This document shows, piece by piece, positions 1 to 58,578 of a stretch of DNA of 58,578 nt. The stretch is from Nostoc sp. MG11 (lineage in GTDB: Bacteria; Cyanobacteriota; Cyanobacteriia; Cyanobacteriales; Nostocaceae). Where the stretch lies: NCBI RefSeq assembly GCF_014904695.1, contig NZ_JACXXN010000035.1, positions 1 through 58,578 on the forward strand. The letters are read 5' to 3'. Position 1 is the first letter of the stretch. Each line of letters opens with the position of its first letter. The notes beneath the pieces were generated by a model, which was given only the letters and a program-made list of their open reading frames with translations, did no database searches and had not been told where the DNA came from. The position numbers were made by a program, and so were the translations under genes.

Positions 1-2
1 TG

Positions 3-539
3 GCTATGCGGTTGAGTGGGATTGCAACCCTCACTAATATATACGTAAAGCAAATTGCCGATTTATCTGCTCAGTTAGTCGATACGCGCAAAACAACTCC
101 AGGACTGAGGCTTTTGGAAAAATACGCGACTGCTTTGGGTGGGGCGATTAATCACCGCATGGGGTTGGATGATGCGGTGATGATTAAGGACAATCATATT
201 GCGGCGGCTGGAGGAATCGGAGAAGCAATTACTCGCATTCGTTCTCGGATACCTTATCCTCTGACAATAGAAGTAGAGACTGAAAATCTAGAGCAGGTGA
301 AAGAAGCTTTACAGTACAAAGCCAACATTATTATGTTGGACAATATGCCTTTGGAAATGATGCATCAGGCGGTACAGTTGATTCGTCAGCAGGATAGCCA
401 CGTTAAAATTGAAGCATCAGGGAATGTGACTTTGGACACGATTCGTGCTGTAGCAGAGACGGGAGTGGACTATATTTCTAGTAGTGCACCGATTACTCAG
501 TCGAAGTGGTTGGATTTGAGTATGAAAATTCCACTTTAA
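3..539 (+). CDS. nadC: Nicotinate-nucleotide pyrophosphorylase (carboxylating), 3' part
   Basis: This is the C-terminal part of quinolinate phosphoribosyltransferase, which converts quinolinate and PRPP to nicotinate mononucleotide in de novo NAD synthesis. The visible part has DTRKTTPGLR (substrate and PRPP contacts), the HRMGLDDAVMIKDNH segment with conserved His, Arg and Lys, the EVETENLEQ strand, IMLDNM, and the IEASGNV and VDYISSSA strands that close the barrel. The reading frame is open to the left edge, so roughly the first 100 residues lie outside the window and the internal ATG at position 6 is not the real start. The family is very well conserved, so the call is secure. Confidence 0.93.
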   Translation, partial: AMRLSGIATLTNIYVKQIADLSAQLVDTRKTTPGLRLLEKYATALGGAINHRMGLDDAVMIKDNHIAAAGGIGEAITRIRSRIPYPLTIEVETENLEQVKEALQYKANIIMLDNMPLEMMHQAVQLIRQQDSHVKIEASGNVTLDTIRAVAETGVDYISSSAPITQSKWLDLSMKIPL

Positions 540-687
540 ATAATAGCGATCCGTAAAATTCTAAAATCTCGAATGAGTCAAGAAAACTTTTAATTTCACG
601 TAATTATACAGGTGTATCTGTAATCAAAAATCGATTAAAGTTAATTGAAAGGTTTAAAAATATCTATAAATAAGGAACAAAAATTAT

Positions 688-864
688 ATGTCTAGCGGCA
701 TTAATGGTGAAAAAATTGCATCAAATATTGCTCTCTCTTCGTCGAAAATAGCTTTAACGGCATTTGAACATCACATTGAAAAAAAGCTCAATGAGAAGAC
801 AGAAAAACAGGAACCAGAGAGATCAAATTCCAAGATCAATCTCAATGCACCCAAATCCTTCTAA
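688..864 (+). CDS. Small hypothetical ORF overlapping the LRAT-domain gene
   Basis: An ATG-started frame of 58 codons (begins MSSGINGEKIA, ends NLNAPKSF) lies just upstream of the LRAT-fold gene and overlaps its likely ATG at 845 by 20 nt in another frame. Its composition (polar, Ser/Lys/Glu rich, one possible helix) looks more natural than the competing frame over 764-844, which is full of Arg, Gln and Asn. Either it is a small translationally coupled gene, or it is the true N-terminus of the next protein separated by a frameshift. No family is recognised. No strong Shine-Dalgarno is visible; AAGGAAC lies about 10 nt upstream. Confidence 0.4.
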   Translation: MSSGINGEKIASNIALSSSKIALTAFEHHIEKKLNEKTEKQEPERSNSKINLNAPKSF

Positions 865-1639
865 AATTCTTCGATTGTTCGCCGAAGTACAGGATCGTTT
901 GTATGACGGCGACACTGTGAAGAATGCAATTAGTCAAATATCAAAGCATACAAGAGATCAAACTATTATTAAAACTTGTCAAGCTATTTCTGAGATTTTA
1001 GAGATAGACTTTGATAGCGCTTTTGTTAAAATTAGTACAGAATTACACTTCCAAGCAGTTTGCAGACTACAAAAGCATCAAGCCTGGGTGATAAATAAAT
1101 ATAAAGAGAGCAAAAATTATGTAAATGACTATAACTCAAAGTGGTCTGCTACTTTATTGGAAATCATAGATACTCAGTTAGCAAGACTTTCGCAACTAAT
1201 CATACTTTTAGATAGAGAACCTGACATATTTGATAACAATGGTCAGATGATACGTCCAAATGATTTAGTTACATACCCATGTAAAGATCAGGAAGCTAGA
1301 GATTACGATCATTATGGTGTTGTGAGAGCTACCCCCAATGGTTATAGGGTTGCACACTTTTTTACAGGTGAGACAGTAAAACCAGAAGGTAGAATTGTGG
1401 ATGTGGGAATTGGGTATGTTCATTTTGCTTGCTACACATCGGATTGGATATTTAAAGAACGTGCAGAATCAGTTATAGATAGCCAAATTGAAGCTCGTAT
1501 CCACGAATCAAGAGAGAAAATTCTTAATGCAAAAGATAAACTTTGGAACAAACTGAGCTATAACTGCGAACATTGGGCTAGAGAGATGATCTATGGTGAA
1601 GCTAAATCTACCCAAATTGAGAGTTTACGTAAGAAGTAA
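845..1639 (+). CDS. LRAT-domain (NlpC/P60-like fold) protein
   Basis: The C-terminal half carries a lecithin:retinol acyltransferase-type domain. A DLVTYP strand precedes DHYGVV, giving a conserved His (about residue 156 from the ATG at 845), and YNCEHWARE supplies the catalytic Cys (about 241). These are the His and Cys of the circularly permuted papain-like LRAT fold. Bacterial members are thiol acyltransferases or hydrolases of unknown substrate. The N-terminal half (residues 1-130) is helical and unassigned. An earlier TTG at 764 would add 27 residues of unnatural, Arg/Gln-rich sequence, so the ATG at 845 is preferred, but a frameshift joining the upstream 58-codon frame is possible. Domain call is good, substrate unknown. 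Confidence 0.65.
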   Translation: MHPNPSKILRLFAEVQDRLYDGDTVKNAISQISKHTRDQTIIKTCQAISEILEIDFDSAFVKISTELHFQAVCRLQKHQAWVINKYKESKNYVNDYNSKWSATLLEIIDTQLARLSQLIILLDREPDIFDNNGQMIRPNDLVTYPCKDQEARDYDHYGVVRATPNGYRVAHFFTGETVKPEGRIVDVGIGYVHFACYTSDWIFKERAESVIDSQIEARIHESREKILNAKDKLWNKLSYNCEHWAREMIYGEAKSTQIESLRKK

Positions 1640-1773
1640 GAGCTTTAACACTATGTCGCGTGAAATAAACGAGTGATCCCAATAGCTTCTTTTCTATTCT
1701 CTATCTTTTAGATGAAGGGCTAATTTTGGTTAGGCTAGGATGTGAATAACAAGAGCGAAGACTAGCGATCGCT

Positions 1774-2329
1774 ATGACCCTAACTACTGCTAAATGGACA
1801 ATAGACGAGTATCACCGCATGATTGCAGCAGGTATCTTGGATGATCGGCGTGTGAAACTACTCAAGGGGGAAATTGTCGAAATATCACCGGAAGGGGAAC
1901 CTCACGCTTATTTCAGTAGTGAAGCAGGGGAATATCTAATTAAATTGTTAGGCGATCGCGCGCAATTATTCGTCTAGATAAGCCAATTACGCTCTCTAAC
2001 AACTCTGAGCCTGAGCCTGACATTGCTATTGTGCAATGATTAGGGCGTGAATACCTAAAACATCACCCTTATCCTGAAAATATTTTTTGGCTGATTGAAT
2101 ATTCAGATTCCAGTTTAGACAAGGACTTAGAAACGAAAACTAAAATCTATGCAGAGGTCAACATTCCTGAATCTGGGTAGTTAACCTCAAAAGAAGACAG
2201 CTTGTGATGTTTCAAGACCCCCAAGATGGGGAATATAGATCAAAGTTTACACTAACGGTTGGGATAATTTATCCAGTTGCATTTCCGAATGTAGCTGTAT
2301 CAGTAGGTGCTATTGTCGTCGGTAGGTGA
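1774..2329 (+). pseudogene. Decayed Uma2-family (DUF820) endonuclease gene
   Basis: The first 67 codons read as a normal Uma2 N-terminus (WTIDEYHRMIAAGILDDRRV, then KLLKGEIVEISPEG). After a premature stop at 1975-1977, other frames continue the family pattern: SEPEPDIAIV, ENIFWLIEYSDSSLDKDLETK, KIYAEVNIPE, and a C-terminal VAFPNVAVSVG, with stops and frame changes between them. Uma2 proteins have a PD-(D/E)XK nuclease-like fold and are greatly expanded in filamentous cyanobacteria. Several independent lesions make a sequencing error unlikely, so this is a relic. An intact member lies at 9875-10672. Confidence 0.85.
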
Positions 2330-2727
2330 GTGTAAAGTGTGCGATCGCTTTACCAATTTCCTGAATTTCATCTAGATTATGGTGGTTCTCGGTTGGGTGC
2401 AATTTATAGTAACAGTACTAGGTGAACCATTCATTCAAAAATCTTTTTGGTTGGTTGCTTTACTGAAAGCATCGGGTGACAGTAAAAAAGGAAAGTTACA
2501 GGCGGCTCAGACTTATACGGTAAAGCCTTTTGGTAGTAGGTTTATACTAGTATTGAACCAAAATAAGCACGCCTAAAAAATGACATTGGTCAAAGACTTG
2601 GAAAACTGGATAGTGAGAAAGCAACGGGCCGCGCGATCAAGCCGGTTAAGAATCGAATTGCAGCACACCCAGCACGGCTGTTGTTTAGATAACTGGTCAA
2701 AGTCTACAGTCCAATGGAAACTAAAAA
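2330..2727. other. Intergenic stretch with no recognisable gene
   Basis: About 400 nt between the Uma2 relic and the ABC exporter. An ATG frame at 2379-2576 could encode 65 residues (begins MVVLGWVQFIV), but it matches no family I know and has no convincing ribosome binding site. A further open stretch at about 2580-2690 is equally unassigned. The DNA looks like decayed coding sequence. The promoter of the ABC exporter should lie in its distal part. Confidence 0.4.
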
Positions 2728-4557
2728 ATGCCTAGAGTGAAACGAAATGCGTTACACCAATCACTGATGGTTTTTCGCTACAGTGGAAGGGCTGTAAGCT
2801 TGGTATGGACTACTAGCCACTCACTCACCATTATTCTGGCTACTTTAACTTTAGTGGCTGGTCTTTTACCAGCTGCGATCGCCTACATCAGTAAATTAAT
2901 TGTTGATGCAGTAGTTTTTATTTCACAGGGTAATACACAGAACAATAGTCTTATCAATAGTTCTCACCCTCTGTTATACGTGGGATTAGAAGCATTCGCT
3001 GTAGTTTTACTAGCAGGTAGTCAAAGAGGAATCAGTGTTTGTCAGTCGTTGTTACGAGCGTTACTTGGTCAGCGAGTGAATGTACTTATTCTGGAAAAGG
3101 CACTGACACTCGATCTGTGGCAATTTGAAGACTCAGAATTCTATGATAAATTGAGCAATGCACGGCGAGAAGCATCAGTTCGTCCTCTTTCCCTAATAAA
3201 CCGCACTTTTGGGCTAGTGCAAAGTGCTGTTTCTCTTGTTACCTATGGCGTTTTACTAGTTAAATTCTCACTTTGGGCAGTAGTGGCGCTGATTTTGGCA
3301 GCTATGCCTGCATTCATTGCAGAAACGAAGTTTGCTGGAGAAGCCTTTCGCCTGTTTAGTTGGCGTACGCCAGAAACCCGCCAACAGCATTACTTAGAAA
3401 ATCTACTGGCGAGAGAAGACTTCGTTACAGAAGTCAAACTTTACCAGTTGGGTCAGATGCTACTAGGACGTTATCGCAACCTTTTTCATCAACTCTACGG
3501 CGAAGACCGAGATCTAACTCTGCGACGCGGACTGTGGGGATATCTTCTAAGTTTAGTGAGTACTGCCGCTTTTTACATGGCATACGCTTGGATTGTCCTG
3601 GAAACAGCGGTGGGTAGGGTTTCCTTGGGAGATATGACAATGTATCTAATTGTATTCCGTCAAGGACAGTCTACTTTCTCTGGTATCCTCACGAATATTG
3701 GAGGGGTGTATGAAGACAACCTATATTTATCAAATCTATACAACTTTTTAGAAGAAAAAGTCCCAAAATCTTGGGGGAAAGCTATCAAAGGTTTAAATCC
3801 TCAAGATGGTATCCGCTTCGAGAATGTATCGTTTAGTTATCCAGGAAGTTCAAAGCCTGCTTTGACAAACATCTCGCTACAATTGAAACCCGGAGAGAAA
3901 CTTGCAATTGTCGGTGAAAACGGTTCTGGTAAAACTACTTTAATCAAATTACTTACTCGACTTTATACCCCTGATTCTGGACGTATCTTACTAGAAGGTT
4001 TGGATTTGCAGGAATGGGATGTAGATGTGCTACGGCGTCGCATTGGTGTAATTTTCCAAAACTTTGTTCGCTACCAGTTTACTGTAGGGGAAAATATTGG
4101 CGTGGGTGATGTAGAGTACCTAGAAGACAAAACGCGTTGGCAAATTGCTGCCCAAAAAGGCATGGCGCAACCTTTTATTCAACAATTGCCCCAAAGCTTC
4201 CAAACCCAGCTTGGCCGTTGGTTCAAGGGAGGACAGGAACTCTCTGGAGGACAGTGGCAGAAAATTGCTCTGGCACGTGCTTTTATGCGAACTCAAGCTG
4301 ATATTTTGGTGTTGGATGAACCAACATCGGCAATGGATGCCCAAGCTGAGTTTGATATTTTTAATCATTTTCGCAGCCTTACTCAAAGTCAGATGGTATT
4401 CTTGATTTCCCATCGTTTTTCGACGGTACGTATGGCCGATAAAATTGTGGTTATAGAAGATGGGAAAGTTGTGGAACAGGGAACTCACGAGGAATTGTTG
4501 CAGGTTAAAGGGCGCTATGCCAGATTGTTTTCATTACAAGCAGCAGGGTATCAGTAG
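2728..4557 (+). CDS. ABC exporter, fused permease and ATPase half-transporter
   Basis: A 609-residue type IV (exporter-fold) half-transporter that should act as a dimer in the inner membrane. The N-terminal 330 residues hold the membrane helices (around 30-60, 80-105, 165-205, 270-320). The C-terminal ATPase has Walker A GENGSGKTT (about 395-403), a Q-loop (VIFQNF), signature LSGGQ (about 505), Walker B ILVLDEPTSAMD and the H-loop SHRFST. The DEPTSAMDAQAEFDIF wording is typical of bacterial peptide or lipid exporters of the MsbA/MdlB group. Substrate cannot be told from sequence. It stands alone, with decayed DNA upstream and the DUF4126 gene 175 nt downstream. Confidence 0.9.
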   Translation: MPRVKRNALHQSLMVFRYSGRAVSLVWTTSHSLTIILATLTLVAGLLPAAIAYISKLIVDAVVFISQGNTQNNSLINSSHPLLYVGLEAFAVVLLAGSQRGISVCQSLLRALLGQRVNVLILEKALTLDLWQFEDSEFYDKLSNARREASVRPLSLINRTFGLVQSAVSLVTYGVLLVKFSLWAVVALILAAMPAFIAETKFAGEAFRLFSWRTPETRQQHYLENLLAREDFVTEVKLYQLGQMLLGRYRNLFHQLYGEDRDLTLRRGLWGYLLSLVSTAAFYMAYAWIVLETAVGRVSLGDMTMYLIVFRQGQSTFSGILTNIGGVYEDNLYLSNLYNFLEEKVPKSWGKAIKGLNPQDGIRFENVSFSYPGSSKPALTNISLQLKPGEKLAIVGENGSGKTTLIKLLTRLYTPDSGRILLEGLDLQEWDVDVLRRRIGVIFQNFVRYQFTVGENIGVGDVEYLEDKTRWQIAAQKGMAQPFIQQLPQSFQTQLGRWFKGGQELSGGQWQKIALARAFMRTQADILVLDEPTSAMDAQAEFDIFNHFRSLTQSQMVFLISHRFSTVRMADKIVVIEDGKVVEQGTHEELLQVKGRYARLFSLQAAGYQ

Positions 4558-4732
4558 GAAAGGAGATGGCATTGACGGTAATAAAGTTAATGCACGACTC
4601 TCACCAGATAAAGCGTTGTCAATACCCATATAGTAGGATGAAATATTTCTGCACAGTCTCTTATCCTGTGATCAAAGCTTAGAGTTGTCGCTCCCATCAG
4701 CTCAAAAATCGAAAAACCATTAGGAGGATAAC

Positions 4733-5359
4733 TTGAGTCCTACTATTGATTTCAATACTTTATTCAATCTCAATACATTTATCGAATTATTACTGGGTAT
4801 CAGTTTAAGCGCGGCGGCTGGCTTTAGAGTTTTTGTACCACTGCTGGCACTAAGTGTAGCTTCAGTTGTTGGACATTTAGATTTGCCCACTGACTTTGAT
4901 TGGGTAGAAACACCTCAAGCTTTAATTGTATTTGCGATCGCTTGTTTGCTTGAAATCAGCGGTTATTACGTTCCTTGGTTGGATCATCTGCTGGATATTG
5001 TTTCCACGCCTGCGGCAATTATTGCTGGGACGATTGTAACAGCATCTCTTGCTCCTGAGATGAATCCACTGGCGCAATGGACGTTAGCTTTAGTTGCAGG
5101 TGGTGGAACCGCCGGGTTAACTAAGGGATTAATGAACATCTTGCGGCTTGGGTCTACGGGTGTCTCAGGTGGATTAACTAATCCAGTTTTTTCAACCACT
5201 GAACTGGTTATCGCTATTGTACTGTCTGTATTAGCGATCGCTTTACCAGTGGTAGCGGGAATCATTGTAATTGGTGTTCTAATAATAGCTATTCAAAGAA
5301 TCTGGAAGTTCTTTAGTAGCAAGTCATCTTCTCAACCTAATCAAACTGTCTCTTCATAA
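4733..5359 (+). CDS. DUF4126 family membrane protein
   Basis: A 208-residue hydrophobic protein with the DUF4126 pattern: ELLLGISLSAAAGFRVFVPLL near the N-terminus, a glycine-rich AGGGTAGLTKG loop, NPVFSTTEL, and four to five membrane segments. Function is unknown. The start is a TTG at 4733 preceded by a perfect TAGGAGGAT Shine-Dalgarno at 4721-4729, so the non-ATG start is well supported. The C-terminal tail (KSSSQPNQTVSS) is polar. Confidence 0.85.
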   Translation: MSPTIDFNTLFNLNTFIELLLGISLSAAAGFRVFVPLLALSVASVVGHLDLPTDFDWVETPQALIVFAIACLLEISGYYVPWLDHLLDIVSTPAAIIAGTIVTASLAPEMNPLAQWTLALVAGGGTAGLTKGLMNILRLGSTGVSGGLTNPVFSTTELVIAIVLSVLAIALPVVAGIIVIGVLIIAIQRIWKFFSSKSSSQPNQTVSS

Positions 5360-5499
5360 AGAGATTTGCTAACACGAACAGCATAACAATAAAGTTGCAC
5401 ATCGCGTTACTTGCTATTTTTACGAGCCTACAAAAGCTTGTAATAAAAGTCCAATAAGCGTGATGTGTTTTTAATCACATTATTTCGTAATATTTACTT

Positions 5500-5700
5500 C
5501 ATACTTTTGGTAGAGGTGCAGGTGAAACACCAACCGTTAAGTTCTTGAAGGGTGTTAAGCTGAGCTTGCGAGGATTTCCAGACACTTTAACGATTAGCCC
5601 TCGTGTTTACAACCAAGTCTGGGAATCCTCTCGGGTTTCCTATATTATCTGCTATTGGTCTGGGTAATATCTTCACTAACCCAGGTAACGTATAAGCCTG
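5500..5700. other. Gene-free spacer with strong imperfect hairpins, possible RNA or repeat
   Basis: The 422-nt spacer between convergent genes (5360-5781) has no credible ORF but holds conspicuous dyads. A 14-bp stem pairs 5570-5583 with 5617-5630 (one G.U), enclosing a 33-nt loop. A second, 6-bp GC-rich stem pairs 5660-5665 with 5679-5684. It is followed by junk-like sequence. The stems could belong to a small RNA, a palindromic repeat, or act as terminators for the two flanking genes. No known RNA family is recognised. Confidence 0.35.
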
Positions 5701-5781
5701 GTAAAAAGTCATTTGTTTAAGAGTTAAGGGTCAAAAGTTCAGTTGTCATTTGTCCTGCTTTTCCTACCCTCGCACATCCAG

Positions 5782-7236
5782 TCATCTCCCCTTCATTTCC
5801 TGCCGTTCTTTGAGTTTTAGCATGATTTCCGCGTGCATCTCGCGAGTAATAGGGTAGAAATACGTTAAAAATAAGCCACAAATTAAACAAATAGTAGGCA
5901 AAGGCCCAATGGCTATGCGAATAGCTAATAGTGCAGAATCAGGTTGTATGGGTAGTGTGCTTTGTCCTGGTACAGATTCTTTAAAACCATATACTTGCAA
6001 AGCATTACCTACTATAAATAGCCCGAAAGCTAAACCAAATTTTTGCAGCAAAACCATGAAGCCGTAAAAAATCCCTTCTCGGCGTTGTCCGGTTTGGAGT
6101 TCATCTAATTCAATTACATCTGGAATCATCGACCAGGGAACTAGATAAGCTGTGGAAACTCCAAAACCTGCCATCACAGCCATTAAATACATCAAACCTA
6201 TTTGACCAGGCTGCAAAAAAAACAGTCCGGCTGCTGCTATTATCCATAAACTCATTCCCATAAAATAAACAACTTTTTTCCCCACTTTTTTGCTCAATGC
6301 ACCCCAGACAAATAGCATAACTAAGGCGGTTCCTTGGACTGCAATCATAACTGTAGGTACGTCTGATTCTTGGAGGCGCATACAGTTGACTGCAAAGTAA
6401 GGAATAATGCTGGCTGTTATCTGCACGCCTAACCAAGAAAAAAGATATATACCGATAACAAATAGAAAAGGTCGATTTTTGAAGACGATTTTTAGCTGTT
6501 CGCCGATGGGAATAGATGGCGGTTCTTCAAGTTGAATGCGTTTTGCTTCAAAAGCTAAAATGCGATCGCGTGTTCCAAAAACGCACCAATACAACGACAA
6601 TATAGAAATTACAGTGCAAATTGCTGCTAAAACTATATATTGTTGCTGGCGATCGGCAATCTGAGAAAAAACAATTTTCGATAAAATCAGCGATAGAATG
6701 CTGCCACCAATGGAAAACGTAAAGCGAAAGCTGTTGAGGCTAGTACGTTCGTCATAATCCTGAGTTAGTTCTGGAGTCATTGCCGTATAAGGCAAATTTA
6801 CAACGGTGTAAAAAACCTGAGATATCAACCCAATTGCTACGTAATACCAGAATAACGGCCAAATGTTATTACTCTGTTCAGCACTAAATTGCGGTACAAT
6901 CCACTGCAAGAAAAAGAAAATTCCAAAGGGAATTGCTCCATACAACAGCCAAGGAAGACGACGACCCCAACGACGAGATTTTGTTTTATCAGTCAGTAAC
7001 CCAACCATTGGATCGTTTACCGCATCCCAGATTTTACCAATCATCAAAATACTGCCAGCTAAACCCGCCGGAATACCAGCAACATTGGTAAAGAAAACTA
7101 GCAGAAAAAAGATGGAGATATTTGCAGTAATCGCTGGACCTAAATCCCCTGCACCATAAGCCAGTTTTGTTTTAAAAGGCAATTTTTCACTTTCAAGAGT
7201 TCGTTGGGCATCGCCATCAGCGGTTGAATCGTTCAT
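5782..7236 (-). CDS. MFS transporter of the GPH (MelB-like) cation-symporter group
   Basis: A 484-residue permease with about 12 membrane helices. The N-terminal KLAYGAGDLGPA and the DPMVGLLTDKTKSRRWGRRLPW loop are hallmarks of the glycoside-pentoside-hexuronide:cation symporter family, whose best-known member is melibiose carrier MelB. MTPELTQDYDERTSLNSFR and the ELDELQTGQRREGIFYG loop in the second half also fit. Cyanobacterial members are common but their substrates are mostly undefined, so a sugar-like solute is only an inference. The gene faces the DUF4126 gene, and its 5' end lies 73 nt from a divergently transcribed phosphoribosyltransferase. Confidence 0.88.
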   Translation of the reverse strand: MNDSTADGDAQRTLESEKLPFKTKLAYGAGDLGPAITANISIFFLLVFFTNVAGIPAGLAGSILMIGKIWDAVNDPMVGLLTDKTKSRRWGRRLPWLLYGAIPFGIFFFLQWIVPQFSAEQSNNIWPLFWYYVAIGLISQVFYTVVNLPYTAMTPELTQDYDERTSLNSFRFTFSIGGSILSLILSKIVFSQIADRQQQYIVLAAICTVISILSLYWCVFGTRDRILAFEAKRIQLEEPPSIPIGEQLKIVFKNRPFLFVIGIYLFSWLGVQITASIIPYFAVNCMRLQESDVPTVMIAVQGTALVMLFVWGALSKKVGKKVVYFMGMSLWIIAAAGLFFLQPGQIGLMYLMAVMAGFGVSTAYLVPWSMIPDVIELDELQTGQRREGIFYGFMVLLQKFGLAFGLFIVGNALQVYGFKESVPGQSTLPIQPDSALLAIRIAIGPLPTICLICGLFLTYFYPITREMHAEIMLKLKERQEMKGR

Positions 7237-7309
7237 AATATCTTGCGATCATACTAAAATAAAAAGCTTGCGTTTGCCTTACTAGCGATTAATCACTTCC
7301 TTCAACCTT

Positions 7310-7828
7310 ATGCCAGACATTTACGTTTCTTGGTCAGATTATCACCAAAAAATCGAACAACTGGCTATTCAGATTTATCAATCCGGTTGGGAATTCAACC
7401 AGATTATCTGTCTTGCTAGAGGAGGACTGCGAGTTGGAGATATTCTGTCTCGTATATACCAGCAACCGCTGGCAATTTTAGCAGCATCATCTTACAGTGG
7501 CCCTGGCAAGCAGGAAAGAAGTAATTTAATCTTCTCGCATCACTTGACAATGACTACCGAGAAGTTAGGTTCGCGCATTCTCCTTGTGGATGACTTGGTA
7601 GACTCTGGGATCACACTCCAGCAAACTATACCTTGGCTCAAGCAAAATAGCGATTTCCTAATTGAAGAAATTCGCACCGCGGTACTTTGGTATAAAGCCT
7701 GTTCAGTTATAACACCTGATTACTACGTAGATTACCTATCCGACAACCCTTGGATTCATCAACCTTTTGAACACTACGAGTATATGAATCCCGCAGAACT
7801 TGCAGCCAAGATAAGTCAGCCATGCTGA
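7310..7828 (+). CDS. Phosphoribosyltransferase family protein
   Basis: A 172-residue type I PRTase. The PRPP-binding motif is ILLVDDLVDSGITL (about residues 94-107), and the N-terminal IICLARGGLRVGDILSR loop is typical of the xanthine/hypoxanthine-guanine subgroup. It most likely transfers a purine base onto PRPP, but whether the natural base is xanthine, guanine or hypoxanthine cannot be read directly. It is transcribed away from the MFS permease with a 73-nt shared promoter region, so a transporter-salvage pairing is possible but unproven. Confidence 0.85.
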   Translation: MPDIYVSWSDYHQKIEQLAIQIYQSGWEFNQIICLARGGLRVGDILSRIYQQPLAILAASSYSGPGKQERSNLIFSHHLTMTTEKLGSRILLVDDLVDSGITLQQTIPWLKQNSDFLIEEIRTAVLWYKACSVITPDYYVDYLSDNPWIHQPFEHYEYMNPAELAAKISQPC

Positions 7829-7885
7829 ACGGGGAGGAGGAGAAGCGAGGGTAGAGGATCAAATGACCAATGACAAATAACTAAA

Positions 7886-8803
7886 TCAAAACAGCCACAG
7901 CCAAACTGGGAGAGTCAGCAGTAATACAATACCTCCGCCTGCTAAGGCAGTCACAGCGAAATCGCAATCAAGATTGAAGGTTTCGGCAATTACTAGGGTG
8001 GCGAAGGCTGGAGGCATTGCCATTTGTAACACAATCACCTGTGCGGCGGAACCAGTTACACCAAAAAATGGTAAAGTGCTTCCTAAAATCAAGGGAACTA
8101 GCAGCATTTTGATTACTAAGCTTATCCCTGCCTGTGGTAGGCTATGCCAAGAATTGAGCCGCGAGAGTCGCATTCCAATTAACACCAGAGACAAAGCAAC
8201 AGTACTCCAGGCAAGTTTTTCTAGGCAGAATTCCACTACTGGGGGGATTTTTACCTGTCGAAACAGTAAGCCTAAGCCGAAACTCCATAAAGCAGGATTA
8301 ATTAAGATTGCTTTAGCAATTTGCCAATAATTGCTGACGCTGCTGCCAAAATGAGATGCAAGCGCCACACCCAAGGCATAAGCTCCGAAGAGTGACCCCA
8401 GTAAATCGTAGAATAATGCCCAGGCAAAGTACTCTTGTCCAGCTATTGCTAAAGTGATGGGAAAGCCTAGATAACCTGTGTTACCTACCATTGCTGCCAG
8501 GATTAAACTACCCTGAGTTGATTGTTGGGGAATGGTATTTGTGAAATAGGCTTGCACTTTAATTCCCAACCAAGCTAAAAATGCCCCTAGTAAAATAGCT
8601 AAATAGGCGATCGCAGGTGCAATCCAAATTTGCGCCGATAAGTCAGCTTGGCGTAAAAAAGCTACTATGCTTATAGGTACTCCCACCCAGAAAAGTGTTT
8701 GCCCCAAAAGATTGGGCACTGTGTTAGGTAATTTACGTCCCAAAATAAATCCTACTAGGACTAATCCCACCAGCTTGACGTATAGTTCTAGGAGATTTGT
8801 CAA
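7886..8803 (-). CDS. AEC-family (auxin efflux carrier-like) transporter
   Basis: A 305-residue protein of about ten membrane helices, of the bile/arsenite/riboflavin carrier superfamily and the AEC group. Typical features are the N-terminal LVGFILGRKLPN, the GNTGYLGFPITLAIAG loop, and the C-terminal LQMAMPPAFATLVIAETFNLD segment with the characteristic PP and the acidic residue. Bacterial AEC members export or import small organic acids such as malate or malonate; the substrate here is unknown. The start is TTG at 8803, chosen because the first helix begins at once and no nearby ATG is in frame. Confidence 0.85.
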   Translation of the reverse strand: MTNLLELYVKLVGLVLVGFILGRKLPNTVPNLLGQTLFWVGVPISIVAFLRQADLSAQIWIAPAIAYLAILLGAFLAWLGIKVQAYFTNTIPQQSTQGSLILAAMVGNTGYLGFPITLAIAGQEYFAWALFYDLLGSLFGAYALGVALASHFGSSVSNYWQIAKAILINPALWSFGLGLLFRQVKIPPVVEFCLEKLAWSTVALSLVLIGMRLSRLNSWHSLPQAGISLVIKMLLVPLILGSTLPFFGVTGSAAQVIVLQMAMPPAFATLVIAETFNLDCDFAVTALAGGGIVLLLTLPVWLWLF

Positions 8804-8898
8804 GATTACGCCTAGGAATACAGATGTAAAATGTTACCCAATATGTTTATTTCTGTCCAGTCTACAATCTGTTATAAATCAAAAGCAGGAGTTGACCT

Positions 8899-9708
8899 TT
8901 GAATAAAGTTGGGTTTTCTGGAAAACCGCAAAGCTCATCAGGTGAGCCTGGTGATGATATTCCAGCGGCTTTACGCGATACTCCTGATTTAGGAACTAAG
9001 GTACGTGTACGCACCCAGGTTTTGCTGATTGGGGGAGTAGTGGGATTTGTCGTGCTAGCTTTGATTAGTGGTTTTTTGTTTTTCGTCACTGCACCCAAAA
9101 AAACCGCTGATTCTCAAACTTCACCAGCACCCAAACCAGAATTTAGTAATTCTGTCAATCCCCAAGGTAATGGTGGCGATGCTCTGTTGGGACATTTAAC
9201 ATACCCGGAAGCACCTGAGTCGGAATTAGTAACGATTAACGCCAATGGGTGGATCAAAATGCGAAAAGCTGCTGCTGAAAAGTTTCAGGCGATGGCACAA
9301 GCGGCGCGGAGTGCAGGTGTAATTCTAGCGCCAATTTCTGGCTTTCGTTCGGTGAAAGAGCAGGAACAGTTATTTTTTAATGTTAGCGCTCAGCGAAATC
9401 AAACCCCAGCTCAAAGAGCAGCCCTCAGTGCTCCTCCTGGTCATAGCGAACATCACACAGGTTATGCTGTGGACATTGGAGATGGAGCAGTACCAGCAAC
9501 TAATCTCCAAGTCAATTTTGACAATACCAAAGCCTATCAGTGGCTACAAGCGAATGCAGCACGCTTCAGCTTTGAGATGTCATTTCCTAAAGACAACGCT
9601 CAGGGTGTGAGTTATGAGCCTTGGCACTGGCGTTATGTGGGCGATCGCAACAGCTTAGAAACGTTCTACAAAGCCAGAAATTTGAAACCCGCTCAGATAC
9701 CACAATAA
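8899..9708 (+). CDS. Membrane-anchored D-alanyl-D-alanine carboxypeptidase, VanY/M15B family
   Basis: A 269-residue zinc carboxypeptidase that would trim terminal D-Ala from peptidoglycan stems. A single N-terminal membrane anchor (about 42-64) is followed by a low-complexity linker and the M15B domain. The domain shows SGFRSVKEQEQLF, the metal-binding SEHHTGYAVDIG (His and Asp ligands, about 181-192), and EPWHWRYVG near the C-terminus with the third ligand. The first codon is TTG at 8899, preceded by GCAGGAG, so a non-ATG start is plausible. It fits the cell-wall theme of the PBP2 genes nearby, though it is not in their operon. Confidence 0.88.
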   Translation: MNKVGFSGKPQSSSGEPGDDIPAALRDTPDLGTKVRVRTQVLLIGGVVGFVVLALISGFLFFVTAPKKTADSQTSPAPKPEFSNSVNPQGNGGDALLGHLTYPEAPESELVTINANGWIKMRKAAAEKFQAMAQAARSAGVILAPISGFRSVKEQEQLFFNVSAQRNQTPAQRAALSAPPGHSEHHTGYAVDIGDGAVPATNLQVNFDNTKAYQWLQANAARFSFEMSFPKDNAQGVSYEPWHWRYVGDRNSLETFYKARNLKPAQIPQ

Positions 9709-9874
9709 AAGCGATCGCACAGTCTAATGGAATCATCTGACTTTGTTTGTTACGCCGGAGGTGTTTCAGCTTCGTGTCACTGCACCCTTTTGGAGATTTT
9801 TTGTTAGAAAATAATGAATATATTGCCAAGAATTAAGACAAATCTCAATAAATCTCAAGTTGGGAGGTTATGCG

Positions 9875-10672
9875 ATGTCAACTAATATTACTCAAAACCA
9901 GAGTTTCCCAACGCCTCCTGTCCCAGACTGGGAACCTCCTTTGCCACCGACAGATTTAATATTTGATGACGGAGAACCATTGGAAAGTAACCGCCACCGT
10001 ATTGCCATGAACGTTTTAATTCGGTCGTTACAACAAGCTTGGTCAGACCGCAATGATTACTTCGTCGGTGGTAATATGTTTGTTTACTATAGTCGTACTC
10101 AGGTGCGAAATCGGGATTTCAGGGGGCCGGATTTTTTTGTAGCTCTCAACGTCGAAGGAAATCGTTCTCGTCAAGGTTGGGTTGTGTGGGATGAGGACGG
10201 ACGCTATCCTGATGTAATTGTCGAATTAATGTCCCCCTCAACAAGAAATGTGGATATGGGGGAGAAAAAAAATCTTTATGAAAAAGTTTTTAAAACTAGA
10301 GACTATTTCGTTTTTGACCCTTTTGATCCCAATTCTTTACAAGGATGGCGATTAGATGTAAATTTTCGCTATCAGCCTTTAGTTGCTAATGAGCAAGGTT
10401 ACTTGTGGTGCGAAACATTAGGATTTTGGTTGGGAACTTGGGAAGGAACAATAGACCGAGAAACTGCAACTTGGTTGCGATTTTATGATCGCGAAGAAAA
10501 TTTAGTTTTCTTACCAGAGGAGGCAGCACACCAACGCGCAGAAACCGAAAGCCAACGTGCAGAAGCCGAACATCAATGCGCAGAAGCCGAACATCAACGC
10601 GCAGAAGCCGAACATCAACGCGCAGAACGTTTAGCTGCAAGGTTGAGGGAGTTAGGAGAAAATCTACAATAG
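9875..10672 (+). CDS. Uma2-family (DUF820) PD-(D/E)XK endonuclease-like protein with C-terminal heptad repeats
   Basis: A 265-residue protein. The central nuclease-like core shows FRGPDFFVALNV, the catalytic-type DVIVELMSPSTRN strand, and EKKNLYEKVFKTRDYFVFDP, as in other Uma2 members. The last 45 residues are a charged coiled coil made of a seven-residue unit (AEHQRAE) repeated about five times. The ATG at 9875 is chosen because GGGAGG lies 7 nt upstream; an earlier TTG at 9860 would swallow that site. The biological role of Uma2 proteins is unsettled. Confidence 0.85.
   Translation: MSTNITQNQSFPTPPVPDWEPPLPPTDLIFDDGEPLESNRHRIAMNVLIRSLQQAWSDRNDYFVGGNMFVYYSRTQVRNRDFRGPDFFVALNVEGNRSRQGWVVWDEDGRYPDVIVELMSPSTRNVDMGEKKNLYEKVFKTRDYFVFDPFDPNSLQGWRLDVNFRYQPLVANEQGYLWCETLGFWLGTWEGTIDRETATWLRFYDREENLVFLPEEAAHQRAETESQRAEAEHQCAEAEHQRAEAEHQRAERLAARLRELGENLQ
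10528..10627 (+). repeat. 21-nt in-frame tandem repeat in the Uma2 gene
   Basis: A 21-nt unit (core CAGAAGCCGAACATCAACGC) recurs about five times. The last three copies are nearly identical and the first ones diverged. Each copy encodes one heptad of the coiled-coil tail, so copy number changes alter tail length without breaking the frame. The near identity of the last copies suggests recent slippage or expansion. Confidence 0.85.
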
Positions 10673-10737
10673 GGAATAGGGGAAGAATCAGCCCCGAATA
10701 TTGGGTTTCAGAGCAACCTTCTCCCTTCCCCTTATCC

Positions 10738-12576
10738 TTAGTTGCGACGGCTATTTATTGGGTTCTCAATCTCTGGTTTTTGAAACTTGCCTGGATACTT
10801 TCGCTGGAAATAGTCTTCCATAATTTGTAAGATCATTGGGGCAGCAACGCTACCACCGCCACCGCCGGAATGTTCGGCAAATGCCACGATGAGAATTTCT
10901 GGCTTTTCAGCGGGTGCATAAGCACCAAACCAAGCGTGATTTTGCTTAACACGACCCTTCCATGCTTCAGCAGTACCACTTTTACCAGCCACAGGGGGAA
11001 TTGTTGGCTGGTTCAAAACCTTACCTGTACCTTCAGCCACGACTTTCCGCAGCCCCTCGCGGAGGACATTTATAGTAGTCGGTTTCATATTTAAAGATTC
11101 TCGCCAGCTTCTTGCTTCTTCATTGTCCTTGAGTAAGTGCGGCTGGACTCGATAACCGCCATTCGCTGGCACAGCAAACATGATCGCAACTTGCAAAGGT
11201 GTGGTTTGTAAAGCACCTTGACCAATAGACATATTAATGCTGTCACCTACAGTCCAAGGCATCTTCCAAACTTTCTGTTTCCATATCTCATCTGGAACCA
11301 AGCCTTTTGATTCTTCGTTGACAAACTCAAGTCCAGTTTTTTTGCCAAATCCATACTTGCGAGTCCATTCAATCAAAGTTGGGCCACCAACTCCCCTACC
11401 AATTTGATAGAAGAAGGTATCGCTGCTCCACTGTAATGCCCCAACAAAACCTAACGGCCCAAATCCGGTGTGATTCCATTCCCCAAAGCGAGTTCCACCA
11501 ATGTTTAGAGAACCGTAGGTTTGTAGGACTGTCTTAGGAGAAAATTTACCCGATTCTAGCCCAGCAGTCACAGTGACAATTTTGAAGGTACTGGCGGGTG
11601 GGAAGGCGCTGAGGGCACGATTAACCAAGGGATGGTCTGCGCCTTGTACAGTTTCCCAATCTTTTTGGGTAAGTTTCTGCTTGGAGAAAATATTTGGGTC
11701 AAAGGTAGGGTGAGATACCATTGCTAAAACAGCACCATTCTTAGGGTCAAGTGCCACGATCGCACCATTGCGATCGCCTAAAGCTTTTTCTGCTGCCTTT
11801 TGCACATCTAAATTTATGGTCAAGTGCAAATCATTACCGGCTTTTGCTTGTTTCTCGCCCAAAACTCGCAGCGGCCGACCAGAACCATCTACTTCCACTT
11901 GCTGACCACCCCATTCACCCCGCAGCGTTTTCTCATAAGCCTTTTCGATTGCCATCTGACCAATCACATCGCCCAATCGATAGCCTTCCTTTTGCTTTTC
12001 TTTTAACTGCTCAGCGGTCAATTCGCGTGTATAGCCTAGTATATGTGCCAATTCCTTGCCATGCGGATAATAGCGAACAGCTTCGGTATGAATTTCCACA
12101 TCTTGGAGTTCGTTTCCATACTCCTTCAATGCCGTGATTTGTGCTTCGTTTAAGTCACGAGCAATCCGAATGAGTGAAGAAGAGTTAGCACCTGCATCTT
12201 CTAGCTTCTTTTCCATCTCTTCTTGGGAGATGTCGAGAATTTGGGATAAACGCGATCCCACAACCGACCATGCGGGCTTAGTATGTGCCATCGGCCATAA
12301 GTATACAGACCGAGGATAGCGAGTACTGGCTAAAAGTTTGCCATTACGATCAAAAATATTGCCGCGTTCTGGGTGTTTAGGAATCAACCGAATCCGGTTC
12401 GCTTCTGCTCGCTTTCGATGATGTGTCCCTTCAATAATTTGCAAATATGCCAGACGAGTGCTGATTCCAGCCACCATCAATAGGGTAAATATAATTAAAA
12501 ATGTTGGCTGGAAGCTGCGTCCGACTGTACGTGTATTTTTTTTGATGCTCAGTGGAGATGGTTGCAATAGGGCCAT
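10738..12576 (-). CDS. mrdA: Penicillin-binding protein 2 (class B transpeptidase), copy 1
   Basis: A 612-residue class B PBP that cross-links septum-independent (elongation) peptidoglycan. A short cytoplasmic tail and one membrane helix (about 25-47) are followed by the pedestal domain (ERGNIFDRNGKLLAST) and the transpeptidase. Active-site motifs are all present: PPASTFK with the nucleophilic Ser (about 325), SSD (about 384) and KSGT (about 530). KSGT rather than KTGT is an ordinary variant. A second copy lies 321 nt upstream on the same strand. The two differ most at the extreme N-terminus and in the C-terminal 30 residues. Confidence 0.92.
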   Translation of the reverse strand: MALLQPSPLSIKKNTRTVGRSFQPTFLIIFTLLMVAGISTRLAYLQIIEGTHHRKRAEANRIRLIPKHPERGNIFDRNGKLLASTRYPRSVYLWPMAHTKPAWSVVGSRLSQILDISQEEMEKKLEDAGANSSSLIRIARDLNEAQITALKEYGNELQDVEIHTEAVRYYPHGKELAHILGYTRELTAEQLKEKQKEGYRLGDVIGQMAIEKAYEKTLRGEWGGQQVEVDGSGRPLRVLGEKQAKAGNDLHLTINLDVQKAAEKALGDRNGAIVALDPKNGAVLAMVSHPTFDPNIFSKQKLTQKDWETVQGADHPLVNRALSAFPPASTFKIVTVTAGLESGKFSPKTVLQTYGSLNIGGTRFGEWNHTGFGPLGFVGALQWSSDTFFYQIGRGVGGPTLIEWTRKYGFGKKTGLEFVNEESKGLVPDEIWKQKVWKMPWTVGDSINMSIGQGALQTTPLQVAIMFAVPANGGYRVQPHLLKDNEEARSWRESLNMKPTTINVLREGLRKVVAEGTGKVLNQPTIPPVAGKSGTAEAWKGRVKQNHAWFGAYAPAEKPEILIVAFAEHSGGGGGSVAAPMILQIMEDYFQRKYPGKFQKPEIENPINSRRN

Positions 12577-12897
12577 AAGATAAAGATAATTTTAGAATTA
12601 ATATTATTTATATACAATTTTGCTAAATTATTGGCGAGTATTTAGCAGCAAAATAATTAGGATAGTCTGATGTTAATTAATCATTTTAAATTAATACGAT
12701 AAACTACAATTTTATATTTAGTATGCTAAATATACGATAATATTTATTCCAGCATAATTAAGCAGAAAACTATACTTAAAATTATGACTCAAAATCTTCG
12801 ATACAGAATCAGAAAGAATGATGTTCTTCAACGTTTCAACTAAAAACTAGTCTAGATGATCCAAGTCTATTGGATATGAGGCGAACTGAGCCTTGAT
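12577..12897. other. AT-rich spacer between the two PBP2 genes
   Basis: 321 nt with no ORF. It is strikingly AT-rich at 12577-12790 and contains several TATAAT-like hexamers, so it probably carries an independent promoter for copy 1. No terminator hairpin with a T-run was seen for copy 2. Confidence 0.4.
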
Positions 12898-14742
12898 CTA
12901 GTCTCCAATAATATTCCCGGAATTCTGAATTTTAGCTGCTGATTCTTCAGATTGAGGTTTTTCATACTTGCCTGGATACTTGTGCTGAAAATAAGCTTCT
13001 AGCACTTGTAAGACCATCGGCCCACAAACAGTACCACCATGATCGCCGGAGTTTTCACCAAACGCCACAACTACAATTTCCGGCTTATTGCTGGGGGCAT
13101 AAGCACCAAACCAAGTATGATTTGGGCGACCAGCACCAGCTTCAGCAGTCCCACTCTTTCCTGATGCTGGGGCAATTGATGGCACGTTCAAGCGTTTACC
13201 TGTACCATCAGTTACTACCTTCCGCAGTCCATCGCGGAGAACTTTGATAGTTATTGGCCTCATATTCATAGGTTCTCGCCAGATGTTTGCTTTATGCTCT
13301 CTAAGCAAATGTGGCTTAACTCGATATCCACCATTAGCTGGAACAGAAAACATAATTGCCGCTTGTAAAGGCGTTACTTGTAGAGCGCCTTGACCAATTG
13401 ACATATTAATAGTATCGCCTACAGTCCAGCGTGTCTTCAAAACTTTCAGTTTCCATATTTCATCTGGAACTAAACCTTTCAATTCTTCATTGACAAACTC
13501 AATACCAGTTTTTTGACCAAACCCATATTTGCGACTCCATTCGATTAAAGTTGGGCCACCGACTTTTTTACCAACTTGATAGAAGAAGGTATCACTACTC
13601 ATAGCCATCGCCCCTGGAAATCCCAATGGGCCAAATCCGGCGTGGTTCCATTCACCAAAAGTTACTCCACCAATAGTCAGGGAACCAAAGGTCTGTAGTA
13701 CTGTGTCAGGAGAAAATTGACCCGATTCTAGCCCGGCTGTCGTGGTGACAATTTTGAAGGTACTGGCGGGTGGAAAGGCACTCAGGGCACGATTAACCAA
13801 GGGATGGTCTTTACCTTGTACGCTTTCCCAATCTTTTTGGGAGAGTTTTTGCTTGGAGAAAATATTTGGGTCAAAGGTAGGATAAGACACCATTGCTAAA
13901 ATAGCACCGTTATTTGGGTCAAGTGCGACGATCGCACCTTGGTATTTTCCCAAAGCTTTTTCTGCTGCTCTTTGCACATCCAAGTCTATGTTCAAGTGCA
14001 AGTCATTGCCAGGTTTTGCTTGTTTCTCTCCCAAAACCCGGATTGGCCGACCAGCACCATCCACTTCCACCTGCTGACCGCCCCATTCGCCCCGGAGCAT
14101 TTTTTCATAAGCTTTTTCTACCCCCATCTGACCAATTACATCTCCCAGGCGATAACCTTCCTGCTTCTTTTGTGTCAACTGTTCGGCGGTCAGTTCGCGT
14201 GTATAACCCAATATATGTGCTAATTCTTGAGCATGAGGGTAATAGCGTACGGCATCTATATTAATTTCTACATCTTTGAGTTCGTTTTTATATTCTTTCA
14301 CTGCTGTGATTTGCGCCTCATTGAGATCACGAGCAATCCGAATAAGTGAAGAAGAGTTAGCACCTGCTTCTTCTAATTTCTTCTCCATCTCTTCTTGCGG
14401 GATGTTAAGAATTTTCTGCAAACGCGGTCCTACAACTGACCAGGAAGGCTTGGTATGAGCCATTGGCCACAAATATACAGAGCTAGGATAGCGAGTACTG
14501 GCTAACAGTTTGCCATTACGGTCAAAAATATTGCCTCGTTCGGGTTGTTTAAGAATCAATCGAACCCGGTTCGCCTCTGCTCGTTGCCGAAGTTTTGGGC
14601 CTTCAACAATTTGCAAATATGCTAGACGGGCTTCGATACCACCAATCATCAATAAGGTAAATATGATTAAAAATATTGGTTGAAAACCACGTCCTACTGT
14701 ACGTGTATCTTTTTTATTGCCTAGTGATGGGAATAAAGACAT
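12898..14742 (-). CDS. mrdA: Penicillin-binding protein 2 (class B transpeptidase), copy 2
   Basis: A 614-residue paralogue of the neighbouring PBP2, collinear over its whole length. It has one membrane helix (about 22-44), a pedestal domain with ERGNIFDRNGKLLAST, and transpeptidase motifs PPASTFK, SSDTFFY and KSGTAEAG. The start is set at the ATG at 14742; a TTG three codons earlier is also open. It differs from copy 1 in the C-terminal tail (ends SAAKIQNSGNIIGD) and in a shorter loop after KSGT (AGAGRPNHTW against AWKGRVKQNHAW). Both copies look functional. Upstream 14743-15053 (311 nt) holds no gene and should contain the promoters of this gene and of divergent potA. Confidence 0.92.
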   Translation of the reverse strand: MSLFPSLGNKKDTRTVGRGFQPIFLIIFTLLMIGGIEARLAYLQIVEGPKLRQRAEANRVRLILKQPERGNIFDRNGKLLASTRYPSSVYLWPMAHTKPSWSVVGPRLQKILNIPQEEMEKKLEEAGANSSSLIRIARDLNEAQITAVKEYKNELKDVEINIDAVRYYPHAQELAHILGYTRELTAEQLTQKKQEGYRLGDVIGQMGVEKAYEKMLRGEWGGQQVEVDGAGRPIRVLGEKQAKPGNDLHLNIDLDVQRAAEKALGKYQGAIVALDPNNGAILAMVSYPTFDPNIFSKQKLSQKDWESVQGKDHPLVNRALSAFPPASTFKIVTTTAGLESGQFSPDTVLQTFGSLTIGGVTFGEWNHAGFGPLGFPGAMAMSSDTFFYQVGKKVGGPTLIEWSRKYGFGQKTGIEFVNEELKGLVPDEIWKLKVLKTRWTVGDTINMSIGQGALQVTPLQAAIMFSVPANGGYRVKPHLLREHKANIWREPMNMRPITIKVLRDGLRKVVTDGTGKRLNVPSIAPASGKSGTAEAGAGRPNHTWFGAYAPSNKPEIVVVAFGENSGDHGGTVCGPMVLQVLEAYFQHKYPGKYEKPQSEESAAKIQNSGNIIGD

Positions 14743-15053
14743 AATAACCAATTCACTCTGGGGCTACGCTAAACGTAATTGACAACAGGAAGATGTAATT
14801 TGGGTTTTCAGGTTTATATCTGTAGTCTTCCTTCTAGAGAATTGGTACAAGACAAAGAGTGATATTGCCATCAGTATTAACTGTATATAAGTTTTTAACT
14901 ATCTCAGTATTTATTGCGTAACAATAGGGCGAGTATATTTTTGAGCAATTGTTTTTGCCGGATACAATAAACCAAAGTGTGGTAATTTAGTTTGCTTAAT
15001 AGGCTACATCAATTATCAAAATCACGTAATATCACTGCATTCTACTGAAGATT

Positions 15054-16181
15054 ATGGCTCAACCTGTCATGCAGAATCAAAGGGGGATAACGACCTTTCA
15101 ACCACTAGATGTTGAATTACGTAATGTGTTCAAGTTTTTTAACCAAGAACCAGCGGTACACGGAATAGACTTGGATGTCAGACAGGGTGAATTTTTTAGT
15201 GTTTTAGGCCCCTCTGGGTGTGGCAAGACCACTACACTACGTTTAATTGCTGGGTTTGAAAAAGCTGACGCCGGTAAAGTTTTGATACAGGGTCAGCCAA
15301 TGACTAATGTGCCTCCTTACCGACGACCCGTCAACACTGTATTTCAAAGTTATGCTCTGTTTAACCATCTGAATGTGTGGGATAACATCGCTTTTGGACT
15401 ACGGCTAAAAAAACTACACAAATCAGAAATTGCTAGTAGAGTTCAAGAAGCTTTAAAACTCGTGAAAATGGAAAGTTTGCGATCGCGCTTTCCCAATCAA
15501 CTTTCTGGTGGTCAACAGCAACGGGTAGCTTTGGCAAGGGCCCTGGTTAATCGTCCCGCCGTCGTACTGCTGGATGAACCATTAGGAGCGTTAGATTTAA
15601 AACTACGTAAAGAAATGCAGGTTGAGTTATCCAATTTACACAAAGACCTGGGATTGACCTTTGTTATGGTGACACACGACCAAGAGGAGGCGCTTTCGTT
15701 GAGCGATCGCATTGCTGTGATGAATCAAGGCAAAATTGAGCAAGTAGGTACTCCTAAGCAAATTTACGAGCGTCCTTGCACATCTTTTGTCGCTGATTTT
15801 ATTGGCGATACTAATTTATTCAGTGGTGAAATCGTTGCAGTAGACTCTTCCAACATTCAAATTTTGACGAAAACGGGACTCTCAATTGTCATCAGTCGTG
15901 CTGAAGATACACCAACTGAATTATCTCAAGCGGTGGTAGTAAGCCTGCGCCCAGAAAAAATACAGCTTTCGCTTTATCCACCCAATTTGCCTGCTAACTG
16001 CTTTGAAGGACGGTTAATCAACGTTATGTATTTGGGTACTCACATCAATTACGTTGTGGAATTAATAAATGGCATCAGCATCAATGTATTACAACCCAAT
16101 ACTTTTGGAAGTTTGCCAGACCGTGATACACCCATCTACGCTTGGTGGGCAGAAACCGATTGTTTAGCTATTGGTCAATAG
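15054..16181 (+). CDS. potA: Spermidine/putrescine-type ABC transporter ATP-binding protein
   Basis: A 375-residue import ATPase. Walker A is GPSGCGKTT (about 53-61), followed by Q-loop VFQSYALF, signature LSGGQQQRVALARAL (about 150), Walker B VVLLDEPLGALD and the H-loop VTHDQEEAL. A C-terminal TOBE regulatory domain (about 280-370) includes VSLRPEKIQL, as in PotA/CysA/MalK-type proteins. The downstream binding protein and permease are of the polyamine group, which supports the substrate class. The last 24 nt of the gene are part of a 29-nt sequence repeated just downstream at 16277-16305. Confidence 0.9.
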   Translation: MAQPVMQNQRGITTFQPLDVELRNVFKFFNQEPAVHGIDLDVRQGEFFSVLGPSGCGKTTTLRLIAGFEKADAGKVLIQGQPMTNVPPYRRPVNTVFQSYALFNHLNVWDNIAFGLRLKKLHKSEIASRVQEALKLVKMESLRSRFPNQLSGGQQQRVALARALVNRPAVVLLDEPLGALDLKLRKEMQVELSNLHKDLGLTFVMVTHDQEEALSLSDRIAVMNQGKIEQVGTPKQIYERPCTSFVADFIGDTNLFSGEIVAVDSSNIQILTKTGLSIVISRAEDTPTELSQAVVVSLRPEKIQLSLYPPNLPANCFEGRLINVMYLGTHINYVVELINGISINVLQPNTFGSLPDRDTPIYAWWAETDCLAIGQ

Positions 16182-16305
16182 TCAAAAGTCAAGGGGAGCC
16201 ACTGCGTTGGGCGGCTCTGCCGACTTGAAGCAAGTGGCGTTCAAGGGTCAAAATTCAACTGATTATTTAGATAACTGATTGTTTAGATATTGGTCAATAG
16301 TCAAA
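16158..16305 (+). repeat. Direct repeat of the potA 3' end flanking a dispersed repeat
   Basis: The 29 nt at 16158-16186 (end of potA plus 5 nt) recur at 16277-16305 with one mismatch. Between the copies, 16193-16248 is a GC-rich segment (GCCACTGCGTTGGGCGGCTC and what follows) of a kind seen often in Nostoc spacers. The duplication looks like a footprint of insertion or slippage after the operon formed. Confidence 0.75.
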
Positions 16306-16342
16306 GGTCAACATTTAAGGGTTAAGGATTTATACTCCATAG

Positions 16343-16716
16343 ATGTCTAGTAGTTATTTTCAAGAATTACGAGTTTATAAATTAGCAGAGAAATTAGCTG
16401 ATGAAATTTGGAAAATAGTTGACGGATGGGATATATTTGCCAAAAATACTATGGGTACACAGATGGTAGTTCAGCAGATAGTATTGGGGCAAATATAGCG
16501 GAAGGTGTTGGTAGAGGCAGTTATCAAGACAACAGAAGATTCATTAAAAGAGCAAGAGGTTCTTTAAACGAAACTCAACATCGGTTAAGACGAGCTTATA
16601 TGCGTAATTTATTAACAGTTGAACAAGTAGATAAACTCAAATTAATCATTGATGAACTTAGATCCAAATTAAATTCATATCTCAAATCTATTGGTAATGT
16701 CTCAGAAAAAGAATAA
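16343..16716 (+). pseudogene. Four-helix bundle protein (23S rRNA IVP-like), frameshifted
   Basis: An ATG at 16343 opens a frame reading YFQELRVYKLAEKLADEIW, then VDGWDIFAKNTMGTQMV. The protein continues in another frame from about 16462 with SSADSIGANIAEGVGRGSYQ and DNRRFIKRARGSLNETQHRL to the stop at 16716. A single missing base around 16456-16462 explains the break. The joined product, about 124 residues, matches the small four-helix-bundle family first known from 23S rRNA intervening sequences and common as solo genes in cyanobacteria. The first frame stops at 16496. It could be a pseudogene, a sequencing error or, less likely, a programmed shift. Confidence 0.8.
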
Positions 16717-16754
16717 CCCTTGACTCTTGACCCTTGATCCTTGACTCCTGACAA

Positions 16755-17840
16755 ATGACAAACAGACGACAATTCTTAAAAAAGTTAGCAGCACTTTCTA
16801 GCCTTTCTTTGACTAGTTGTGGCTGGAGGCTAGCTGATGTGCGAGCTAATTCTACTATTTCTGAGCAACGTGATCAACTTTATATCTATACGTGGACGCA
16901 ATATACTGACAAAGAATTACTGAAAACTTTTAGCGCTCAAACTGGCATGAAAGTGCTTGCAGATGTGTATGATTCCAATGATGTTATGCTGGCTAAATTT
17001 CAAGCTGGAGGTGGTAGCAGTTATAGCATTATCTACCCATCTGATTACATGGTACAGAAGATGGTAGATAAAGGTTTATTAACAGAAATAAATCACGATC
17101 GCTTAGTTGGTTTAGAGAATTTATTTCCACGGTTTAGTAATCCTAGTTATGACCACAATAATCGCTACAGTATCCCTTTTAACTGGGGGACAACAGGTTT
17201 ACTTTACAACTCCGAAAACATTAAAAATCCACCAGAAGATTGGGAGTATCTTTGGCGAAACCAGGAACAACTTAATAAGCGGATAACCTTGCTCAATGAT
17301 GTTCGAGAGGTAATGGGTGCAGTGTTGCGGATGCTGGGTTATTCTTACAACTCACAAAATGAAACAGAAATCAAACAAGCTTATGAAAAATTGAAGGTAT
17401 TGAAGCCTGCGATCGCAGCTTTTGACACAGATGCTTGGCAAAATCAAATTCTGGCAGGAGATTTATTATTGGCAATGTGTTATTCAGCAGATGCAGTGAG
17501 GATTTCTCAAGAAAATCCTAAACTAAAATATGTAATTCCTCGCAGTGGTTCTTCACTATGGACTGACACTATTGTAATTCCTAAAACAGCCCCTAATCCG
17601 TCTGGAGCTTATGCTTGGATTAACTTAATTCTGCAACCAGAAGTAGCAGCCCAAATTAGCCAACGTCTGAGCATTGCTACGCCGAATCGCGCTGGATTTG
17701 AGCAATTGCCAAAGCAAATCAAAGACAATATTAATTTATTTCCTCCAGACTCACTTTTAGAAAAGTGTGAACGTATTACTCCTCTAGGAGAATTTAATGA
17801 GGTTTATGAGCGTTATTGGACTGAATTAACTAGTAGTTAA
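16755..17840 (+). CDS. potD: Spermidine/putrescine-type ABC transporter substrate-binding protein
   Basis: A 361-residue periplasmic binding protein. The N-terminus (MTNRRQFLKKLAALSSLSLT) resembles a Tat-like or lipoprotein signal, with a Cys at residue 22 (SLTSCGW) that could be lipidated. The mature part has the PotD/PotF pattern: YTWTQYTDKELLKTFSAQTG, YPSDYMVQKMVDKGLL, IPFNWGTTGLLYNS and PEVAAQISQRLSIATPN. It should deliver a polyamine or similar cation to the PotB permease downstream. The gene is 38 nt after the frameshifted four-helix-bundle gene, and a repeat-rich spacer (TTGACCC-type repeats, 16718-16752) precedes it. Confidence 0.88.
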   Translation: MTNRRQFLKKLAALSSLSLTSCGWRLADVRANSTISEQRDQLYIYTWTQYTDKELLKTFSAQTGMKVLADVYDSNDVMLAKFQAGGGSSYSIIYPSDYMVQKMVDKGLLTEINHDRLVGLENLFPRFSNPSYDHNNRYSIPFNWGTTGLLYNSENIKNPPEDWEYLWRNQEQLNKRITLLNDVREVMGAVLRMLGYSYNSQNETEIKQAYEKLKVLKPAIAAFDTDAWQNQILAGDLLLAMCYSADAVRISQENPKLKYVIPRSGSSLWTDTIVIPKTAPNPSGAYAWINLILQPEVAAQISQRLSIATPNRAGFEQLPKQIKDNINLFPPDSLLEKCERITPLGEFNEVYERYWTELTSS

Positions 17841-17901
17841 AAAGGCAAGGGTCAAGGATCAAGAGTATTAATTTGTAACTTCTAAATAATAAATTAGGAT
17901 T

Positions 17902-18819
17902 GTGTCTAATCAAATTCATCATTCTCAACTAGATTCCCCCGATAATCTTGCTGAAGTCCCAAAGTTGCCCCGTCCCCAAGTCAACTGGGTAGAGGCGTTA
18001 ACATTACTTGCACCATCTGGAATTTGGTTATTGCTTTTGTTGGTGTTGCCAACATTGATAATTTTTGAATTGAGTTTAGTGCCTGATATTCGACCTGGGG
18101 ATGTAGTCAACCCCAGTGGGTTCAAAAACTACATACGGATACTTGACCCTCTTTACTTACAAGTAATTTGGCGATCGCTCTTTTTAGCGTTTGGTACTAC
18201 CATAATTTGTTTAATCTTGGGCTTTCCCGTCGCCTATTGGATTGCTCAGATAGCACCAAAGCGTTGGCGAAACTTGCTCATAATAGCCTTTGTCTTACCT
18301 TTGTGGACTTCTTCGTTACTGCGTTCTTATGCTTGGATAACAATTCTTCGTCCTACTGGTTTATTAAACAGTTTGCTAACTAATTTAGGCTTGCCGACTT
18401 TGGAATTACTTAACCGAATTCCAGCCGTATTAATTGGTATGAGCTACGGCTTATTACCTTACATGGTTTTAATTTTATATGCTTCTCTTGAAAAGCTAGA
18501 TAAGCGATTGCTAGAAGCAGCAGCGGATTTAGGTGCAAATCCATTGCAGGCTTTTTGGCAAGTGACCGTACCCCAAATTTTGCCTGGAATTGCTGCTGGT
18601 TCCATGCTTGTATTTATCACAGGCTTAGGGGATTTTATCGACCCAGAATTACTTGGTGGTGCTTCTAGTATGACGGCGGCGCGGCTAGTTTATAACCAGT
18701 TTTTAGGAGCTACTCAAAATTGGGGATTTGGTTCAGCTTTGAGTATGACGTTAATTCTATTTGTCAGTATTGCGATCGCCTTTTTAATTAAATTGGGTGA
18801 GGCTACACCCAAACAGTAA
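17902..18819 (+). CDS. potB: Spermidine/putrescine-type ABC transporter permease (PotB-like)
   Basis: A 305-residue inner-membrane permease with six helices and the EAA loop (LLEAAADLGANPLQAFWQVT, about 210-229) that docks onto the ATPase. Sequence order and the FELSLVPDIRPG segment fit PotB rather than PotC. The start is GTG at 17902, preceded by TTAGGA. It is the last gene of the cluster: a convergent kinase gene begins to end 8 nt downstream, so no PotC partner follows here. The partner must be elsewhere, or the permease works as a homodimer. Confidence 0.88.
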   Translation: MSNQIHHSQLDSPDNLAEVPKLPRPQVNWVEALTLLAPSGIWLLLLLVLPTLIIFELSLVPDIRPGDVVNPSGFKNYIRILDPLYLQVIWRSLFLAFGTTIICLILGFPVAYWIAQIAPKRWRNLLIIAFVLPLWTSSLLRSYAWITILRPTGLLNSLLTNLGLPTLELLNRIPAVLIGMSYGLLPYMVLILYASLEKLDKRLLEAAADLGANPLQAFWQVTVPQILPGIAAGSMLVFITGLGDFIDPELLGGASSMTAARLVYNQFLGATQNWGFGSALSMTLILFVSIAIAFLIKLGEATPKQ

Positions 18820-18826
18820 ATAGCCT

Positions 18827-20794
18827 TTAGGCTGTCGCAATTTTGGGTGTTTCAATAGTCAGATCAACCAACTTCAGTGGTTTTTCCTCATCAAAGACAG
18901 TTAAGTCGAACCAAAAAGTAGTGCCAACACCGACTTCACTCACTAAATGGACTTTACTACGATGTCTGTCGATGATATTTCTCACAATCGATAAACCCAA
19001 ACCAGTGCCTTCTAGGGTATGAACTCGGTTTTCTACACGAAAGAAGCGCTCAAAAATTGAGTGTTGGTCTTCTGTGGCGATGCCAATTCCAGTATCGGAG
19101 ATTTCAATCCGCACTTGAGAAGACTGATTGTGTTCGCGTAGCGTTCCAGAAGAGTTGAGTTTGGGATCTAGCTGGTAGGCGCGGATTGCAACTTTACCAC
19201 CTGCCGTGGTGAATTTGAGGGCATTACCGATCAGATTACCAAATACTTGTACCAACAAATCATAGTTACCCAATACTAGCGGCAAATTTGGAGCGACTTC
19301 CTGAATTAGTTCAACACCTTTATCCTTAGCATTGAGTTGGTAAGTACGCAGTGTTTGCTCGATCGCTTGCGCTAAATCCACTCCATCGAAGCTGTAACTG
19401 CGACCAGATTCGAGTTTTGACAAATCCAAAACATCATTCACTAGGCGAGTTAGGCGATCGGTTTCATGATTCACAGTTTCTAGGAACTCTTGCCGTTCTT
19501 CTAAACCCAATTCTTCGCCGTAGTCGTGCAGAGTTTCTATGTAGGTTTTGATGTTAAATAAAGGCGTTCGCAATTCGTGAGAAACGTTGCTAATAAACTG
19601 ACTTTTTGCCTCGTTGAGTTCTACCTCGCGGGTAATATCTTGCACAGTAATAGCAATGCCTTTGATGCTTTCTCGTTGCAGGTTGAGTACTGTAGTCAAC
19701 AGAATACGGATTGTGCGCTTGGTGGGTTGATTGAGACAAATACGGAATTCAGCACTTTCACACTCACCTGCTGCCATTTCGTACAAGGGACGGGTAATTT
19801 CCATTTGGACTGCTGAGGGTAAGTGATGCAAAACATTACTACCTACTACTTCAGCGGCTTCCCAACCAAAAATTCGCTCTGCTGTAGGGTTGACTAAAAT
19901 CACCTGCATGTTGTTGTCAATCAGCACAGCACCATCGGCGATCGTTGAAACCAGAGTTTCTAGCTTGGCTTTTTCTGCCGTAATTTCCTCAATATTTTGC
20001 TCGTCATAACTCTCTAAGCGCTCCGCCATGTCATTAAAGCTTAAAATTAGCTCTCCTAATTCGCCCCCTAGAGGTAAATCAATGCGTTGCTTGAAATTCC
20101 CGCTAGCAATTTGTTTTACCCCTACTAGCAGTTCTTTAATTGGCTTAGTGATGGTTAAGGCGTTAATCACTCCTGCCAAAATCACCATTACCCAAATCGT
20201 GATAAAAACCGCAATGGTAACATCGCGGGTGAAATTAGTGGAGATGACAGCGGTCTGGTTGGGATTAATGCCGATCGCTAATACACCTAAGTATTTTTGA
20301 TTAACAATTAGAGGAACAAACACATCGGTGACTGCCCCATCTGGAGTCATGTGTTGCCGCACCATCGGCTTTTCCCCATCACCAGGGTAATCTTCTGGTA
20401 GTTGGATTCGCCGCTCAATGGTGAGGGAGTTTTCTACCTGCGCGTCCCAGAAAGGAATCCCAAAGAAGATTTCCCCACTTTCGTCAGCGTAGAGCATGTA
20501 ACGCACACTAGAGGTACTGCTGTAGAAGCGTTGCGAAAACTGGGCAACCTCAGTGAGATTGTGGTCAGCAATCAGGGGAGCAACGTTGGCAGCAAGCAGT
20601 AGCCCTAAGTCACGACCGAAACGGGTGTCATTCAGACGCGCATCCTGCTGAATTGTATTCACCGCCCAGAAAGTAAGACCACTCATCACCAACGAAACCA
20701 CCAAAGTGGCGACGGCCAACAGCTTGGTTTGGAGGGTGAATTCTGACCACCAATTGGCGATCGCTTCTCGGATTGTTTTTAACAGAACTAGCAT
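18827..20794 (-). CDS. nblS: Sensor histidine kinase NblS/Hik33 (DspA)
   Basis: A 655-residue membrane kinase with the full NblS architecture: TM1 (about 26-48), a periplasmic sensor segment, TM2 (about 190-213), HAMP (NALTITKPIKELLVGVKQIA), a coiled linker, PAS (about 275-390), HisKA with phospho-His in SHELRTPL (about 413) and a HATPase domain (NALKFT, DTGIGI, GTGLGLSIV). NblS/Hik33 is the conserved cyanobacterial kinase that controls phycobilisome degradation and high-light and cold responses, signalling to RpaB-type regulators. Its position downstream of purD on the same strand (150 nt) matches the gene order in many cyanobacteria and supports orthology. Confidence 0.9.
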   Translation of the reverse strand: MLVLLKTIREAIANWWSEFTLQTKLLAVATLVVSLVMSGLTFWAVNTIQQDARLNDTRFGRDLGLLLAANVAPLIADHNLTEVAQFSQRFYSSTSSVRYMLYADESGEIFFGIPFWDAQVENSLTIERRIQLPEDYPGDGEKPMVRQHMTPDGAVTDVFVPLIVNQKYLGVLAIGINPNQTAVISTNFTRDVTIAVFITIWVMVILAGVINALTITKPIKELLVGVKQIASGNFKQRIDLPLGGELGELILSFNDMAERLESYDEQNIEEITAEKAKLETLVSTIADGAVLIDNNMQVILVNPTAERIFGWEAAEVVGSNVLHHLPSAVQMEITRPLYEMAAGECESAEFRICLNQPTKRTIRILLTTVLNLQRESIKGIAITVQDITREVELNEAKSQFISNVSHELRTPLFNIKTYIETLHDYGEELGLEERQEFLETVNHETDRLTRLVNDVLDLSKLESGRSYSFDGVDLAQAIEQTLRTYQLNAKDKGVELIQEVAPNLPLVLGNYDLLVQVFGNLIGNALKFTTAGGKVAIRAYQLDPKLNSSGTLREHNQSSQVRIEISDTGIGIATEDQHSIFERFFRVENRVHTLEGTGLGLSIVRNIIDRHRSKVHLVSEVGVGTTFWFDLTVFDEEKPLKLVDLTIETPKIATA

Positions 20795-20944
20795 CTTAAA
20801 TAAAGTTGTTAGCAGTTTTTGCTGTAAACCCCAACAACTAAAAAATTAACAGTTATTTTGATAAACATGTTAGAGGGAGATGGGGAAATGAGGAAGTGCA
20901 GGGGGATATCCTTATTAAAGTAGTTTTAACGAATTTACCTTATT

Positions 20945-22231
20945 TCAGCGCTTCCCACTCATCACTCTATGACCGATATCTCTACGGTAATACATCCCCT
21001 CAAACTGAATATGTTTAATTCCGGCGTATGCTTGAGCGATCGCTTGCTCAAAATTTTCTCCTATGCCAGTCACATTTAACACTCTTCCCCCATCGGTTAC
21101 TACTTCTTGCTGCTGGTTCAACTTCGTACCTGCATGAAACACAGTTGCGCCTGCTGCCTCTGCCTCTGCAATGCCCGTAATCACCTGACTTTTCTTGTAT
21201 TCGCTTGGATAACCACCTGATGCGGCTACGACAGTGGCACATGCCCCCTCTTTCCAAGCTATGGGTGGCAATTCGCCTAACCGCTGCTGTACACAAGCCA
21301 AAAGCAATTCTTCTAGAGGTGTTGCTAATAGTGGCAAAATCACCTGAGTTTCTGGATCGCCGAAACGACAGTTAAATTCTAGAACTTTAAAGTGGCCATC
21401 GGGTGCAATCATCAACCCAGCATACAGCACGCCTCGGTAATCAATGCCCTTGGCTCGGAAAGTGGCGATCGCCTTATCTAATACTTCTGTTTGAACGCGT
21501 GCCATCAACTCCGGTGTGGCAATGGGTGCTGGAGCATAGGCTCCCATCCCGCCAGTATTTTCACCCGTATCGCCCTCACCAATTCGCTTATGATCTTGAG
21601 CTGGCAACAAAGACCGAATCGTTAACCCATCAGTCAATGCTAAAACTGATACCTCTTGCCCAATCAAACATTCTTCAATGACAACAAATTTACCAGCACT
21701 GCCAAACTGCCCTTGAAAAATAGTATCAATCGCACTCTGGGCTTGCTCAATCGTTTCGGCAACCGTTACACCCTTCCCAGCCGCCAAGCCATCAGCTTTA
21801 ATAACAATCGGTATCCCCTGAGTTCTCACATAGGATTTTGCTGCTGCTAACTCCGTAAAAACCGCAGCCTGTGCCGTTGGAATTCCCGCCTCGTGCATTA
21901 AGGCTTTTGCCCAAGCTTTACTCGCCTCAATTTGCGCTCCTGCTCTGGCTGGGCCAAATACCATCAGTCCTTTATTTTGGAGGTAATCGGTGATTCCCTT
22001 AGCTAAAGGCACTTCTGGCCCAACTACTACCAGAGAAATGCCATTGTTCAAAGCGTATTGGCTTATGCCTTCAAAATCATCCACTGCTAGAGGCAAGTTC
22101 TGACAACGTTCCATGCTTGCTGTGCCTCCATTCCCCGGCACACAGACAACCTGCTCAACTTGCTTAGATTGCAATAGTTTCCATGCCAGAGCGTGTTCGC
22201 GCCCACCATTACCGACAACTAAAACTTTCAC
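20945..22231 (-). CDS. purD: Phosphoribosylamine-glycine ligase
   Basis: This 428-residue ATP-grasp ligase makes glycinamide ribonucleotide in purine synthesis. N-terminal VLVVGNGGREHALAWKL, the ATP-grasp loop KADGLAAGKGVTVAE, GENTGGMGAY, and FNCRFGDPETQVILPLL are all diagnostic. The GTG at 22231 is chosen because the family begins right before VLVVGNGGREH and GAGGAAATCA gives a ribosome site. An ATG 45 codons further upstream is open but adds sequence unlike any PurD. The gene precedes nblS on the same strand. Confidence 0.93.
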   Translation of the reverse strand: MKVLVVGNGGREHALAWKLLQSKQVEQVVCVPGNGGTASMERCQNLPLAVDDFEGISQYALNNGISLVVVGPEVPLAKGITDYLQNKGLMVFGPARAGAQIEASKAWAKALMHEAGIPTAQAAVFTELAAAKSYVRTQGIPIVIKADGLAAGKGVTVAETIEQAQSAIDTIFQGQFGSAGKFVVIEECLIGQEVSVLALTDGLTIRSLLPAQDHKRIGEGDTGENTGGMGAYAPAPIATPELMARVQTEVLDKAIATFRAKGIDYRGVLYAGLMIAPDGHFKVLEFNCRFGDPETQVILPLLATPLEELLLACVQQRLGELPPIAWKEGACATVVAASGGYPSEYKKSQVITGIAEAEAAGATVFHAGTKLNQQQEVVTDGGRVLNVTGIGENFEQAIAQAYAGIKHIQFEGMYYRRDIGHRVMSGKR

Positions 22232-22660
22232 TGATTTCCTCGTACGTCCCTTGCAAAACGAGAATGCCTCAAGCTGCTCGCGGATCAATTTTTCACTAAT
22301 TCTTATGCTTATGCAAGCCCCCTCTGACTGAGCATAGAAGCACAAACCAATATAAGCGGGTTTCATTGCTCGTATCTAGTAACCTGCTTTGATTATTGAA
22401 TTTATGCCGTATTTACTCTTAAATATTTAACTTAGAAAACTAGTACATTTGTAATTCAGATTAATAGTAAGCATTCAATAAATATACTTAATTTTCTCTT
22501 AACAAAAATATAATGTTATGAGTATTTTTATGAGTATTTTTATGAGTTTATTGACAGTTGAAATGAACGCTCAAAAACAATAGTCAAGTGATGACGATAT
22601 TGGTGACAAGTATTAACCTGTTAGTATTGTGCTTAATAAAATCTCAAAAAAGTCAGGAAC

Positions 22661-23608
22661 ATGGTTAAAGTTATCGTCACTGGAGCCGCAGGGTTTATCG
22701 GTTCTCAACTTATAGAAACATTGTTAGAACAAGGGCAAGAAGTTCTTGGGATTGATGAATTTAATGATTACTACGATCCAATGTTAAAGCGTAAGAATGT
22801 TGCACACTTACACTGGCAACCTGGCTTTACATTAATCGAAGGAGATATGCAATTTTTAGATTGGCAGACACTTCTAAAAGATGTTGATGTAGTTTACCAT
22901 CAAGCTGCACAGGCAGGTGTAAGAGCGAGTTGGGGTCAATCTTTCCGAGATTACACCGAACGCAATATTAACGCTACACAAGTTTTGCTAGAAGCAGCAA
23001 AGGATGCTAAAAATTTACAAAGGTTAGTATTTGCCTCTTCGTCAAGTGTGTATGGTGACGCAGAAACATTACCGACCCACGAAGGAATTTGCCCCCAACC
23101 AGTTTCTCCTTACGGCATTACTAAGCTAGCGGCTGAGCTTCTGTGTGGACAGTATCACAAAAACTTTGGCGTGCCTTGTGTTTCATTGCGCTATTTCACA
23201 GTTTATGGCCCCAGACAGCGCCCAGATATGGCATTTAATAAATTTTTTAAATCTATTTTACAAAATGAGGCAATTCCGATTTATGGCGATGGACAGCAAA
23301 CACGAGAGTTTACGTTTGTGAGTGATGTCATCGCCGCCAATTTAGCCGCGGCTACTGTACCTCAAGCAGTAGGAGAAATCTTTAACATTGGTGGTGGTAG
23401 TAGGGTAGTTTTAGCAGAAGTCTTGGACATAATTGAGGAAATTGTTGGGAAACCAATCAAAAGAAACCATATAGAAAAGGCGATGGGAGACGCTCGTCAC
23501 ACAGCTGCCGATGTATCTAAAGCTCAGACAATTCTGGGGTATCAGCCGCAAGTCTCACTGAGAGACGGACTAACCCAGGAATGGCAATGGATTAAGTCAT
23601 TGTGTTAA
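22661..23608 (+). CDS. NAD-dependent sugar-nucleotide epimerase/dehydratase (UDP-glucuronate epimerase-like)
   Basis: A 315-residue extended short-chain dehydrogenase. It has the Rossmann GAAGFIGSQL (residues 8-17), the SSSSVYGDAE segment, the catalytic Tyr/Lys in SPYGITKLAAE, and the RYFTVYGPRQRPDMAF substrate loop typical of UDP-glucuronate/UDP-galactose 4-epimerases. The FNIGGGSRVVLAEVL segment is also standard. It probably supplies a nucleotide sugar for exopolysaccharide or lipopolysaccharide; the exact sugar is not decidable. The 294-nt upstream spacer (22367-22660) is AT-rich and holds no gene. Repeated GAGTATTTTTAT copies occur at about 22519-22541. Confidence 0.9.
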   Translation: MVKVIVTGAAGFIGSQLIETLLEQGQEVLGIDEFNDYYDPMLKRKNVAHLHWQPGFTLIEGDMQFLDWQTLLKDVDVVYHQAAQAGVRASWGQSFRDYTERNINATQVLLEAAKDAKNLQRLVFASSSSVYGDAETLPTHEGICPQPVSPYGITKLAAELLCGQYHKNFGVPCVSLRYFTVYGPRQRPDMAFNKFFKSILQNEAIPIYGDGQQTREFTFVSDVIAANLAAATVPQAVGEIFNIGGGSRVVLAEVLDIIEEIVGKPIKRNHIEKAMGDARHTAADVSKAQTILGYQPQVSLRDGLTQEWQWIKSLC

Positions 23609-23761
23609 GGTTTATGTCCTAAGTCGGCGGGCGGTGAGTTAGCGAGGAACGAGCGTCCGTAGGAGCGTTAGTCGAAGGGTTATCTCTCTTCCTGCCAGTT
23701 ACTCTCTGAAGTTTCCCGCCGATTTCAATAAAAATACCTCTTCTCTACTCCGCTTACTGCC

Positions 23762-26266
23762 TTATTTCTCCTTAGCTTCTTGGACTAAGTTAGCAATCGT
23801 TGCAATTAACAGGGCTGGGTCTATTGGCTTTGAAATATGCGCTTGAAAACCTGCTGAAATTGCTTGCTGCTCGTTTCCTTCTCCAGCATAAGCTGTAAGA
23901 GCGATCGCTGGAATTTGCCCTCCTTGTTCTGGAGGAAGTGACCTGACTTGTCTAAGCAGCATATAACCATCCATTTCTGGCATCCCGATATCACTTACCA
24001 GTAAATCTGATTTTGACTGTGCTAAGGCTGCTAATACCTCTGCTGCTGATGACACAGCCCTGACTGTTGCTCCACACTCTTCAAGGATGAAGGTAACTAA
24101 CTCTAAAGAATCAGGATCATCATCCACAGCTAAAATTTGAAGACTATCAAAAGCTGAAGTTTCGGCAGTCGTTGCATCACTTTTTTCATTACTTACCAGT
24201 GAATCGGTAACTATCATAGGTAAATTTACAATGAAGGTTGCTCCTTGACCTTCTCCTAAACTTTCTGCAAAAACAGTTCCACCATGCATTTCTACTAGAT
24301 AACGGACAATTGCTAGTCCCAATCCCAAGCCGCCAAATTTTCTAGTTGTTGCGCTATCGGCTTGACGGAAGGTGTCAAATACATAGGGGAGAAAATCTCG
24401 GCTGATTCCTTTGCCTGTGTCTGTAATCCGAATTTGAGCCTGGGAACCAACTGGCTCTAAATAAACCTCAACTTGTCCGCCTTCTGGAGTAAACTTAATC
24501 GCGTTGGAGAGCAAATTCCAGACGACTTGCTGCAAACGCCCCGAATCCCCAAATACTTGACTAACAGTAGAATCGAGATTGGAGTGAATTTGAATTGATT
24601 TGACCTCAGCTGACAACCGCACTGTTTCCATCGCAGCTCTAACAATGCTTGCTAAATCAACAGGGCAAACATTCAGGCTTAGCTTGCCTCGCAAGATGCG
24701 GGAAATATCTAGTAGATCTTCAATGAGTTTAGTTTGTAACTGAGCATTACGTTCAATGGTTTCAAGAGCAAAAGCAGTCTTTTTTTGATCAAGCTTGTTA
24801 CTACGTAGAAGTTTTGCCCAACCCAAGATGGGATTTAATGGAGTTCTAATTTCGTGAGATAGAACAGCGAGAAACTCATCTTTAATTCGATTCGCGTCTA
24901 TTGCTTGCTGGTAAAGGCGAGCGTTATCAATTGTGATAGCTGCCCGTTGAGCCAGTGCTTTAGCCATTGCTAAATTGGTTTTACTGTAGCGACGGTTCGG
25001 TTGGTTTGTCACAAAAGTAATCGTACCTAACTTGCGTAGGTGTATCTCGCCGTAGGCATCGCGAGCTACTAGCGGCACAATCATATAGGATTGAATGTTG
25101 ATCTGACGCATCAGCCGCAAGGGTTCTGCATCCTGTCTCATTGTCAAGAAAAACGCATCTGACGCATCACTGACTAACTGCGGCTTACCTGTTCTAAGCA
25201 CATTTCGCACGCCAAAATCAGCATCAATTGAATTGGAATAAAGCCGTCTTAGTACAAGCGCTAGTGCTTCTATTTCAGGGGTTGCGGCAGCAATAATTGG
25301 TTCCTCAAATACTGTAAGATTGCTTTCGACAACATCAATAAAACAGCAATCAGCTAAAGTGGGAACGACTAAGTTGGCTAACTTTGTCAGAGTTGTGTGG
25401 TAATCGAGCGAAGATGCTAATAGTCTGCTAGCTTCAGACAGTAAACTATAATTTTGCTTTTCAATTTCAGCTTCCATCCTGGCAGCTTGTTCACGGATCA
25501 GTAGTTGCTCTCGTTCTAACTCTGCGTGTTTACGATCGCTAATATCCTCTATCAAACCGTCAATGATGCCGTTGCCATTCATTTGTGTGAAGGTTTGACT
25601 GATACGCACCCAAATTAAACTACCATCTGCTCGTCGCAGTTGCATCTCGCGATCGCGCACCTCACCAATTTGTTGCAATTGGCTGATCAGATGAGGATGG
25701 TCTTCTGTTTGAAAATAAGGCTCTCTGAACTGACTCGTCTGCTCTTGGGGCAGTGTTCCCAATCCAATAAGACGCAGGAATGCTGGGTTGCACTCTAGTA
25801 AAGCACCATCCAAACTTGCCCGATAAATCCCAACATTTAACCGATTAAGCAAAGTTTGGAAACGAGCTTCTAAATTCGCTGCTTTCTGGCGAGCTTCAAC
25901 TCGTTCTAAGGCAGAGCGAACTGCGGCACTCAAGCGCACTTGGTGCTGGGGTGACTTAACAACATAGTCATCCAATCCAGACTTCATTGCCTCTACTGCA
26001 ATTTCCTGAGTACCACTGTTAGTGAACATAATCACTGGACAATCAGGATAACGCGCTTTAATTGCCCGTAGCACTTCTAAACCATTACTCCAACGCAATT
26101 GATAATCGGTGACAACTAAGTTAAACTGCCCCCTTTCTAAGGCCTGAGCTAGTTCTTCTGCCATAGCAACTTGTTCTACTTGGAGGTCAATAAACTCTCG
26201 TTCCAGTTGTCGAATTGCTAAAAGGCGATCGTTTGGGTTGTCATCAATTAGAAGAATGCGTAACAT
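23762..26266 (-). CDS. Hybrid sensor histidine kinase/response regulator (REC-PAS-GAF-HisKA-HATPase-REC)
   Basis: An 834-residue soluble hybrid kinase without membrane helices. In order: a receiver domain (LLIDDNPND, phospho-Asp in VVTDYQL, about 1-120), PAS (about 135-250), GAF (about 290-450), HisKA with SHEIRTPLNPILGWAKLL (about 470-535), HATPase (NLLSNAIKFT, DTGKGIS, GGLGLGLAIV) and a second receiver (LAVDDDPDSLE, phospho-Asp in VSDIGMPEMDGY, about 705-830). Such kinases are expanded in filamentous cyanobacteria, and the input signal cannot be inferred. It is monocistronic, with a 413-nt repeat-containing spacer upstream (26267-26679). Confidence 0.9.
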   Translation of the reverse strand: MLRILLIDDNPNDRLLAIRQLEREFIDLQVEQVAMAEELAQALERGQFNLVVTDYQLRWSNGLEVLRAIKARYPDCPVIMFTNSGTQEIAVEAMKSGLDDYVVKSPQHQVRLSAAVRSALERVEARQKAANLEARFQTLLNRLNVGIYRASLDGALLECNPAFLRLIGLGTLPQEQTSQFREPYFQTEDHPHLISQLQQIGEVRDREMQLRRADGSLIWVRISQTFTQMNGNGIIDGLIEDISDRKHAELEREQLLIREQAARMEAEIEKQNYSLLSEASRLLASSLDYHTTLTKLANLVVPTLADCCFIDVVESNLTVFEEPIIAAATPEIEALALVLRRLYSNSIDADFGVRNVLRTGKPQLVSDASDAFFLTMRQDAEPLRLMRQINIQSYMIVPLVARDAYGEIHLRKLGTITFVTNQPNRRYSKTNLAMAKALAQRAAITIDNARLYQQAIDANRIKDEFLAVLSHEIRTPLNPILGWAKLLRSNKLDQKKTAFALETIERNAQLQTKLIEDLLDISRILRGKLSLNVCPVDLASIVRAAMETVRLSAEVKSIQIHSNLDSTVSQVFGDSGRLQQVVWNLLSNAIKFTPEGGQVEVYLEPVGSQAQIRITDTGKGISRDFLPYVFDTFRQADSATTRKFGGLGLGLAIVRYLVEMHGGTVFAESLGEGQGATFIVNLPMIVTDSLVSNEKSDATTAETSAFDSLQILAVDDDPDSLELVTFILEECGATVRAVSSAAEVLAALAQSKSDLLVSDIGMPEMDGYMLLRQVRSLPPEQGGQIPAIALTAYAGEGNEQQAISAGFQAHISKPIDPALLIATIANLVQEAKEK

Positions 26267-26480
26267 TTGGTTGTAAGTCAGAATCGCATTAATATCATAA
26301 GTGCAAAAACAGGCTAAAAGGCTAGAAACTACGAGACTTTTGCATCAGATGCCAGAAAATTTCGTGTGCTGTTGCCCAGTTTTGATTCTTTCCTATAATA
26401 CGGAATCAGGCATAAAAATAATCAAATTTTATAAACATTTGTATCAATTACGACTGCTGGAATAACTTTCTGAAAAATCA

Positions 26481-26520
26481 GGCGTTGGCGCAGCCTCTCC
26501 CCAGGAGAATCGCGCTCTCA
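26481..26520. repeat. Dispersed cyanobacterial repeat (GGCGTTGGCGCAGCC type)
   Basis: A GC-rich island beginning GGCGTTGGCGCAGCCTCTCC in otherwise AT-rich spacer DNA. Sequences of this type, often rich in short palindromes, occur in many Nostocales spacers. It lies upstream of the NtcA-type site and does not overlap it. Confidence 0.55.
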
Positions 26521-26575
26521 TAACAGCAACATTGTCACTTTTGATAAAACCTTTTGAAAAAACTTTGAGGTATTT

Positions 26576-26589
26576 GTAACTTATGATAC
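26576..26589 (+). promoter_or_regulatory. NtcA-type binding site upstream of the guanidine operon
   Basis: GTA-acttatga-TAC is a perfect match to the NtcA consensus GTAN8TAC. A TATTTATAAA stretch begins 22 nt after the site, the distance expected for a class II NtcA-activated -10 element. NtcA activates nitrogen-assimilation genes under nitrogen limitation. The riboswitch starts about 90 nt downstream, so a transcript starting near 26620 would carry it. Confidence 0.65.
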
Positions 26590-26679
26590 TTTTTATCTCA
26601 ATACCTTTTGATATTTATAAACTTGAGTATAAAAAACTAAGTACCAAAAAAACTACTAGCAATTGGGTAAAAATTAATA

Positions 26680-26784
26680 GCTTCTAGGGTTCCGATTTAA
26701 CATTTTTGTAGTTAAATGACTGGTCCGAGAGAAGCACCCAGTTTAGAAAAAACTGGTCACACGGCGGGAAAAAAGCCCGGGAGG
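26680..26784 (+). ncRNA. Guanidine-I (ykkC subtype 1) riboswitch aptamer
   Basis: Conserved blocks appear in the right order and spacing: CTAGGGTTCCG (26684-26694), an ATTTAAC/GTTAAAT hairpin, ACTGGTCCGAGAG, a CCAGTTT/AACTGG hairpin, then ACACGGCGGGA-AAAAAGCCCGGGAGG. These match the ykkC class that binds guanidinium. The downstream genes are a guanidine hydrolase, its activators and an importer, which agrees with the guanidine-sensing subtype rather than the ppGpp or PRPP variants. Binding is expected to switch expression on. Confidence 0.92.
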
Positions 26785-26830
26785 TACATAGCAGAATATT
26801 ATCTGTTATGGCTTACCCGGGCTATAGTTT
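26774..26830 (+). terminator. Riboswitch expression platform, terminator-like hairpin
   Basis: AGCCCGGG at 26774-26781, which is the 3' edge of the aptamer, is perfectly complementary to CCCGGGCT at 26816-26823. Between them ATAGCAGA (26788-26795) pairs with TCTGTTAT (26803-26810). The hairpin is followed by ATAGTTTT. The same bases cannot be in the aptamer and in this hairpin, so guanidine binding should prevent termination. The T-run is short, so the platform call is an inference. Confidence 0.7.
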
Positions 26831-26867
26831 TGCCTGGCAAATCTTAAAAATTTCAACTTCCCGAAAC

Positions 26868-28061
26868 ATGACTGAACAATCTTTTTCTGATTCCAATTCT
26901 CCTTTCCAACCACCTTCTACGCAAGCGGGTCGAGCGCTGGAAAAAGAAGCACATTTACCGCTAACAGGCTGGCAGCAGGAAGTTTCCAAAGGGCTAGAAT
27001 ATGGGTTAGAAGCAGCAGAAAGTATACGCGATCGCTCGATTCCCACATTTTCTCGCGGGGAGCTTCCCCACTTTGCCGGGATTAACACTTTCTTAAAAGC
27101 ACCCTATTTAGAAGATGTGCGGAAAGTTGGTGAATACGACGTTGCGATCGTTGGTGTACCACATGATTCTGGAACTACTTATCGACCCGGAACGCGTTTT
27201 GGCCCCCAAGGAATCCGCCGAATCTCAGCATTATATACCCCTTATAACTTTGAACTAGGTGTGGACTTGCGCGAGCAGATTACTCTATGCGATGTCGGCG
27301 ATATTTTTACCATTCCAGCTAACAATGAAAAGTCCTTTGATCAGATTTCTAAAGGTATTGCACATATCTTTAGTTCTGGTGCATTCCCTATAATTATGGG
27401 AGGTGATCATTCAATTGGCTTTCCCACAGTCCGTGGTATTTGCCGTCATTTAGGCGATAAGAAAGTGGGTATTATTCACTTTGATCGCCATGTGGATACT
27501 CAAGAAACAGACCTAGATGAAAGAATGCATACTTGTCCCTGGTTTCATGCCACAAATATCAAAAATGCACCAGCAAAAAACTTAGTTCAATTAGGAATTG
27601 GTGGTTGGCAAGTACCACGTCAAGGTGTAAAAGTTTGTCGAGAAAGAGCTACGAATATTTTAACAGTGACAGACATCACTGAAATGGGGCTAGATGCAGC
27701 CGTCAACTTTGCTTTAGAAAGAGCATTAGACGGTACAGATTGCGTTTATGTCAGTTTCGATATTGACTGCATTGATGCCGGATTTGTCCCTGGAACTGGC
27801 TGGCCGGAACCCGGTGGATTATTACCACGTGAGGCTCTGTATTTGTTAGGCAAAATTGTTCAAAACGCACCTGTTTGTGGACTGGAAATTGTAGAAGTTT
27901 CACCGCCTTACGACGTTAGTGATATGACATCATTAATGGCGGCGCGAGTAATTTGTGATACGATGGCGCATTTAGTTGTCTCAGGTCAATTACCACGCAA
28001 AGAAAAACCTGCATATATTCATCCCGCAGCAGAACCAGAGTTAGTTGAGGAATGGAGGTAA
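26868..28061 (+). CDS. gdmH: Nickel-dependent guanidine hydrolase (agmatinase/ureohydrolase family)
   Basis: A 397-residue ureohydrolase that should split guanidine into urea and ammonia. Metal ligands are all visible: GGDHS (His181), HFDRHVDT (Asp206, His208, Asp210) and SFDIDCID (Asp298, Asp300). An N-terminal extension of about 90 residues precedes the core, and HFDRHVDTQETDLDERMHT is the wording of Synechocystis Sll1077, the enzyme shown to be a guanidine hydrolase, rather than of agmatinase. The guanidine riboswitch upstream and the HypA/HypB-like genes downstream repeat the Synechocystis locus. The ATG at 26868 is preferred; an in-frame ATG at 26808 lies inside the riboswitch hairpin. 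Confidence 0.9.
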   Translation: MTEQSFSDSNSPFQPPSTQAGRALEKEAHLPLTGWQQEVSKGLEYGLEAAESIRDRSIPTFSRGELPHFAGINTFLKAPYLEDVRKVGEYDVAIVGVPHDSGTTYRPGTRFGPQGIRRISALYTPYNFELGVDLREQITLCDVGDIFTIPANNEKSFDQISKGIAHIFSSGAFPIIMGGDHSIGFPTVRGICRHLGDKKVGIIHFDRHVDTQETDLDERMHTCPWFHATNIKNAPAKNLVQLGIGGWQVPRQGVKVCRERATNILTVTDITEMGLDAAVNFALERALDGTDCVYVSFDIDCIDAGFVPGTGWPEPGGLLPREALYLLGKIVQNAPVCGLEIVEVSPPYDVSDMTSLMAARVICDTMAHLVVSGQLPRKEKPAYIHPAAEPELVEEWR

Positions 28062-28064
28062 ATT

Positions 28065-28427
28065 TTGCACGAAGCTGACATGACAAAGGCACTAATTTTA
28101 ACAGTAAAAGATTGGTGGGAATCCCAACCTGAGCGACCAGAAATTTCTCAAGTTCACTTAATTGTTGGGAAGTTCACTTGTGTTGAACCTGTAAGCTTGC
28201 AATTTGCTTTTGAAGTCCAAACGCGTAACACCTTTTTAGAAAAAGCAAAACTGATAATTCAGGAAACACCACTAATTGCCTTTTGTCATCGTTGTCAACA
28301 AGAATATTCACCACAAATTGGTTTACAGTACGCTTGTCCTGAGTGTAATTCTCCAATGGACGATATTCGCTCAGGTAGAGAGTTGAAAATTGACAGGATT
28401 GAATACGCTTATGCATCAAACGTTTGA
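28065..28427 (+). CDS. ghaA: HypA-like nickel chaperone for guanidine hydrolase
   Basis: A 120-residue HypA-family protein. It begins MHEADM, with the essential nickel-binding His2, and has a zinc site of two CxxC pairs (Cys74/Cys77 and Cys91/Cys94). The start is the TTG at 28065, required to give the MHE N-terminus and served by GGAGG at 28054-28058 within the end of gdmH. Only 3 nt separate the genes, so they are translationally linked. HypA normally serves hydrogenase or urease; in this context it should help load nickel into GdmH, as GhaA does in Synechocystis. Confidence 0.88.
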
Positions 28428-29136
28428 CGCGGTATTAGGAATTAACTTGCTCCATGCCAATCAACAAGGCGCTGACCACAACCGAGCGCATTTTGATAAA
28501 TGGGGAATTACCTGTTTCAACATCATGAGTAGTCCTGGTGCTGGTAAAACGGCACTACTAGAACGCACCCTTGCGGCTCTAACTAATGAGTTAAAAATTG
28601 CTGTCATTGAAGGCGATATGACAACCAATTTAGATGCAGAACGCCTGCGGAAATATAATGTTCCTGTGATTGCAATTAATACAGGTCGTTCCTGTCATTT
28701 AGATTCCAAAATGGTAGCAGGCGGGATTCACCAACTGGAACAGGAATACAATCCTTCAGACTTTGATTTAGTGCTAGTAGAGAATGTTGGTAATTTAGTT
28801 TGTCCTGCTGAATTTGAAGTAGGAGAACATGCCAAAGTTGCTTTGCTAAGTATTACTGAAGGCGAAGATAAACCACTGAAATACCCGATTATGTTTCAAG
28901 AAGCAGATTGTCTGCTGATTACGAAAATAGATTTGGCTCCCTATCTAGATGTTGATATTAGTCGTATTGAGGCAAACGTCCGTCAGATGAATCCTGATGT
29001 TGAGATTATTCCTGTTTCTACTAAAGCAGATGAGGGATTAGAAGTTTGGTTTAATTGGGTGCGATCGCAAGTTTTGAAGGCACACCAGAATTCTTCATCT
29101 ACAGCAGCAATCCCCAATGTTGTGCATATTCATTAG
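28411..29136 (+). CDS. ghaB: HypB-like nickel-insertion GTPase for guanidine hydrolase
   Basis: A 241-residue SIMIBI-class GTPase. Walker A is [12 protein letters not shown] (about 40-51), followed by [14 protein letters not shown], the [17 protein letters not shown] metal/switch segment and TKIDLAPYL for guanine recognition. The N-terminus ([14 protein letters not shown]) lacks the CxxCGC nickel motif and His-rich stretch of many hydrogenase HypB proteins. The ATG at 28411 overlaps ghaA by 17 nt; a TTG at 28390 would lengthen it by 7. No other hydrogenase-maturation gene is nearby, which fits a role in activating GdmH. Confidence 0.88.
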
Positions 29137-29493
29137 CAATTAGTAGCATTTCCCTACTTCACAAATAGGTCATTGTCTCCATAAACCAATAGTATTTGGA
29201 CACGCTATTTGTTAAACATCCAACCTATTATGAAAGCGGTTAGCTAGGATATTCCCATTTCCATAACATTCCTAAATAATTCGTGAAATGTTCTCTTCTC
29301 TTTGTTGGCGTCCTTGGCGGTATGCCTTCGGCACGCTACGCGAACATTACAAAGAAAAATAATTTTCACAACTCAAACACGATTAATATATCTTCTACCT
29401 GCAAAAGTCAATTTTACTTAACTTTATAACAACGTAGACGCAAATTCTCAACTTAAGTCCCTTACAACGAAGCGTAAGTCCGAGTTAAATATA
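29137..29493. other. Spacer inside the guanidine cluster with a repeat island
   Basis: 357 nt without an ORF. A GC-rich palindromic segment (about 29308-29345, TATGCCTTCGGCACGCTACG) interrupts AT-rich DNA. CTTAC/GTAAG near 29461-29478 can form a small hairpin shortly before the next start. No second ykkC aptamer is present. The importer genes either share the upstream riboswitch transcript or have their own promoter here. Confidence 0.5.
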
Positions 29494-30531
29494 ATGAATA
29501 TTCGCAAATTATCATCTCTATTCACAGTCTTTTTACTCAGTCTTGTTATCGCAATCAGTTGTACTCCCAACCAGCAAAATTCTACGCAGAGCAATTCTAC
29601 TACCTCAGTTAACACTGCACCAGTTCAGGTTGGTTTTAGTGCTTGGCCAGGTTGGTTTCCGTGGCAAGTTTCTCAAGAGCAAAAGTTATTTGAAGCAAAC
29701 AAAGTTAATGTAGATTTGAAGTGGTTTGATGGCTATTTAGATTCTATTAATGCCCTGCGAGCAGGCCAACTTAATGCCAACACCCAAACCTTGAATGATA
29801 CGATTAGCTCAGTTGCAGCAGGTTCAGATCAAGTAATTGTTTTAGTCAACGATAATTCAACTGGAAACGACAAAATTGTTGTCCGAGAAGGAATCAATCG
29901 CATTGCCGACCTTAAAGGTAAAAAAGTTGCTGCTGAAGAAGGAACAGTTGACCATTTTTTGTTATTGCTGGGTTTGAAAAAAGCAGGTTTAACTCAAGCT
30001 GATATTCAGTTTCAACCACTAGAAACCGGTGCAGCAGCAGCCGCTTTTGTGGCTGGTCAAGTTGATGCAGTCGGAGTTTTTGCACCTTTTACAACAAAAG
30101 CTTTATCACGTTCTGGTAGCAAAGAATTATTTAGTTCTAAAGACTTTCCTGGTGCGATTCCCGACCATTTAGTTGTCAACCGCAGACTTATTAACGAACG
30201 TCCGCAAGATGTACAAGCTTTAGTGAATACTTGGTTTGCTACTTTAGATTTCATCAAAGCCAATCCAAACAAAGCTTACGAAATTATGGCGAAACGCGCT
30301 GGCGTCTCAGTTTCAGAATATAAGGCATACGACGCAGGTACTAAAATCTTCTCGCTAGAAGACAATTTGCAAGCTTTTAGTCCCGGTAAGGACATGAAAT
30401 CCTTGAGTTACGCTGCTGGGGAGATTAGTAAATTTCTTGTTGAAGCTGGTTTGACAAAACAAGCACCTAATCTTAACCAAATCCTTGACGATCGCTTTGT
30501 CAAAGCCTACGCCGCGAAACAGAAATCATGA
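29494..30531 (+). CDS. ABC transporter substrate-binding lipoprotein, nitrate/taurine (SsuA) type, probably guanidine-specific
   Basis: A 345-residue binding protein. Its signal peptide ends in a lipobox (LVIAISC, Cys23), so it is tethered to the membrane. The fold is the SsuA/NrtA/ThiY type: FSAWPGWFPWQVSQEQKLF, KWFDGYLDSINALRAGQLNA, and DLKGKKVAAEEGTVDHFLL. Family members bind nitrate, sulfonates, pyrimidine precursors and similar small molecules. The Synechocystis guanidine hydrolase locus has an equivalent importer directly downstream, so guanidine is the likely ligand here; this is by context. The stop overlaps the next start by 4 nt (ATGA). Confidence 0.82.
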   Translation: MNIRKLSSLFTVFLLSLVIAISCTPNQQNSTQSNSTTSVNTAPVQVGFSAWPGWFPWQVSQEQKLFEANKVNVDLKWFDGYLDSINALRAGQLNANTQTLNDTISSVAAGSDQVIVLVNDNSTGNDKIVVREGINRIADLKGKKVAAEEGTVDHFLLLLGLKKAGLTQADIQFQPLETGAAAAAFVAGQVDAVGVFAPFTTKALSRSGSKELFSSKDFPGAIPDHLVVNRRLINERPQDVQALVNTWFATLDFIKANPNKAYEIMAKRAGVSVSEYKAYDAGTKIFSLEDNLQAFSPGKDMKSLSYAAGEISKFLVEAGLTKQAPNLNQILDDRFVKAYAAKQKS

Positions 30532-31376
30532 ACCAATACGCTGAAGATTTACAGGGAATAAACTCTAAGCGTCCTCATAAAATATTACCACAAACCGTTT
30601 TTTGGCGGATTGCTGAAGATATCCCTAAAAACTTGGCTTGGACTTTAATGTTCTTGTCAATTACTGTCCCTATACTTGTCTGGTGGATTGTTTCTAATAC
30701 TGAATTAATTCCGCCTTTATTTCTGCCTACTCTCAGTCAAGTTTGGAGTGCATTTCAAAGACTTTTAGCAAGTGGCGATTTACAAAAAGATATTGCTTTT
30801 AGCTTGTTTCGCGTCGTGGCTGGTTTTTCTTTGGCGGCAATGGTTTCCATCCCTTTAGGTACTTTAATGGGGACTTTTGCGAGCTTCCGAGCATTGCTAG
30901 AACCAATTATTGGTATTGTCCGCTATATGCCAGCCCCGGCTTTTATTCCTTTACTAATTCTATATCTTGGGCTGGGAGAAACTCCAAAAATAATGCTGAT
31001 TTTTATCGGCACTCTGTTTTTTAACACCTTAATGGTGATGGATGCAGTCAAATTTGTTCCTAAACATTTATTAGAAACTACTTATACTTTAGGAGGTCAA
31101 AGAAAACAAGTTTTACTGCAAGTTATTTTCCCATTCATTCTGCCTAATATTATTGATGCTTGTCGGGTTAACATGGCAGCATCTTGGAACTTAGTGATTG
31201 TTTCGGAATTAGTAGCGGCGACAGAAGGTTTAGGTCGGAGGATTAGTGTTGCTCAAAGATATCTTAAAACTGATGAAATTTTTGCTGGATTGATTGTTAT
31301 TGGCTTGATTGGTTTAGTAATTGACCTTTTGTTTCGGTTGTTACTGCGCGTTTCTTGTAAGTGGGCTAAAGATTAG
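30528..31376 (+). CDS. ABC transporter permease, nitrate/taurine type, probably guanidine importer
   Basis: A 282-residue permease of the SsuC/NrtB family with six membrane helices and the EAA loop (about 183-200, TYTLGGQRKQVLLQVIFPF). Typical LPTLSQVWSAFQRL and MPAPAFIPLLILYLGLGE segments are present. The ATG overlaps the stop of the binding-protein gene (ATGA), so the two are translationally coupled. It should form a homodimeric channel for the substrate delivered by the lipoprotein upstream. Confidence 0.85.
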   Translation: MNQYAEDLQGINSKRPHKILPQTVFWRIAEDIPKNLAWTLMFLSITVPILVWWIVSNTELIPPLFLPTLSQVWSAFQRLLASGDLQKDIAFSLFRVVAGFSLAAMVSIPLGTLMGTFASFRALLEPIIGIVRYMPAPAFIPLLILYLGLGETPKIMLIFIGTLFFNTLMVMDAVKFVPKHLLETTYTLGGQRKQVLLQVIFPFILPNIIDACRVNMAASWNLVIVSELVAATEGLGRRISVAQRYLKTDEIFAGLIVIGLIGLVIDLLFRLLLRVSCKWAKD

Positions 31377-31408
31377 GCAATTCGTAATTCGTAATTTAAA
31401 GACGCTTT

Positions 31409-32206
31409 ATGCATTTAGAAGTTAATCAACTCCACAAACAATTTAAAACTAGACGCGGTTTGTTGACTGCACTTAAAAACATCAATTTGCACATAGAAGA
31501 GGGTGAGTTTGTCTGTGCAGTAGGAGAAAGTGGTTCTGGTAAGTCAACATTGCTGCGGTTAATTGCAGGGTTAGAGACTCCAACAGCAGGGGAGATTTTG
31601 GTTGACGGAATGCGCGTAACAGGGCCAGGGTGCGATCGCGGTATGGTATTTCAAAGCTACACTCTCTATCCCTGGATGAGTGTGATGGAAAACGTCGAAT
31701 TTGGCTTAAAGCTGCAAGGTGTGTCTAAACTAAAGCGACGACAACAAGCCGCTTATTATTTAGAAGTAGTTGGGTTGTCGGGATTTGCTAAAGCGCTACC
31801 ACAGGAACTTTCTGGTGGGATGAAGCAACGAGTAGCGATCGCTCGTGCTTTAGCATCAAGACCCAAAATTTTGCTCATGGATGAACCCTTTGGTGCGTTG
31901 GATGTGCAGACGAAAGAAGTCATGCAGCAATTTCTACTAGAAATTTGGCGTAGCACAAACACTACAATTTTTATGATTACTCACGATGTTGAGGAAGCAA
32001 TTTTTCTATCTCAACGCATCTACGTGTTAAGCGCCCGACCAGGCACAATTAAGCAAGAATTGCAAATACAATTGCCAAGCAAATCTGATCCTCAAGTCAA
32101 GCGTTATCCCATATTTCAGAAATACAAGGATGAAGTAATGAGTCTATTACATAATGATGAGGAGCAGTTAAATAACACTACAGAGCCACTACCTTTAATA
32201 AACTAA
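31409..32206 (+). CDS. ABC transporter ATP-binding protein, nitrate/taurine type, probably guanidine importer
   Basis: A 265-residue ATPase of the SsuB/NrtD/TauB group. Walker A GESGSGKST (about 40-48), Q-loop VFQSYTLYPWMSV, signature LSGGMKQRVAIARAL (about 134), Walker B ILLMDEPFGALD and H-loop ITHDVEEAI. The C-terminal ending is short, without a NrtC-type regulatory domain. It follows the permease by 32 nt and ends 1 nt before the convergent epimerase gene, closing the guanidine cluster. Confidence 0.87.
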   Translation: MHLEVNQLHKQFKTRRGLLTALKNINLHIEEGEFVCAVGESGSGKSTLLRLIAGLETPTAGEILVDGMRVTGPGCDRGMVFQSYTLYPWMSVMENVEFGLKLQGVSKLKRRQQAAYYLEVVGLSGFAKALPQELSGGMKQRVAIARALASRPKILLMDEPFGALDVQTKEVMQQFLLEIWRSTNTTIFMITHDVEEAIFLSQRIYVLSARPGTIKQELQIQLPSKSDPQVKRYPIFQKYKDEVMSLLHNDEEQLNNTTEPLPLIN

Positions 32207-32207
32207 A

Positions 32208-33164
32208 CTATTTAGCACTTTTAACACCGCTAATTTTCAAAACATCACTCATAGTTGCACAGTAATTTGGTAAATTAAAACTGCTAGGATTAATTGCTTT
32301 TTCATAAGTGAAATGGCGATCATTCATGCAAAATCTATCCCAAGCAGCCATCTGAATGCGGAACACAGCAATAATCAAATTAGCTAACCCTAAAGATAGG
32401 GGAACGCGAAAGTAAATTTTTTTGCCCAGATAAGCACAAACTTCTTTCACTGCTTGATTAGCAGTTAACGGCGCTTGACCTAAAACAAACTGACGTGGCT
32501 CATTTGTATGGGGAGGATGAGCAATCAAATATTGCACGACAGTGGCAACGTCTCGCCCGTGAATAAAGTGGAAGCTGCCGTCTACCTTCAAAAAGCGAAT
32601 TAAATTAATATATTTCGTAACTTCTGGAATGCCAGATGTAGCATGAGAATAAGGCTTTTTGGCATCGCCGCCTAAAACTAAAGTAGGAAAAACAGTGGTA
32701 ATTTTGGGTGCGATCGCTAACTTCGATTTTTCATGCAAGCATTGATATTTGGAACGGATATAATCTGTACCAATTTCCCCTGCTTCTTTTAATGGTTGAT
32801 TGTAGCAATCCAAAACACTAGCTGTAGAAAAATAAATCACTTGTTCGCAGCGGTCTGGATTGAGCAGGTTCAGCAACTCTAAAGTTTTAGTTACATTAAT
32901 ATCAAATGTCTCATCACCACCCCAAGCTGTGGCTGTAAGGACTGCTATATCAATTGTTTGTAGCAAATCAGTAAAATGGCTAATTTTCTGCATATCGCCT
33001 TGCAAGACGGTGATACCTGGACGTGCTTGAATATCAACTTGCAGCTTATTGGGATTTCTAACTAATAGAAATAACTCATGATTTGTATTTTTAATTAAAG
33101 CTTCTGAGATATAGTGACCAATACAGCCACTTGCCCCGGTGACTAAAATCCGTTTCTGGCTCAT
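32208..33164 (-). CDS. NAD(P)-dependent epimerase/dehydratase family protein
   Basis: A 318-residue atypical or extended short-chain dehydrogenase. The N-terminal ILVTGASGCIGHYI supplies the nucleotide-binding Gly-rich loop, and STASVLDCYN plus TDYIRSKYQCLHE carry the Ser and the YxxxK-like pair (Tyr-Ile-Arg-Ser-Lys) of the active site. HFIHGRDVATVVQYLI is also typical. The substrate is unknown; cyanobacterial homologues are annotated only by fold. It converges on the importer ATPase gene. Confidence 0.8.
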   Translation of the reverse strand: MSQKRILVTGASGCIGHYISEALIKNTNHELFLLVRNPNKLQVDIQARPGITVLQGDMQKISHFTDLLQTIDIAVLTATAWGGDETFDINVTKTLELLNLLNPDRCEQVIYFSTASVLDCYNQPLKEAGEIGTDYIRSKYQCLHEKSKLAIAPKITTVFPTLVLGGDAKKPYSHATSGIPEVTKYINLIRFLKVDGSFHFIHGRDVATVVQYLIAHPPHTNEPRQFVLGQAPLTANQAVKEVCAYLGKKIYFRVPLSLGLANLIIAVFRIQMAAWDRFCMNDRHFTYEKAINPSSFNLPNYCATMSDVLKISGVKSAK

Positions 33165-33321
33165 TGTGGGTGTTTTAAAAGTTAGGAGTTAAAAATAAAG
33201 TTAAATATTCCGCAACAGAAATTACTCGTACTGTGCAAAGCAGGCAAAAGTGAGCAGCAAAAGATTAAACCCAAGTGAAGCGCGACGACACTGTACATTC
33301 GCTCCACTGCGTTGTTAGACT

Positions 33322-33546
33322 TCATCTGGCATCCAACATTTCTTCGACTGTCAAATCAATATCACTTGCGATTTGTCGTAGCAATCTTGGTGATATGTCT
33401 CGACCTTTATGAAATGGAACCGTTGTGCCTCGTCCATCTTCATGACGGAATTGTTTATGTGAACCTTTCTGACGCACTTCCACAAATCCAATATTCTCAA
33501 GAATCCGAACAACTTCCTGAGGCTTTAGAACAGGAATATTGCTCAT
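33322..33546 (-). CDS. hicA: HicA-family mRNA interferase toxin
   Basis: A 74-residue double-stranded-RNA-binding-fold toxin. It has the HicA pattern LKPQEVVRILENIGFVEVRQ then KGSHKQFRHEDGR, with the catalytic His in GSHKQF, and PFHKGRDISPRLLRQI. HicA cleaves mRNA and blocks translation. It lies 3 nt downstream of the HicB antitoxin gene on the same strand, an order (hicB first) seen in many cyanobacteria. Confidence 0.9.
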   Translation of the reverse strand: MSNIPVLKPQEVVRILENIGFVEVRQKGSHKQFRHEDGRGTTVPFHKGRDISPRLLRQIASDIDLTVEEMLDAR

Positions 33547-33549
33547 GTT

Positions 33550-33759
33550 CTATCGAATTACAATTTGCTGTGTACCAACGAATTCAGTATCAAAAGCTAG
33601 ATTTTCATCTTCTAGTAGCATCTCAATTACTTCACGTAGATTTTCGTGTAACTCATCCCAGGTTTCACCTTGAGAATGCGCTCCAGGAAAACCAGGAACG
33701 TAGCCGACATATAGATTTGTATCAGAGTCGCGTTCGACGATCGCAGTAAAAGTTCTCAT
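33550..33759 (-). CDS. hicB: HicB-family antitoxin
   Basis: A 69-residue HicB protein of the short type, which consists only of the RNase H-like partial fold: FTAIVERDSDTNLYVGYVPG, then FPGAHSQGETWDELHENLREVIEMLLE. No C-terminal ribbon-helix-helix or HTH DNA-binding domain is present, so autoregulation would need another route. It is cotranscribed with hicA. Confidence 0.9.
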   Translation of the reverse strand: MRTFTAIVERDSDTNLYVGYVPGFPGAHSQGETWDELHENLREVIEMLLEDENLAFDTEFVGTQQIVIR

Positions 33760-33785
33760 AAAAACTTGACTGTAAATTATTCAGA

Positions 33786-33892
33786 AAAGCAGAGGAGCAG
33801 GGGAGGCAGGGGAGGCAGGGGAAGCAGGGGAAGAAAATAACTCTTGACCTTTGACCCTTGACTCTTGACCCTTGACCCTTGACCCCTGCCTC
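33786..33892. repeat. Two short tandem repeats between hemE and hicB
   Basis: Two adjacent arrays fill the spacer. 33792-33834 repeats a roughly 10-nt GGGGAGGCAG unit about four times. 33841-33886 repeats a heptamer (TTGACCC/TTGACTC) about six times. Short tandemly repeated heptamers of this kind are characteristic of heterocystous cyanobacterial spacers. A related TTGACCC run precedes potD at 16722-16752. Confidence 0.85.
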
Positions 33893-34954
33893 TTACCTTC
33901 CAACTCCTGCCGCATCAAGTTGCTTTGCCGTTTCAAAGAAGAAAGCGACATTTTCCTCTGGAGTCTCTGGGAGTACACCGTGACCAAGATTGAGAATGTG
34001 ACCCCAATTGCCAGCTTTGCGAACGGTATCAAGGATGCGATCGCGGATAAACTGTTTGGAACCAAATAACACTCCTGGGTCAAGATTTCCTTGCACTTTC
34101 ACGTGCTTGCCTAATCTGGCTCTTGCTTCTGCCATATCCACCGCCCAATCTACGGTGACGACATCAGCGCCAGATATTGCCATTCTTTCCAACACACCCG
34201 CGCTACCGCTAACCAACAGAATCAAAGGTGTATCGGGATGGGTTTGCTTGACTTGTTGGAAAACTCTTTGCTGATAAGGGAGAGCAAAGGTGTCATAATC
34301 TTGAGGACTCAGTTGCCCTGCCCAAGAATCAAACATCTGCACAACTTGAGCACCACAGTCAATTTGATAGCGCATGTAAACAGCGATCGCATCTGCTAAT
34401 TTAGCTAACAATTGATGCAGTGTTGTTGGATCTGAGAACGCCATGTTTTTGATGACGGAGTAGGTTTTAGAACCTTTTCCTTCCACCGCATAAGCCGCTA
34501 ACGTCCACGGCGCACCCACAAAGCCTAACACAGTTGATTTGTTGCCCACTTCTTGGCGCAACGCCTGCAAAATTGTTTTGATAAATGGTAGATCTGCTTC
34601 TGGTTCTAAGGGACGCAGGCGATCAATTTGTTCTTGAGTGCGGATGGGCGAGAAAATAACTGGCCCTTTACCTTCCGCAATGTCCATTTCAATGCCCAAA
34701 CCGGGCAAGGGTGTAACAATATCGGAAAATAAAATTACTCCGTCTGGCTGGAAAGCTCTCCAAGGTTGCAAAGAAACTTCAATCGCTACTTCGGGGATTT
34801 CCGAGCGATCGCGAAATGAAGGATACTTCTCCCGTAAGTCTCGATAAGCTTTCATATATCGTCCCGCTTGTCGCATCATCCATACGGGGGGACGATCTAC
34901 TACTTCACCACGAGCAGCCCGTAAGAGATGAGGAGTCGTTGAGGAAACACCCAT
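33893..34954 (-). CDS. hemE: Uroporphyrinogen decarboxylase
   Basis: A 353-residue TIM-barrel enzyme that decarboxylates uroporphyrinogen III to coproporphyrinogen III in heme and chlorophyll synthesis. Diagnostic features are the N-terminal [13 protein letters not shown] (substrate Arg residues), [12 protein letters not shown] with the catalytic Asp, [24 protein letters not shown], and [12 protein letters not shown] near the C-terminus with the conserved His. The length is normal. It reads toward the tandem repeats and the HicBA pair. Confidence 0.95.
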
Positions 34955-35070
34955 TTATCACTTCATCCTAAGTCACTTTTTTATGCCACTGTTTAGCTTA
35001 TCATTCTGGGATTACGCTTTTTCAGCAGGTTCACCGCAAAAGTACTATTAGTTTCTTTACTAAACTTTAT

Positions 35071-35820
35071 ATGCAATCTGACTCTAACAGTCCTTATCAA
35101 GTTGCATCTACTAACAGCGATTCCAACCCAGGAAAATTTTTGATTCCGCGCTCCCATAGACGAAAGTTCTTTATCCAGTTTACCTTGATGAGCATCCTTG
35201 GATGGGTTGTGGGTGGCATTGCCAGCATAGCGTTAGAAAAAATTATTCTAGAAAGTTTGCCTACAGTAGCTCAACAGCCAACATCGAGCGTTTTGGTCAG
35301 ATTTATCAGCAATGTTGTATTTGCAGTGATTTTTGCCGCCGACCAAGCGCTGATTATTTATGGATATTTATCAGGTTGGCTGTGGATACTTGCTACCAGC
35401 ATAGGTTGGCTGATTACCAATAGCGTTTCTACAACTTGGATCAATTACATTTCATCTATTGCTTCATCGTTAGATGAAACTTTATCTGCTGAATCAACTC
35501 TCATTTTTGGATTTTTGTCTACTATTGCATATATTATTTCGGGAATTTGGCTAGGTCTTTGCCAATGGTTGGTATTAAGACGATACACAGCAGGCGTTTG
35601 GCGGTGGAGTTTTCTCCCTTCAATCTCTTTCTTACTTATCAGTATCTTGATTTGGTTGCTTTCGCTCATACAAGATTTGATTCCAGAAGCAAGTCGTACT
35701 GACGTACTGCATTGGAGTGGACAAGGATTTGCAGCAGTAATTCTTGGAGTTATAACAGCAATTGGCTTGTGTACCTTAAAAAGAAACTCTCATCGCCAGA
35801 CGAGAATTTCTCAGGAGTAA
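35071..35820 (+). CDS. Hypothetical polytopic membrane protein
   Basis: A 249-residue protein with about five or six hydrophobic segments (around 37-60, 82-105, 108-130, 153-172, 187-207, 222-240) and hydrophilic ends. The WLGLCQWLVLRRY stretch (about 160-172) resembles a motif common in uncharacterised cyanobacterial membrane proteins. No enzymatic or transport family is recognised. It lies 152 nt upstream of the P450 gene on the same strand, but nothing shows that they act together. Confidence 0.65.
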   Translation: MQSDSNSPYQVASTNSDSNPGKFLIPRSHRRKFFIQFTLMSILGWVVGGIASIALEKIILESLPTVAQQPTSSVLVRFISNVVFAVIFAADQALIIYGYLSGWLWILATSIGWLITNSVSTTWINYISSIASSLDETLSAESTLIFGFLSTIAYIISGIWLGLCQWLVLRRYTAGVWRWSFLPSISFLLISILIWLLSLIQDLIPEASRTDVLHWSGQGFAAVILGVITAIGLCTLKRNSHRQTRISQE

Positions 35821-35972
35821 AAAATCATGTGAGTCGTCTGATCATGATACGAATCATCGCTATATAGATAAAAGTCTCGGAAGTTTGAGGTAGTCTTTCA
35901 TATAAAACGAATCTGGAAACAATACGTTAGTATCTGTATAATCTGAAGTTTTTGTTGGACGAAGGCGGATTC

Positions 35973-37523
35973 ATGTTCCAAAAGATTGCTGCTCAGATTG
36001 CTTTTTCTGACTCATTTCCATATTTAGTTACCGTCTCAGGCGTTACTTGCATAGCGGTCATACTTGGCTGGCGCTGGTGGAAACAAAAGAACACTTACAA
36101 ATCTCTACACTCGCTCCCCTCTCCTCCTAGACACTGGCTGTTAGGAAATATCCCTCAAGTATTAGCAGCAGTAAAACAGAAGAAATACTTCCAATTATTG
36201 TTTGATTGGAGCCAGCAGCTAGGGCCAATGTATATTTTGTGGACTGGCTATCCAGTTCTCGTTTTGAGTAAGCCAAAAGTTATTGAAGACACTATCATAA
36301 ATGGGATGAGAGACGGTAGCCTAGTTAGAACCCAGCGAACGAGCAAAGCTTGGAACGATATTAGTGGGCCGATTCTTTTAGGTCAAAACGGAGATGAGTG
36401 GCAGTGGCGACGCAAGGCTTGGAACCTCGAATTTAGTTCTAGCGGTCTTTCCAAATATGTTGAGATGATTAGCCAAGCTTGCGAACAGGTAATCGAGAGA
36501 CTTAAAGAAACTGCTCCACCAAAAGAAGTTCAGGTAGATCCTCTGTTTGTAGAACTGACGATGAGGGTAATTTCCTGTTTAGTATTGGGGATTCCTGTAG
36601 ATAAAAACAGCGCTAGTCATGAAGGGCCACCCCTCGAAGTTCTCAAGGTGTACGAGGCAATGGCTACTGTAGGCTATCGGTTCCTACGGGTAGCGACTGG
36701 CGAGAAGAGATGGATGAAATATCTGCCGACTAAAAATTCACGAGATTATTGGGCAGCAAGGCGATATTTAGAAGAGTTTATTACTCCCAGAGTAGATTTA
36801 GCTTTACAGATGAGAGAACAAAATAAGACCGACCTAGCACAGGTAAGTCCTTTGTTCCAAGAATCAATGTTAGTGAAAATAGCTGCCAAAGAACCCAAAT
36901 ACAATCGGGAAACACTCATAGCAGAAGTTATTGAACTGTTAATAGCTGGTACTGACACCACAGCTCATACTTTATCCTTTGCAGTAGCAGAGTTGTCCTT
37001 AAATCAACGGGTTTTTCAGCAAGCACAGGCTGTGGTTGATCAAGCTTGGCATCAAGGCGGCATTAATACAGAAATCTTAAAGGAACTGACTTACCTTCGC
37101 GCTATTGTCAAGGAGACTTTGCGCCTTTATTCAGTCGCCTCCGGCTCGACTTCATTGGAAGCCCAACGCGACATTGTTATTGAGGGTAAGCTTATTCCTC
37201 GTGGTACAAAAGTATTCTGGTCAATGCTTGCTGCTGGACGAGATCCAGAAATTTATCCTCATCCTGAAGAATTTCTGCCGGAGCGTTGGTTAGACAAGAG
37301 TAAGGAAATTAGTTCACTTCCAATGATAGACTTTGGCTCAGGTTCTCATCGTTGCTTGGGAGAGCATCTGTCAATGCTGGAAGCAACGATGATGCTGGCA
37401 CTATTGCTGCGCTACTTCGACTGGGAGTTAGTCAACGGCCGGTCATCTGTGCAACAGTTACAGCAGAACCTTTTGATTTATCCATCCGACAGAATGCCTA
37501 TGCGCTTTAGCTTGAGAAAGTAG
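35973..37523 (+). CDS. Cytochrome P450
   Basis: A 516-residue P450. The heme loop is FGSGSHRCLGEHL (Cys ligand about 458), the K-helix ExxR is KETLRLYS, and the I-helix oxygen-activation motif is AGTDTTAHT. A hydrophobic N-terminal segment (about 13-31, before a proline-rich PSPPRHWLLGN hinge) suggests membrane anchoring, which is uncommon for bacterial P450s but known in cyanobacteria. The ATG at 35973 is preferred because AAGGCGGA lies just upstream; a TTG at 35952 is also open. The substrate is unknown and no ferredoxin or reductase gene is adjacent. Confidence 0.9.
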   Translation: MFQKIAAQIAFSDSFPYLVTVSGVTCIAVILGWRWWKQKNTYKSLHSLPSPPRHWLLGNIPQVLAAVKQKKYFQLLFDWSQQLGPMYILWTGYPVLVLSKPKVIEDTIINGMRDGSLVRTQRTSKAWNDISGPILLGQNGDEWQWRRKAWNLEFSSSGLSKYVEMISQACEQVIERLKETAPPKEVQVDPLFVELTMRVISCLVLGIPVDKNSASHEGPPLEVLKVYEAMATVGYRFLRVATGEKRWMKYLPTKNSRDYWAARRYLEEFITPRVDLALQMREQNKTDLAQVSPLFQESMLVKIAAKEPKYNRETLIAEVIELLIAGTDTTAHTLSFAVAELSLNQRVFQQAQAVVDQAWHQGGINTEILKELTYLRAIVKETLRLYSVASGSTSLEAQRDIVIEGKLIPRGTKVFWSMLAAGRDPEIYPHPEEFLPERWLDKSKEISSLPMIDFGSGSHRCLGEHLSMLEATMMLALLLRYFDWELVNGRSSVQQLQQNLLIYPSDRMPMRFSLRK

Positions 37524-37552
37524 GGTTCAAGCTTTTTATAAAGTTTATATAG

Positions 37553-37590
37553 AAGGAATTACACGAAATCCTAGAAAAGTGTAATTTCCT
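37553..37590. terminator. Hairpin between P450 and LD-carboxypeptidase genes
   Basis: GGAATTACAC pairs with GTGTAATTTCC across a 14-nt loop, with one bulged T. It lies 30 nt after the P450 stop and 12 nt before the end of the convergent carboxypeptidase gene. It may serve both genes, although no clear T-run follows on the plus strand. Confidence 0.45.
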
Positions 37591-37601
37591 GTTAAACCAA
37601 T

Positions 37602-38516
37602 TTAGTCAAGGTATTGAGTTATGACATCCAATATTCCTTGATCTGCATCTAAAGTTACTTCTATGCCTACTGGTAAAACTGCATTCGGCCCATCATGACC
37701 AAAAGGTAAGTTAGAAACAATAGGAATTTCTAAATCGCCTAAGCGATCGCGCAAAACTTCTTCTACACTAAAGCTAGGCACATTTGGCGGTGCTTCACAC
37801 CGACTGAAACCACCCAAAGCAATCCCCCTGACTTTTGATAAAGCACCACTTAAACGCCACTGAGTCAGCATTCGGTCGATGCGGTAAGGTGCTTCTGTGA
37901 CATCTTCAATTGCCAAAATCACACCATCGAGATTGGGTTGAATTAGTGTGCTTAAAAGATGAGTCGCCACCGTGAGATTACCTGGTAGCAAAATCCCAGT
38001 AGCAATACCGCCACCCCAACCACAACCTTTAAGCGAGGCGAGAGGACGCCCTTCTACCCAATTAAATAATCGCTCAATTGACCAATCTGGTTCATCAGCG
38101 AGAGTTGTTAACACGGGGCCGTGAACGCTAGAAAACCCTGCATTGTAAAGGCTCCACAAGAGGGCGGTGATGTCAGAAAAGCCAATTAACCATTTTGGGA
38201 GTGCAGAGTCGCCTGAGTGCCAATGCCAATTTTCTAAGATGCGGGTGCTGCCGAAACCACCTCTAGCGCAGAGAATACCGCGACAATCTAGGTCTTTCCA
38301 GGCTGCTGCTAACTGGTTACGGCGGTTTTCATCTGTTCCTGCTAAATATCCCCATTTGTCATCTATCTTTGGGATGATTTTGATTTGGTAGCCGCGCGAT
38401 CGCCAAATTTCTAAACCCTGCTCAAATGCCTTCAATTCTCGTAAAGCACCACTAGGGGCAATAACTTGCAGTAAGTCACCAGGTTTGAGAGGCTGTGGTA
38501 ATATTTTGGATTGCAT
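37602..38516 (-). CDS. LD-carboxypeptidase (S66 family, LdcA/MccF type)
   Basis: A 304-residue serine peptidase that removes D-Ala from tetrapeptide stems during murein recycling, or cleaves related amide bonds. N-terminal LKPGDLLQVIAPSGAL, CARGGFGSTRIL, the Ser-containing GFSDITALLW, the Glu in AIEDVTEAPYRIDRML, and the His in LPFGHDGPNAVLPVG match the Ser-Glu-His triad layout. The ATG at 38516 is chosen over an upstream ATG at 38552, which would add 12 unusual residues. Confidence 0.9.
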   Translation of the reverse strand: MQSKILPQPLKPGDLLQVIAPSGALRELKAFEQGLEIWRSRGYQIKIIPKIDDKWGYLAGTDENRRNQLAAAWKDLDCRGILCARGGFGSTRILENWHWHSGDSALPKWLIGFSDITALLWSLYNAGFSSVHGPVLTTLADEPDWSIERLFNWVEGRPLASLKGCGWGGGIATGILLPGNLTVATHLLSTLIQPNLDGVILAIEDVTEAPYRIDRMLTQWRLSGALSKVRGIALGGFSRCEAPPNVPSFSVEEVLRDRLGDLEIPIVSNLPFGHDGPNAVLPVGIEVTLDADQGILDVITQYLD

Positions 38517-38564
38517 GAATAAAAAATTAGTAAAAAAATTACATATATCCAAGCGGAACGAGTA

Positions 38565-39881
38565 TTAATTCCACATTAATTCAAGGTTTGTTTGGGCTTG
38601 TTTCAAGGCTGTTTCTGGAGATGCGCCTAACATAGTGGCTTCGATGGCTCGACCCAAACTTTCAGACAAGCGACTATAGCCGCGTATAATCGGTCGAGAA
38701 CCTGATACAGACATTTGATCAAGAAAGACTTTCAGGACAGGTTTTTGCTTGAGGAATTCTTGATAAGCTTGACTTTGGACAGATTTCAAATTTACGGGTA
38801 AAAAACCTGAGCCAATACTCCATTCAGTTTGGAATTCTTCACTAACAACATATTCTAAAAACTTCAAGGCTGCCTGTTCTCTTTTAGCTGTGGTTTTCAT
38901 CACAAACATATTGCCACTAGCTAGCACACTTGCTGCTTGAAGATTACTAGGAATAGGAAGTACATCATAATCAACTTTACTTTTCGTAATGAATGTCCAA
39001 GGCCCCGTTAACTGCATAGCAACACGACCGGCAATAAAATCATCTTCTTCGTATCCTCGTTCTGGTGCAGAGAATTTAGTAGAGCCGTCTTTAATTAAGT
39101 CTTGCCAAAATTGTAAGGCCGCGATCGCTTTTGGATTGACCAAATTGGGATGGTTATTTTCTACTACTGTTCCACCACTACTTAATAAGAAAGGAAACCA
39201 ACTGAAAACTGTCCATTCTCCTTTACCAAAAGGCATTGATAGACCATACTGATCTGGAGTGCGATCGCCATTACGGTCTATTGTTAATTTTTTGGCAACA
39301 TATCTTAATTCTTTCCAGGTCTTTGGCAACTCGGTAATTCCTGCTGCTTTAAACAGATCCGGTCTATAAAAAAGGCTCATATTACCTGCAAATAAAGGGA
39401 CTGACCAAATATGTCCATCTAACTGCATTTCGCCAAAGCAATTCTGAATAATTTCTGACTTGAGTGGCGATTTGTCCAACCAATCTTCCAGGGAGCGAAT
39501 CGCCCCAAGTTCCACAAGCTGACCTGTAATCTGTGGGTTAAAGAACAAGATATCTGGCGGAACATTACCAACAACTGCGGCTAACACTTTGGGCATCTGT
39601 TGATCAAGTTGACCTGCATAAATAGATTCCATTTGAATATCAGGATGAGTCCGATTAAATCGGTCTACCAGCTTTTGAAATACATCCCGATTTGCAGGGG
39701 GATTAATTCCTTGCCACAAGGTCAGATGAATTACTCCATTGTCTTTTTGTGTTGGACTCTGACAGCCAGATAAAAATAATAGAAACACACTTAAGATACT
39801 AGCCAGCAGTGAAGCTCGACAAAAAGAGCCGATATGGCAAAGGTAGTTTCTGATTTTCGGAGTAAAAAGAGTAATGGTCAT
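38565..39881 (-). CDS. ABC transporter sugar-binding lipoprotein (family 1, UgpB/MalE type)
   Basis: A 438-residue extracellular binding protein. The N-terminal hydrophobic stretch ends in FLSGCQS, a lipobox with Cys at about residue 40 and a long n-region of about 20 residues. The mature protein has LTLWQGINPPANRDVFQKLV, PDILFFNPQITGQLVELGAI, and VAMQLTGPWTF, as in glycerol-3-phosphate, maltose or glucosylglycerol binding proteins. No permease or ATPase is adjacent, so it is an orphan that must use a transporter encoded elsewhere. Possible ligands are disaccharides or compatible solutes. Confidence 0.85.
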   Translation of the reverse strand: MTITLFTPKIRNYLCHIGSFCRASLLASILSVFLLFLSGCQSPTQKDNGVIHLTLWQGINPPANRDVFQKLVDRFNRTHPDIQMESIYAGQLDQQMPKVLAAVVGNVPPDILFFNPQITGQLVELGAIRSLEDWLDKSPLKSEIIQNCFGEMQLDGHIWSVPLFAGNMSLFYRPDLFKAAGITELPKTWKELRYVAKKLTIDRNGDRTPDQYGLSMPFGKGEWTVFSWFPFLLSSGGTVVENNHPNLVNPKAIAALQFWQDLIKDGSTKFSAPERGYEEDDFIAGRVAMQLTGPWTFITKSKVDYDVLPIPSNLQAASVLASGNMFVMKTTAKREQAALKFLEYVVSEEFQTEWSIGSGFLPVNLKSVQSQAYQEFLKQKPVLKVFLDQMSVSGSRPIIRGYSRLSESLGRAIEATMLGASPETALKQAQTNLELMWN

Positions 39882-40107
39882 GTTAGTTTCTGCTCTTGTG
39901 TAAGAATAGGTTTGTGATTAGGTTAGTGTTTGAGTTATAGAAAGTTTTTTATCTAAAAATAAAATTCTGTATCGTCTATATAATCAATATTGCTAAATCT
40001 CTATCAGCGAAAACACATACTTTGGAAAAACCATTATTTTCGAGAAAAATCTAATATCCTTTGCATAGTATCATAAGGGAGTTCAGATTTATTTTGGTGA
40101 TCCACTA

Positions 40108-40851
40108 ATGCTGACCTCCCTTAATCAGCCTGTCTTAGATAACTATTGGCAAGATTCGTTTAATTTAAAGCAGCATCTACAAGAGTTTTTGCAATTAGAT
40201 TCAGAAACACTAGAGACAAAGTTAGAGGCTGGTCAGCAACAGATGGCTGAGTTAGGACATAAAGATTTTGACTGGGAAAAAGCAAGTACTTTTTATCGTG
40301 ACAAAGTAGGAGAAGCTTATTTATTTGAACTGGGAGCGTGGCATCTAACAAGTCACGACTATATTGGAAATACATTACGGTTGATTTCCGATCATGCCCA
40401 AGGTCGAGTGTTAGATTTTGGCGGTGGTATTGGGACTCATACAATTGGCGCTGCCCTTTGTCCTCAAGTTGAACAAGTAATCTATTGCGATATTAATCCT
40501 GTTAATCACGATTTTGTTTATTCACGAGTCAAACGGATGGGGTTGAGCGAAAAAATATATTTTTGTCATGAGATACCTGCAAAAGAGACTTTTGATACAA
40601 TCATTTCCTTTGACGTTTTAGAACATTTGCTAGACCCCAGCCAGCAGATGCTAGATTTCCATCAAGCTCTAGCACCTGAAGGTAAGATTATTCTAAACTG
40701 GTATTTCTTTAAAGGTTTTAAGCAAGAGTATCCCTTTCACAATGACGATCCTAAAGTAGTAGATACTTTCTTCCGTACCATTCAAACTAACTTTTTAGAA
40801 GTTTTTCACCCTCACTACCTTACAGCTCGTTGCTATCGTAAGTGGGTATGA
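40108..40851 (+). CDS. Class I SAM-dependent methyltransferase
   Basis: A 247-residue protein. Motif I is VLDFGGGIGTHTIGAAL (about 96-112), with the acidic motif II IYCDINP (about 128-134) and motif III SFDVLEHLLDPSQQML. The N-terminal 80 residues are helical and family-specific. The substrate is unknown. A glycosyltransferase gene converges on it (123 nt apart), hinting at polysaccharide or glycolipid modification, but only as context. Confidence 0.82.
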   Translation: MLTSLNQPVLDNYWQDSFNLKQHLQEFLQLDSETLETKLEAGQQQMAELGHKDFDWEKASTFYRDKVGEAYLFELGAWHLTSHDYIGNTLRLISDHAQGRVLDFGGGIGTHTIGAALCPQVEQVIYCDINPVNHDFVYSRVKRMGLSEKIYFCHEIPAKETFDTIISFDVLEHLLDPSQQMLDFHQALAPEGKIILNWYFFKGFKQEYPFHNDDPKVVDTFFRTIQTNFLEVFHPHYLTARCYRKWV

Positions 40852-40974
40852 GTTTAACTATTTTCTGAACAGTATCTAAAGTTATTTTTACACCCACTGA
40901 TAATACTGCCTTGGGCTTTTTATTAAGTAGGTGAATTAGCCAACTTACCTAAGCGATCGCACCATACTTTCTGG

Positions 40975-42054
40975 TCAATTAATATCTAAAATTTTGTAGA
41001 ACCAGTTTTCAAAGCGATCGCCTAATGCTTGAAGAGAAAATTCTGTCTCTGCTTGCTGACGACAGGTGTATCGGTTGATTTGATCAAGGCGGGCGATCGC
41101 ATTTATTAAACCAGCAACGCTATCAGGTTCTACCAAAAAGCCAGTTTTGCCATCTTTGACAATTTCCGCAGGTCCACCCCGACGATAGGAAATTACTGGT
41201 ACACCACAAGCTAAGCTCTCAATTGTCACATTTCCAAATGCTTCTACCCAATGAGGTGTCATTAATAATCCGCGACATTCACGCATTACCTGCTGCATTT
41301 GATTTGTTGATAAAAACCCTAGATATTCTAAAGGTGCATTTGGGTAATTCTGACAAATTTTTTGCCAGTACAATTCATCCTGGATTTTACCCATAATCTT
41401 TAGAGGAATATTTGTGCTTTGCGACGCTGCTACTGCATCCTCCAAACCTTTTTCTGGTGCAATTCTACCTACCCAAGCTAACTGCTGTTTTGGTTCGCTG
41501 CAAAAATCATATAGTGATAAATCAATACCGTTACTTAAATAAGGACACTCCTGCTCAAGCGCAAAAGTAGCAGCTTGCGTTTGAGTATGGAAACCAATTG
41601 TACCGGGAAACTGCTTGACTAATTGTTTGATAATTTGGTCTAAGGCATTACTCAATGAACCCATGCTGACTAAATGGGCGATCGCACAGCCAAAAAAAGG
41701 TGTTAGATAAAATGGCAACCAATCGTAAGCAAAATTCACAATCAAGTCATAGTCACCTTGAACCTGACGAGCATAATCCCACATATTCGCCAGCACAGAA
41801 TTTTCCGGCATAGTAATAGAGGCTGTGCGTTCCTGGCTTTGAGCAATGATTTGTAAATTACCAGGAATTTGCACCAACGGTAGATCATTCCAAGTCGAAC
41901 CAGCGGGGGCGACGATTTGCAGTTGATGTCCTCGCCGAATCATTTCTTGAGCGATGTTATATAAACTCAATTCCACACCGCCACCCATACCACTACCCAG
42001 AGGCCCAACAGGAGTAGAGACAAAAAGTAATTTCATTTTGGCAGAAACAGTCAT
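40975..42054 (-). CDS. Glycosyltransferase family 4 protein
   Basis: A 359-residue GT-B fold enzyme. The N-terminal domain has GPLGSGMGGGVELSLYNIAQEM (Gly-rich acceptor loop). The C-terminal domain has AWVGRIAPEKGLEDAVAAS, LEYLGFLSTNQMQQVM, and HWVEAFGNVTIESLACGVPV with the EX7E nucleotide-sugar motif, then YRRGGPAEIVKDGKTGFLVE. Such enzymes act at the cytoplasmic face of the membrane on polysaccharide or lipid acceptors. Donor and acceptor are unknown. Confidence 0.88.
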   Translation of the reverse strand: MTVSAKMKLLFVSTPVGPLGSGMGGGVELSLYNIAQEMIRRGHQLQIVAPAGSTWNDLPLVQIPGNLQIIAQSQERTASITMPENSVLANMWDYARQVQGDYDLIVNFAYDWLPFYLTPFFGCAIAHLVSMGSLSNALDQIIKQLVKQFPGTIGFHTQTQAATFALEQECPYLSNGIDLSLYDFCSEPKQQLAWVGRIAPEKGLEDAVAASQSTNIPLKIMGKIQDELYWQKICQNYPNAPLEYLGFLSTNQMQQVMRECRGLLMTPHWVEAFGNVTIESLACGVPVISYRRGGPAEIVKDGKTGFLVEPDSVAGLINAIARLDQINRYTCRQQAETEFSLQALGDRFENWFYKILDIN

Positions 42055-42382
42055 CCGCAGAGAGTATGAACAGTAGAGTTATACTCTTATTCTCTGTGCC
42101 TCTGCGTCTCTGCGTGATACTAATTCATACTTTCACTCAGCAACGCTTTTACTTAGTGTCTTAGTGTCTTAGTGGTAATGTAATTAATTTTTATCACCAC
42201 AGAGGCACAAAGACACAGAGAAAACTGAATTTAAAATTGTCTTCAATTATAAATTAGTATCAACTAGCCCCTCAGACTCAACCACTGAAATGTAAACTTG
42301 CTTTGGAGTAATTTGTTGAACAGCCACAGATAATGCCTCAAGTGGTTCTTCACAGCGACAACCTGCAACCCCATCCCTTGGT
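42055..42382. repeat. Spacer with dispersed CTCTGCGTCTCTGCG-type repeats
   Basis: A 328-nt spacer without a gene. It holds TCTCTGTGCCTCTGCGTCTC (42093-42112), a tandem CTTAGTGT repeat (42154-42173) and, in opposite orientation, CACCACAGAGGCACAAAGAC (42196-42215). The first and last can pair as an imperfect inverted repeat around the tandem copies. Similar sequences recur in cyanobacterial spacers. A short non-coding stretch resembling decayed gene DNA follows (42260-42382). Confidence 0.65.
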
Positions 42383-43045
42383 TTAACAAGCCAAAGTAAT
42401 TAAAGGTTCTTTAGTAAACAAAGGACATGAAGGCAATTGCCATTTTACAGTTGATATATTTAAGTCTTTGATTAATCCAGTGCCGATATCAAGTAGCCAA
42501 CCGTGAACAAGAGGTGCTTTTTGGTCGTGGAGTGCTTTACGCATAATAGAAGTTTGGTACAGATTTTTAACCTGTGCCAAAACATTGATTTCTGCTAAGC
42601 GATTCAGACGTTCTTTTCTGGTTGGTAAAATATCAATTTCGTCTTGTTTTTGTAAATAAAGTTCTCGAATTGGATTCACCCAGTTATCAATAATTCCGGT
42701 TGTTCTCCCTTCTAACGCCGCCTTAATCCCACCACAATCATAGTGTCCACAAATAATAATGTGTTCAACTTCTAAATGGAGAATTGCGTATTCTAAAACA
42801 GCTAAAAAGTTAATATCCGTCAAAGAAACTTGATTGGCGATATTACGATGTACAAAAAATTCTCCGGGTTCCGTGCGGGTAAAATTTGTTAAGGGCAGAC
42901 GACTATCAGAACACCCAATGTAGAGAAAAGGTGGTTTTTGTCCACGGCTCAACTTTTCAAAATAAGTTGGGTCTATAGCTAGTTTTTCCGCAACCCAAGC
43001 CTGATTATTTTCCAGGACTTCGTTGATGTTGTGATATTTCATCAA
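42383..43045 (-). CDS. Beta-type carbonic anhydrase
   Basis: A 220-residue zinc enzyme that interconverts CO2 and bicarbonate. The zinc ligands are Cys45 (GCSDSRL, with Asp47 and Arg49 dyad), His101 and Cys104 (CGHYDCGG). Other family features include VHRNIANQV and AVLEYAILHLEVEHIIICG. Its length and sequence are those of cytosolic plant-type beta-CA; no carboxysomal C-terminal extension like that of CcaA is evident beyond about 200. It may help carbon supply, but no other carbon-concentrating gene is adjacent. Confidence 0.92.
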   Translation of the reverse strand: MMKYHNINEVLENNQAWVAEKLAIDPTYFEKLSRGQKPPFLYIGCSDSRLPLTNFTRTEPGEFFVHRNIANQVSLTDINFLAVLEYAILHLEVEHIIICGHYDCGGIKAALEGRTTGIIDNWVNPIRELYLQKQDEIDILPTRKERLNRLAEINVLAQVKNLYQTSIMRKALHDQKAPLVHGWLLDIGTGLIKDLNISTVKWQLPSCPLFTKEPLITLAC

Positions 43046-43215
43046 TATTTCTGGGAGTCGTCTATGATCAATATTTTATATTATTCATATTTATAGATAG
43101 TTAATAAATTTAACGTAATCTTAAGCTGTAAAAATTTGCCTTTTGAAAATAAAGTCAATAAACTTACAGTTAGTGCAGATTAGACACTATTAAAAGCGAT
43201 ACCACTGAAAACTTT

Positions 43216-43671
43216 ATGCTCAAAAAATTAAGATTTAGTATACTGCTGCTAGCAGTTATGGGAAATGTAGCATCGTCATTGAGTGCTAAGGCAAGTTTTA
43301 ACGGTAAACTTGCCGTGGAAATTGATGGATTGAAGAACAAACAAGGGCAAGTCTGCGTTAGTATTTTTGCCAGTAGTCAAGGGTTTCCCAATAACCGCGA
43401 TCGCGTCTTACAAAAGCAGTGTACCAAGATTACCGACACTCCCTTACTAGTTAACTTTGAGAACTTAAAAGCAGGTAACTACGCTGTTGCTGTCATCCAC
43501 GATCAAAATAATGACCGTACCCTCAATCGTAATGGACTTGGTATGCCTATCGAAGGCTTTGGGTTTTTCAGAAACCCAGAAGTTCGTACAAGTGCGCCTA
43601 AGTTCGGCGAAGCAGCATTTTTAGTAGCAGGGCCAAACACCAATATTCAAATCCAGTTGAAATATTTTTAA
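43216..43671 (+). CDS. DUF2141 family secreted protein
   Basis: A 151-residue protein with a Sec signal peptide (about 1-26, ending SLSAKA). The mature part has the DUF2141 pattern: VEIDGLKNKQGQVCVSIFAS, FENLKAGNYAVAVIHDQNND and NGLGMPIEGFGFFRNP, a beta-sandwich of unknown role. It is presumably periplasmic or extracellular. It converges on the HEAT-repeat gene with only 2 nt between the stops. Confidence 0.87.
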   Translation: MLKKLRFSILLLAVMGNVASSLSAKASFNGKLAVEIDGLKNKQGQVCVSIFASSQGFPNNRDRVLQKQCTKITDTPLLVNFENLKAGNYAVAVIHDQNNDRTLNRNGLGMPIEGFGFFRNPEVRTSAPKFGEAAFLVAGPNTNIQIQLKYF

Positions 43672-43673
43672 GC

Positions 43674-44861
43674 TTATTGTCGTGAATCTTGGTGTGAATC
43701 TTCTGGTAAACTCTTTTGTTCAGGCAAGTGTTCAGACAATTTACGTATTCGATTGATCTGATTCAAAGCATACTTTGCTGTTGCCCGCACTTCGGCATCG
43801 GGATCTTCCAGAGCATGGCGCAACACCTGACTCATTTGACCCACCATGTCATAAATACGAGTCAGGTCACGAATCGCATTTTGCCGTACTTGTGGACTTT
43901 TATCTTGCATTGAAATTGCTAAAGCACGATTCATCGGTTTGAGTGTGCGGACGCCAATTTCTGCCAAAGCTGCCAAAACTAAGCTAGTTTGTTGAGAATC
44001 TGTATCAACCATCAGTTCCATCAATGGCTGAATTGCTCGTGAGTCTCCCTGCTGACCTAAATCCCAAATAGCTTTGCGCCGCTTTATTGGGTCGTGACTA
44101 CCTAAGTCTTTCATCAATTCGTCAACAATATTGACTTTAGCAAGACGAGAAGTTTTTTCTGGTAGCAGCAGTTTTGTCTGAGGTGTTGTTTGTGAACTAG
44201 TTACAGATTTATCTTGATGCTGATTTGGTGTCGTCTCTGATGGTAACGGTGGTGTAACTGAGTCTTTGTTAGCTTCGCTTGAAGTTTTGGTATCTAAAAT
44301 TTTGAAATTTTGCGCTAATCTGACCTGACGCATCCATTTCATCAGATAAAGTATTGCGCCAATAGTCCCCAAAGACCCAAGTCCCAATAGTAACCACCAA
44401 ACTAAGCCTCGCTGAGTTGGCTTGGGCTTAGCAATTGGTTGGGGAGTAGAGATAGGAGCAGCAAAAATTGGAGAATCAATAATCGCAGAAGTGACAATTG
44501 GATTTTTTACTACCAAAGCTGCTTGCAGACTCCGCCGAGTCGTCACATCAGCAATACCGTCTATTCTTTTTAAACCCTTTGCTTTCTGGAATTTAGCTAC
44601 AGCCATTCGTGTACTGGCGTTGTAGCGTCCATTAATCCCACGATTGTAGTATCCTAAATCCTTTAATTGGGTTTGCAATTCCTGCACCTCAGACCCTCTA
44701 CTACCGGGTTTGAGAACAGTTTGCCGAGCGGATACTGTGGAACTAGCTTGTGCAAGTTCTACGATTTTCGGTGCTAGGTTAAGTGTAGCTGTACTTGCCC
44801 GTGGGTAAACTAAGCAAGAAAAACAGGTAAATATTAAGATTGAGGAACGGCGCAGCCTCAT
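43674..44861 (-). CDS. Peptidoglycan-binding domain and HEAT-repeat membrane protein
   Basis: A 395-residue protein with an unusual layout. A signal-like hydrophobic N-terminus is followed by a PG_binding_1 domain (about 52-112: LKPGSRGSEVQELQTQLKDL, then GYYNRGINGRY), a Pro-rich linker, one membrane helix (about 152-172), a low-complexity linker, and HEAT-like repeats (about 245-380: KRRKAIWDLGQQGDSRAIQP, VRQNAIRDLTRIYD, VRATAKYALNQI). Topology would put the wall-binding domain outside and the HEAT repeats in the cytoplasm, so it might link the cell wall to an internal partner. Function is inferred from architecture only. Confidence 0.8.
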   Translation of the reverse strand: MRLRRSSILIFTCFSCLVYPRASTATLNLAPKIVELAQASSTVSARQTVLKPGSRGSEVQELQTQLKDLGYYNRGINGRYNASTRMAVAKFQKAKGLKRIDGIADVTTRRSLQAALVVKNPIVTSAIIDSPIFAAPISTPQPIAKPKPTQRGLVWWLLLGLGSLGTIGAILYLMKWMRQVRLAQNFKILDTKTSSEANKDSVTPPLPSETTPNQHQDKSVTSSQTTPQTKLLLPEKTSRLAKVNIVDELMKDLGSHDPIKRRKAIWDLGQQGDSRAIQPLMELMVDTDSQQTSLVLAALAEIGVRTLKPMNRALAISMQDKSPQVRQNAIRDLTRIYDMVGQMSQVLRHALEDPDAEVRATAKYALNQINRIRKLSEHLPEQKSLPEDSHQDSRQ

Positions 44862-45018
44862 AATTTTGGAAGTTTCAGCCTGAACGTGCTTTTGAAGTCA
44901 TGGATACAACAATAACGTCCAGTGGTCTAAATGTTAACTTATAACGTGACACAAAAAATCTTGTCAGTATTCAGTTGTCATTAGTTACTCCTTTGCCCAT
45001 CTCTTCATCTCTTGTGGG

Positions 45019-46122
45019 TTAAGGCAAGATTTCTGGTTCAGATTCTCTCACTGTTAGGGTTACGGGGTTTAGCTTATTAGCCGGTGGTTCTAAAAGCTGT
45101 TGCTGCTGTGTAGTAGTTTTTTCGTTGACAGTAACCGTGTTATTTTGTCCAGATAAGGTATCGCGTTGGTTGATGAGATAGATGCTGATTAAAGTCAAGC
45201 CTACTCCTATCCACTGCAACGGGCTAAGAACTTCTGAGAGGAAGAGATTACCAAAAAGCAGAGCAAAAATCGGTGTGAGAAAAGTTAGGGAACTGAGACT
45301 AGTAAGACTACCACTAGAGGCAAAGTAGAAAAATAACCCGTAGGCGATCGCACTGCCAAATATGGTAGCGTAACCCAAAGCCACCCACTCAGACGCTCCC
45401 AGATTCTCCCACTGTTGGGATTCAACAACTGATGAAATTCCCCATAATGGTAATCCACCTAAAATCATGTGCCATCCCGTAGCAGATACCGGGTCAGCAT
45501 ATTTACACACAAATCGGATCATCACCGTTCCCACAGCCATTGATAGCGCGGCTAACAGCATCAACCACTCACCACTAGCAAATAAATCTTGCCAGCTACC
45601 TAGTGTGATATTTGCACCGGAGTCAAGAAAATTTAAAATCAACTCATCCGGTAAGCCAATCAAACTAATACCTGTAACTCCCAATCCTAAGCCTAGCCAG
45701 CCCCAAAAACCGATGCGTTCCTGGAATAACCACAACGACAGCAAGGCGACAGCCAAAGGTTGCGAGTCAATCATCACAGACCCTAACCCAGCACTAGTTC
45801 TGACTAATCCCTCTGCTAAAAAGCCTTGAAATAACGTCCCATCCACCAAAGCAAATAAGGTAATCCACAGCCATGCTGACCAACCCTTGGGCTGGGATCT
45901 ACCCATCAATGCTGCTGCGATTAAAATTAACACTCCGGCTGGTAGCAAACGCACTCCCGCCATGAATAGCGGTGTTGTGTGGGGTATTACTCCTTTCATC
46001 GCCACCATTGCCGTTCCCCACAGGAAAAACGGGGCGATTAACAATAGGGGAGCAAAGGGAAGTCGGGACTCACTGAGTTTCAGCTGCATGGGTTTGCTGA
46101 TGCCTTTATTTAACAAGCGCAA
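45019..46122 (-). CDS. EamA-family (DMT superfamily) transporter
   Basis: A 367-residue protein with ten predicted membrane helices in two EamA repeats (about 25-155 and 185-320). Features include APFFLWGTAMVAMKGVIPHT, SLWLFQERIGFWGWLGLGLG, and SLTFLTPIFALLFGNLFLSE. Members export amino acids, metabolites or drugs, with the substrate unknown here. The start may be the ATG at 46089, since the TTG at 46122 adds 11 residues before the first helix. The C-terminal 45 residues are polar. Confidence 0.87.
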   Translation of the reverse strand: MRLLNKGISKPMQLKLSESRLPFAPLLLIAPFFLWGTAMVAMKGVIPHTTPLFMAGVRLLPAGVLILIAAALMGRSQPKGWSAWLWITLFALVDGTLFQGFLAEGLVRTSAGLGSVMIDSQPLAVALLSLWLFQERIGFWGWLGLGLGVTGISLIGLPDELILNFLDSGANITLGSWQDLFASGEWLMLLAALSMAVGTVMIRFVCKYADPVSATGWHMILGGLPLWGISSVVESQQWENLGASEWVALGYATIFGSAIAYGLFFYFASSGSLTSLSSLTFLTPIFALLFGNLFLSEVLSPLQWIGVGLTLISIYLINQRDTLSGQNNTVTVNEKTTTQQQQLLEPPANKLNPVTLTVRESEPEILP

Positions 46123-46308
46123 AAATTGCTTTACCCAATTTTACCGAATTATGTAGTTTTGTGTTCTCGTTGGCGTAGCCTTTCCCACAGAAGTGTATTA
46201 AAGTCACCAAAGCGGTGATGAGTAATGAGTGCTGTTAGCGTAGCTTGTGCTGAGTAAAACGAAGTACATTCAGTAAACCGAGAAGTTCTGCGATCGCTCT
46301 ATATATTT

Positions 46309-47154
46309 CTAACCGAGTTCCAAACTTGTCACACCAAACACGCAATTAATAGGTAAGCTAGGCATTCCTTTGGTATACATCCGAGCAGTTTGAAAGACTG
46401 GCTGCCAGCCATAATGTTGAACTAAAGCGATCGCTTGTAAGTTGGCATCTGGCACATCAATAAATACTGGAACATCAGGATTTTGTGCAAGCAAGGCTTG
46501 AAATAGTGCTTTAGCAATCTTTTGATCATTGGCAAACAACGGCCCAATCCTAAAACCTGTATGGGCAGACCGGATAACTCCATAACCAACAAGATACCCA
46601 TCTTTGAGAACGCCTAATGCAGCACTTCCTGGTTGCTCAATCCAATGTCGCAGAAACAGCGAACGCCTAGAAGGAAAAAGTTGGCGATCGTAAGCCAGTA
46701 ACTCCTCAAAAGGTACTGTTCTCAGTTCAACGATACCAGGAGGCATAACACCGCCGCCAACCCCTTCATAACGAATATGGTTGTAAGCAATTTGGAAACC
46801 AGACTTTTTGTAATTATCTTGTTGAGCTATTACCCCATCTAAACCGATGTTACGGTCAGTAGCTAGATAAGCCATTGCTGTCTTCCAAATTTTCATACCC
46901 AACCCCTGCCCACGAAACTCCGGTTTGACAATGTAAAAACCCAGAAAACCGAAGTGTTGATCATAAGCAACAGCAGAAATACAGCCTACTGGCTCATCGT
47001 TCAACTCGCCCAATAAAAAACCGTTCTTGTCAGTTTGATAAAAAGATTGAGCATCATAGTTTCCTGGATTCCAGCCTTCAGCTGCGGCCCAAGTAATTGC
47101 CAAATCTACTTCCGACCTGTTCATCGGGCGAACACTGAAGTTATCCCTGGTCAT
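46309..47154 (-). CDS. GNAT-family N-acetyltransferase with a C-terminal second domain
   Basis: A 281-residue protein. The N-terminal GNAT domain (about 5-130) shows GFLGFYIVKPEFRGQGLGMKIW, the acetyl-CoA pyrophosphate-binding Q/RxxGxG/A motif. The C-terminal half (about 145-270) fits the Acetyltransf_18 type (LFPSRRSLFLRHWIEQPGSA, VFIDVPDANLQAIALVQHYG), which forms a second GNAT-like lobe. The acceptor is unknown. A repeat-rich spacer (46150-46300) follows the gene. Confidence 0.85.
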   Translation of the reverse strand: MTRDNFSVRPMNRSEVDLAITWAAAEGWNPGNYDAQSFYQTDKNGFLLGELNDEPVGCISAVAYDQHFGFLGFYIVKPEFRGQGLGMKIWKTAMAYLATDRNIGLDGVIAQQDNYKKSGFQIAYNHIRYEGVGGGVMPPGIVELRTVPFEELLAYDRQLFPSRRSLFLRHWIEQPGSAALGVLKDGYLVGYGVIRSAHTGFRIGPLFANDQKIAKALFQALLAQNPDVPVFIDVPDANLQAIALVQHYGWQPVFQTARMYTKGMPSLPINCVFGVTSLELG

Positions 47155-47610
47155 AAGATATTCTTGCTCCTGGACTGCTAAGTATTTAACTTCGCTTTCG
47201 CAAACTGAATGATAATTCTTAACATTTTTACACTCATATTTCGTAGTTAGGACTTAACAAACTTGAGTGGGTGACTCACAAAGGCGATACCATCATGAAG
47301 CCCCATATCCATACATTCTGCTGGGGTGACTTATTCTTACTGGGGCCACCAAATTGATGATAATGAGCTTTCTCAACTATCTGAATTTTTTGAATAAATC
47401 ACTTTAAAGTATTGACTTGTTTTTCCCGTCCTGCGAGGGAGACAATAATCACTTAAAAAACCCAAAATAAAAGATGCCTCTTCACTTGCAAAAAATGATT
47501 CTGTGGGAATTGGAGGGAATTAAGTGAACAGGATATGACATAATTTTTTGTTTAACCTTTGTAGACTGCGATTAATCGCGTGGCAAATAACAATACAGGA
47601 AGAAAAACTT
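47155..47610. other. Gene-free spacer upstream of the DUF937 gene
   Basis: About 450 nt. Short open stretches exist (for example SPISIHSAGVTYSYWGHQID in one frame around 47300-47370) but each is bounded by stops and has no start signal, so they look like decayed coding DNA. GGAGG-like sites near 47510 have no ORF after them. No RNA or repeat is recognised. Confidence 0.4.
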
Positions 47611-48135
47611 ATGGGACTTTTCGATCAAATTCTTGGTGCCGTCGCTAATCCCAATCAACAAGGCAGTTTGGGACAACTGGGAAGTATCATCAACACTGTA
47701 GATCAGTTAAGCAATAGCACAGGAGCAGACTCCTCTACTATCCAATCAGTTTTGTCAGTTGTAGGTAGTCAGGTGCGTTCTGCTTTACAACAAAAGCAAG
47801 CCACAGAAGGTAATGAAGCAGCGCAAACTTTGGTGAATCAATATGCTGGGAATTCTCCTAACCCCCAAGCCGTTAATTCGCTGTTTTCTCCTAACATACA
47901 ACAACAGGTAGCTGAATTTGCCGCTCAGCGCACGGGGTTGAATGCTGGCACTATTCAACAATTGCTACCTCTGCTTGTGCCTGTTGTGCTGAATTTCTTG
48001 AAATCTGGTGCGAATGCTCAGAATCCCCAAAGTGGCGGAAATCCAGTACTAAATTCTTTCTTGGATGCAGACGGAGATGGCGATGTTGATATTGCTGATG
48101 CTATTCAGTTAGCTAGTCGCCATATCAGACGGTAA
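47611..48135 (+). CDS. DUF937 family protein with a C-terminal EF-hand-like loop
   Basis: A 174-residue protein. The DUF937 body begins MGLFDQILGAVANPNQQGSL and has Gln/Asn-rich helices plus RTGLNAGTIQQLLPLLVPVV, a pattern seen in the family. Near the C-terminus DADGDGDVDIADAIQL matches a calcium-binding DxDxDG loop of the EF-hand or dockerin type. The ATG at 47611 is preferred since the family starts there; an upstream ATG at 47548 adds 21 unlike residues. Function is unknown. Confidence 0.85.
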   Translation: MGLFDQILGAVANPNQQGSLGQLGSIINTVDQLSNSTGADSSTIQSVLSVVGSQVRSALQQKQATEGNEAAQTLVNQYAGNSPNPQAVNSLFSPNIQQQVAEFAAQRTGLNAGTIQQLLPLLVPVVLNFLKSGANAQNPQSGGNPVLNSFLDADGDGDVDIADAIQLASRHIRR

Positions 48136-48243
48136 ACGAAGAGGAAAGGGTACTGGAGAGAGGTGGAGGAGGAAAGTACTTCCCTCTCTCGCTTGTCCCT
48201 CAATCTCTTCAGTATGCCCTTTTGTTTGTATAATCAACTGTTT

Positions 48244-48366
48244 TTACTGATCGAATAGGTCAATACCGTAGTAACAAAGTCCAGAGTTACAATCAGCCAT
48301 ATCAACTCGGACTTGATATGTACCGCTTCGATATCTTGCATATCTAAAGCAATGAAATTTCCACGC
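48244..48366 (-). pseudogene. Possible C-terminal relic of a secreted or small protein gene
   Basis: On the minus strand a frame without a start codon reads YRSGTYQVRVDMADCNSGLC and then YYGIDLFDQ before a stop at 48244. The residue pattern looks like a real protein C-terminus, but a stop at 48367 closes the upstream end. It lies just downstream of the frameshifted PIN toxin gene. No family is identified. Confidence 0.3.
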
Positions 48367-48430
48367 TCATTATAAAGCAATGCAATGCGTGCTAGTTGCT
48401 AACAGAGTGCGATCGCCTTTCACAAAAAAC

Positions 48431-48858
48431 TCACTGCGTCCAATCTTCCAATGTTAAATCAGGAATTTGCGAAAAATCCTTCTGGTTGCGAGTCACCATC
48501 ACAGCATTTACTGAAGTGCAATTGATGCTATTCGCAAATCTTTTTGTAGTCTTTTTTTATTGAGTTGCTGATTTTCTGTAAGCAACTGCTCATAGTAGTT
48601 GCAAGCAGCAATATCAAAGTTAAGTATCCTAATCCCTTTAAAAAATTCCTGCGTAGTCCACAACTGCGTATAAAGTCTTACTAAATTTTCAGATTCAGAA
48701 CGGTCGTTAATTTTAACAACCCATCCGTTAAATATTTCCTGGACTGTAATAATTATTATAGATAAATTAGGAACTGCCAAAGCAACCTTAGAGACAACAG
48801 CTTTGTTACCTTGCAGTAATAGCGAAACATGATCTGTATCAAGTATATAAAGGCTCAT
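48431..48858 (-). pseudogene. PIN-domain (VapC-like) toxin gene with a late frameshift
   Basis: The N-terminal 116 codons give a PIN nuclease: YILDTDHVSLLLQG with the first acidic pair, VQEIFNG with the Glu, and KDLRIASIAL with a further Asp. The frame then stops at 48508. In the next frame the expected ending follows at once: VNAVMVTRNQKDFSQIPDLT, then LEDWTQ and a stop at 48431. A one-base loss near 48510 explains this. The truncated product would lack the last conserved Asp of TRNxxDF, so the toxin is probably inactive, unless the base is a sequencing error. Confidence 0.8.
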
Positions 48859-48892
48859 TAATTTCTCTCAATCAGACCTTTAATCTCCTTTT

Positions 48893-49228
48893 CTAGTCGT
48901 GTATGTTACGTTCTGCTATAATATTTTCAGCAATTTCTGTAAAATCTGGGTCATCCTGAAACACACCTGCAAACTTCAGCCATGGATTTTCTGTTTTACT
49001 TTGAGACAATATAATTTCTACAGGTATTATTTCTAGATTTTCAAGATGAGCATACAGCAGTTTTTGCAACTCTTCTAAAGCTTGTTTCTCAGTGGAAGCT
49101 TCAACTTGAAAACTAGGAAATTCTAATACGTAAGCTGTTACCTTTTTTTGATTGTCACGTTCTAGCAAGATATGCAGCTTTAGGTTTTCAGGCTGGGATA
49201 AAGTGACTGTAGAAATATTGATAACCAT
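48893..49228 (-). CDS. Antitoxin-like protein, partner of the PIN toxin
   Basis: A 111-residue protein upstream of the PIN gene, 34 nt away and on the same strand. The N-terminal part (LHILLERDNQKKVTAYVLEF) and EASTEKQALEELQKLL resemble HicB-like partial RNase H folds. The ending FAGVFQDDPDFTEIAENIIA is typical of cyanobacterial PIN-partner antitoxins, where this acidic helix wraps the toxin. The mix of a HicB-like body with a VapB-like tail is the odd part. The annotation rests on context and these patterns. Confidence 0.65.
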   Translation of the reverse strand: MVINISTVTLSQPENLKLHILLERDNQKKVTAYVLEFPSFQVEASTEKQALEELQKLLYAHLENLEIIPVEIILSQSKTENPWLKFAGVFQDDPDFTEIAENIIAERNIHD

Positions 49229-49446
49229 AGGTTTTTCTTTTATAAAGCTTTTTTACGTCATAGCGTTTCTTAGAAACGATAATACAAAGCCACAAAGAAC
49301 TAAAATTTGCTCTTAATAAAATAAATATATAATTTATACACTATATGTTTATTGTAATTAAAAATAATTATTATCTACCAACATCTCTGTAATGATATCC
49401 TCAGCAATGAACGCCACTTCTTGCAGTTCGCACAGGGAGATCAAAG

Positions 49447-50742
49447 ATGTCCTTTACAAACTCACCGCCCCAACTGAAAAGAGAGTTAGGGGTTGCTGGT
49501 GCAACTCTGATGGGACTGGGTTCGATTGTTGGTACGGGTGTATTTGTCAGTATTGGAATTGCAGCGGGGATTGCTGGGCCTGCGGTAATTCTGGCGGTAG
49601 CAATAGGGGCAATTGTCGCTACTTGTAATGGACTCAACAGCGCCCAGTTGGCAGCTAATCAACCTGTCAGTGGTGGCACTTATGAATATGGTTACAAGTA
49701 TCTCACCCCCGCTTTGGGTTTTACAGCTGGTTGGATGTTTTTGGTAGCAAAGACTGCTTCGGCTGCAACCGCCGCTTTAGGTTTTGCCGGCTACTTGCTT
49801 AACGTCTTAGGTTGGAATTCCACTTGGATTGTTCCCATAGCCCTTTTATCTGTAGTAATCGTCACGCTGGTTGTTTTAAGTGGTATCCGACGATCTAATG
49901 TTGCTAATACCGTGATTGTCTCGGTAACGTTATTATCTTTGGGGTTCTTTGTCCTAGTTTGTCTACCGCGGGCTGCTGAGGTAGGGATGGACAATTTGAC
50001 ACCATTTTTTACAAGTTCACCAGGAGCGATACTCCATGCTAGTGCCTTGATGTTTGTCGCCTATACAGGTTATGGCCGCATTGCCACAATGGGGGAAGAA
50101 GCACGTTCACCAAGAGAAACTATTCCTAAAGCTATGATTGTCTGTCTGCTGCTGACAATGGTGCTTTATATAACAGTAGCAGCAGTTGGGATTGGGGCTG
50201 TGGGAGCAGATGTCTTAGGTAATGCCACTCAACAGACAAAAGCCGCTCCCCTAGAGGTAGCAGTCCGCAGTGTTGCTGGTTCGGGTGCTGCCTTTGTCTT
50301 AGCTATTGGGGCGATGACAGCGATGTTGGGTGTGCTACTGAACTTAATTTTAGGTTTATCCCGCGTATTACTCGCAATGGGACGTCGCTCGGATGCTCCA
50401 AGATTTTTGGCACGTCTTAACCAACAACAGACAACGCCATACTGGGCTGTGATATTTGTGGGAATAGCGATCGCCTTACTAGTACTTTTAGGCAATGTGA
50501 AAACAACTTGGTCGTTTAGTGCCTTCAGTGTCTTAATTTACTACGCAGTTACTAATCTAGCAGCTTTACGCCTCACCTCAACCGAGCGACTCTATCCTGT
50601 ATGGGTGGCTTGGATAGGTCTTTTATCTTGTCTTTTCTTAGCTTTCTGGGTGGAATCTTCTATCTGGCAAGTGGGTTTAGGGTTGATTGTTGCTGGGTTA
50701 ATTTGGCATAAAGTTCGGCGAACGATCGCGCGATCGGCGTAG
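49447..50742 (+). CDS. APC-family amino acid permease
   Basis: A 431-residue transporter with about 12 membrane helices. The first-helix signature is MGLGSIVGTGVFVSIGIAAG, with unwound Gly-rich substrate-binding region, followed by GGTYEYGYKYLTPALGF and GYGRIATMGEEARSPRETIP, which are typical of the APC superfamily. It should take up or exchange amino acids or polyamines at the plasma membrane; the solute is unknown. The start is ATG at 49447. No partner gene is adjacent. Confidence 0.9.
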   Translation: MSFTNSPPQLKRELGVAGATLMGLGSIVGTGVFVSIGIAAGIAGPAVILAVAIGAIVATCNGLNSAQLAANQPVSGGTYEYGYKYLTPALGFTAGWMFLVAKTASAATAALGFAGYLLNVLGWNSTWIVPIALLSVVIVTLVVLSGIRRSNVANTVIVSVTLLSLGFFVLVCLPRAAEVGMDNLTPFFTSSPGAILHASALMFVAYTGYGRIATMGEEARSPRETIPKAMIVCLLLTMVLYITVAAVGIGAVGADVLGNATQQTKAAPLEVAVRSVAGSGAAFVLAIGAMTAMLGVLLNLILGLSRVLLAMGRRSDAPRFLARLNQQQTTPYWAVIFVGIAIALLVLLGNVKTTWSFSAFSVLIYYAVTNLAALRLTSTERLYPVWVAWIGLLSCLFLAFWVESSIWQVGLGLIVAGLIWHKVRRTIARSA

Positions 50743-50988
50743 GATTATTTTTAAATCTCTAAATATCTCTCATAAGGATGAAATTAATTACTAACTATAG
50801 ATAGTGGCGCTAGTAGTTTAGGATAGCTAAAGTTAGTTAATAGTCCAGCATTCACTGTTGTTGAGTCACGATACTAATCCTGATGTTGCGGTGCTGGCGA
50901 TTTTCTGCCTATCTGGGTAGTCTGGATTGCCTCAACTAAACGTTTCATTAGCACAGCGACAGACACTAGCAAAACAGACATAACAGAT

Positions 50989-51519
50989 ATGAAAGCAGAT
51001 GAACTCCTGAAAAACTATGCAGCAGGCGTAAGAGACTTTACTGCTGTCAACCTGAGTGAAGCAAATTTAAGGGAAGCTAACCTTAGTGGAGCAATTTTAG
51101 ATAGAGCCACATTAGATGGAGCTAATCTGAGCCATGCTAACTTAGCGCAAACTAGTTTGATTGAGGCAGATCTCAACGGAGCAAATTTGAGCCATGCCAA
51201 CCTTAGTGGCAGCAATTTAGGTGGAGCCATCTTAGATGGAGCCATTCTAGATGGAGCATTTTTAGATGGAGCTAATTTGAGTCAGGCTGACTTGACTGTT
51301 GCCAAGTTAATTCAAGCAAACCTCAGCGAGGCGGAGTTACAAAAGACAAACTTGAAAGCTGCAAATTTAGATGGAGCCGATTTGAGTGGAGCAGATCTAA
51401 CCATAGCAGACTTGACTCAAGCCAACCTCACCCAAGCCGACTTGAACCAGACAAATTTGAGTGGAGCCAATTTAGATGGCGCCAATATAGAAGGAACAAT
51501 CCTGGATGAGAATTCTTAA
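50989..51519 (+). CDS. Pentapeptide-repeat protein
   Basis: A 176-residue protein made almost wholly of A(D/N)Lxx repeats, about 30 copies from residue 18 to the end, such as VNLSEANLREANLSGAILDR. This predicts a right-handed quadrilateral beta-helix. Such proteins are abundant in cyanobacteria and have mostly unknown roles; some protect DNA gyrase. The first 15 residues form a short helix with no signal peptide, so it should be cytosolic. A MITE-like palindrome begins 9 nt after the stop. Confidence 0.88.
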   Translation: MKADELLKNYAAGVRDFTAVNLSEANLREANLSGAILDRATLDGANLSHANLAQTSLIEADLNGANLSHANLSGSNLGGAILDGAILDGAFLDGANLSQADLTVAKLIQANLSEAELQKTNLKAANLDGADLSGADLTIADLTQANLTQADLNQTNLSGANLDGANIEGTILDENS

Positions 51520-51527
51520 TTACATTG

Positions 51528-51628
51528 GACTTCTTGCATAAGTCAATATTTGTTAAATCGAACCAAAAATAACCACAGATATTTATCTGTGGTTATTTTT
51601 GGTTTTATTCGGATTTTTGCAAGAAGTC
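51528..51628. mobile_element. 101-nt MITE-like palindromic element
   Basis: The ends are an exact 11-bp inverted repeat, GACTTCTTGCA (51528-51538) and TGCAAGAAGTC (51618-51628). Inside is a perfect 20-bp inverted repeat, 51561-51580 against 51585-51604, with a 4-nt loop. The interior has no ORF. The layout is that of a miniature inverted-repeat transposable element. The internal hairpin may also terminate transcription of the pentapeptide-repeat gene. No clear target-site duplication was found. Confidence 0.7.
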
Positions 51629-51712
51629 TATTTAATGCTGATTAAGGTTAAAGCCAGTTTTAAGCAGCTTTCTAAATTGTGATTTATTCAATTGAAAACT
51701 GCTATATCTACT

Positions 51713-53794
51713 TTAACCGTTTCCGCTAGTCTTCTTTCCTACTATCCACACTGGATCACCTGTTTTGATAGCACCGAAGTTAACTGTTTTACTGCCGCTA
51801 TTAGGCATATAGTATGGTGAAGGTAAAGCTCCTGAAAGTTTGAATTTAGGGTCAAGCTTCGTCGCCTGAGATCCCGCTGGTTTGATGTTGAAAAAGATGT
51901 TATTCGCTACACCAGCCGACGCTCCCAACGAATTGTTGATTTCATCAGATGAGTTATAGAAAATGTTATTACGAATCTCCTGATTATCACCATCCCCTTT
52001 AAAAAGCCGGAAGAAGGGATCTTTTGAGTTTTTAGCATACACTGTGTTGTTAGTAAACTTGAAATTGTCCCTTTTCTCCCTAAAATGGCCGACTACAGTA
52101 GGCCCACCTGTTTTTTCAAAGATGTTGTGATGGACATTCAAGTTTTGAAATTTAATCCCAAATGAGGCAAGGGGATAAGCGCCTCCGCGAATATAGTTAT
52201 GGTCAAATTCGATATTGTTGCTAGATACCTCGCAAGCGTAGAAGGGATTATCTGGCCCATACCAGAGATTATGATGTGCGTGGATGCTAGTTGGCTGTTT
52301 ATTAGCAGGGGATGCTAATGATAGCGTACTGCTAAAGGTAGAGTTATAAATCTCGCAGTTGTAACAGTTTGCGTGCCAAAGCTCCAAAGCCATTTGTGGA
52401 GTATAACCGCTTCCCCAAGCGTTCCATTTATCGACTTTAATATCTAAGTTATAAAATTTGACATTTCTTAAGTTCCCCTCTTTAAACTTGGAACCGCTGG
52501 GTTTCCCTACCCAATCCTCGCTAATTGTTCTCATTCCTCCGCCACCACGTTTTCTGGTGTCGATATTCATGTCATGCAAATTAACATTTGTCAGGTTTCC
52601 GATACCAAAAGCGTGTGATTGCTTACCACCTCCACCAGCGATCCGATTGTTATAGGAACTATCTGTAATGCTAATGTTGTAGATATTGCTACCAGATACC
52701 CTCTCCATATCGATCGCTGTAGTGGCATAGCTATTAAATGCCAAATCGTGAATTGTCAATTTATTGGCATCTAGAATATACATACCCAATTCATAGGCAC
52801 GATTTTTACCATCAAATTTCATGCGACTAATGGTTATGTTTTTAACTCCAACCAACCGCAATTCTCCGGTGAGAGTAGTTGAATTAACTCCTGAACCGAC
52901 AAGGTTTACTCCTGATGGTACTGAAACTTTTTTGCCTACATCAAAAGTCCCGGCTCCAATTTGAATAGTATATCCCTGGTCAGGAGGAACAGACGCGAAG
53001 GCTTTGTTTAGGGTACGCCAAGGTGAAGACTGTGTGCCTTTAGCTGTATCTGACCCTTTGGCGTCTACGTAATAGTATTTAGATTTTGAGCTAGTACGAC
53101 CTGCAATATACTGTTCAGGAATGCCCGAAGCTTGCTCAGAGCCACCTGCTAAAGCTTGACATAAAAAAGCTGACACATCAGCTCGACTAGCTAATTTATT
53201 GGGTTTTAGGGACTTAACATCGGGATAATTGACGACAAGATTTTTTTCGGTTGCTGCTGCTATTCCAGCATAGGCATAGCCAGGAATCGTTTTTGCATCA
53301 GTAAAGTTATTATTTAGCGTTGTAGTAGCAAACTGAGTTGGAGAGTAATTTAAGCCACTAGCTAAAGCTACTAAAGCTTGAGCGCGAGAAATGTTTTGGC
53401 TGGGATTGAATACTTTACCGGGATAGCCTGACAAGAATCCTGTTTGAGTAGCTGTTTCAATCGCATTGTAGGCCCAGTAATTCGAGGGAACATCGACAAA
53501 CTTAACTGAGTTACGAGTCTTTTTTGCGTTGGGGAAAGCCTTGTTAACCATTGCTGCGAACTCAGATCGAGTCACAGAGGAATTTGGTCGGAAAGTACCT
53601 TCTGGATAACCACTGATAATACCTTTGCTAGCCAGTTGTGTGATACATGATTGAGACCAGTTACCTTGAATATCTGTAAATTTAGATTGAGCTAGTTTAG
53701 GAGCTGCTATTACCAAATGCGTAACAGCACTAATCACTATTCCCAATCCAACTAGTAAAGCAAAGCCAGATTGCCATTTGCGGACTCTAATCAT
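51713..53794 (-). CDS. SLH-domain and right-handed beta-helix surface protein
   Basis: A 693-residue secreted protein. After a signal peptide (about 1-31) come three S-layer homology domains (about 37-215: FTDIQGNWSQSCITQLASKG, FVDVPSNYWAYNAIETATQT, FTDAKTIPGYAYAGIAAATE), which bind cell-wall polymers. The rest (about 240-690) starts with YYVDAKGSDTAKGTQSSPW, a DUF1565 marker, and continues as parallel beta-helix coils, a pectate-lyase-like fold. It may degrade or bind polysaccharide at the cell surface. Catalytic residues cannot be assigned. It is isolated, with 978 nt of gene-free DNA upstream. Confidence 0.85.
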   Translation of the reverse strand: MIRVRKWQSGFALLVGLGIVISAVTHLVIAAPKLAQSKFTDIQGNWSQSCITQLASKGIISGYPEGTFRPNSSVTRSEFAAMVNKAFPNAKKTRNSVKFVDVPSNYWAYNAIETATQTGFLSGYPGKVFNPSQNISRAQALVALASGLNYSPTQFATTTLNNNFTDAKTIPGYAYAGIAAATEKNLVVNYPDVKSLKPNKLASRADVSAFLCQALAGGSEQASGIPEQYIAGRTSSKSKYYYVDAKGSDTAKGTQSSPWRTLNKAFASVPPDQGYTIQIGAGTFDVGKKVSVPSGVNLVGSGVNSTTLTGELRLVGVKNITISRMKFDGKNRAYELGMYILDANKLTIHDLAFNSYATTAIDMERVSGSNIYNISITDSSYNNRIAGGGGKQSHAFGIGNLTNVNLHDMNIDTRKRGGGGMRTISEDWVGKPSGSKFKEGNLRNVKFYNLDIKVDKWNAWGSGYTPQMALELWHANCYNCEIYNSTFSSTLSLASPANKQPTSIHAHHNLWYGPDNPFYACEVSSNNIEFDHNYIRGGAYPLASFGIKFQNLNVHHNIFEKTGGPTVVGHFREKRDNFKFTNNTVYAKNSKDPFFRLFKGDGDNQEIRNNIFYNSSDEINNSLGASAGVANNIFFNIKPAGSQATKLDPKFKLSGALPSPYYMPNSGSKTVNFGAIKTGDPVWIVGKKTSGNG

Positions 53795-54772
53795 TAAAAT
53801 TATTACCTCAATTCATATTTTTTTCTGGTTTAAGCAGATACTAGTGCCACTAAAACATTCTAGAATTTTTTTTCAATTCCTTGGAAAATGTGTTCAAAGA
53901 TATTCCTTTAAGCAATCACCGCATATAGTGCGTGTCTCTGATACATAGTAACAAAATCAAAGATTAGGAGGTTTGGAAGTTAGACTGAAGCTGATATTGA
54001 GTCAGTAAAACAGTTCTTGAAGGGAACACGCAGCGATAGAGGTATGCAGTTATTTCAGAAATTAGCAACTACCACAAAGGTAAATTTAGGAACAAAGTAA
54101 TTGAGCTACATTGAAGATGAATTGTTCCACATCAATGGTAATTACTTAGCTATTTAGGTATTTAATGATAGATAAGATTTAGCGATCGCACTGCTCAACG
54201 CAATTAAAGCTAGTAAGTGAGTCAGTGCAAATAAACGAGAGTTCGTAGTTAGGGCTTCAGCCATTAAAATTCCCTATCTGAAAACTAAAGCCTGACTATA
54301 AATTAAGAGTATATTTAGTATTTAATTATGTCTTTACTATTAGTTAACACAGATGATGTTTAATCATGCCTAATTTTTTTCCAACACTTTAATGCGGTAA
54401 TCATACCCTTGCTTTACTAAAAATGATTGACGATAGTGAGCAAATTCCTCTTCACAAGTTCGCAGTCAGATAAGATTGTTAAATATGATACTTTACATAT
54501 CAATATAAATAACTAAATTCTAAGAGCATACTGTGGTGTTTAATGCTGTTGTGTTGTTTTTTGCATACGCGCAGAATAGAAGCAACAGGTATTGGTTTCA
54601 TTGATTTAAGTTTGCTCGAAGTTTATCGTCGATGTCGCGCACATGCACATCTCTACTCCTAGCGATCGCTTTATAGCTGTTATGAATAAATTAGTTCAAT
54701 ACATCCAACTAAAGTGCAACTTCAATGCGTAACAACTAAACAAGTAACGATGGCTATAATTGTTGAAATAAT
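53795..54772. other. Long gene-free spacer with degenerate palindromic repeats
   Basis: 978 nt between the surface-protein gene (minus) and the Crp-type regulator gene (minus). No credible ORF on either strand. 54241-54300 holds a degenerate inverted repeat (TAGTTAGGGCTT against AAGCCTGACTA) of a dispersed family. HIP1-type GATCGC is present at 54184 and 54663. The AT-rich part around 53860-53960 could hold the promoter for the surface protein. No RNA gene is recognised. Confidence 0.45.
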
Positions 54773-55363
54773 TTAAATTTCATAGTACCAAATATCTTCT
54801 TCTCGCAGCACGATTCGATGCAGAGACAGACGATCAATCAAGCCTTCCTGCTCAAACTGCCCAAGAATACGAGTAATTGTCACACGAGTTGAACCCAACA
54901 TTTCCGCAAGGTCTTCATGAGTCAGACGCATATCTATTAAACGTCCCTTTTCAACTTCCGAACCAAACTTATTCGATAACCATGCCAACAGCTTGATCAG
55001 CATGGTATCCACTTTTTTATAACTACGAATAACCATCAATTCTTCAGCCTGCTGGATGTGAGCAAGTAGAGTTTCTGTTAGTTGTGGCCATTCCTCTAAA
55101 GGTAAGATTACCGCCTCAACTTTAGTCAGACATTCCATCTGATGTGGTTCCAATTTTGACAAAGCTTTACCGATGACATCTCCAGGGCCCCACAATCCCA
55201 GCGCAACGGTTGTACCATCTTCTAGATAGGTAAAAGTCCGAACAAAACCCGCTTCAATTTTCCAAAGATTATTTTCCTGTTCTGGCAAGAATGCCCGCCG
55301 GGTAAAAAGTTGCTTAGAATTCTTACTAAGCGGGTCAGCAAAGCTTGAGTATAAAGACACCAT
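54773..55363 (-). CDS. Crp/Fnr-family transcriptional regulator
   Basis: A 196-residue regulator with an N-terminal cNMP-binding-like beta-roll (about 20-100, WKIEAGFVRTFTYLEDGTTV) and a C-terminal winged helix-turn-helix (about 150-190, LTHEDLAEMLGSTRVTITRIL). The recognition helix STRVTITR resembles that of NtcA and other cyanobacterial members. The effector-binding residues of true Crp (RGE...S) are not apparent, so cAMP binding is doubtful. It lies near cysE-Rrf2-cysK, where Synechococcus has the Crp-type sulfur regulator CysR; orthology is possible but unproven. Confidence 0.85.
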   Translation of the reverse strand: MVSLYSSFADPLSKNSKQLFTRRAFLPEQENNLWKIEAGFVRTFTYLEDGTTVALGLWGPGDVIGKALSKLEPHQMECLTKVEAVILPLEEWPQLTETLLAHIQQAEELMVIRSYKKVDTMLIKLLAWLSNKFGSEVEKGRLIDMRLTHEDLAEMLGSTRVTITRILGQFEQEGLIDRLSLHRIVLREEDIWYYEI

Positions 55364-55390
55364 AATATATAAAACTGTTTTTCGATAGAT

Positions 55391-55404
55391 TAACCGTAGT
55401 ATAT
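55391..55404 (+). promoter_or_regulatory. 14-nt motif TAACCGTAGTATAT upstream of the Crp-type gene
   Basis: TAACCGTAGTATAT lies 28-41 nt before the regulator's start codon. The same 14 nt occur at 56465-56478 in the 5' part of the Rrf2 gene, and CTACGGTAA (its core reversed) at 56357-56365. A repeat this long within 1.1 kb at two regulator genes suggests a shared operator. The TATATATA run beside it may be a -10 region. Confidence 0.5.
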
Positions 55405-55477
55405 ATATATCAGGTTATGGCAAACTATTATCTTCTCTACGAGACCTCCGCGTAGCTTTTCCGTAGGGGTACGCAGT

Positions 55478-55521
55478 GGGGTGTAGCGCATTACGAATTG
55501 GTAATTAGTCGGCTACACCCC
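55478..55521. repeat. 10-bp perfect inverted repeat after cysE
   Basis: GGGGTGTAGC (55478-55487) and GCTACACCCC (55512-55521) form a perfect 10-bp stem just after the cysE stop. No T-run follows, so it is either a weak terminator or a dispersed repeat. The neighbouring CGTAGCTTTTCCGTAGG (55451-55467) is a related repeat type. Confidence 0.6.
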
Positions 55522-55530
55522 TGAAAATGC

Positions 55531-56256
55531 CTAGATTCCCGCACCATCCAGAAAATCTTCAATCATCCCATCAGAATTACTGCTTTTAGCTTTGTCGGTA
55601 TGTCCATTAGCAACTTTTGTTAGAGACATTGCTGGAGATTCCATCTGCTCGAACTGTTTTTCTAGAGCTTTGACTCTTTCAAATAAAGCTCGAATCACTT
55701 CAGCTTCCACATCCCGGACTTTATCATGATCCAGAACATTGCTACTCAAATTGTTCTGACGAGTCACCCGTCCTGGAATCCCGACTACTGTGGTGTTGCT
55801 GGGCACATCTCGCAACACTACCGAACCTGCTCCGATACGGACGCGATCGCCAATTTGAATATTACCCAATACCTTCGCACCTGCTCCCACAACCACATGA
55901 GAGCCTAAAGTTGGATGGCGTTTGCCGCTTTCTTTACCAGTACCGCCGAGGGTAACACCTTGATATATCAGGGCATAATCACCCACGATTGCTGTCTCAC
56001 CAATCACTACTCCCATACCGTGGTCAATAAATACTCCTTGACCAATTAACGCCCCAGGATGGATTTCAATTCCAGTTAAAAACCGACTAATGTGTGAAAT
56101 AAACCGAGGTATAAAGGGAACTCCCATTTTATATAGCCAGTGTGCCGTTCGATGGCACAGTAAAGCTTGGAGTCCAGGATAGCAAAACAATACCTCCAGC
56201 CAATTACGGGCTGCGGGGTCACGTTCAAAAATAGTCCGCAAATCAGTTAGTAGCAT
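55531..56256 (-). CDS. cysE: Serine O-acetyltransferase
   Basis: A 241-residue left-handed beta-helix enzyme that acetylates serine for cysteine synthesis. It has the N-terminal helical region ([20 protein letters not shown]) and the hexapeptide-repeat core with [20 protein letters not shown], the catalytic Asp-His, [20 protein letters not shown], and [21 protein letters not shown]-terminal tail of about 40 residues (after RVTRQN) is longer than in the minimal enzyme and may influence binding to cysteine synthase. It is divergent from the Rrf2-cysK genes, sharing the 164-nt control region 56257-56420. Confidence 0.94.
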
Positions 56257-56420
56257 ACTTTCTAGTTGAGATCATCATTGCTAGGCAAGGCTCTGAAAAG
56301 AAATTCACATAATTTCCGAAAAGATTAGGCCATTATTGGGAATTTTGTAAGATAATCTACGGTAAGACGATAGATTTATAGTTTATTTGTGGATAGTGGG
56401 ATGCTATCACATCCAACACT

Positions 56421-56945
56421 TTGAAAAAAATTAATTTAGCACAAAACGCGATAAATCAATTGACTAACCGTAGTATATTGAGTACAGACTTGAATAGCCA
56501 AAACTACGCTCTCCTGGATCTGTCTTCCAAGGTTGAATACGCGCTACTGGCACTTTTAGAACTGGCAAGCCATCACGGAAAAAAAGTTCCTCTGACCATG
56601 AGCGAGATCACTGCCAAACAACCTATACCCGAACGCTATCTAGAACAAATTTTGACCAACCTCCGGCGTACTGGTGTGGTGCAGAGTCAACGCGGCTCTA
56701 AAGGAGGTTTTGTTTTAGTTCGTGAACCTTGGCAAATTACCTTACTGGAGATTGTCACTTTAGTCGAAGGTGAGCGCAAAGAGAAAGAAAGCTCTGAACC
56801 TCCTACTCTCGAAAGGTGTTTGGTTTATGAAATCTGGGATCAAGCCAACGCTGCCGCGATTGAGGTTTTGAGACGTCATACGCTCCAGGACTTGTGCCAA
56901 GAAAGAGAGGCTCGTGCTCAGCAGAGTCCAATGTATTACATTTAG
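56421..56945 (+). CDS. Rrf2-family transcriptional regulator
   Basis: A regulator with the Rrf2 winged helix: [34 protein letters not shown] and [20 protein letters not shown]. Only one Cys lies in the C-terminal half (ERCLVYEIW), so it does not have the three-Cys iron-sulfur site of IscR. It is more like CymR, which controls cysteine metabolism in Bacillus by binding CysK. The frame opens at TTG 56421; since no ATG exists before the domain, TTG codons at 56478 or 56490 are equally possible starts, leaving a control motif in front. It lies just upstream of cysK (20 nt). Confidence 0.85.
56465..56478 (+). promoter_or_regulatory. Second copy of TAACCGTAGTATAT, at the Rrf2 gene 5' end
   Basis: This copy is identical over 14 nt to the one before the Crp-type gene (55391-55404). 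It lies within the longest reading of the Rrf2 gene but upstream of the alternative TTG start at 56490 and touching the TTG at 56478. That makes autoregulation or cross-regulation plausible. It could also be a chance or ancestral duplication. Confidence 0.45.
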
Positions 56946-56964
56946 TCAAAAAGGAGTACCGAAT

Positions 56965-57927
56965 ATGGGTATAGCGAAAGATATTACAGAGTTAGTCGGA
57001 CGGACTCCTTTAGTTCAATTAAACAAGATTCCCCAAACATCGGGAGCTGTGGCTCAGATTGTTGTGAAGCTAGAAAGCATGAACCCAGCGGCTTCTGTCA
57101 AAGACCGGATTGGGGTAAGCATGGTGGAAACAGCAGAGGAAGCAGGCTTGATTTACGCTGGAAAAACTACTTTAGTGGAGCCAACTTCTGGTAATACAGG
57201 AATTGCGCTGGCAATGGTGGCAGCGGCCAAGGGGTACCATCTGATTCTAACAATGCCTGACACGATGAGCCAAGAACGACGAGCCATGCTCAGAGCTTAT
57301 GGCGCTCAACTAGAGTTAACACCAGGTGTAGAGGGGATGCGAGGAGCGATCGCTCGTGCAGAGGAAATTGTCGCTCAAACGCCCAATGCCTATATGTTGC
57401 AGCAGTTCCGCAACCCCGCTAACCCCAAAGTTCACGCCCAAACCACAGCAGAAGAAATCTGGAAAGACACCGAGGGAAAAGTAGATATCCTTGTGGCGGG
57501 AGTGGGTACTGGTGGGACTGTTACGGGAGTTGCAGAAGTTATTAAACAGCGTAAGCCTAGTTTTCAAGCGATCGCAGTTGAGCCAAGCAGCAGTCCAGTA
57601 CTAGTTGGTGGTCAATCAGGGCCTCATAAAATTCAGGGTATCGGCGCGGGGTTTATTCCAGCAATTTACCGTGCGGAATTAATAGATGAGGTGATTCAGG
57701 TAACAGATGAACAGGCGATCGCCTACAGTCGTCGATTAGCAAAAGAAGAAGGATTATTATCGGGCATTTCTTCTGGAGCTGCTTTATACGCTGCTATTCA
57801 AGTAGCACAGCGACCTGAGAATGCAGGTCGCCTGATTGTGATGATACAGCCTAGCTTTGGTGAACGCTATCTCAGTACCTCACTGTTTAAAGACCCAGAA
57901 GAAAATGAGTGGGTGAATAAAGTTTAA
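56965..57927 (+). CDS. cysK: Cysteine synthase A (O-acetylserine sulfhydrylase)
   Basis: A 320-residue PLP enzyme that makes cysteine from O-acetylserine and sulfide. The PLP lysine is Lys46 in [11 protein letters not shown], followed by the substrate loop TSGNTG, the phosphate-binding [10 protein letters not shown], and GIGAGFIP and ISSGAA. The ATG at 56965 is chosen since AAAGGAG lies just before it; an open frame starting at 56914 would overlap the Rrf2 gene. Together with the Rrf2 gene upstream and cysE divergent, it makes a complete serine-to-cysteine route in the locus. Confidence 0.95.
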
Positions 57928-58075
57928 TACTTAATTTAGAGTAGGGTGGTTAGGCGCTATTGAATATGTCGGTTATTTGAAATATATTGATTGCTTTAAA
58001 AATTGGGGAGATTCAATTTTTGAACCATCTGAGCACACAAGAAACGTTTTCAGTCCGAAATCAAATCCCGCTATC

Positions 58076-58321
58076 TTAAATGAAAGCCGCGCTAGACTCG
58101 TCTAACAACTCCAAGACTGCAATATCCGAAAACTCTGATGTGGATTCGCTAAGTTGCACCGATATCCAGCAGACTACTCGCGCCTTCAATATTTGACGCA
58201 GTGCTAAGGGAAAATCCATCTCAATAATTTCGCTAGTAGGCTTTTCAGTTGCTACTAGCGATCGCAAGAGTGCAAGATTAACCACATGATTTGATAGCGG
58301 TTGATTCCAGAATTTTCTCAA
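58076..58321 (-). CDS. Uncertain small hypothetical ORF
   Basis: A TTG-started frame of 81 codons (begins MRKFWNQPLSNHVVNLALL, ends DESSAAFI). It is acidic, has no signal peptide and no recognised domain. It lies between cysK and psbA with no convincing ribosome site. The composition is plausible for a small protein, but it may be a chance frame. Confidence 0.25.
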   Translation of the reverse strand: MRKFWNQPLSNHVVNLALLRSLVATEKPTSEIIEMDFPLALRQILKARVVCWISVQLSESTSEFSDIAVLELLDESSAAFI

Positions 58322-58470
58322 TTTCTTAAGATTCAGGGAAAATTAAGGTTTATAAACAGGCAAAATCTTAGCCAATCTCCTGGTTGCATCTTCCTTTAGC
58401 TTTTAGGTATGGGAAGGACTAGTCAATATTTAATTACCATTTAGATAAACATCTTATAAAAAACAGAAAC

Positions 58471-58503
58471 ACAAAAGCGCCCCCCATTTCTGGAGAGCGC
58501 CTT
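58471..58503 (-). terminator. psbA: Rho-independent terminator of psbA
   Basis: Read on the minus strand, GCGCTCTCC pairs with GGGGGGCGC (two G.U) around a 6-nt loop, followed by TTTTGT. It lies 40-72 nt after the psbA stop. Form and position are those of an intrinsic terminator. Confidence 0.8.
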
Positions 58504-58512
58504 TAGTTGTAG

Positions 58513-58532
58513 AGACGCGATGCATCGCGTCT
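58513..58532. repeat. 20-bp perfect palindrome in the psbA 3' untranslated region
   Basis: AGACGCGATGCATCGCGTCT reads the same on both strands and falls between the psbA stop and its terminator. Palindromes of this GCGATNNATCGC kind, often flanked by GTAGAGACG as here, are dispersed repeats of Nostocales genomes. Confidence 0.8.
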
Positions 58533-58542
58533 TATTCAAAGA

Positions 58543-58578
58543 TTAACCGTTGATTGCAGGAGCACTGATAGCCACAGG
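58543..58578 (-). CDS. psbA: Photosystem II D1 protein, last 11 codons
   Basis: On the minus strand the window edge reads PVAISAPAING and a stop. This is the C-terminal extension of D1, which CtpA removes after insertion to activate the oxygen-evolving centre. The ending APAING is near-universal in cyanobacterial D1. The rest of the gene lies beyond the right edge. Confidence 0.9.
   Translation of the reverse strand, partial: PVAISAPAING

Follow-up and report, generated by a model that had tools for sequence, protein, structure and literature searches.

The window analysed here, a stretch of 58,578 nucleotides, very probably carries an operon of the GdmH type for guanidine assimilation, the orthologue of Synechocystis sll1077-sll1082, in a Nostoc- or Komarekiella-like host. 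Judged from sequence comparisons, the cluster is most likely an orthologue of this characterised system, by which guanidine would be sensed, imported and split for its nitrogen. Indeed, a guanidine-I aptamer on the plus strand is followed by gdmH, a hypA-type gene, a hypB-type gene and the genes of a binding protein, a permease and an ATPase; profile and covariance-model matches, all on this strand, bear out the first-pass annotation, which had described an aptamer, a guanidine hydrolase, HypA- and HypB-like proteins and a three-gene importer in one direction. Its further statement that the gene order is that of sll1077-sll1082 agrees with what PMC8390497 and PMC10094980 describe of Synechocystis sp. 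PCC 6803, namely the same gene content and order (gdmH-ghaA-ghaB-ABC importer) behind a leading Guanidine-I aptamer; the window's host is a large-genome relative of Nostoc, and the comparison by sequence with Synechocystis covers the enzyme. The identical six-gene order is found in 46 of the best 80 of at least 571 loci, which, as relatives, are not independent cases; in the other 34 of these best 80 the six-gene run was not seen, 14 of them ending within 6 kb of gdmH and 20 having at least 5.9 kb behind it.

The riboswitch aptamer spans positions 26673 to 26785 (+ strand) and matches RF00442 over its full length (1-107). This was obtained with an Infernal search using the guanidine-I model, named beforehand as a possible refutation of the reading, and the score of 83.8 bits (E 1.7e-13) lies above the gathering score of 63; the location given earlier, 26680-26784, was near. 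The 357-nt gap that precedes the importer holds no second aptamer at the gathering score. MFE folding predicts a hairpin at 26774-26823 (+), with arms AGCCCGGG.../...CCCGGGCT, which sequesters the 3' strand of the aptamer's helix P3 and is followed by ATAGTTTT (26824-26831, +). Since this putative attenuator captures the 3' strand of P3, guanidine most likely acts as an ON signal for the operon, the direction of the response being taken from the riboswitch class: without guanidine the nascent leader would form the hairpin and transcription would halt before gdmH, and with guanidine the aptamer would retain its P3 strand and transcription would continue. A hairpin competing for P3 is predicted at 68 of 69 aptamers from the best 80 of at least 571 loci, the window's included, the exception being the second aptamer of locus L077 (one aptamer, that of L072, was left out of the count); of the shuffled sequences, which here and in the promoter counts below preserve base composition only, an average of 0.7% form such a competitor at equal energy. 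The hairpin at 26774-26823 has a bulged stem and a T run of only four behind it, and it is absent from the output of a simple terminator scan. Riboswitch control is not obligatory, as a recognisable aptamer is absent from 13 of the best 80 of at least 571 gdmH loci and from two of the 20 GdmH genomes of Nostocaceae (G018 and G061). In the window, it would extend to the importer across the gap at 29137-29493.

The importer comprises an SsuA-family substrate-binding protein (29494-30531, +; TIGR01728, 221.8 bits, cut-off 163.5) with a lipobox-like AISC recognised by eye, a permease (30528-31376, +; PF00528, 83.2 bits) and an ATPase (31409-32206, +; PF00005, 120.2 bits), which together would import guanidine. 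The families concerned take their names from sulphonates, taurine, nitrate and urea, and no solved guanidine-bound binding protein was found, the four matches being sulphonate, nitrate and taurine binders with E values of 9.3e-15 or weaker; the importer could hence carry some other cargo (sulphonate, urea or nitrate) and adjoin gdmH by chance. We regard this as improbable, since among 192 Nostocaceae genomes the binding protein occurs in 22, of which 18 have GdmH, four have the carboxylase set with a guanidine riboswitch and none has neither (p 1.9e-24, or 3.4e-25 when G029 is not counted as a carboxylase genome); these are 22 of 23 matches, a weak one in G089 (34% identity) having been dropped. 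The binding protein is absent from two of the 20 GdmH genomes. Moreover, three genomes show scars in which gdmH-hypAB was cut out and promoter and importer were retained. In G110 an intact guanidine riboswitch runs through a gdmH'-'hypB scar into the importer, with only enzyme-gene remnants between, and in G187 an NtcA-type promoter has become fused to the importer; instead of GdmH, these two genomes encode the carboxylase pathway. The third, G018, has an importer that retains its promoter and a gdmH fragment, with an intact gdmH-hypAB about 152 kb off between NRPS genes. In two further loci (L040 and L077) the importer is preceded by an aptamer-like motif of its own. The restriction of the importer to genomes with GdmH or carboxylase and the three excision scars support, as evidence of co-occurrence and context, guanidine as its cargo.

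GdmH and carboxylase occur together in no genome, which is what chance gives (0.6 expected, Fisher p 1), and a mutual exclusion of the two was discarded. The carboxylase of G029 has no adjoining UAAP1/2-type genes and no riboswitch match, in a genome that has no urease, which makes a true urea amidolyase the likelier identity.

Upstream of the aptamer lies an NtcA-type box, GTAACTTATGATAC (GTA-N8-TAC; 26576-26589, +), and 22 nt after it an extended -10 like element, TGATATTTA (26609-26617, +). The coordinate at which the first-pass annotation let the cluster begin, 26576, is the first base of this box, which its text does not mention. Class II NtcA promoters have GTA-N8-TAC centred near -41.5 and a -10 element TAN3T about 22 nt downstream (PMC3898017); the box and the N22 spacing in the window fit this layout, the -10 being TATTTA and not TAN3T, and transcription is predicted to start at about 26624. 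The strict box is found within 250 nt upstream of 53 of 69 aptamers from the best 80 of at least 571 loci, against 5.1 expected by shuffling, and is missing from the other 16 upstream regions; locus L024, with only 144 nt upstream, was omitted from this count. At altered spacings (N4-N7 and N9-N12) a box occurs in 1 to 10 of the 69 regions, and the background frequency of the strict form is 484 in 13,574 windows. A TA lies exactly 22 nt past the box at 42 of 54 sites, and TGnTA is present at 33 of 54 at N22 and, when any of nine spacings is allowed, at 38 of 54, against 3.5 expected; TAN3T, the strict -10 form, shows no enrichment of its own (23 of 54 sites, 18.9 expected). The prevalence of the strict box before aptamers suggests that transcription probably requires both nitrogen hunger and guanidine: in nitrogen-starved cells NtcA with 2-oxoglutarate would bind at 26576 and initiate near 26624, as the promoter layout and its conservation indicate.

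This promoter bears as well on whether the cluster chiefly detoxifies guanidine, with a secondary gain of nitrogen, a role which would be in line with the description of Synechocystis lacking sll1077 as declining under guanidine (PMC8390497). Such a role, too, appears improbable: an ATP-driven importer would make little sense in detoxification, the NtcA-type box is conserved, and ammonium is described to repress sll1077-1082 in Synechocystis (PMC10094980).

The gene gdmH (26868-28061, +) encodes a protein of 397 residues that by homology would be a Ni-dependent guanidine hydrolase. A start at 26808, as in the listed ORF, was rejected; it falls within the attenuator hairpin, and the closest relatives do not preserve the reading frame ahead of 26868. 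The protein matches the ureohydrolase family PF00491 with 261 bits, and among solved structures it comes closest to the guanidine hydrolase of Synechocystis, 7esr/7oi1 (793.6 bits; E 4.4e-238 for 7esr), with 590 bits for 9fek (E 2.8e-176), whereas the best non-guanidinase ureohydrolase in the PDB list reaches only 165.7 bits. Judged by score, it is a member of the GdmH clade of ureohydrolases. Residues T124, W332, H241 and E363 (417-residue ORF numbering) correspond to Thr97/Trp305 of Synechocystis and to Thr105/His222/Trp313/Glu344 of Nitrospira inopinata, for which PMC11410670 gives key guanidinase residue numbers, the matching using an inferred difference of two between the residue numbers of the chain and those of the paper. 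Alignment score and the equivalents of T97, W305, H222 and E344 are in keeping with the GdmH type assigned at first pass, and the motifs around these four specificity residues are present in all of the best 80 of at least 571 relatives. GGDHS, DxHxD and SFDxDxxD, which we take to be metal-ligand motifs, all appear in the alignment of the enzyme. An agmatinase or other guanidino-acid ureohydrolase, in an operon for arginine or polyamine breakdown, is a very unlikely reading and was set aside on residues and scores: the TIGR01230 cut-off is exceeded by 1.4 bits (175.7 against 174.3), and generic annotation would, as had been anticipated, use the agmatinase label, but the guanidinase structures reach 590 and 793.6 bits where no other listed ureohydrolase exceeds 165.7, the Thr97/Trp305 pair is present, a guanidine aptamer precedes the gene, and the genome has another ureohydrolase, 26% identical, that lacks the threonine and the tryptophan.

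The two genes that follow gdmH relate to nickel. The hypA-type chaperone gene (ghaA; 28065-28427, +; TIGR00100, 120 bits, cut-off 88.1) has a TTG start, an N-terminal M-H-E and two CxxC; hypA is found in 74 of the best 80 of at least 571 loci, with x-H-E and two CxxC in all 74 and with ATG (60), TTG (9) or GTG (5) as start codon. The hypB-type nickel-insertion GTPase gene (ghaB; 28411-29136, +; TIGR00073, 308.5 bits, cut-off 121.2) has a likelier start in ATG 28411 than in TTG 28390, where the listed ORF begins, and would then overlap hypA by 17 nt. A second HypA/HypB pair, on contig C172, is 30% (HypA) and 46% (HypB) identical to that of the window and would serve hydrogenase. As reported in Synechocystis, GhaA and GhaB would load Ni2+ into GdmH, which by analogy would hydrolyse guanidine to urea and ammonium in a Ni2+-dependent reaction.

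The cluster had been proposed to be a complete unit for sensing, import and hydrolysis; here "complete" is too strong, because two of the three guanidine nitrogens would leave as urea and need urease from elsewhere. A urease alpha gene is present on another contig, and its product would free these two nitrogens. Urease was not retained as evidence for the pathway: it is found in all 20 GdmH genomes, yet in 181 of 192 genomes overall, and therefore does not discriminate. Candidate guanidine exporters in the genome are two SMR-family matches; the strong one, judged by its motif presumably an EmrE/Qac-like protein, has no riboswitch, the aptamer of the window being the only RF00442 match in the genome.

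Other known systems share some of these parts. The guanidinase of N. inopinata (9fek) belongs to the same enzyme clade, with the four key residues in common, but PMC11410670 describes for this organism an APC permease and a genome in which no nickel chaperones were found, whereas the window has an ABC importer and chaperones. The guanidine carboxylase pathway (TIGR02712 carboxylase, the DUF1989 pair UAAP1/2 and allophanate hydrolase) shares the riboswitch class and, in G110 and G187, also the importer type (binding protein 89-90% identical), but is ATP-dependent and uses other enzymes; no TIGR02712-type carboxylase was found in the window's genome at the threshold used. In Limnospira indica PCC 8005, from another lineage, PMC8400943 describes a cassette (_40486-_40491) of six genes syntenic with sll1077-1082 behind a ykkC-yxkD leader, its enzyme being described as agmatinase.

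With these results a relative of Nostoc joins a characterised nitrogen-scavenging system, and an agmatinase label is corrected. What they add to the known system is a further, probable layer of control by nitrogen hunger, together with an importer kept where the enzyme is lost or swapped, natural events that constitute independent evidence on the cargo which family names do not reveal. It seems rather likely that guanidine operons are two-input AND gates across diverse cyanobacteria and that the Nostocaceae importer is an independent guanidine module, repeatedly outliving gdmH-hypAB at its own locus. If the NtcA reading is true, guanidine use would be linked both to the inducer and to the nitrogen status of the cell, a point of relevance to cyanobacterial engineering that employs this riboswitch as a cheap switch.

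The plus strand of the window carries six consecutive genes, gdmH, hypA (ghaA), hypB (ghaB) and those of the binding protein, permease and ATPase of an ABC importer, flanked on both sides by minus-strand genes: a kinase-like gene upstream (ORF 23762-26266) and an epimerase-type gene downstream (32208-33164, PF01370). Ahead of the six genes, on the same strand, lies a Guanidine-I aptamer (26673-26785; 83.8 bits against a gathering threshold of 63), the sole match in this 8.4 Mb genome. Among the matches listed, the nearest named relatives of GdmH are those of Nostoc sp. B(2019) and two Komarekiella, being 99-100% identical. Further downstream, a uroporphyrinogen decarboxylase gene (PF01208) is overlapped at its end by a repetitive SRVKGQ/SPASPA frame (33781-34083), probably a short repeat array.

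As the first-pass annotation had foreseen, generic annotation would call the gdmH product an agmatinase, the NCBIfam agmatinase model being passed by 1.4 bits. Its best solved relatives are the guanidine hydrolase of Synechocystis (7esr/7oi1, 793.6 bits) and the guanidinase of Nitrospira inopinata (9fek, 590 bits), followed by proclavaminate amidinohydrolase at 165.7 bits. Thr97 and Trp305 decide guanidine specificity in the Synechocystis enzyme, and Thr105, His222, Trp313 and Glu344 are possibly important in that of N. inopinata (PMC11410670). Alignment to the solved structures places their equivalents at T124, W332, H241 and E363 of the 417-residue ORF, a transfer which assumes that the numbering of chain and paper differs by two, as inferred and consistent with both proteins. 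The motifs around these four residues are kept in all 80 relatives retrieved (the best 80 of at least 571), and the longer motif DRHVDTQ in 74 of them. A second ureohydrolase of the genome (contig C227) is 26% identical to the window enzyme and carries serine and threonine where T97 and W305 would stand.

The gdmH start at 26808 of the listed ORF was rejected, as it falls within a leader hairpin and the frame upstream of 26868 is not conserved in the closest relatives; the conserved start is the ATG at 26868. hypA starts at a TTG (28065), six bases after GGAGG, which yields an M-H-E N-terminus; the gene was found in 74 of the 80 loci (best 80 of at least 571), always with x-H-E at the N-terminus and starting with ATG in 60, TTG in 9 and GTG in 5. 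The hypB start is probably the ATG at 28411. Another HypA and HypB pair, on contig C172, adjoins an AIRS-domain gene that we take for HypE; since this pair is only 30% (HypA) and 46% (HypB) identical to that of the window, the latter looks, as judged from sequence, like a dedicated set.

Upstream of the aptamer, an NtcA-type box, GTAACTTATGATAC (26576-26589), fits the consensus GTA-N8-TAC, and TATTTA, immediately preceded by TGA, stands 22 nt past it. Canonical NtcA-activated promoters have the box centred near -41.5 and a -10 box TAN3T, with examples of 22 nt between the two (PMC3898017). We have analyzed the upstream regions of 69 aptamers from 67 sources, window included, and observed a strict box within 250 nt in 53, versus 5.1 expected by shuffling; altered box spacings gave 1 to 10 matches in the same regions, and the background amounts to 484 of 13,574 random 250-nt stretches from the same sources. 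TA stands exactly 22 nt past the box at 42 of 54 boxes and TGnTA at 33, while TGnTA at any of nine spacings occurs at 38, versus 3.5 expected. Against control by NtcA count the 16 regions devoid of a strict box and the strict TAN3T, which is found at 23 of the 54 boxes versus 18.9 expected, although 17 of these matches are at spacing 22. The Synechocystis operon sll1077-1082 is repressed by ammonium (PMC10094980). A limited literature search on NtcA with guanidine, riboswitches and related terms revealed no earlier report of such control; Itzenhauser et al. 2025 (PMC12704784) may contain one.

Within the leader, helix P3 of the aptamer has a 3' strand, AGCCCGGG, whose exact complement, CCCGGGCT, lies downstream, and the resulting hairpin (26774-26823), directly followed by ATAGTTTT, is present in the minimum-energy fold of 26770-26835 (-32.2 kcal/mol); a generic terminator scan does not list it. 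Folding of 69 aptamers (the window and 66 loci, two of which have two each) predicted the P3 strand to pair downstream in 68, and an average of 0.7% of shuffled downstream sequences match that pairing with an energy as low or lower. TTT follows within 12 nt of the hairpin in 44 of the 68, and TTTT in 35. This riboswitch class lets transcription proceed only with guanidine (PMC11410670), and from the modelled folds the hairpin is best read as an ON attenuator. Together with the NtcA-type promoter, this suggests an AND gate in which the operon would need both nitrogen hunger and guanidine.

A distinct scenario is found at three loci where the operon is scarred, all of which retain the NtcA-type box. 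At G110 (L092) the aptamer is intact (80.1 bits) and precedes a gdmH remnant (residues 1-43) fused into a hypB-end remnant (residues 210-245) and a complete importer of 87.5-91% identity, and a carboxylase set, of the guanidine carboxylase pathway, has its own aptamer on a separate contig. At G187 (L102) the DNA match to the window stops at 26686 and restarts at 29487, so that gdmH, hypAB and the aptamer save its first bases are lost and the promoter region now stands ahead of the importer; no aptamer was found at this locus, and a carboxylase with an aptamer lies elsewhere in the genome. Roughly 2.7 kb separate the end of these importer genes from a CRISPR array (L102 20-1601, CRISPR-DR5 repeats). 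At G018 (L103) the match runs until 26691 and is followed by a gdmH piece (27003-27182) and the importer. At a distance of about 152 kb, the same contig holds an intact gdmH-hypA-hypB set (L100 3030-5262, G018:C1 about 3667000), flanked by NRPS-domain genes (condensation, AMP-binding, PP-binding), with neither aptamer nor NtcA box upstream.

Other loci depart in the leader or downstream. The six-gene operon is complete in L008 (upstream of 8001) and L099 (upstream of 4460), where the aptamer is gone and part of the attenuator's downstream half survives. A 19-base inverted repeat, AGGTATTGAGCCGAGATGC...GCATCTCGGCTCAATACCT, stands where the aptamer would be in L008. The aptamer of L094 (1696-1799, 63.8 bits) has no recognisable guanidine gene behind it and may be a relic. 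Weak RF00442 matches of 40-45 bits, below the cut-off, in L096 (1436-1539), L097 (1472-1575) and L101 (6328-6431) are immediately followed by genes with like product starts, that of L097 encoding an EamA-family transporter, and may belong to a different ykkC-type riboswitch that binds some other ligand. The 6113-base contigs L012 and L104 have aptamer and gdmH, and hypA, hypB and importer are absent within 4.4 kb downstream.

Across 192 genomes drawn from Nostocaceae, most of them drafts, the aptamer scores above the cut-off in 24 (27 counting weak ones), GdmH is found in 20 (E 1e-100 or better), the importer, judged by its binding protein alone, in 23 at an E-value of 1e-60 or below, 22 of which are at least 62% identical, and the carboxylase in 7 at an E-value no higher than 1e-200. 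In one of the seven, G029 (L106), a urea-carboxylase-type gene stands with an allophanate hydrolase and is probably a true urea amidolyase, since UAAP1/2-type genes are missing nearby and the genome gave no match to a guanidine riboswitch or a urease. The 22 importer genomes comprise 18 with GdmH, four with the carboxylase (G078, G110, G172, G187) and none that lacks both (Fisher p, kinship ignored, 1.9e-24; leaving out G029, 3.4e-25). GdmH occurs without the binding protein in G091 and G109, and the carboxylase in G106, G185 and G029. The importers of G078 and G172 are more distant (binding protein 62-63% identical) and lie in divergent orientation to the carboxylase set, importer and set each having an aptamer of their own. 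A second Guanidine-I-like aptamer (by motif) stands immediately ahead of the importer genes at L077 6356 and L040 1093, besides that of gdmH, and G007, G008, G048 and G060 have a further binding protein elsewhere, 69-75% identical to that of the importer.

Since the same operon with its riboswitch is described in Synechocystis (PMC8390497, PMC12186494, PMC10094980), an equivalent cassette is noted in Limnospira (PMC8400943), and the six-gene order is conserved in 46 of the 80 relatives (best 80 of at least 571; in 14 of the 34 loci where the run was not seen the sequence ends less than 6 kb from gdmH), the window operon belongs to a known kind. It is itself a further case of the described system, and the present analysis adds to this its promoter layout and the scarred loci. 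As the importer persists alongside one or the other of two enzymes that both act on guanidine, its distribution in the family suggests guanidine as the probable cargo.
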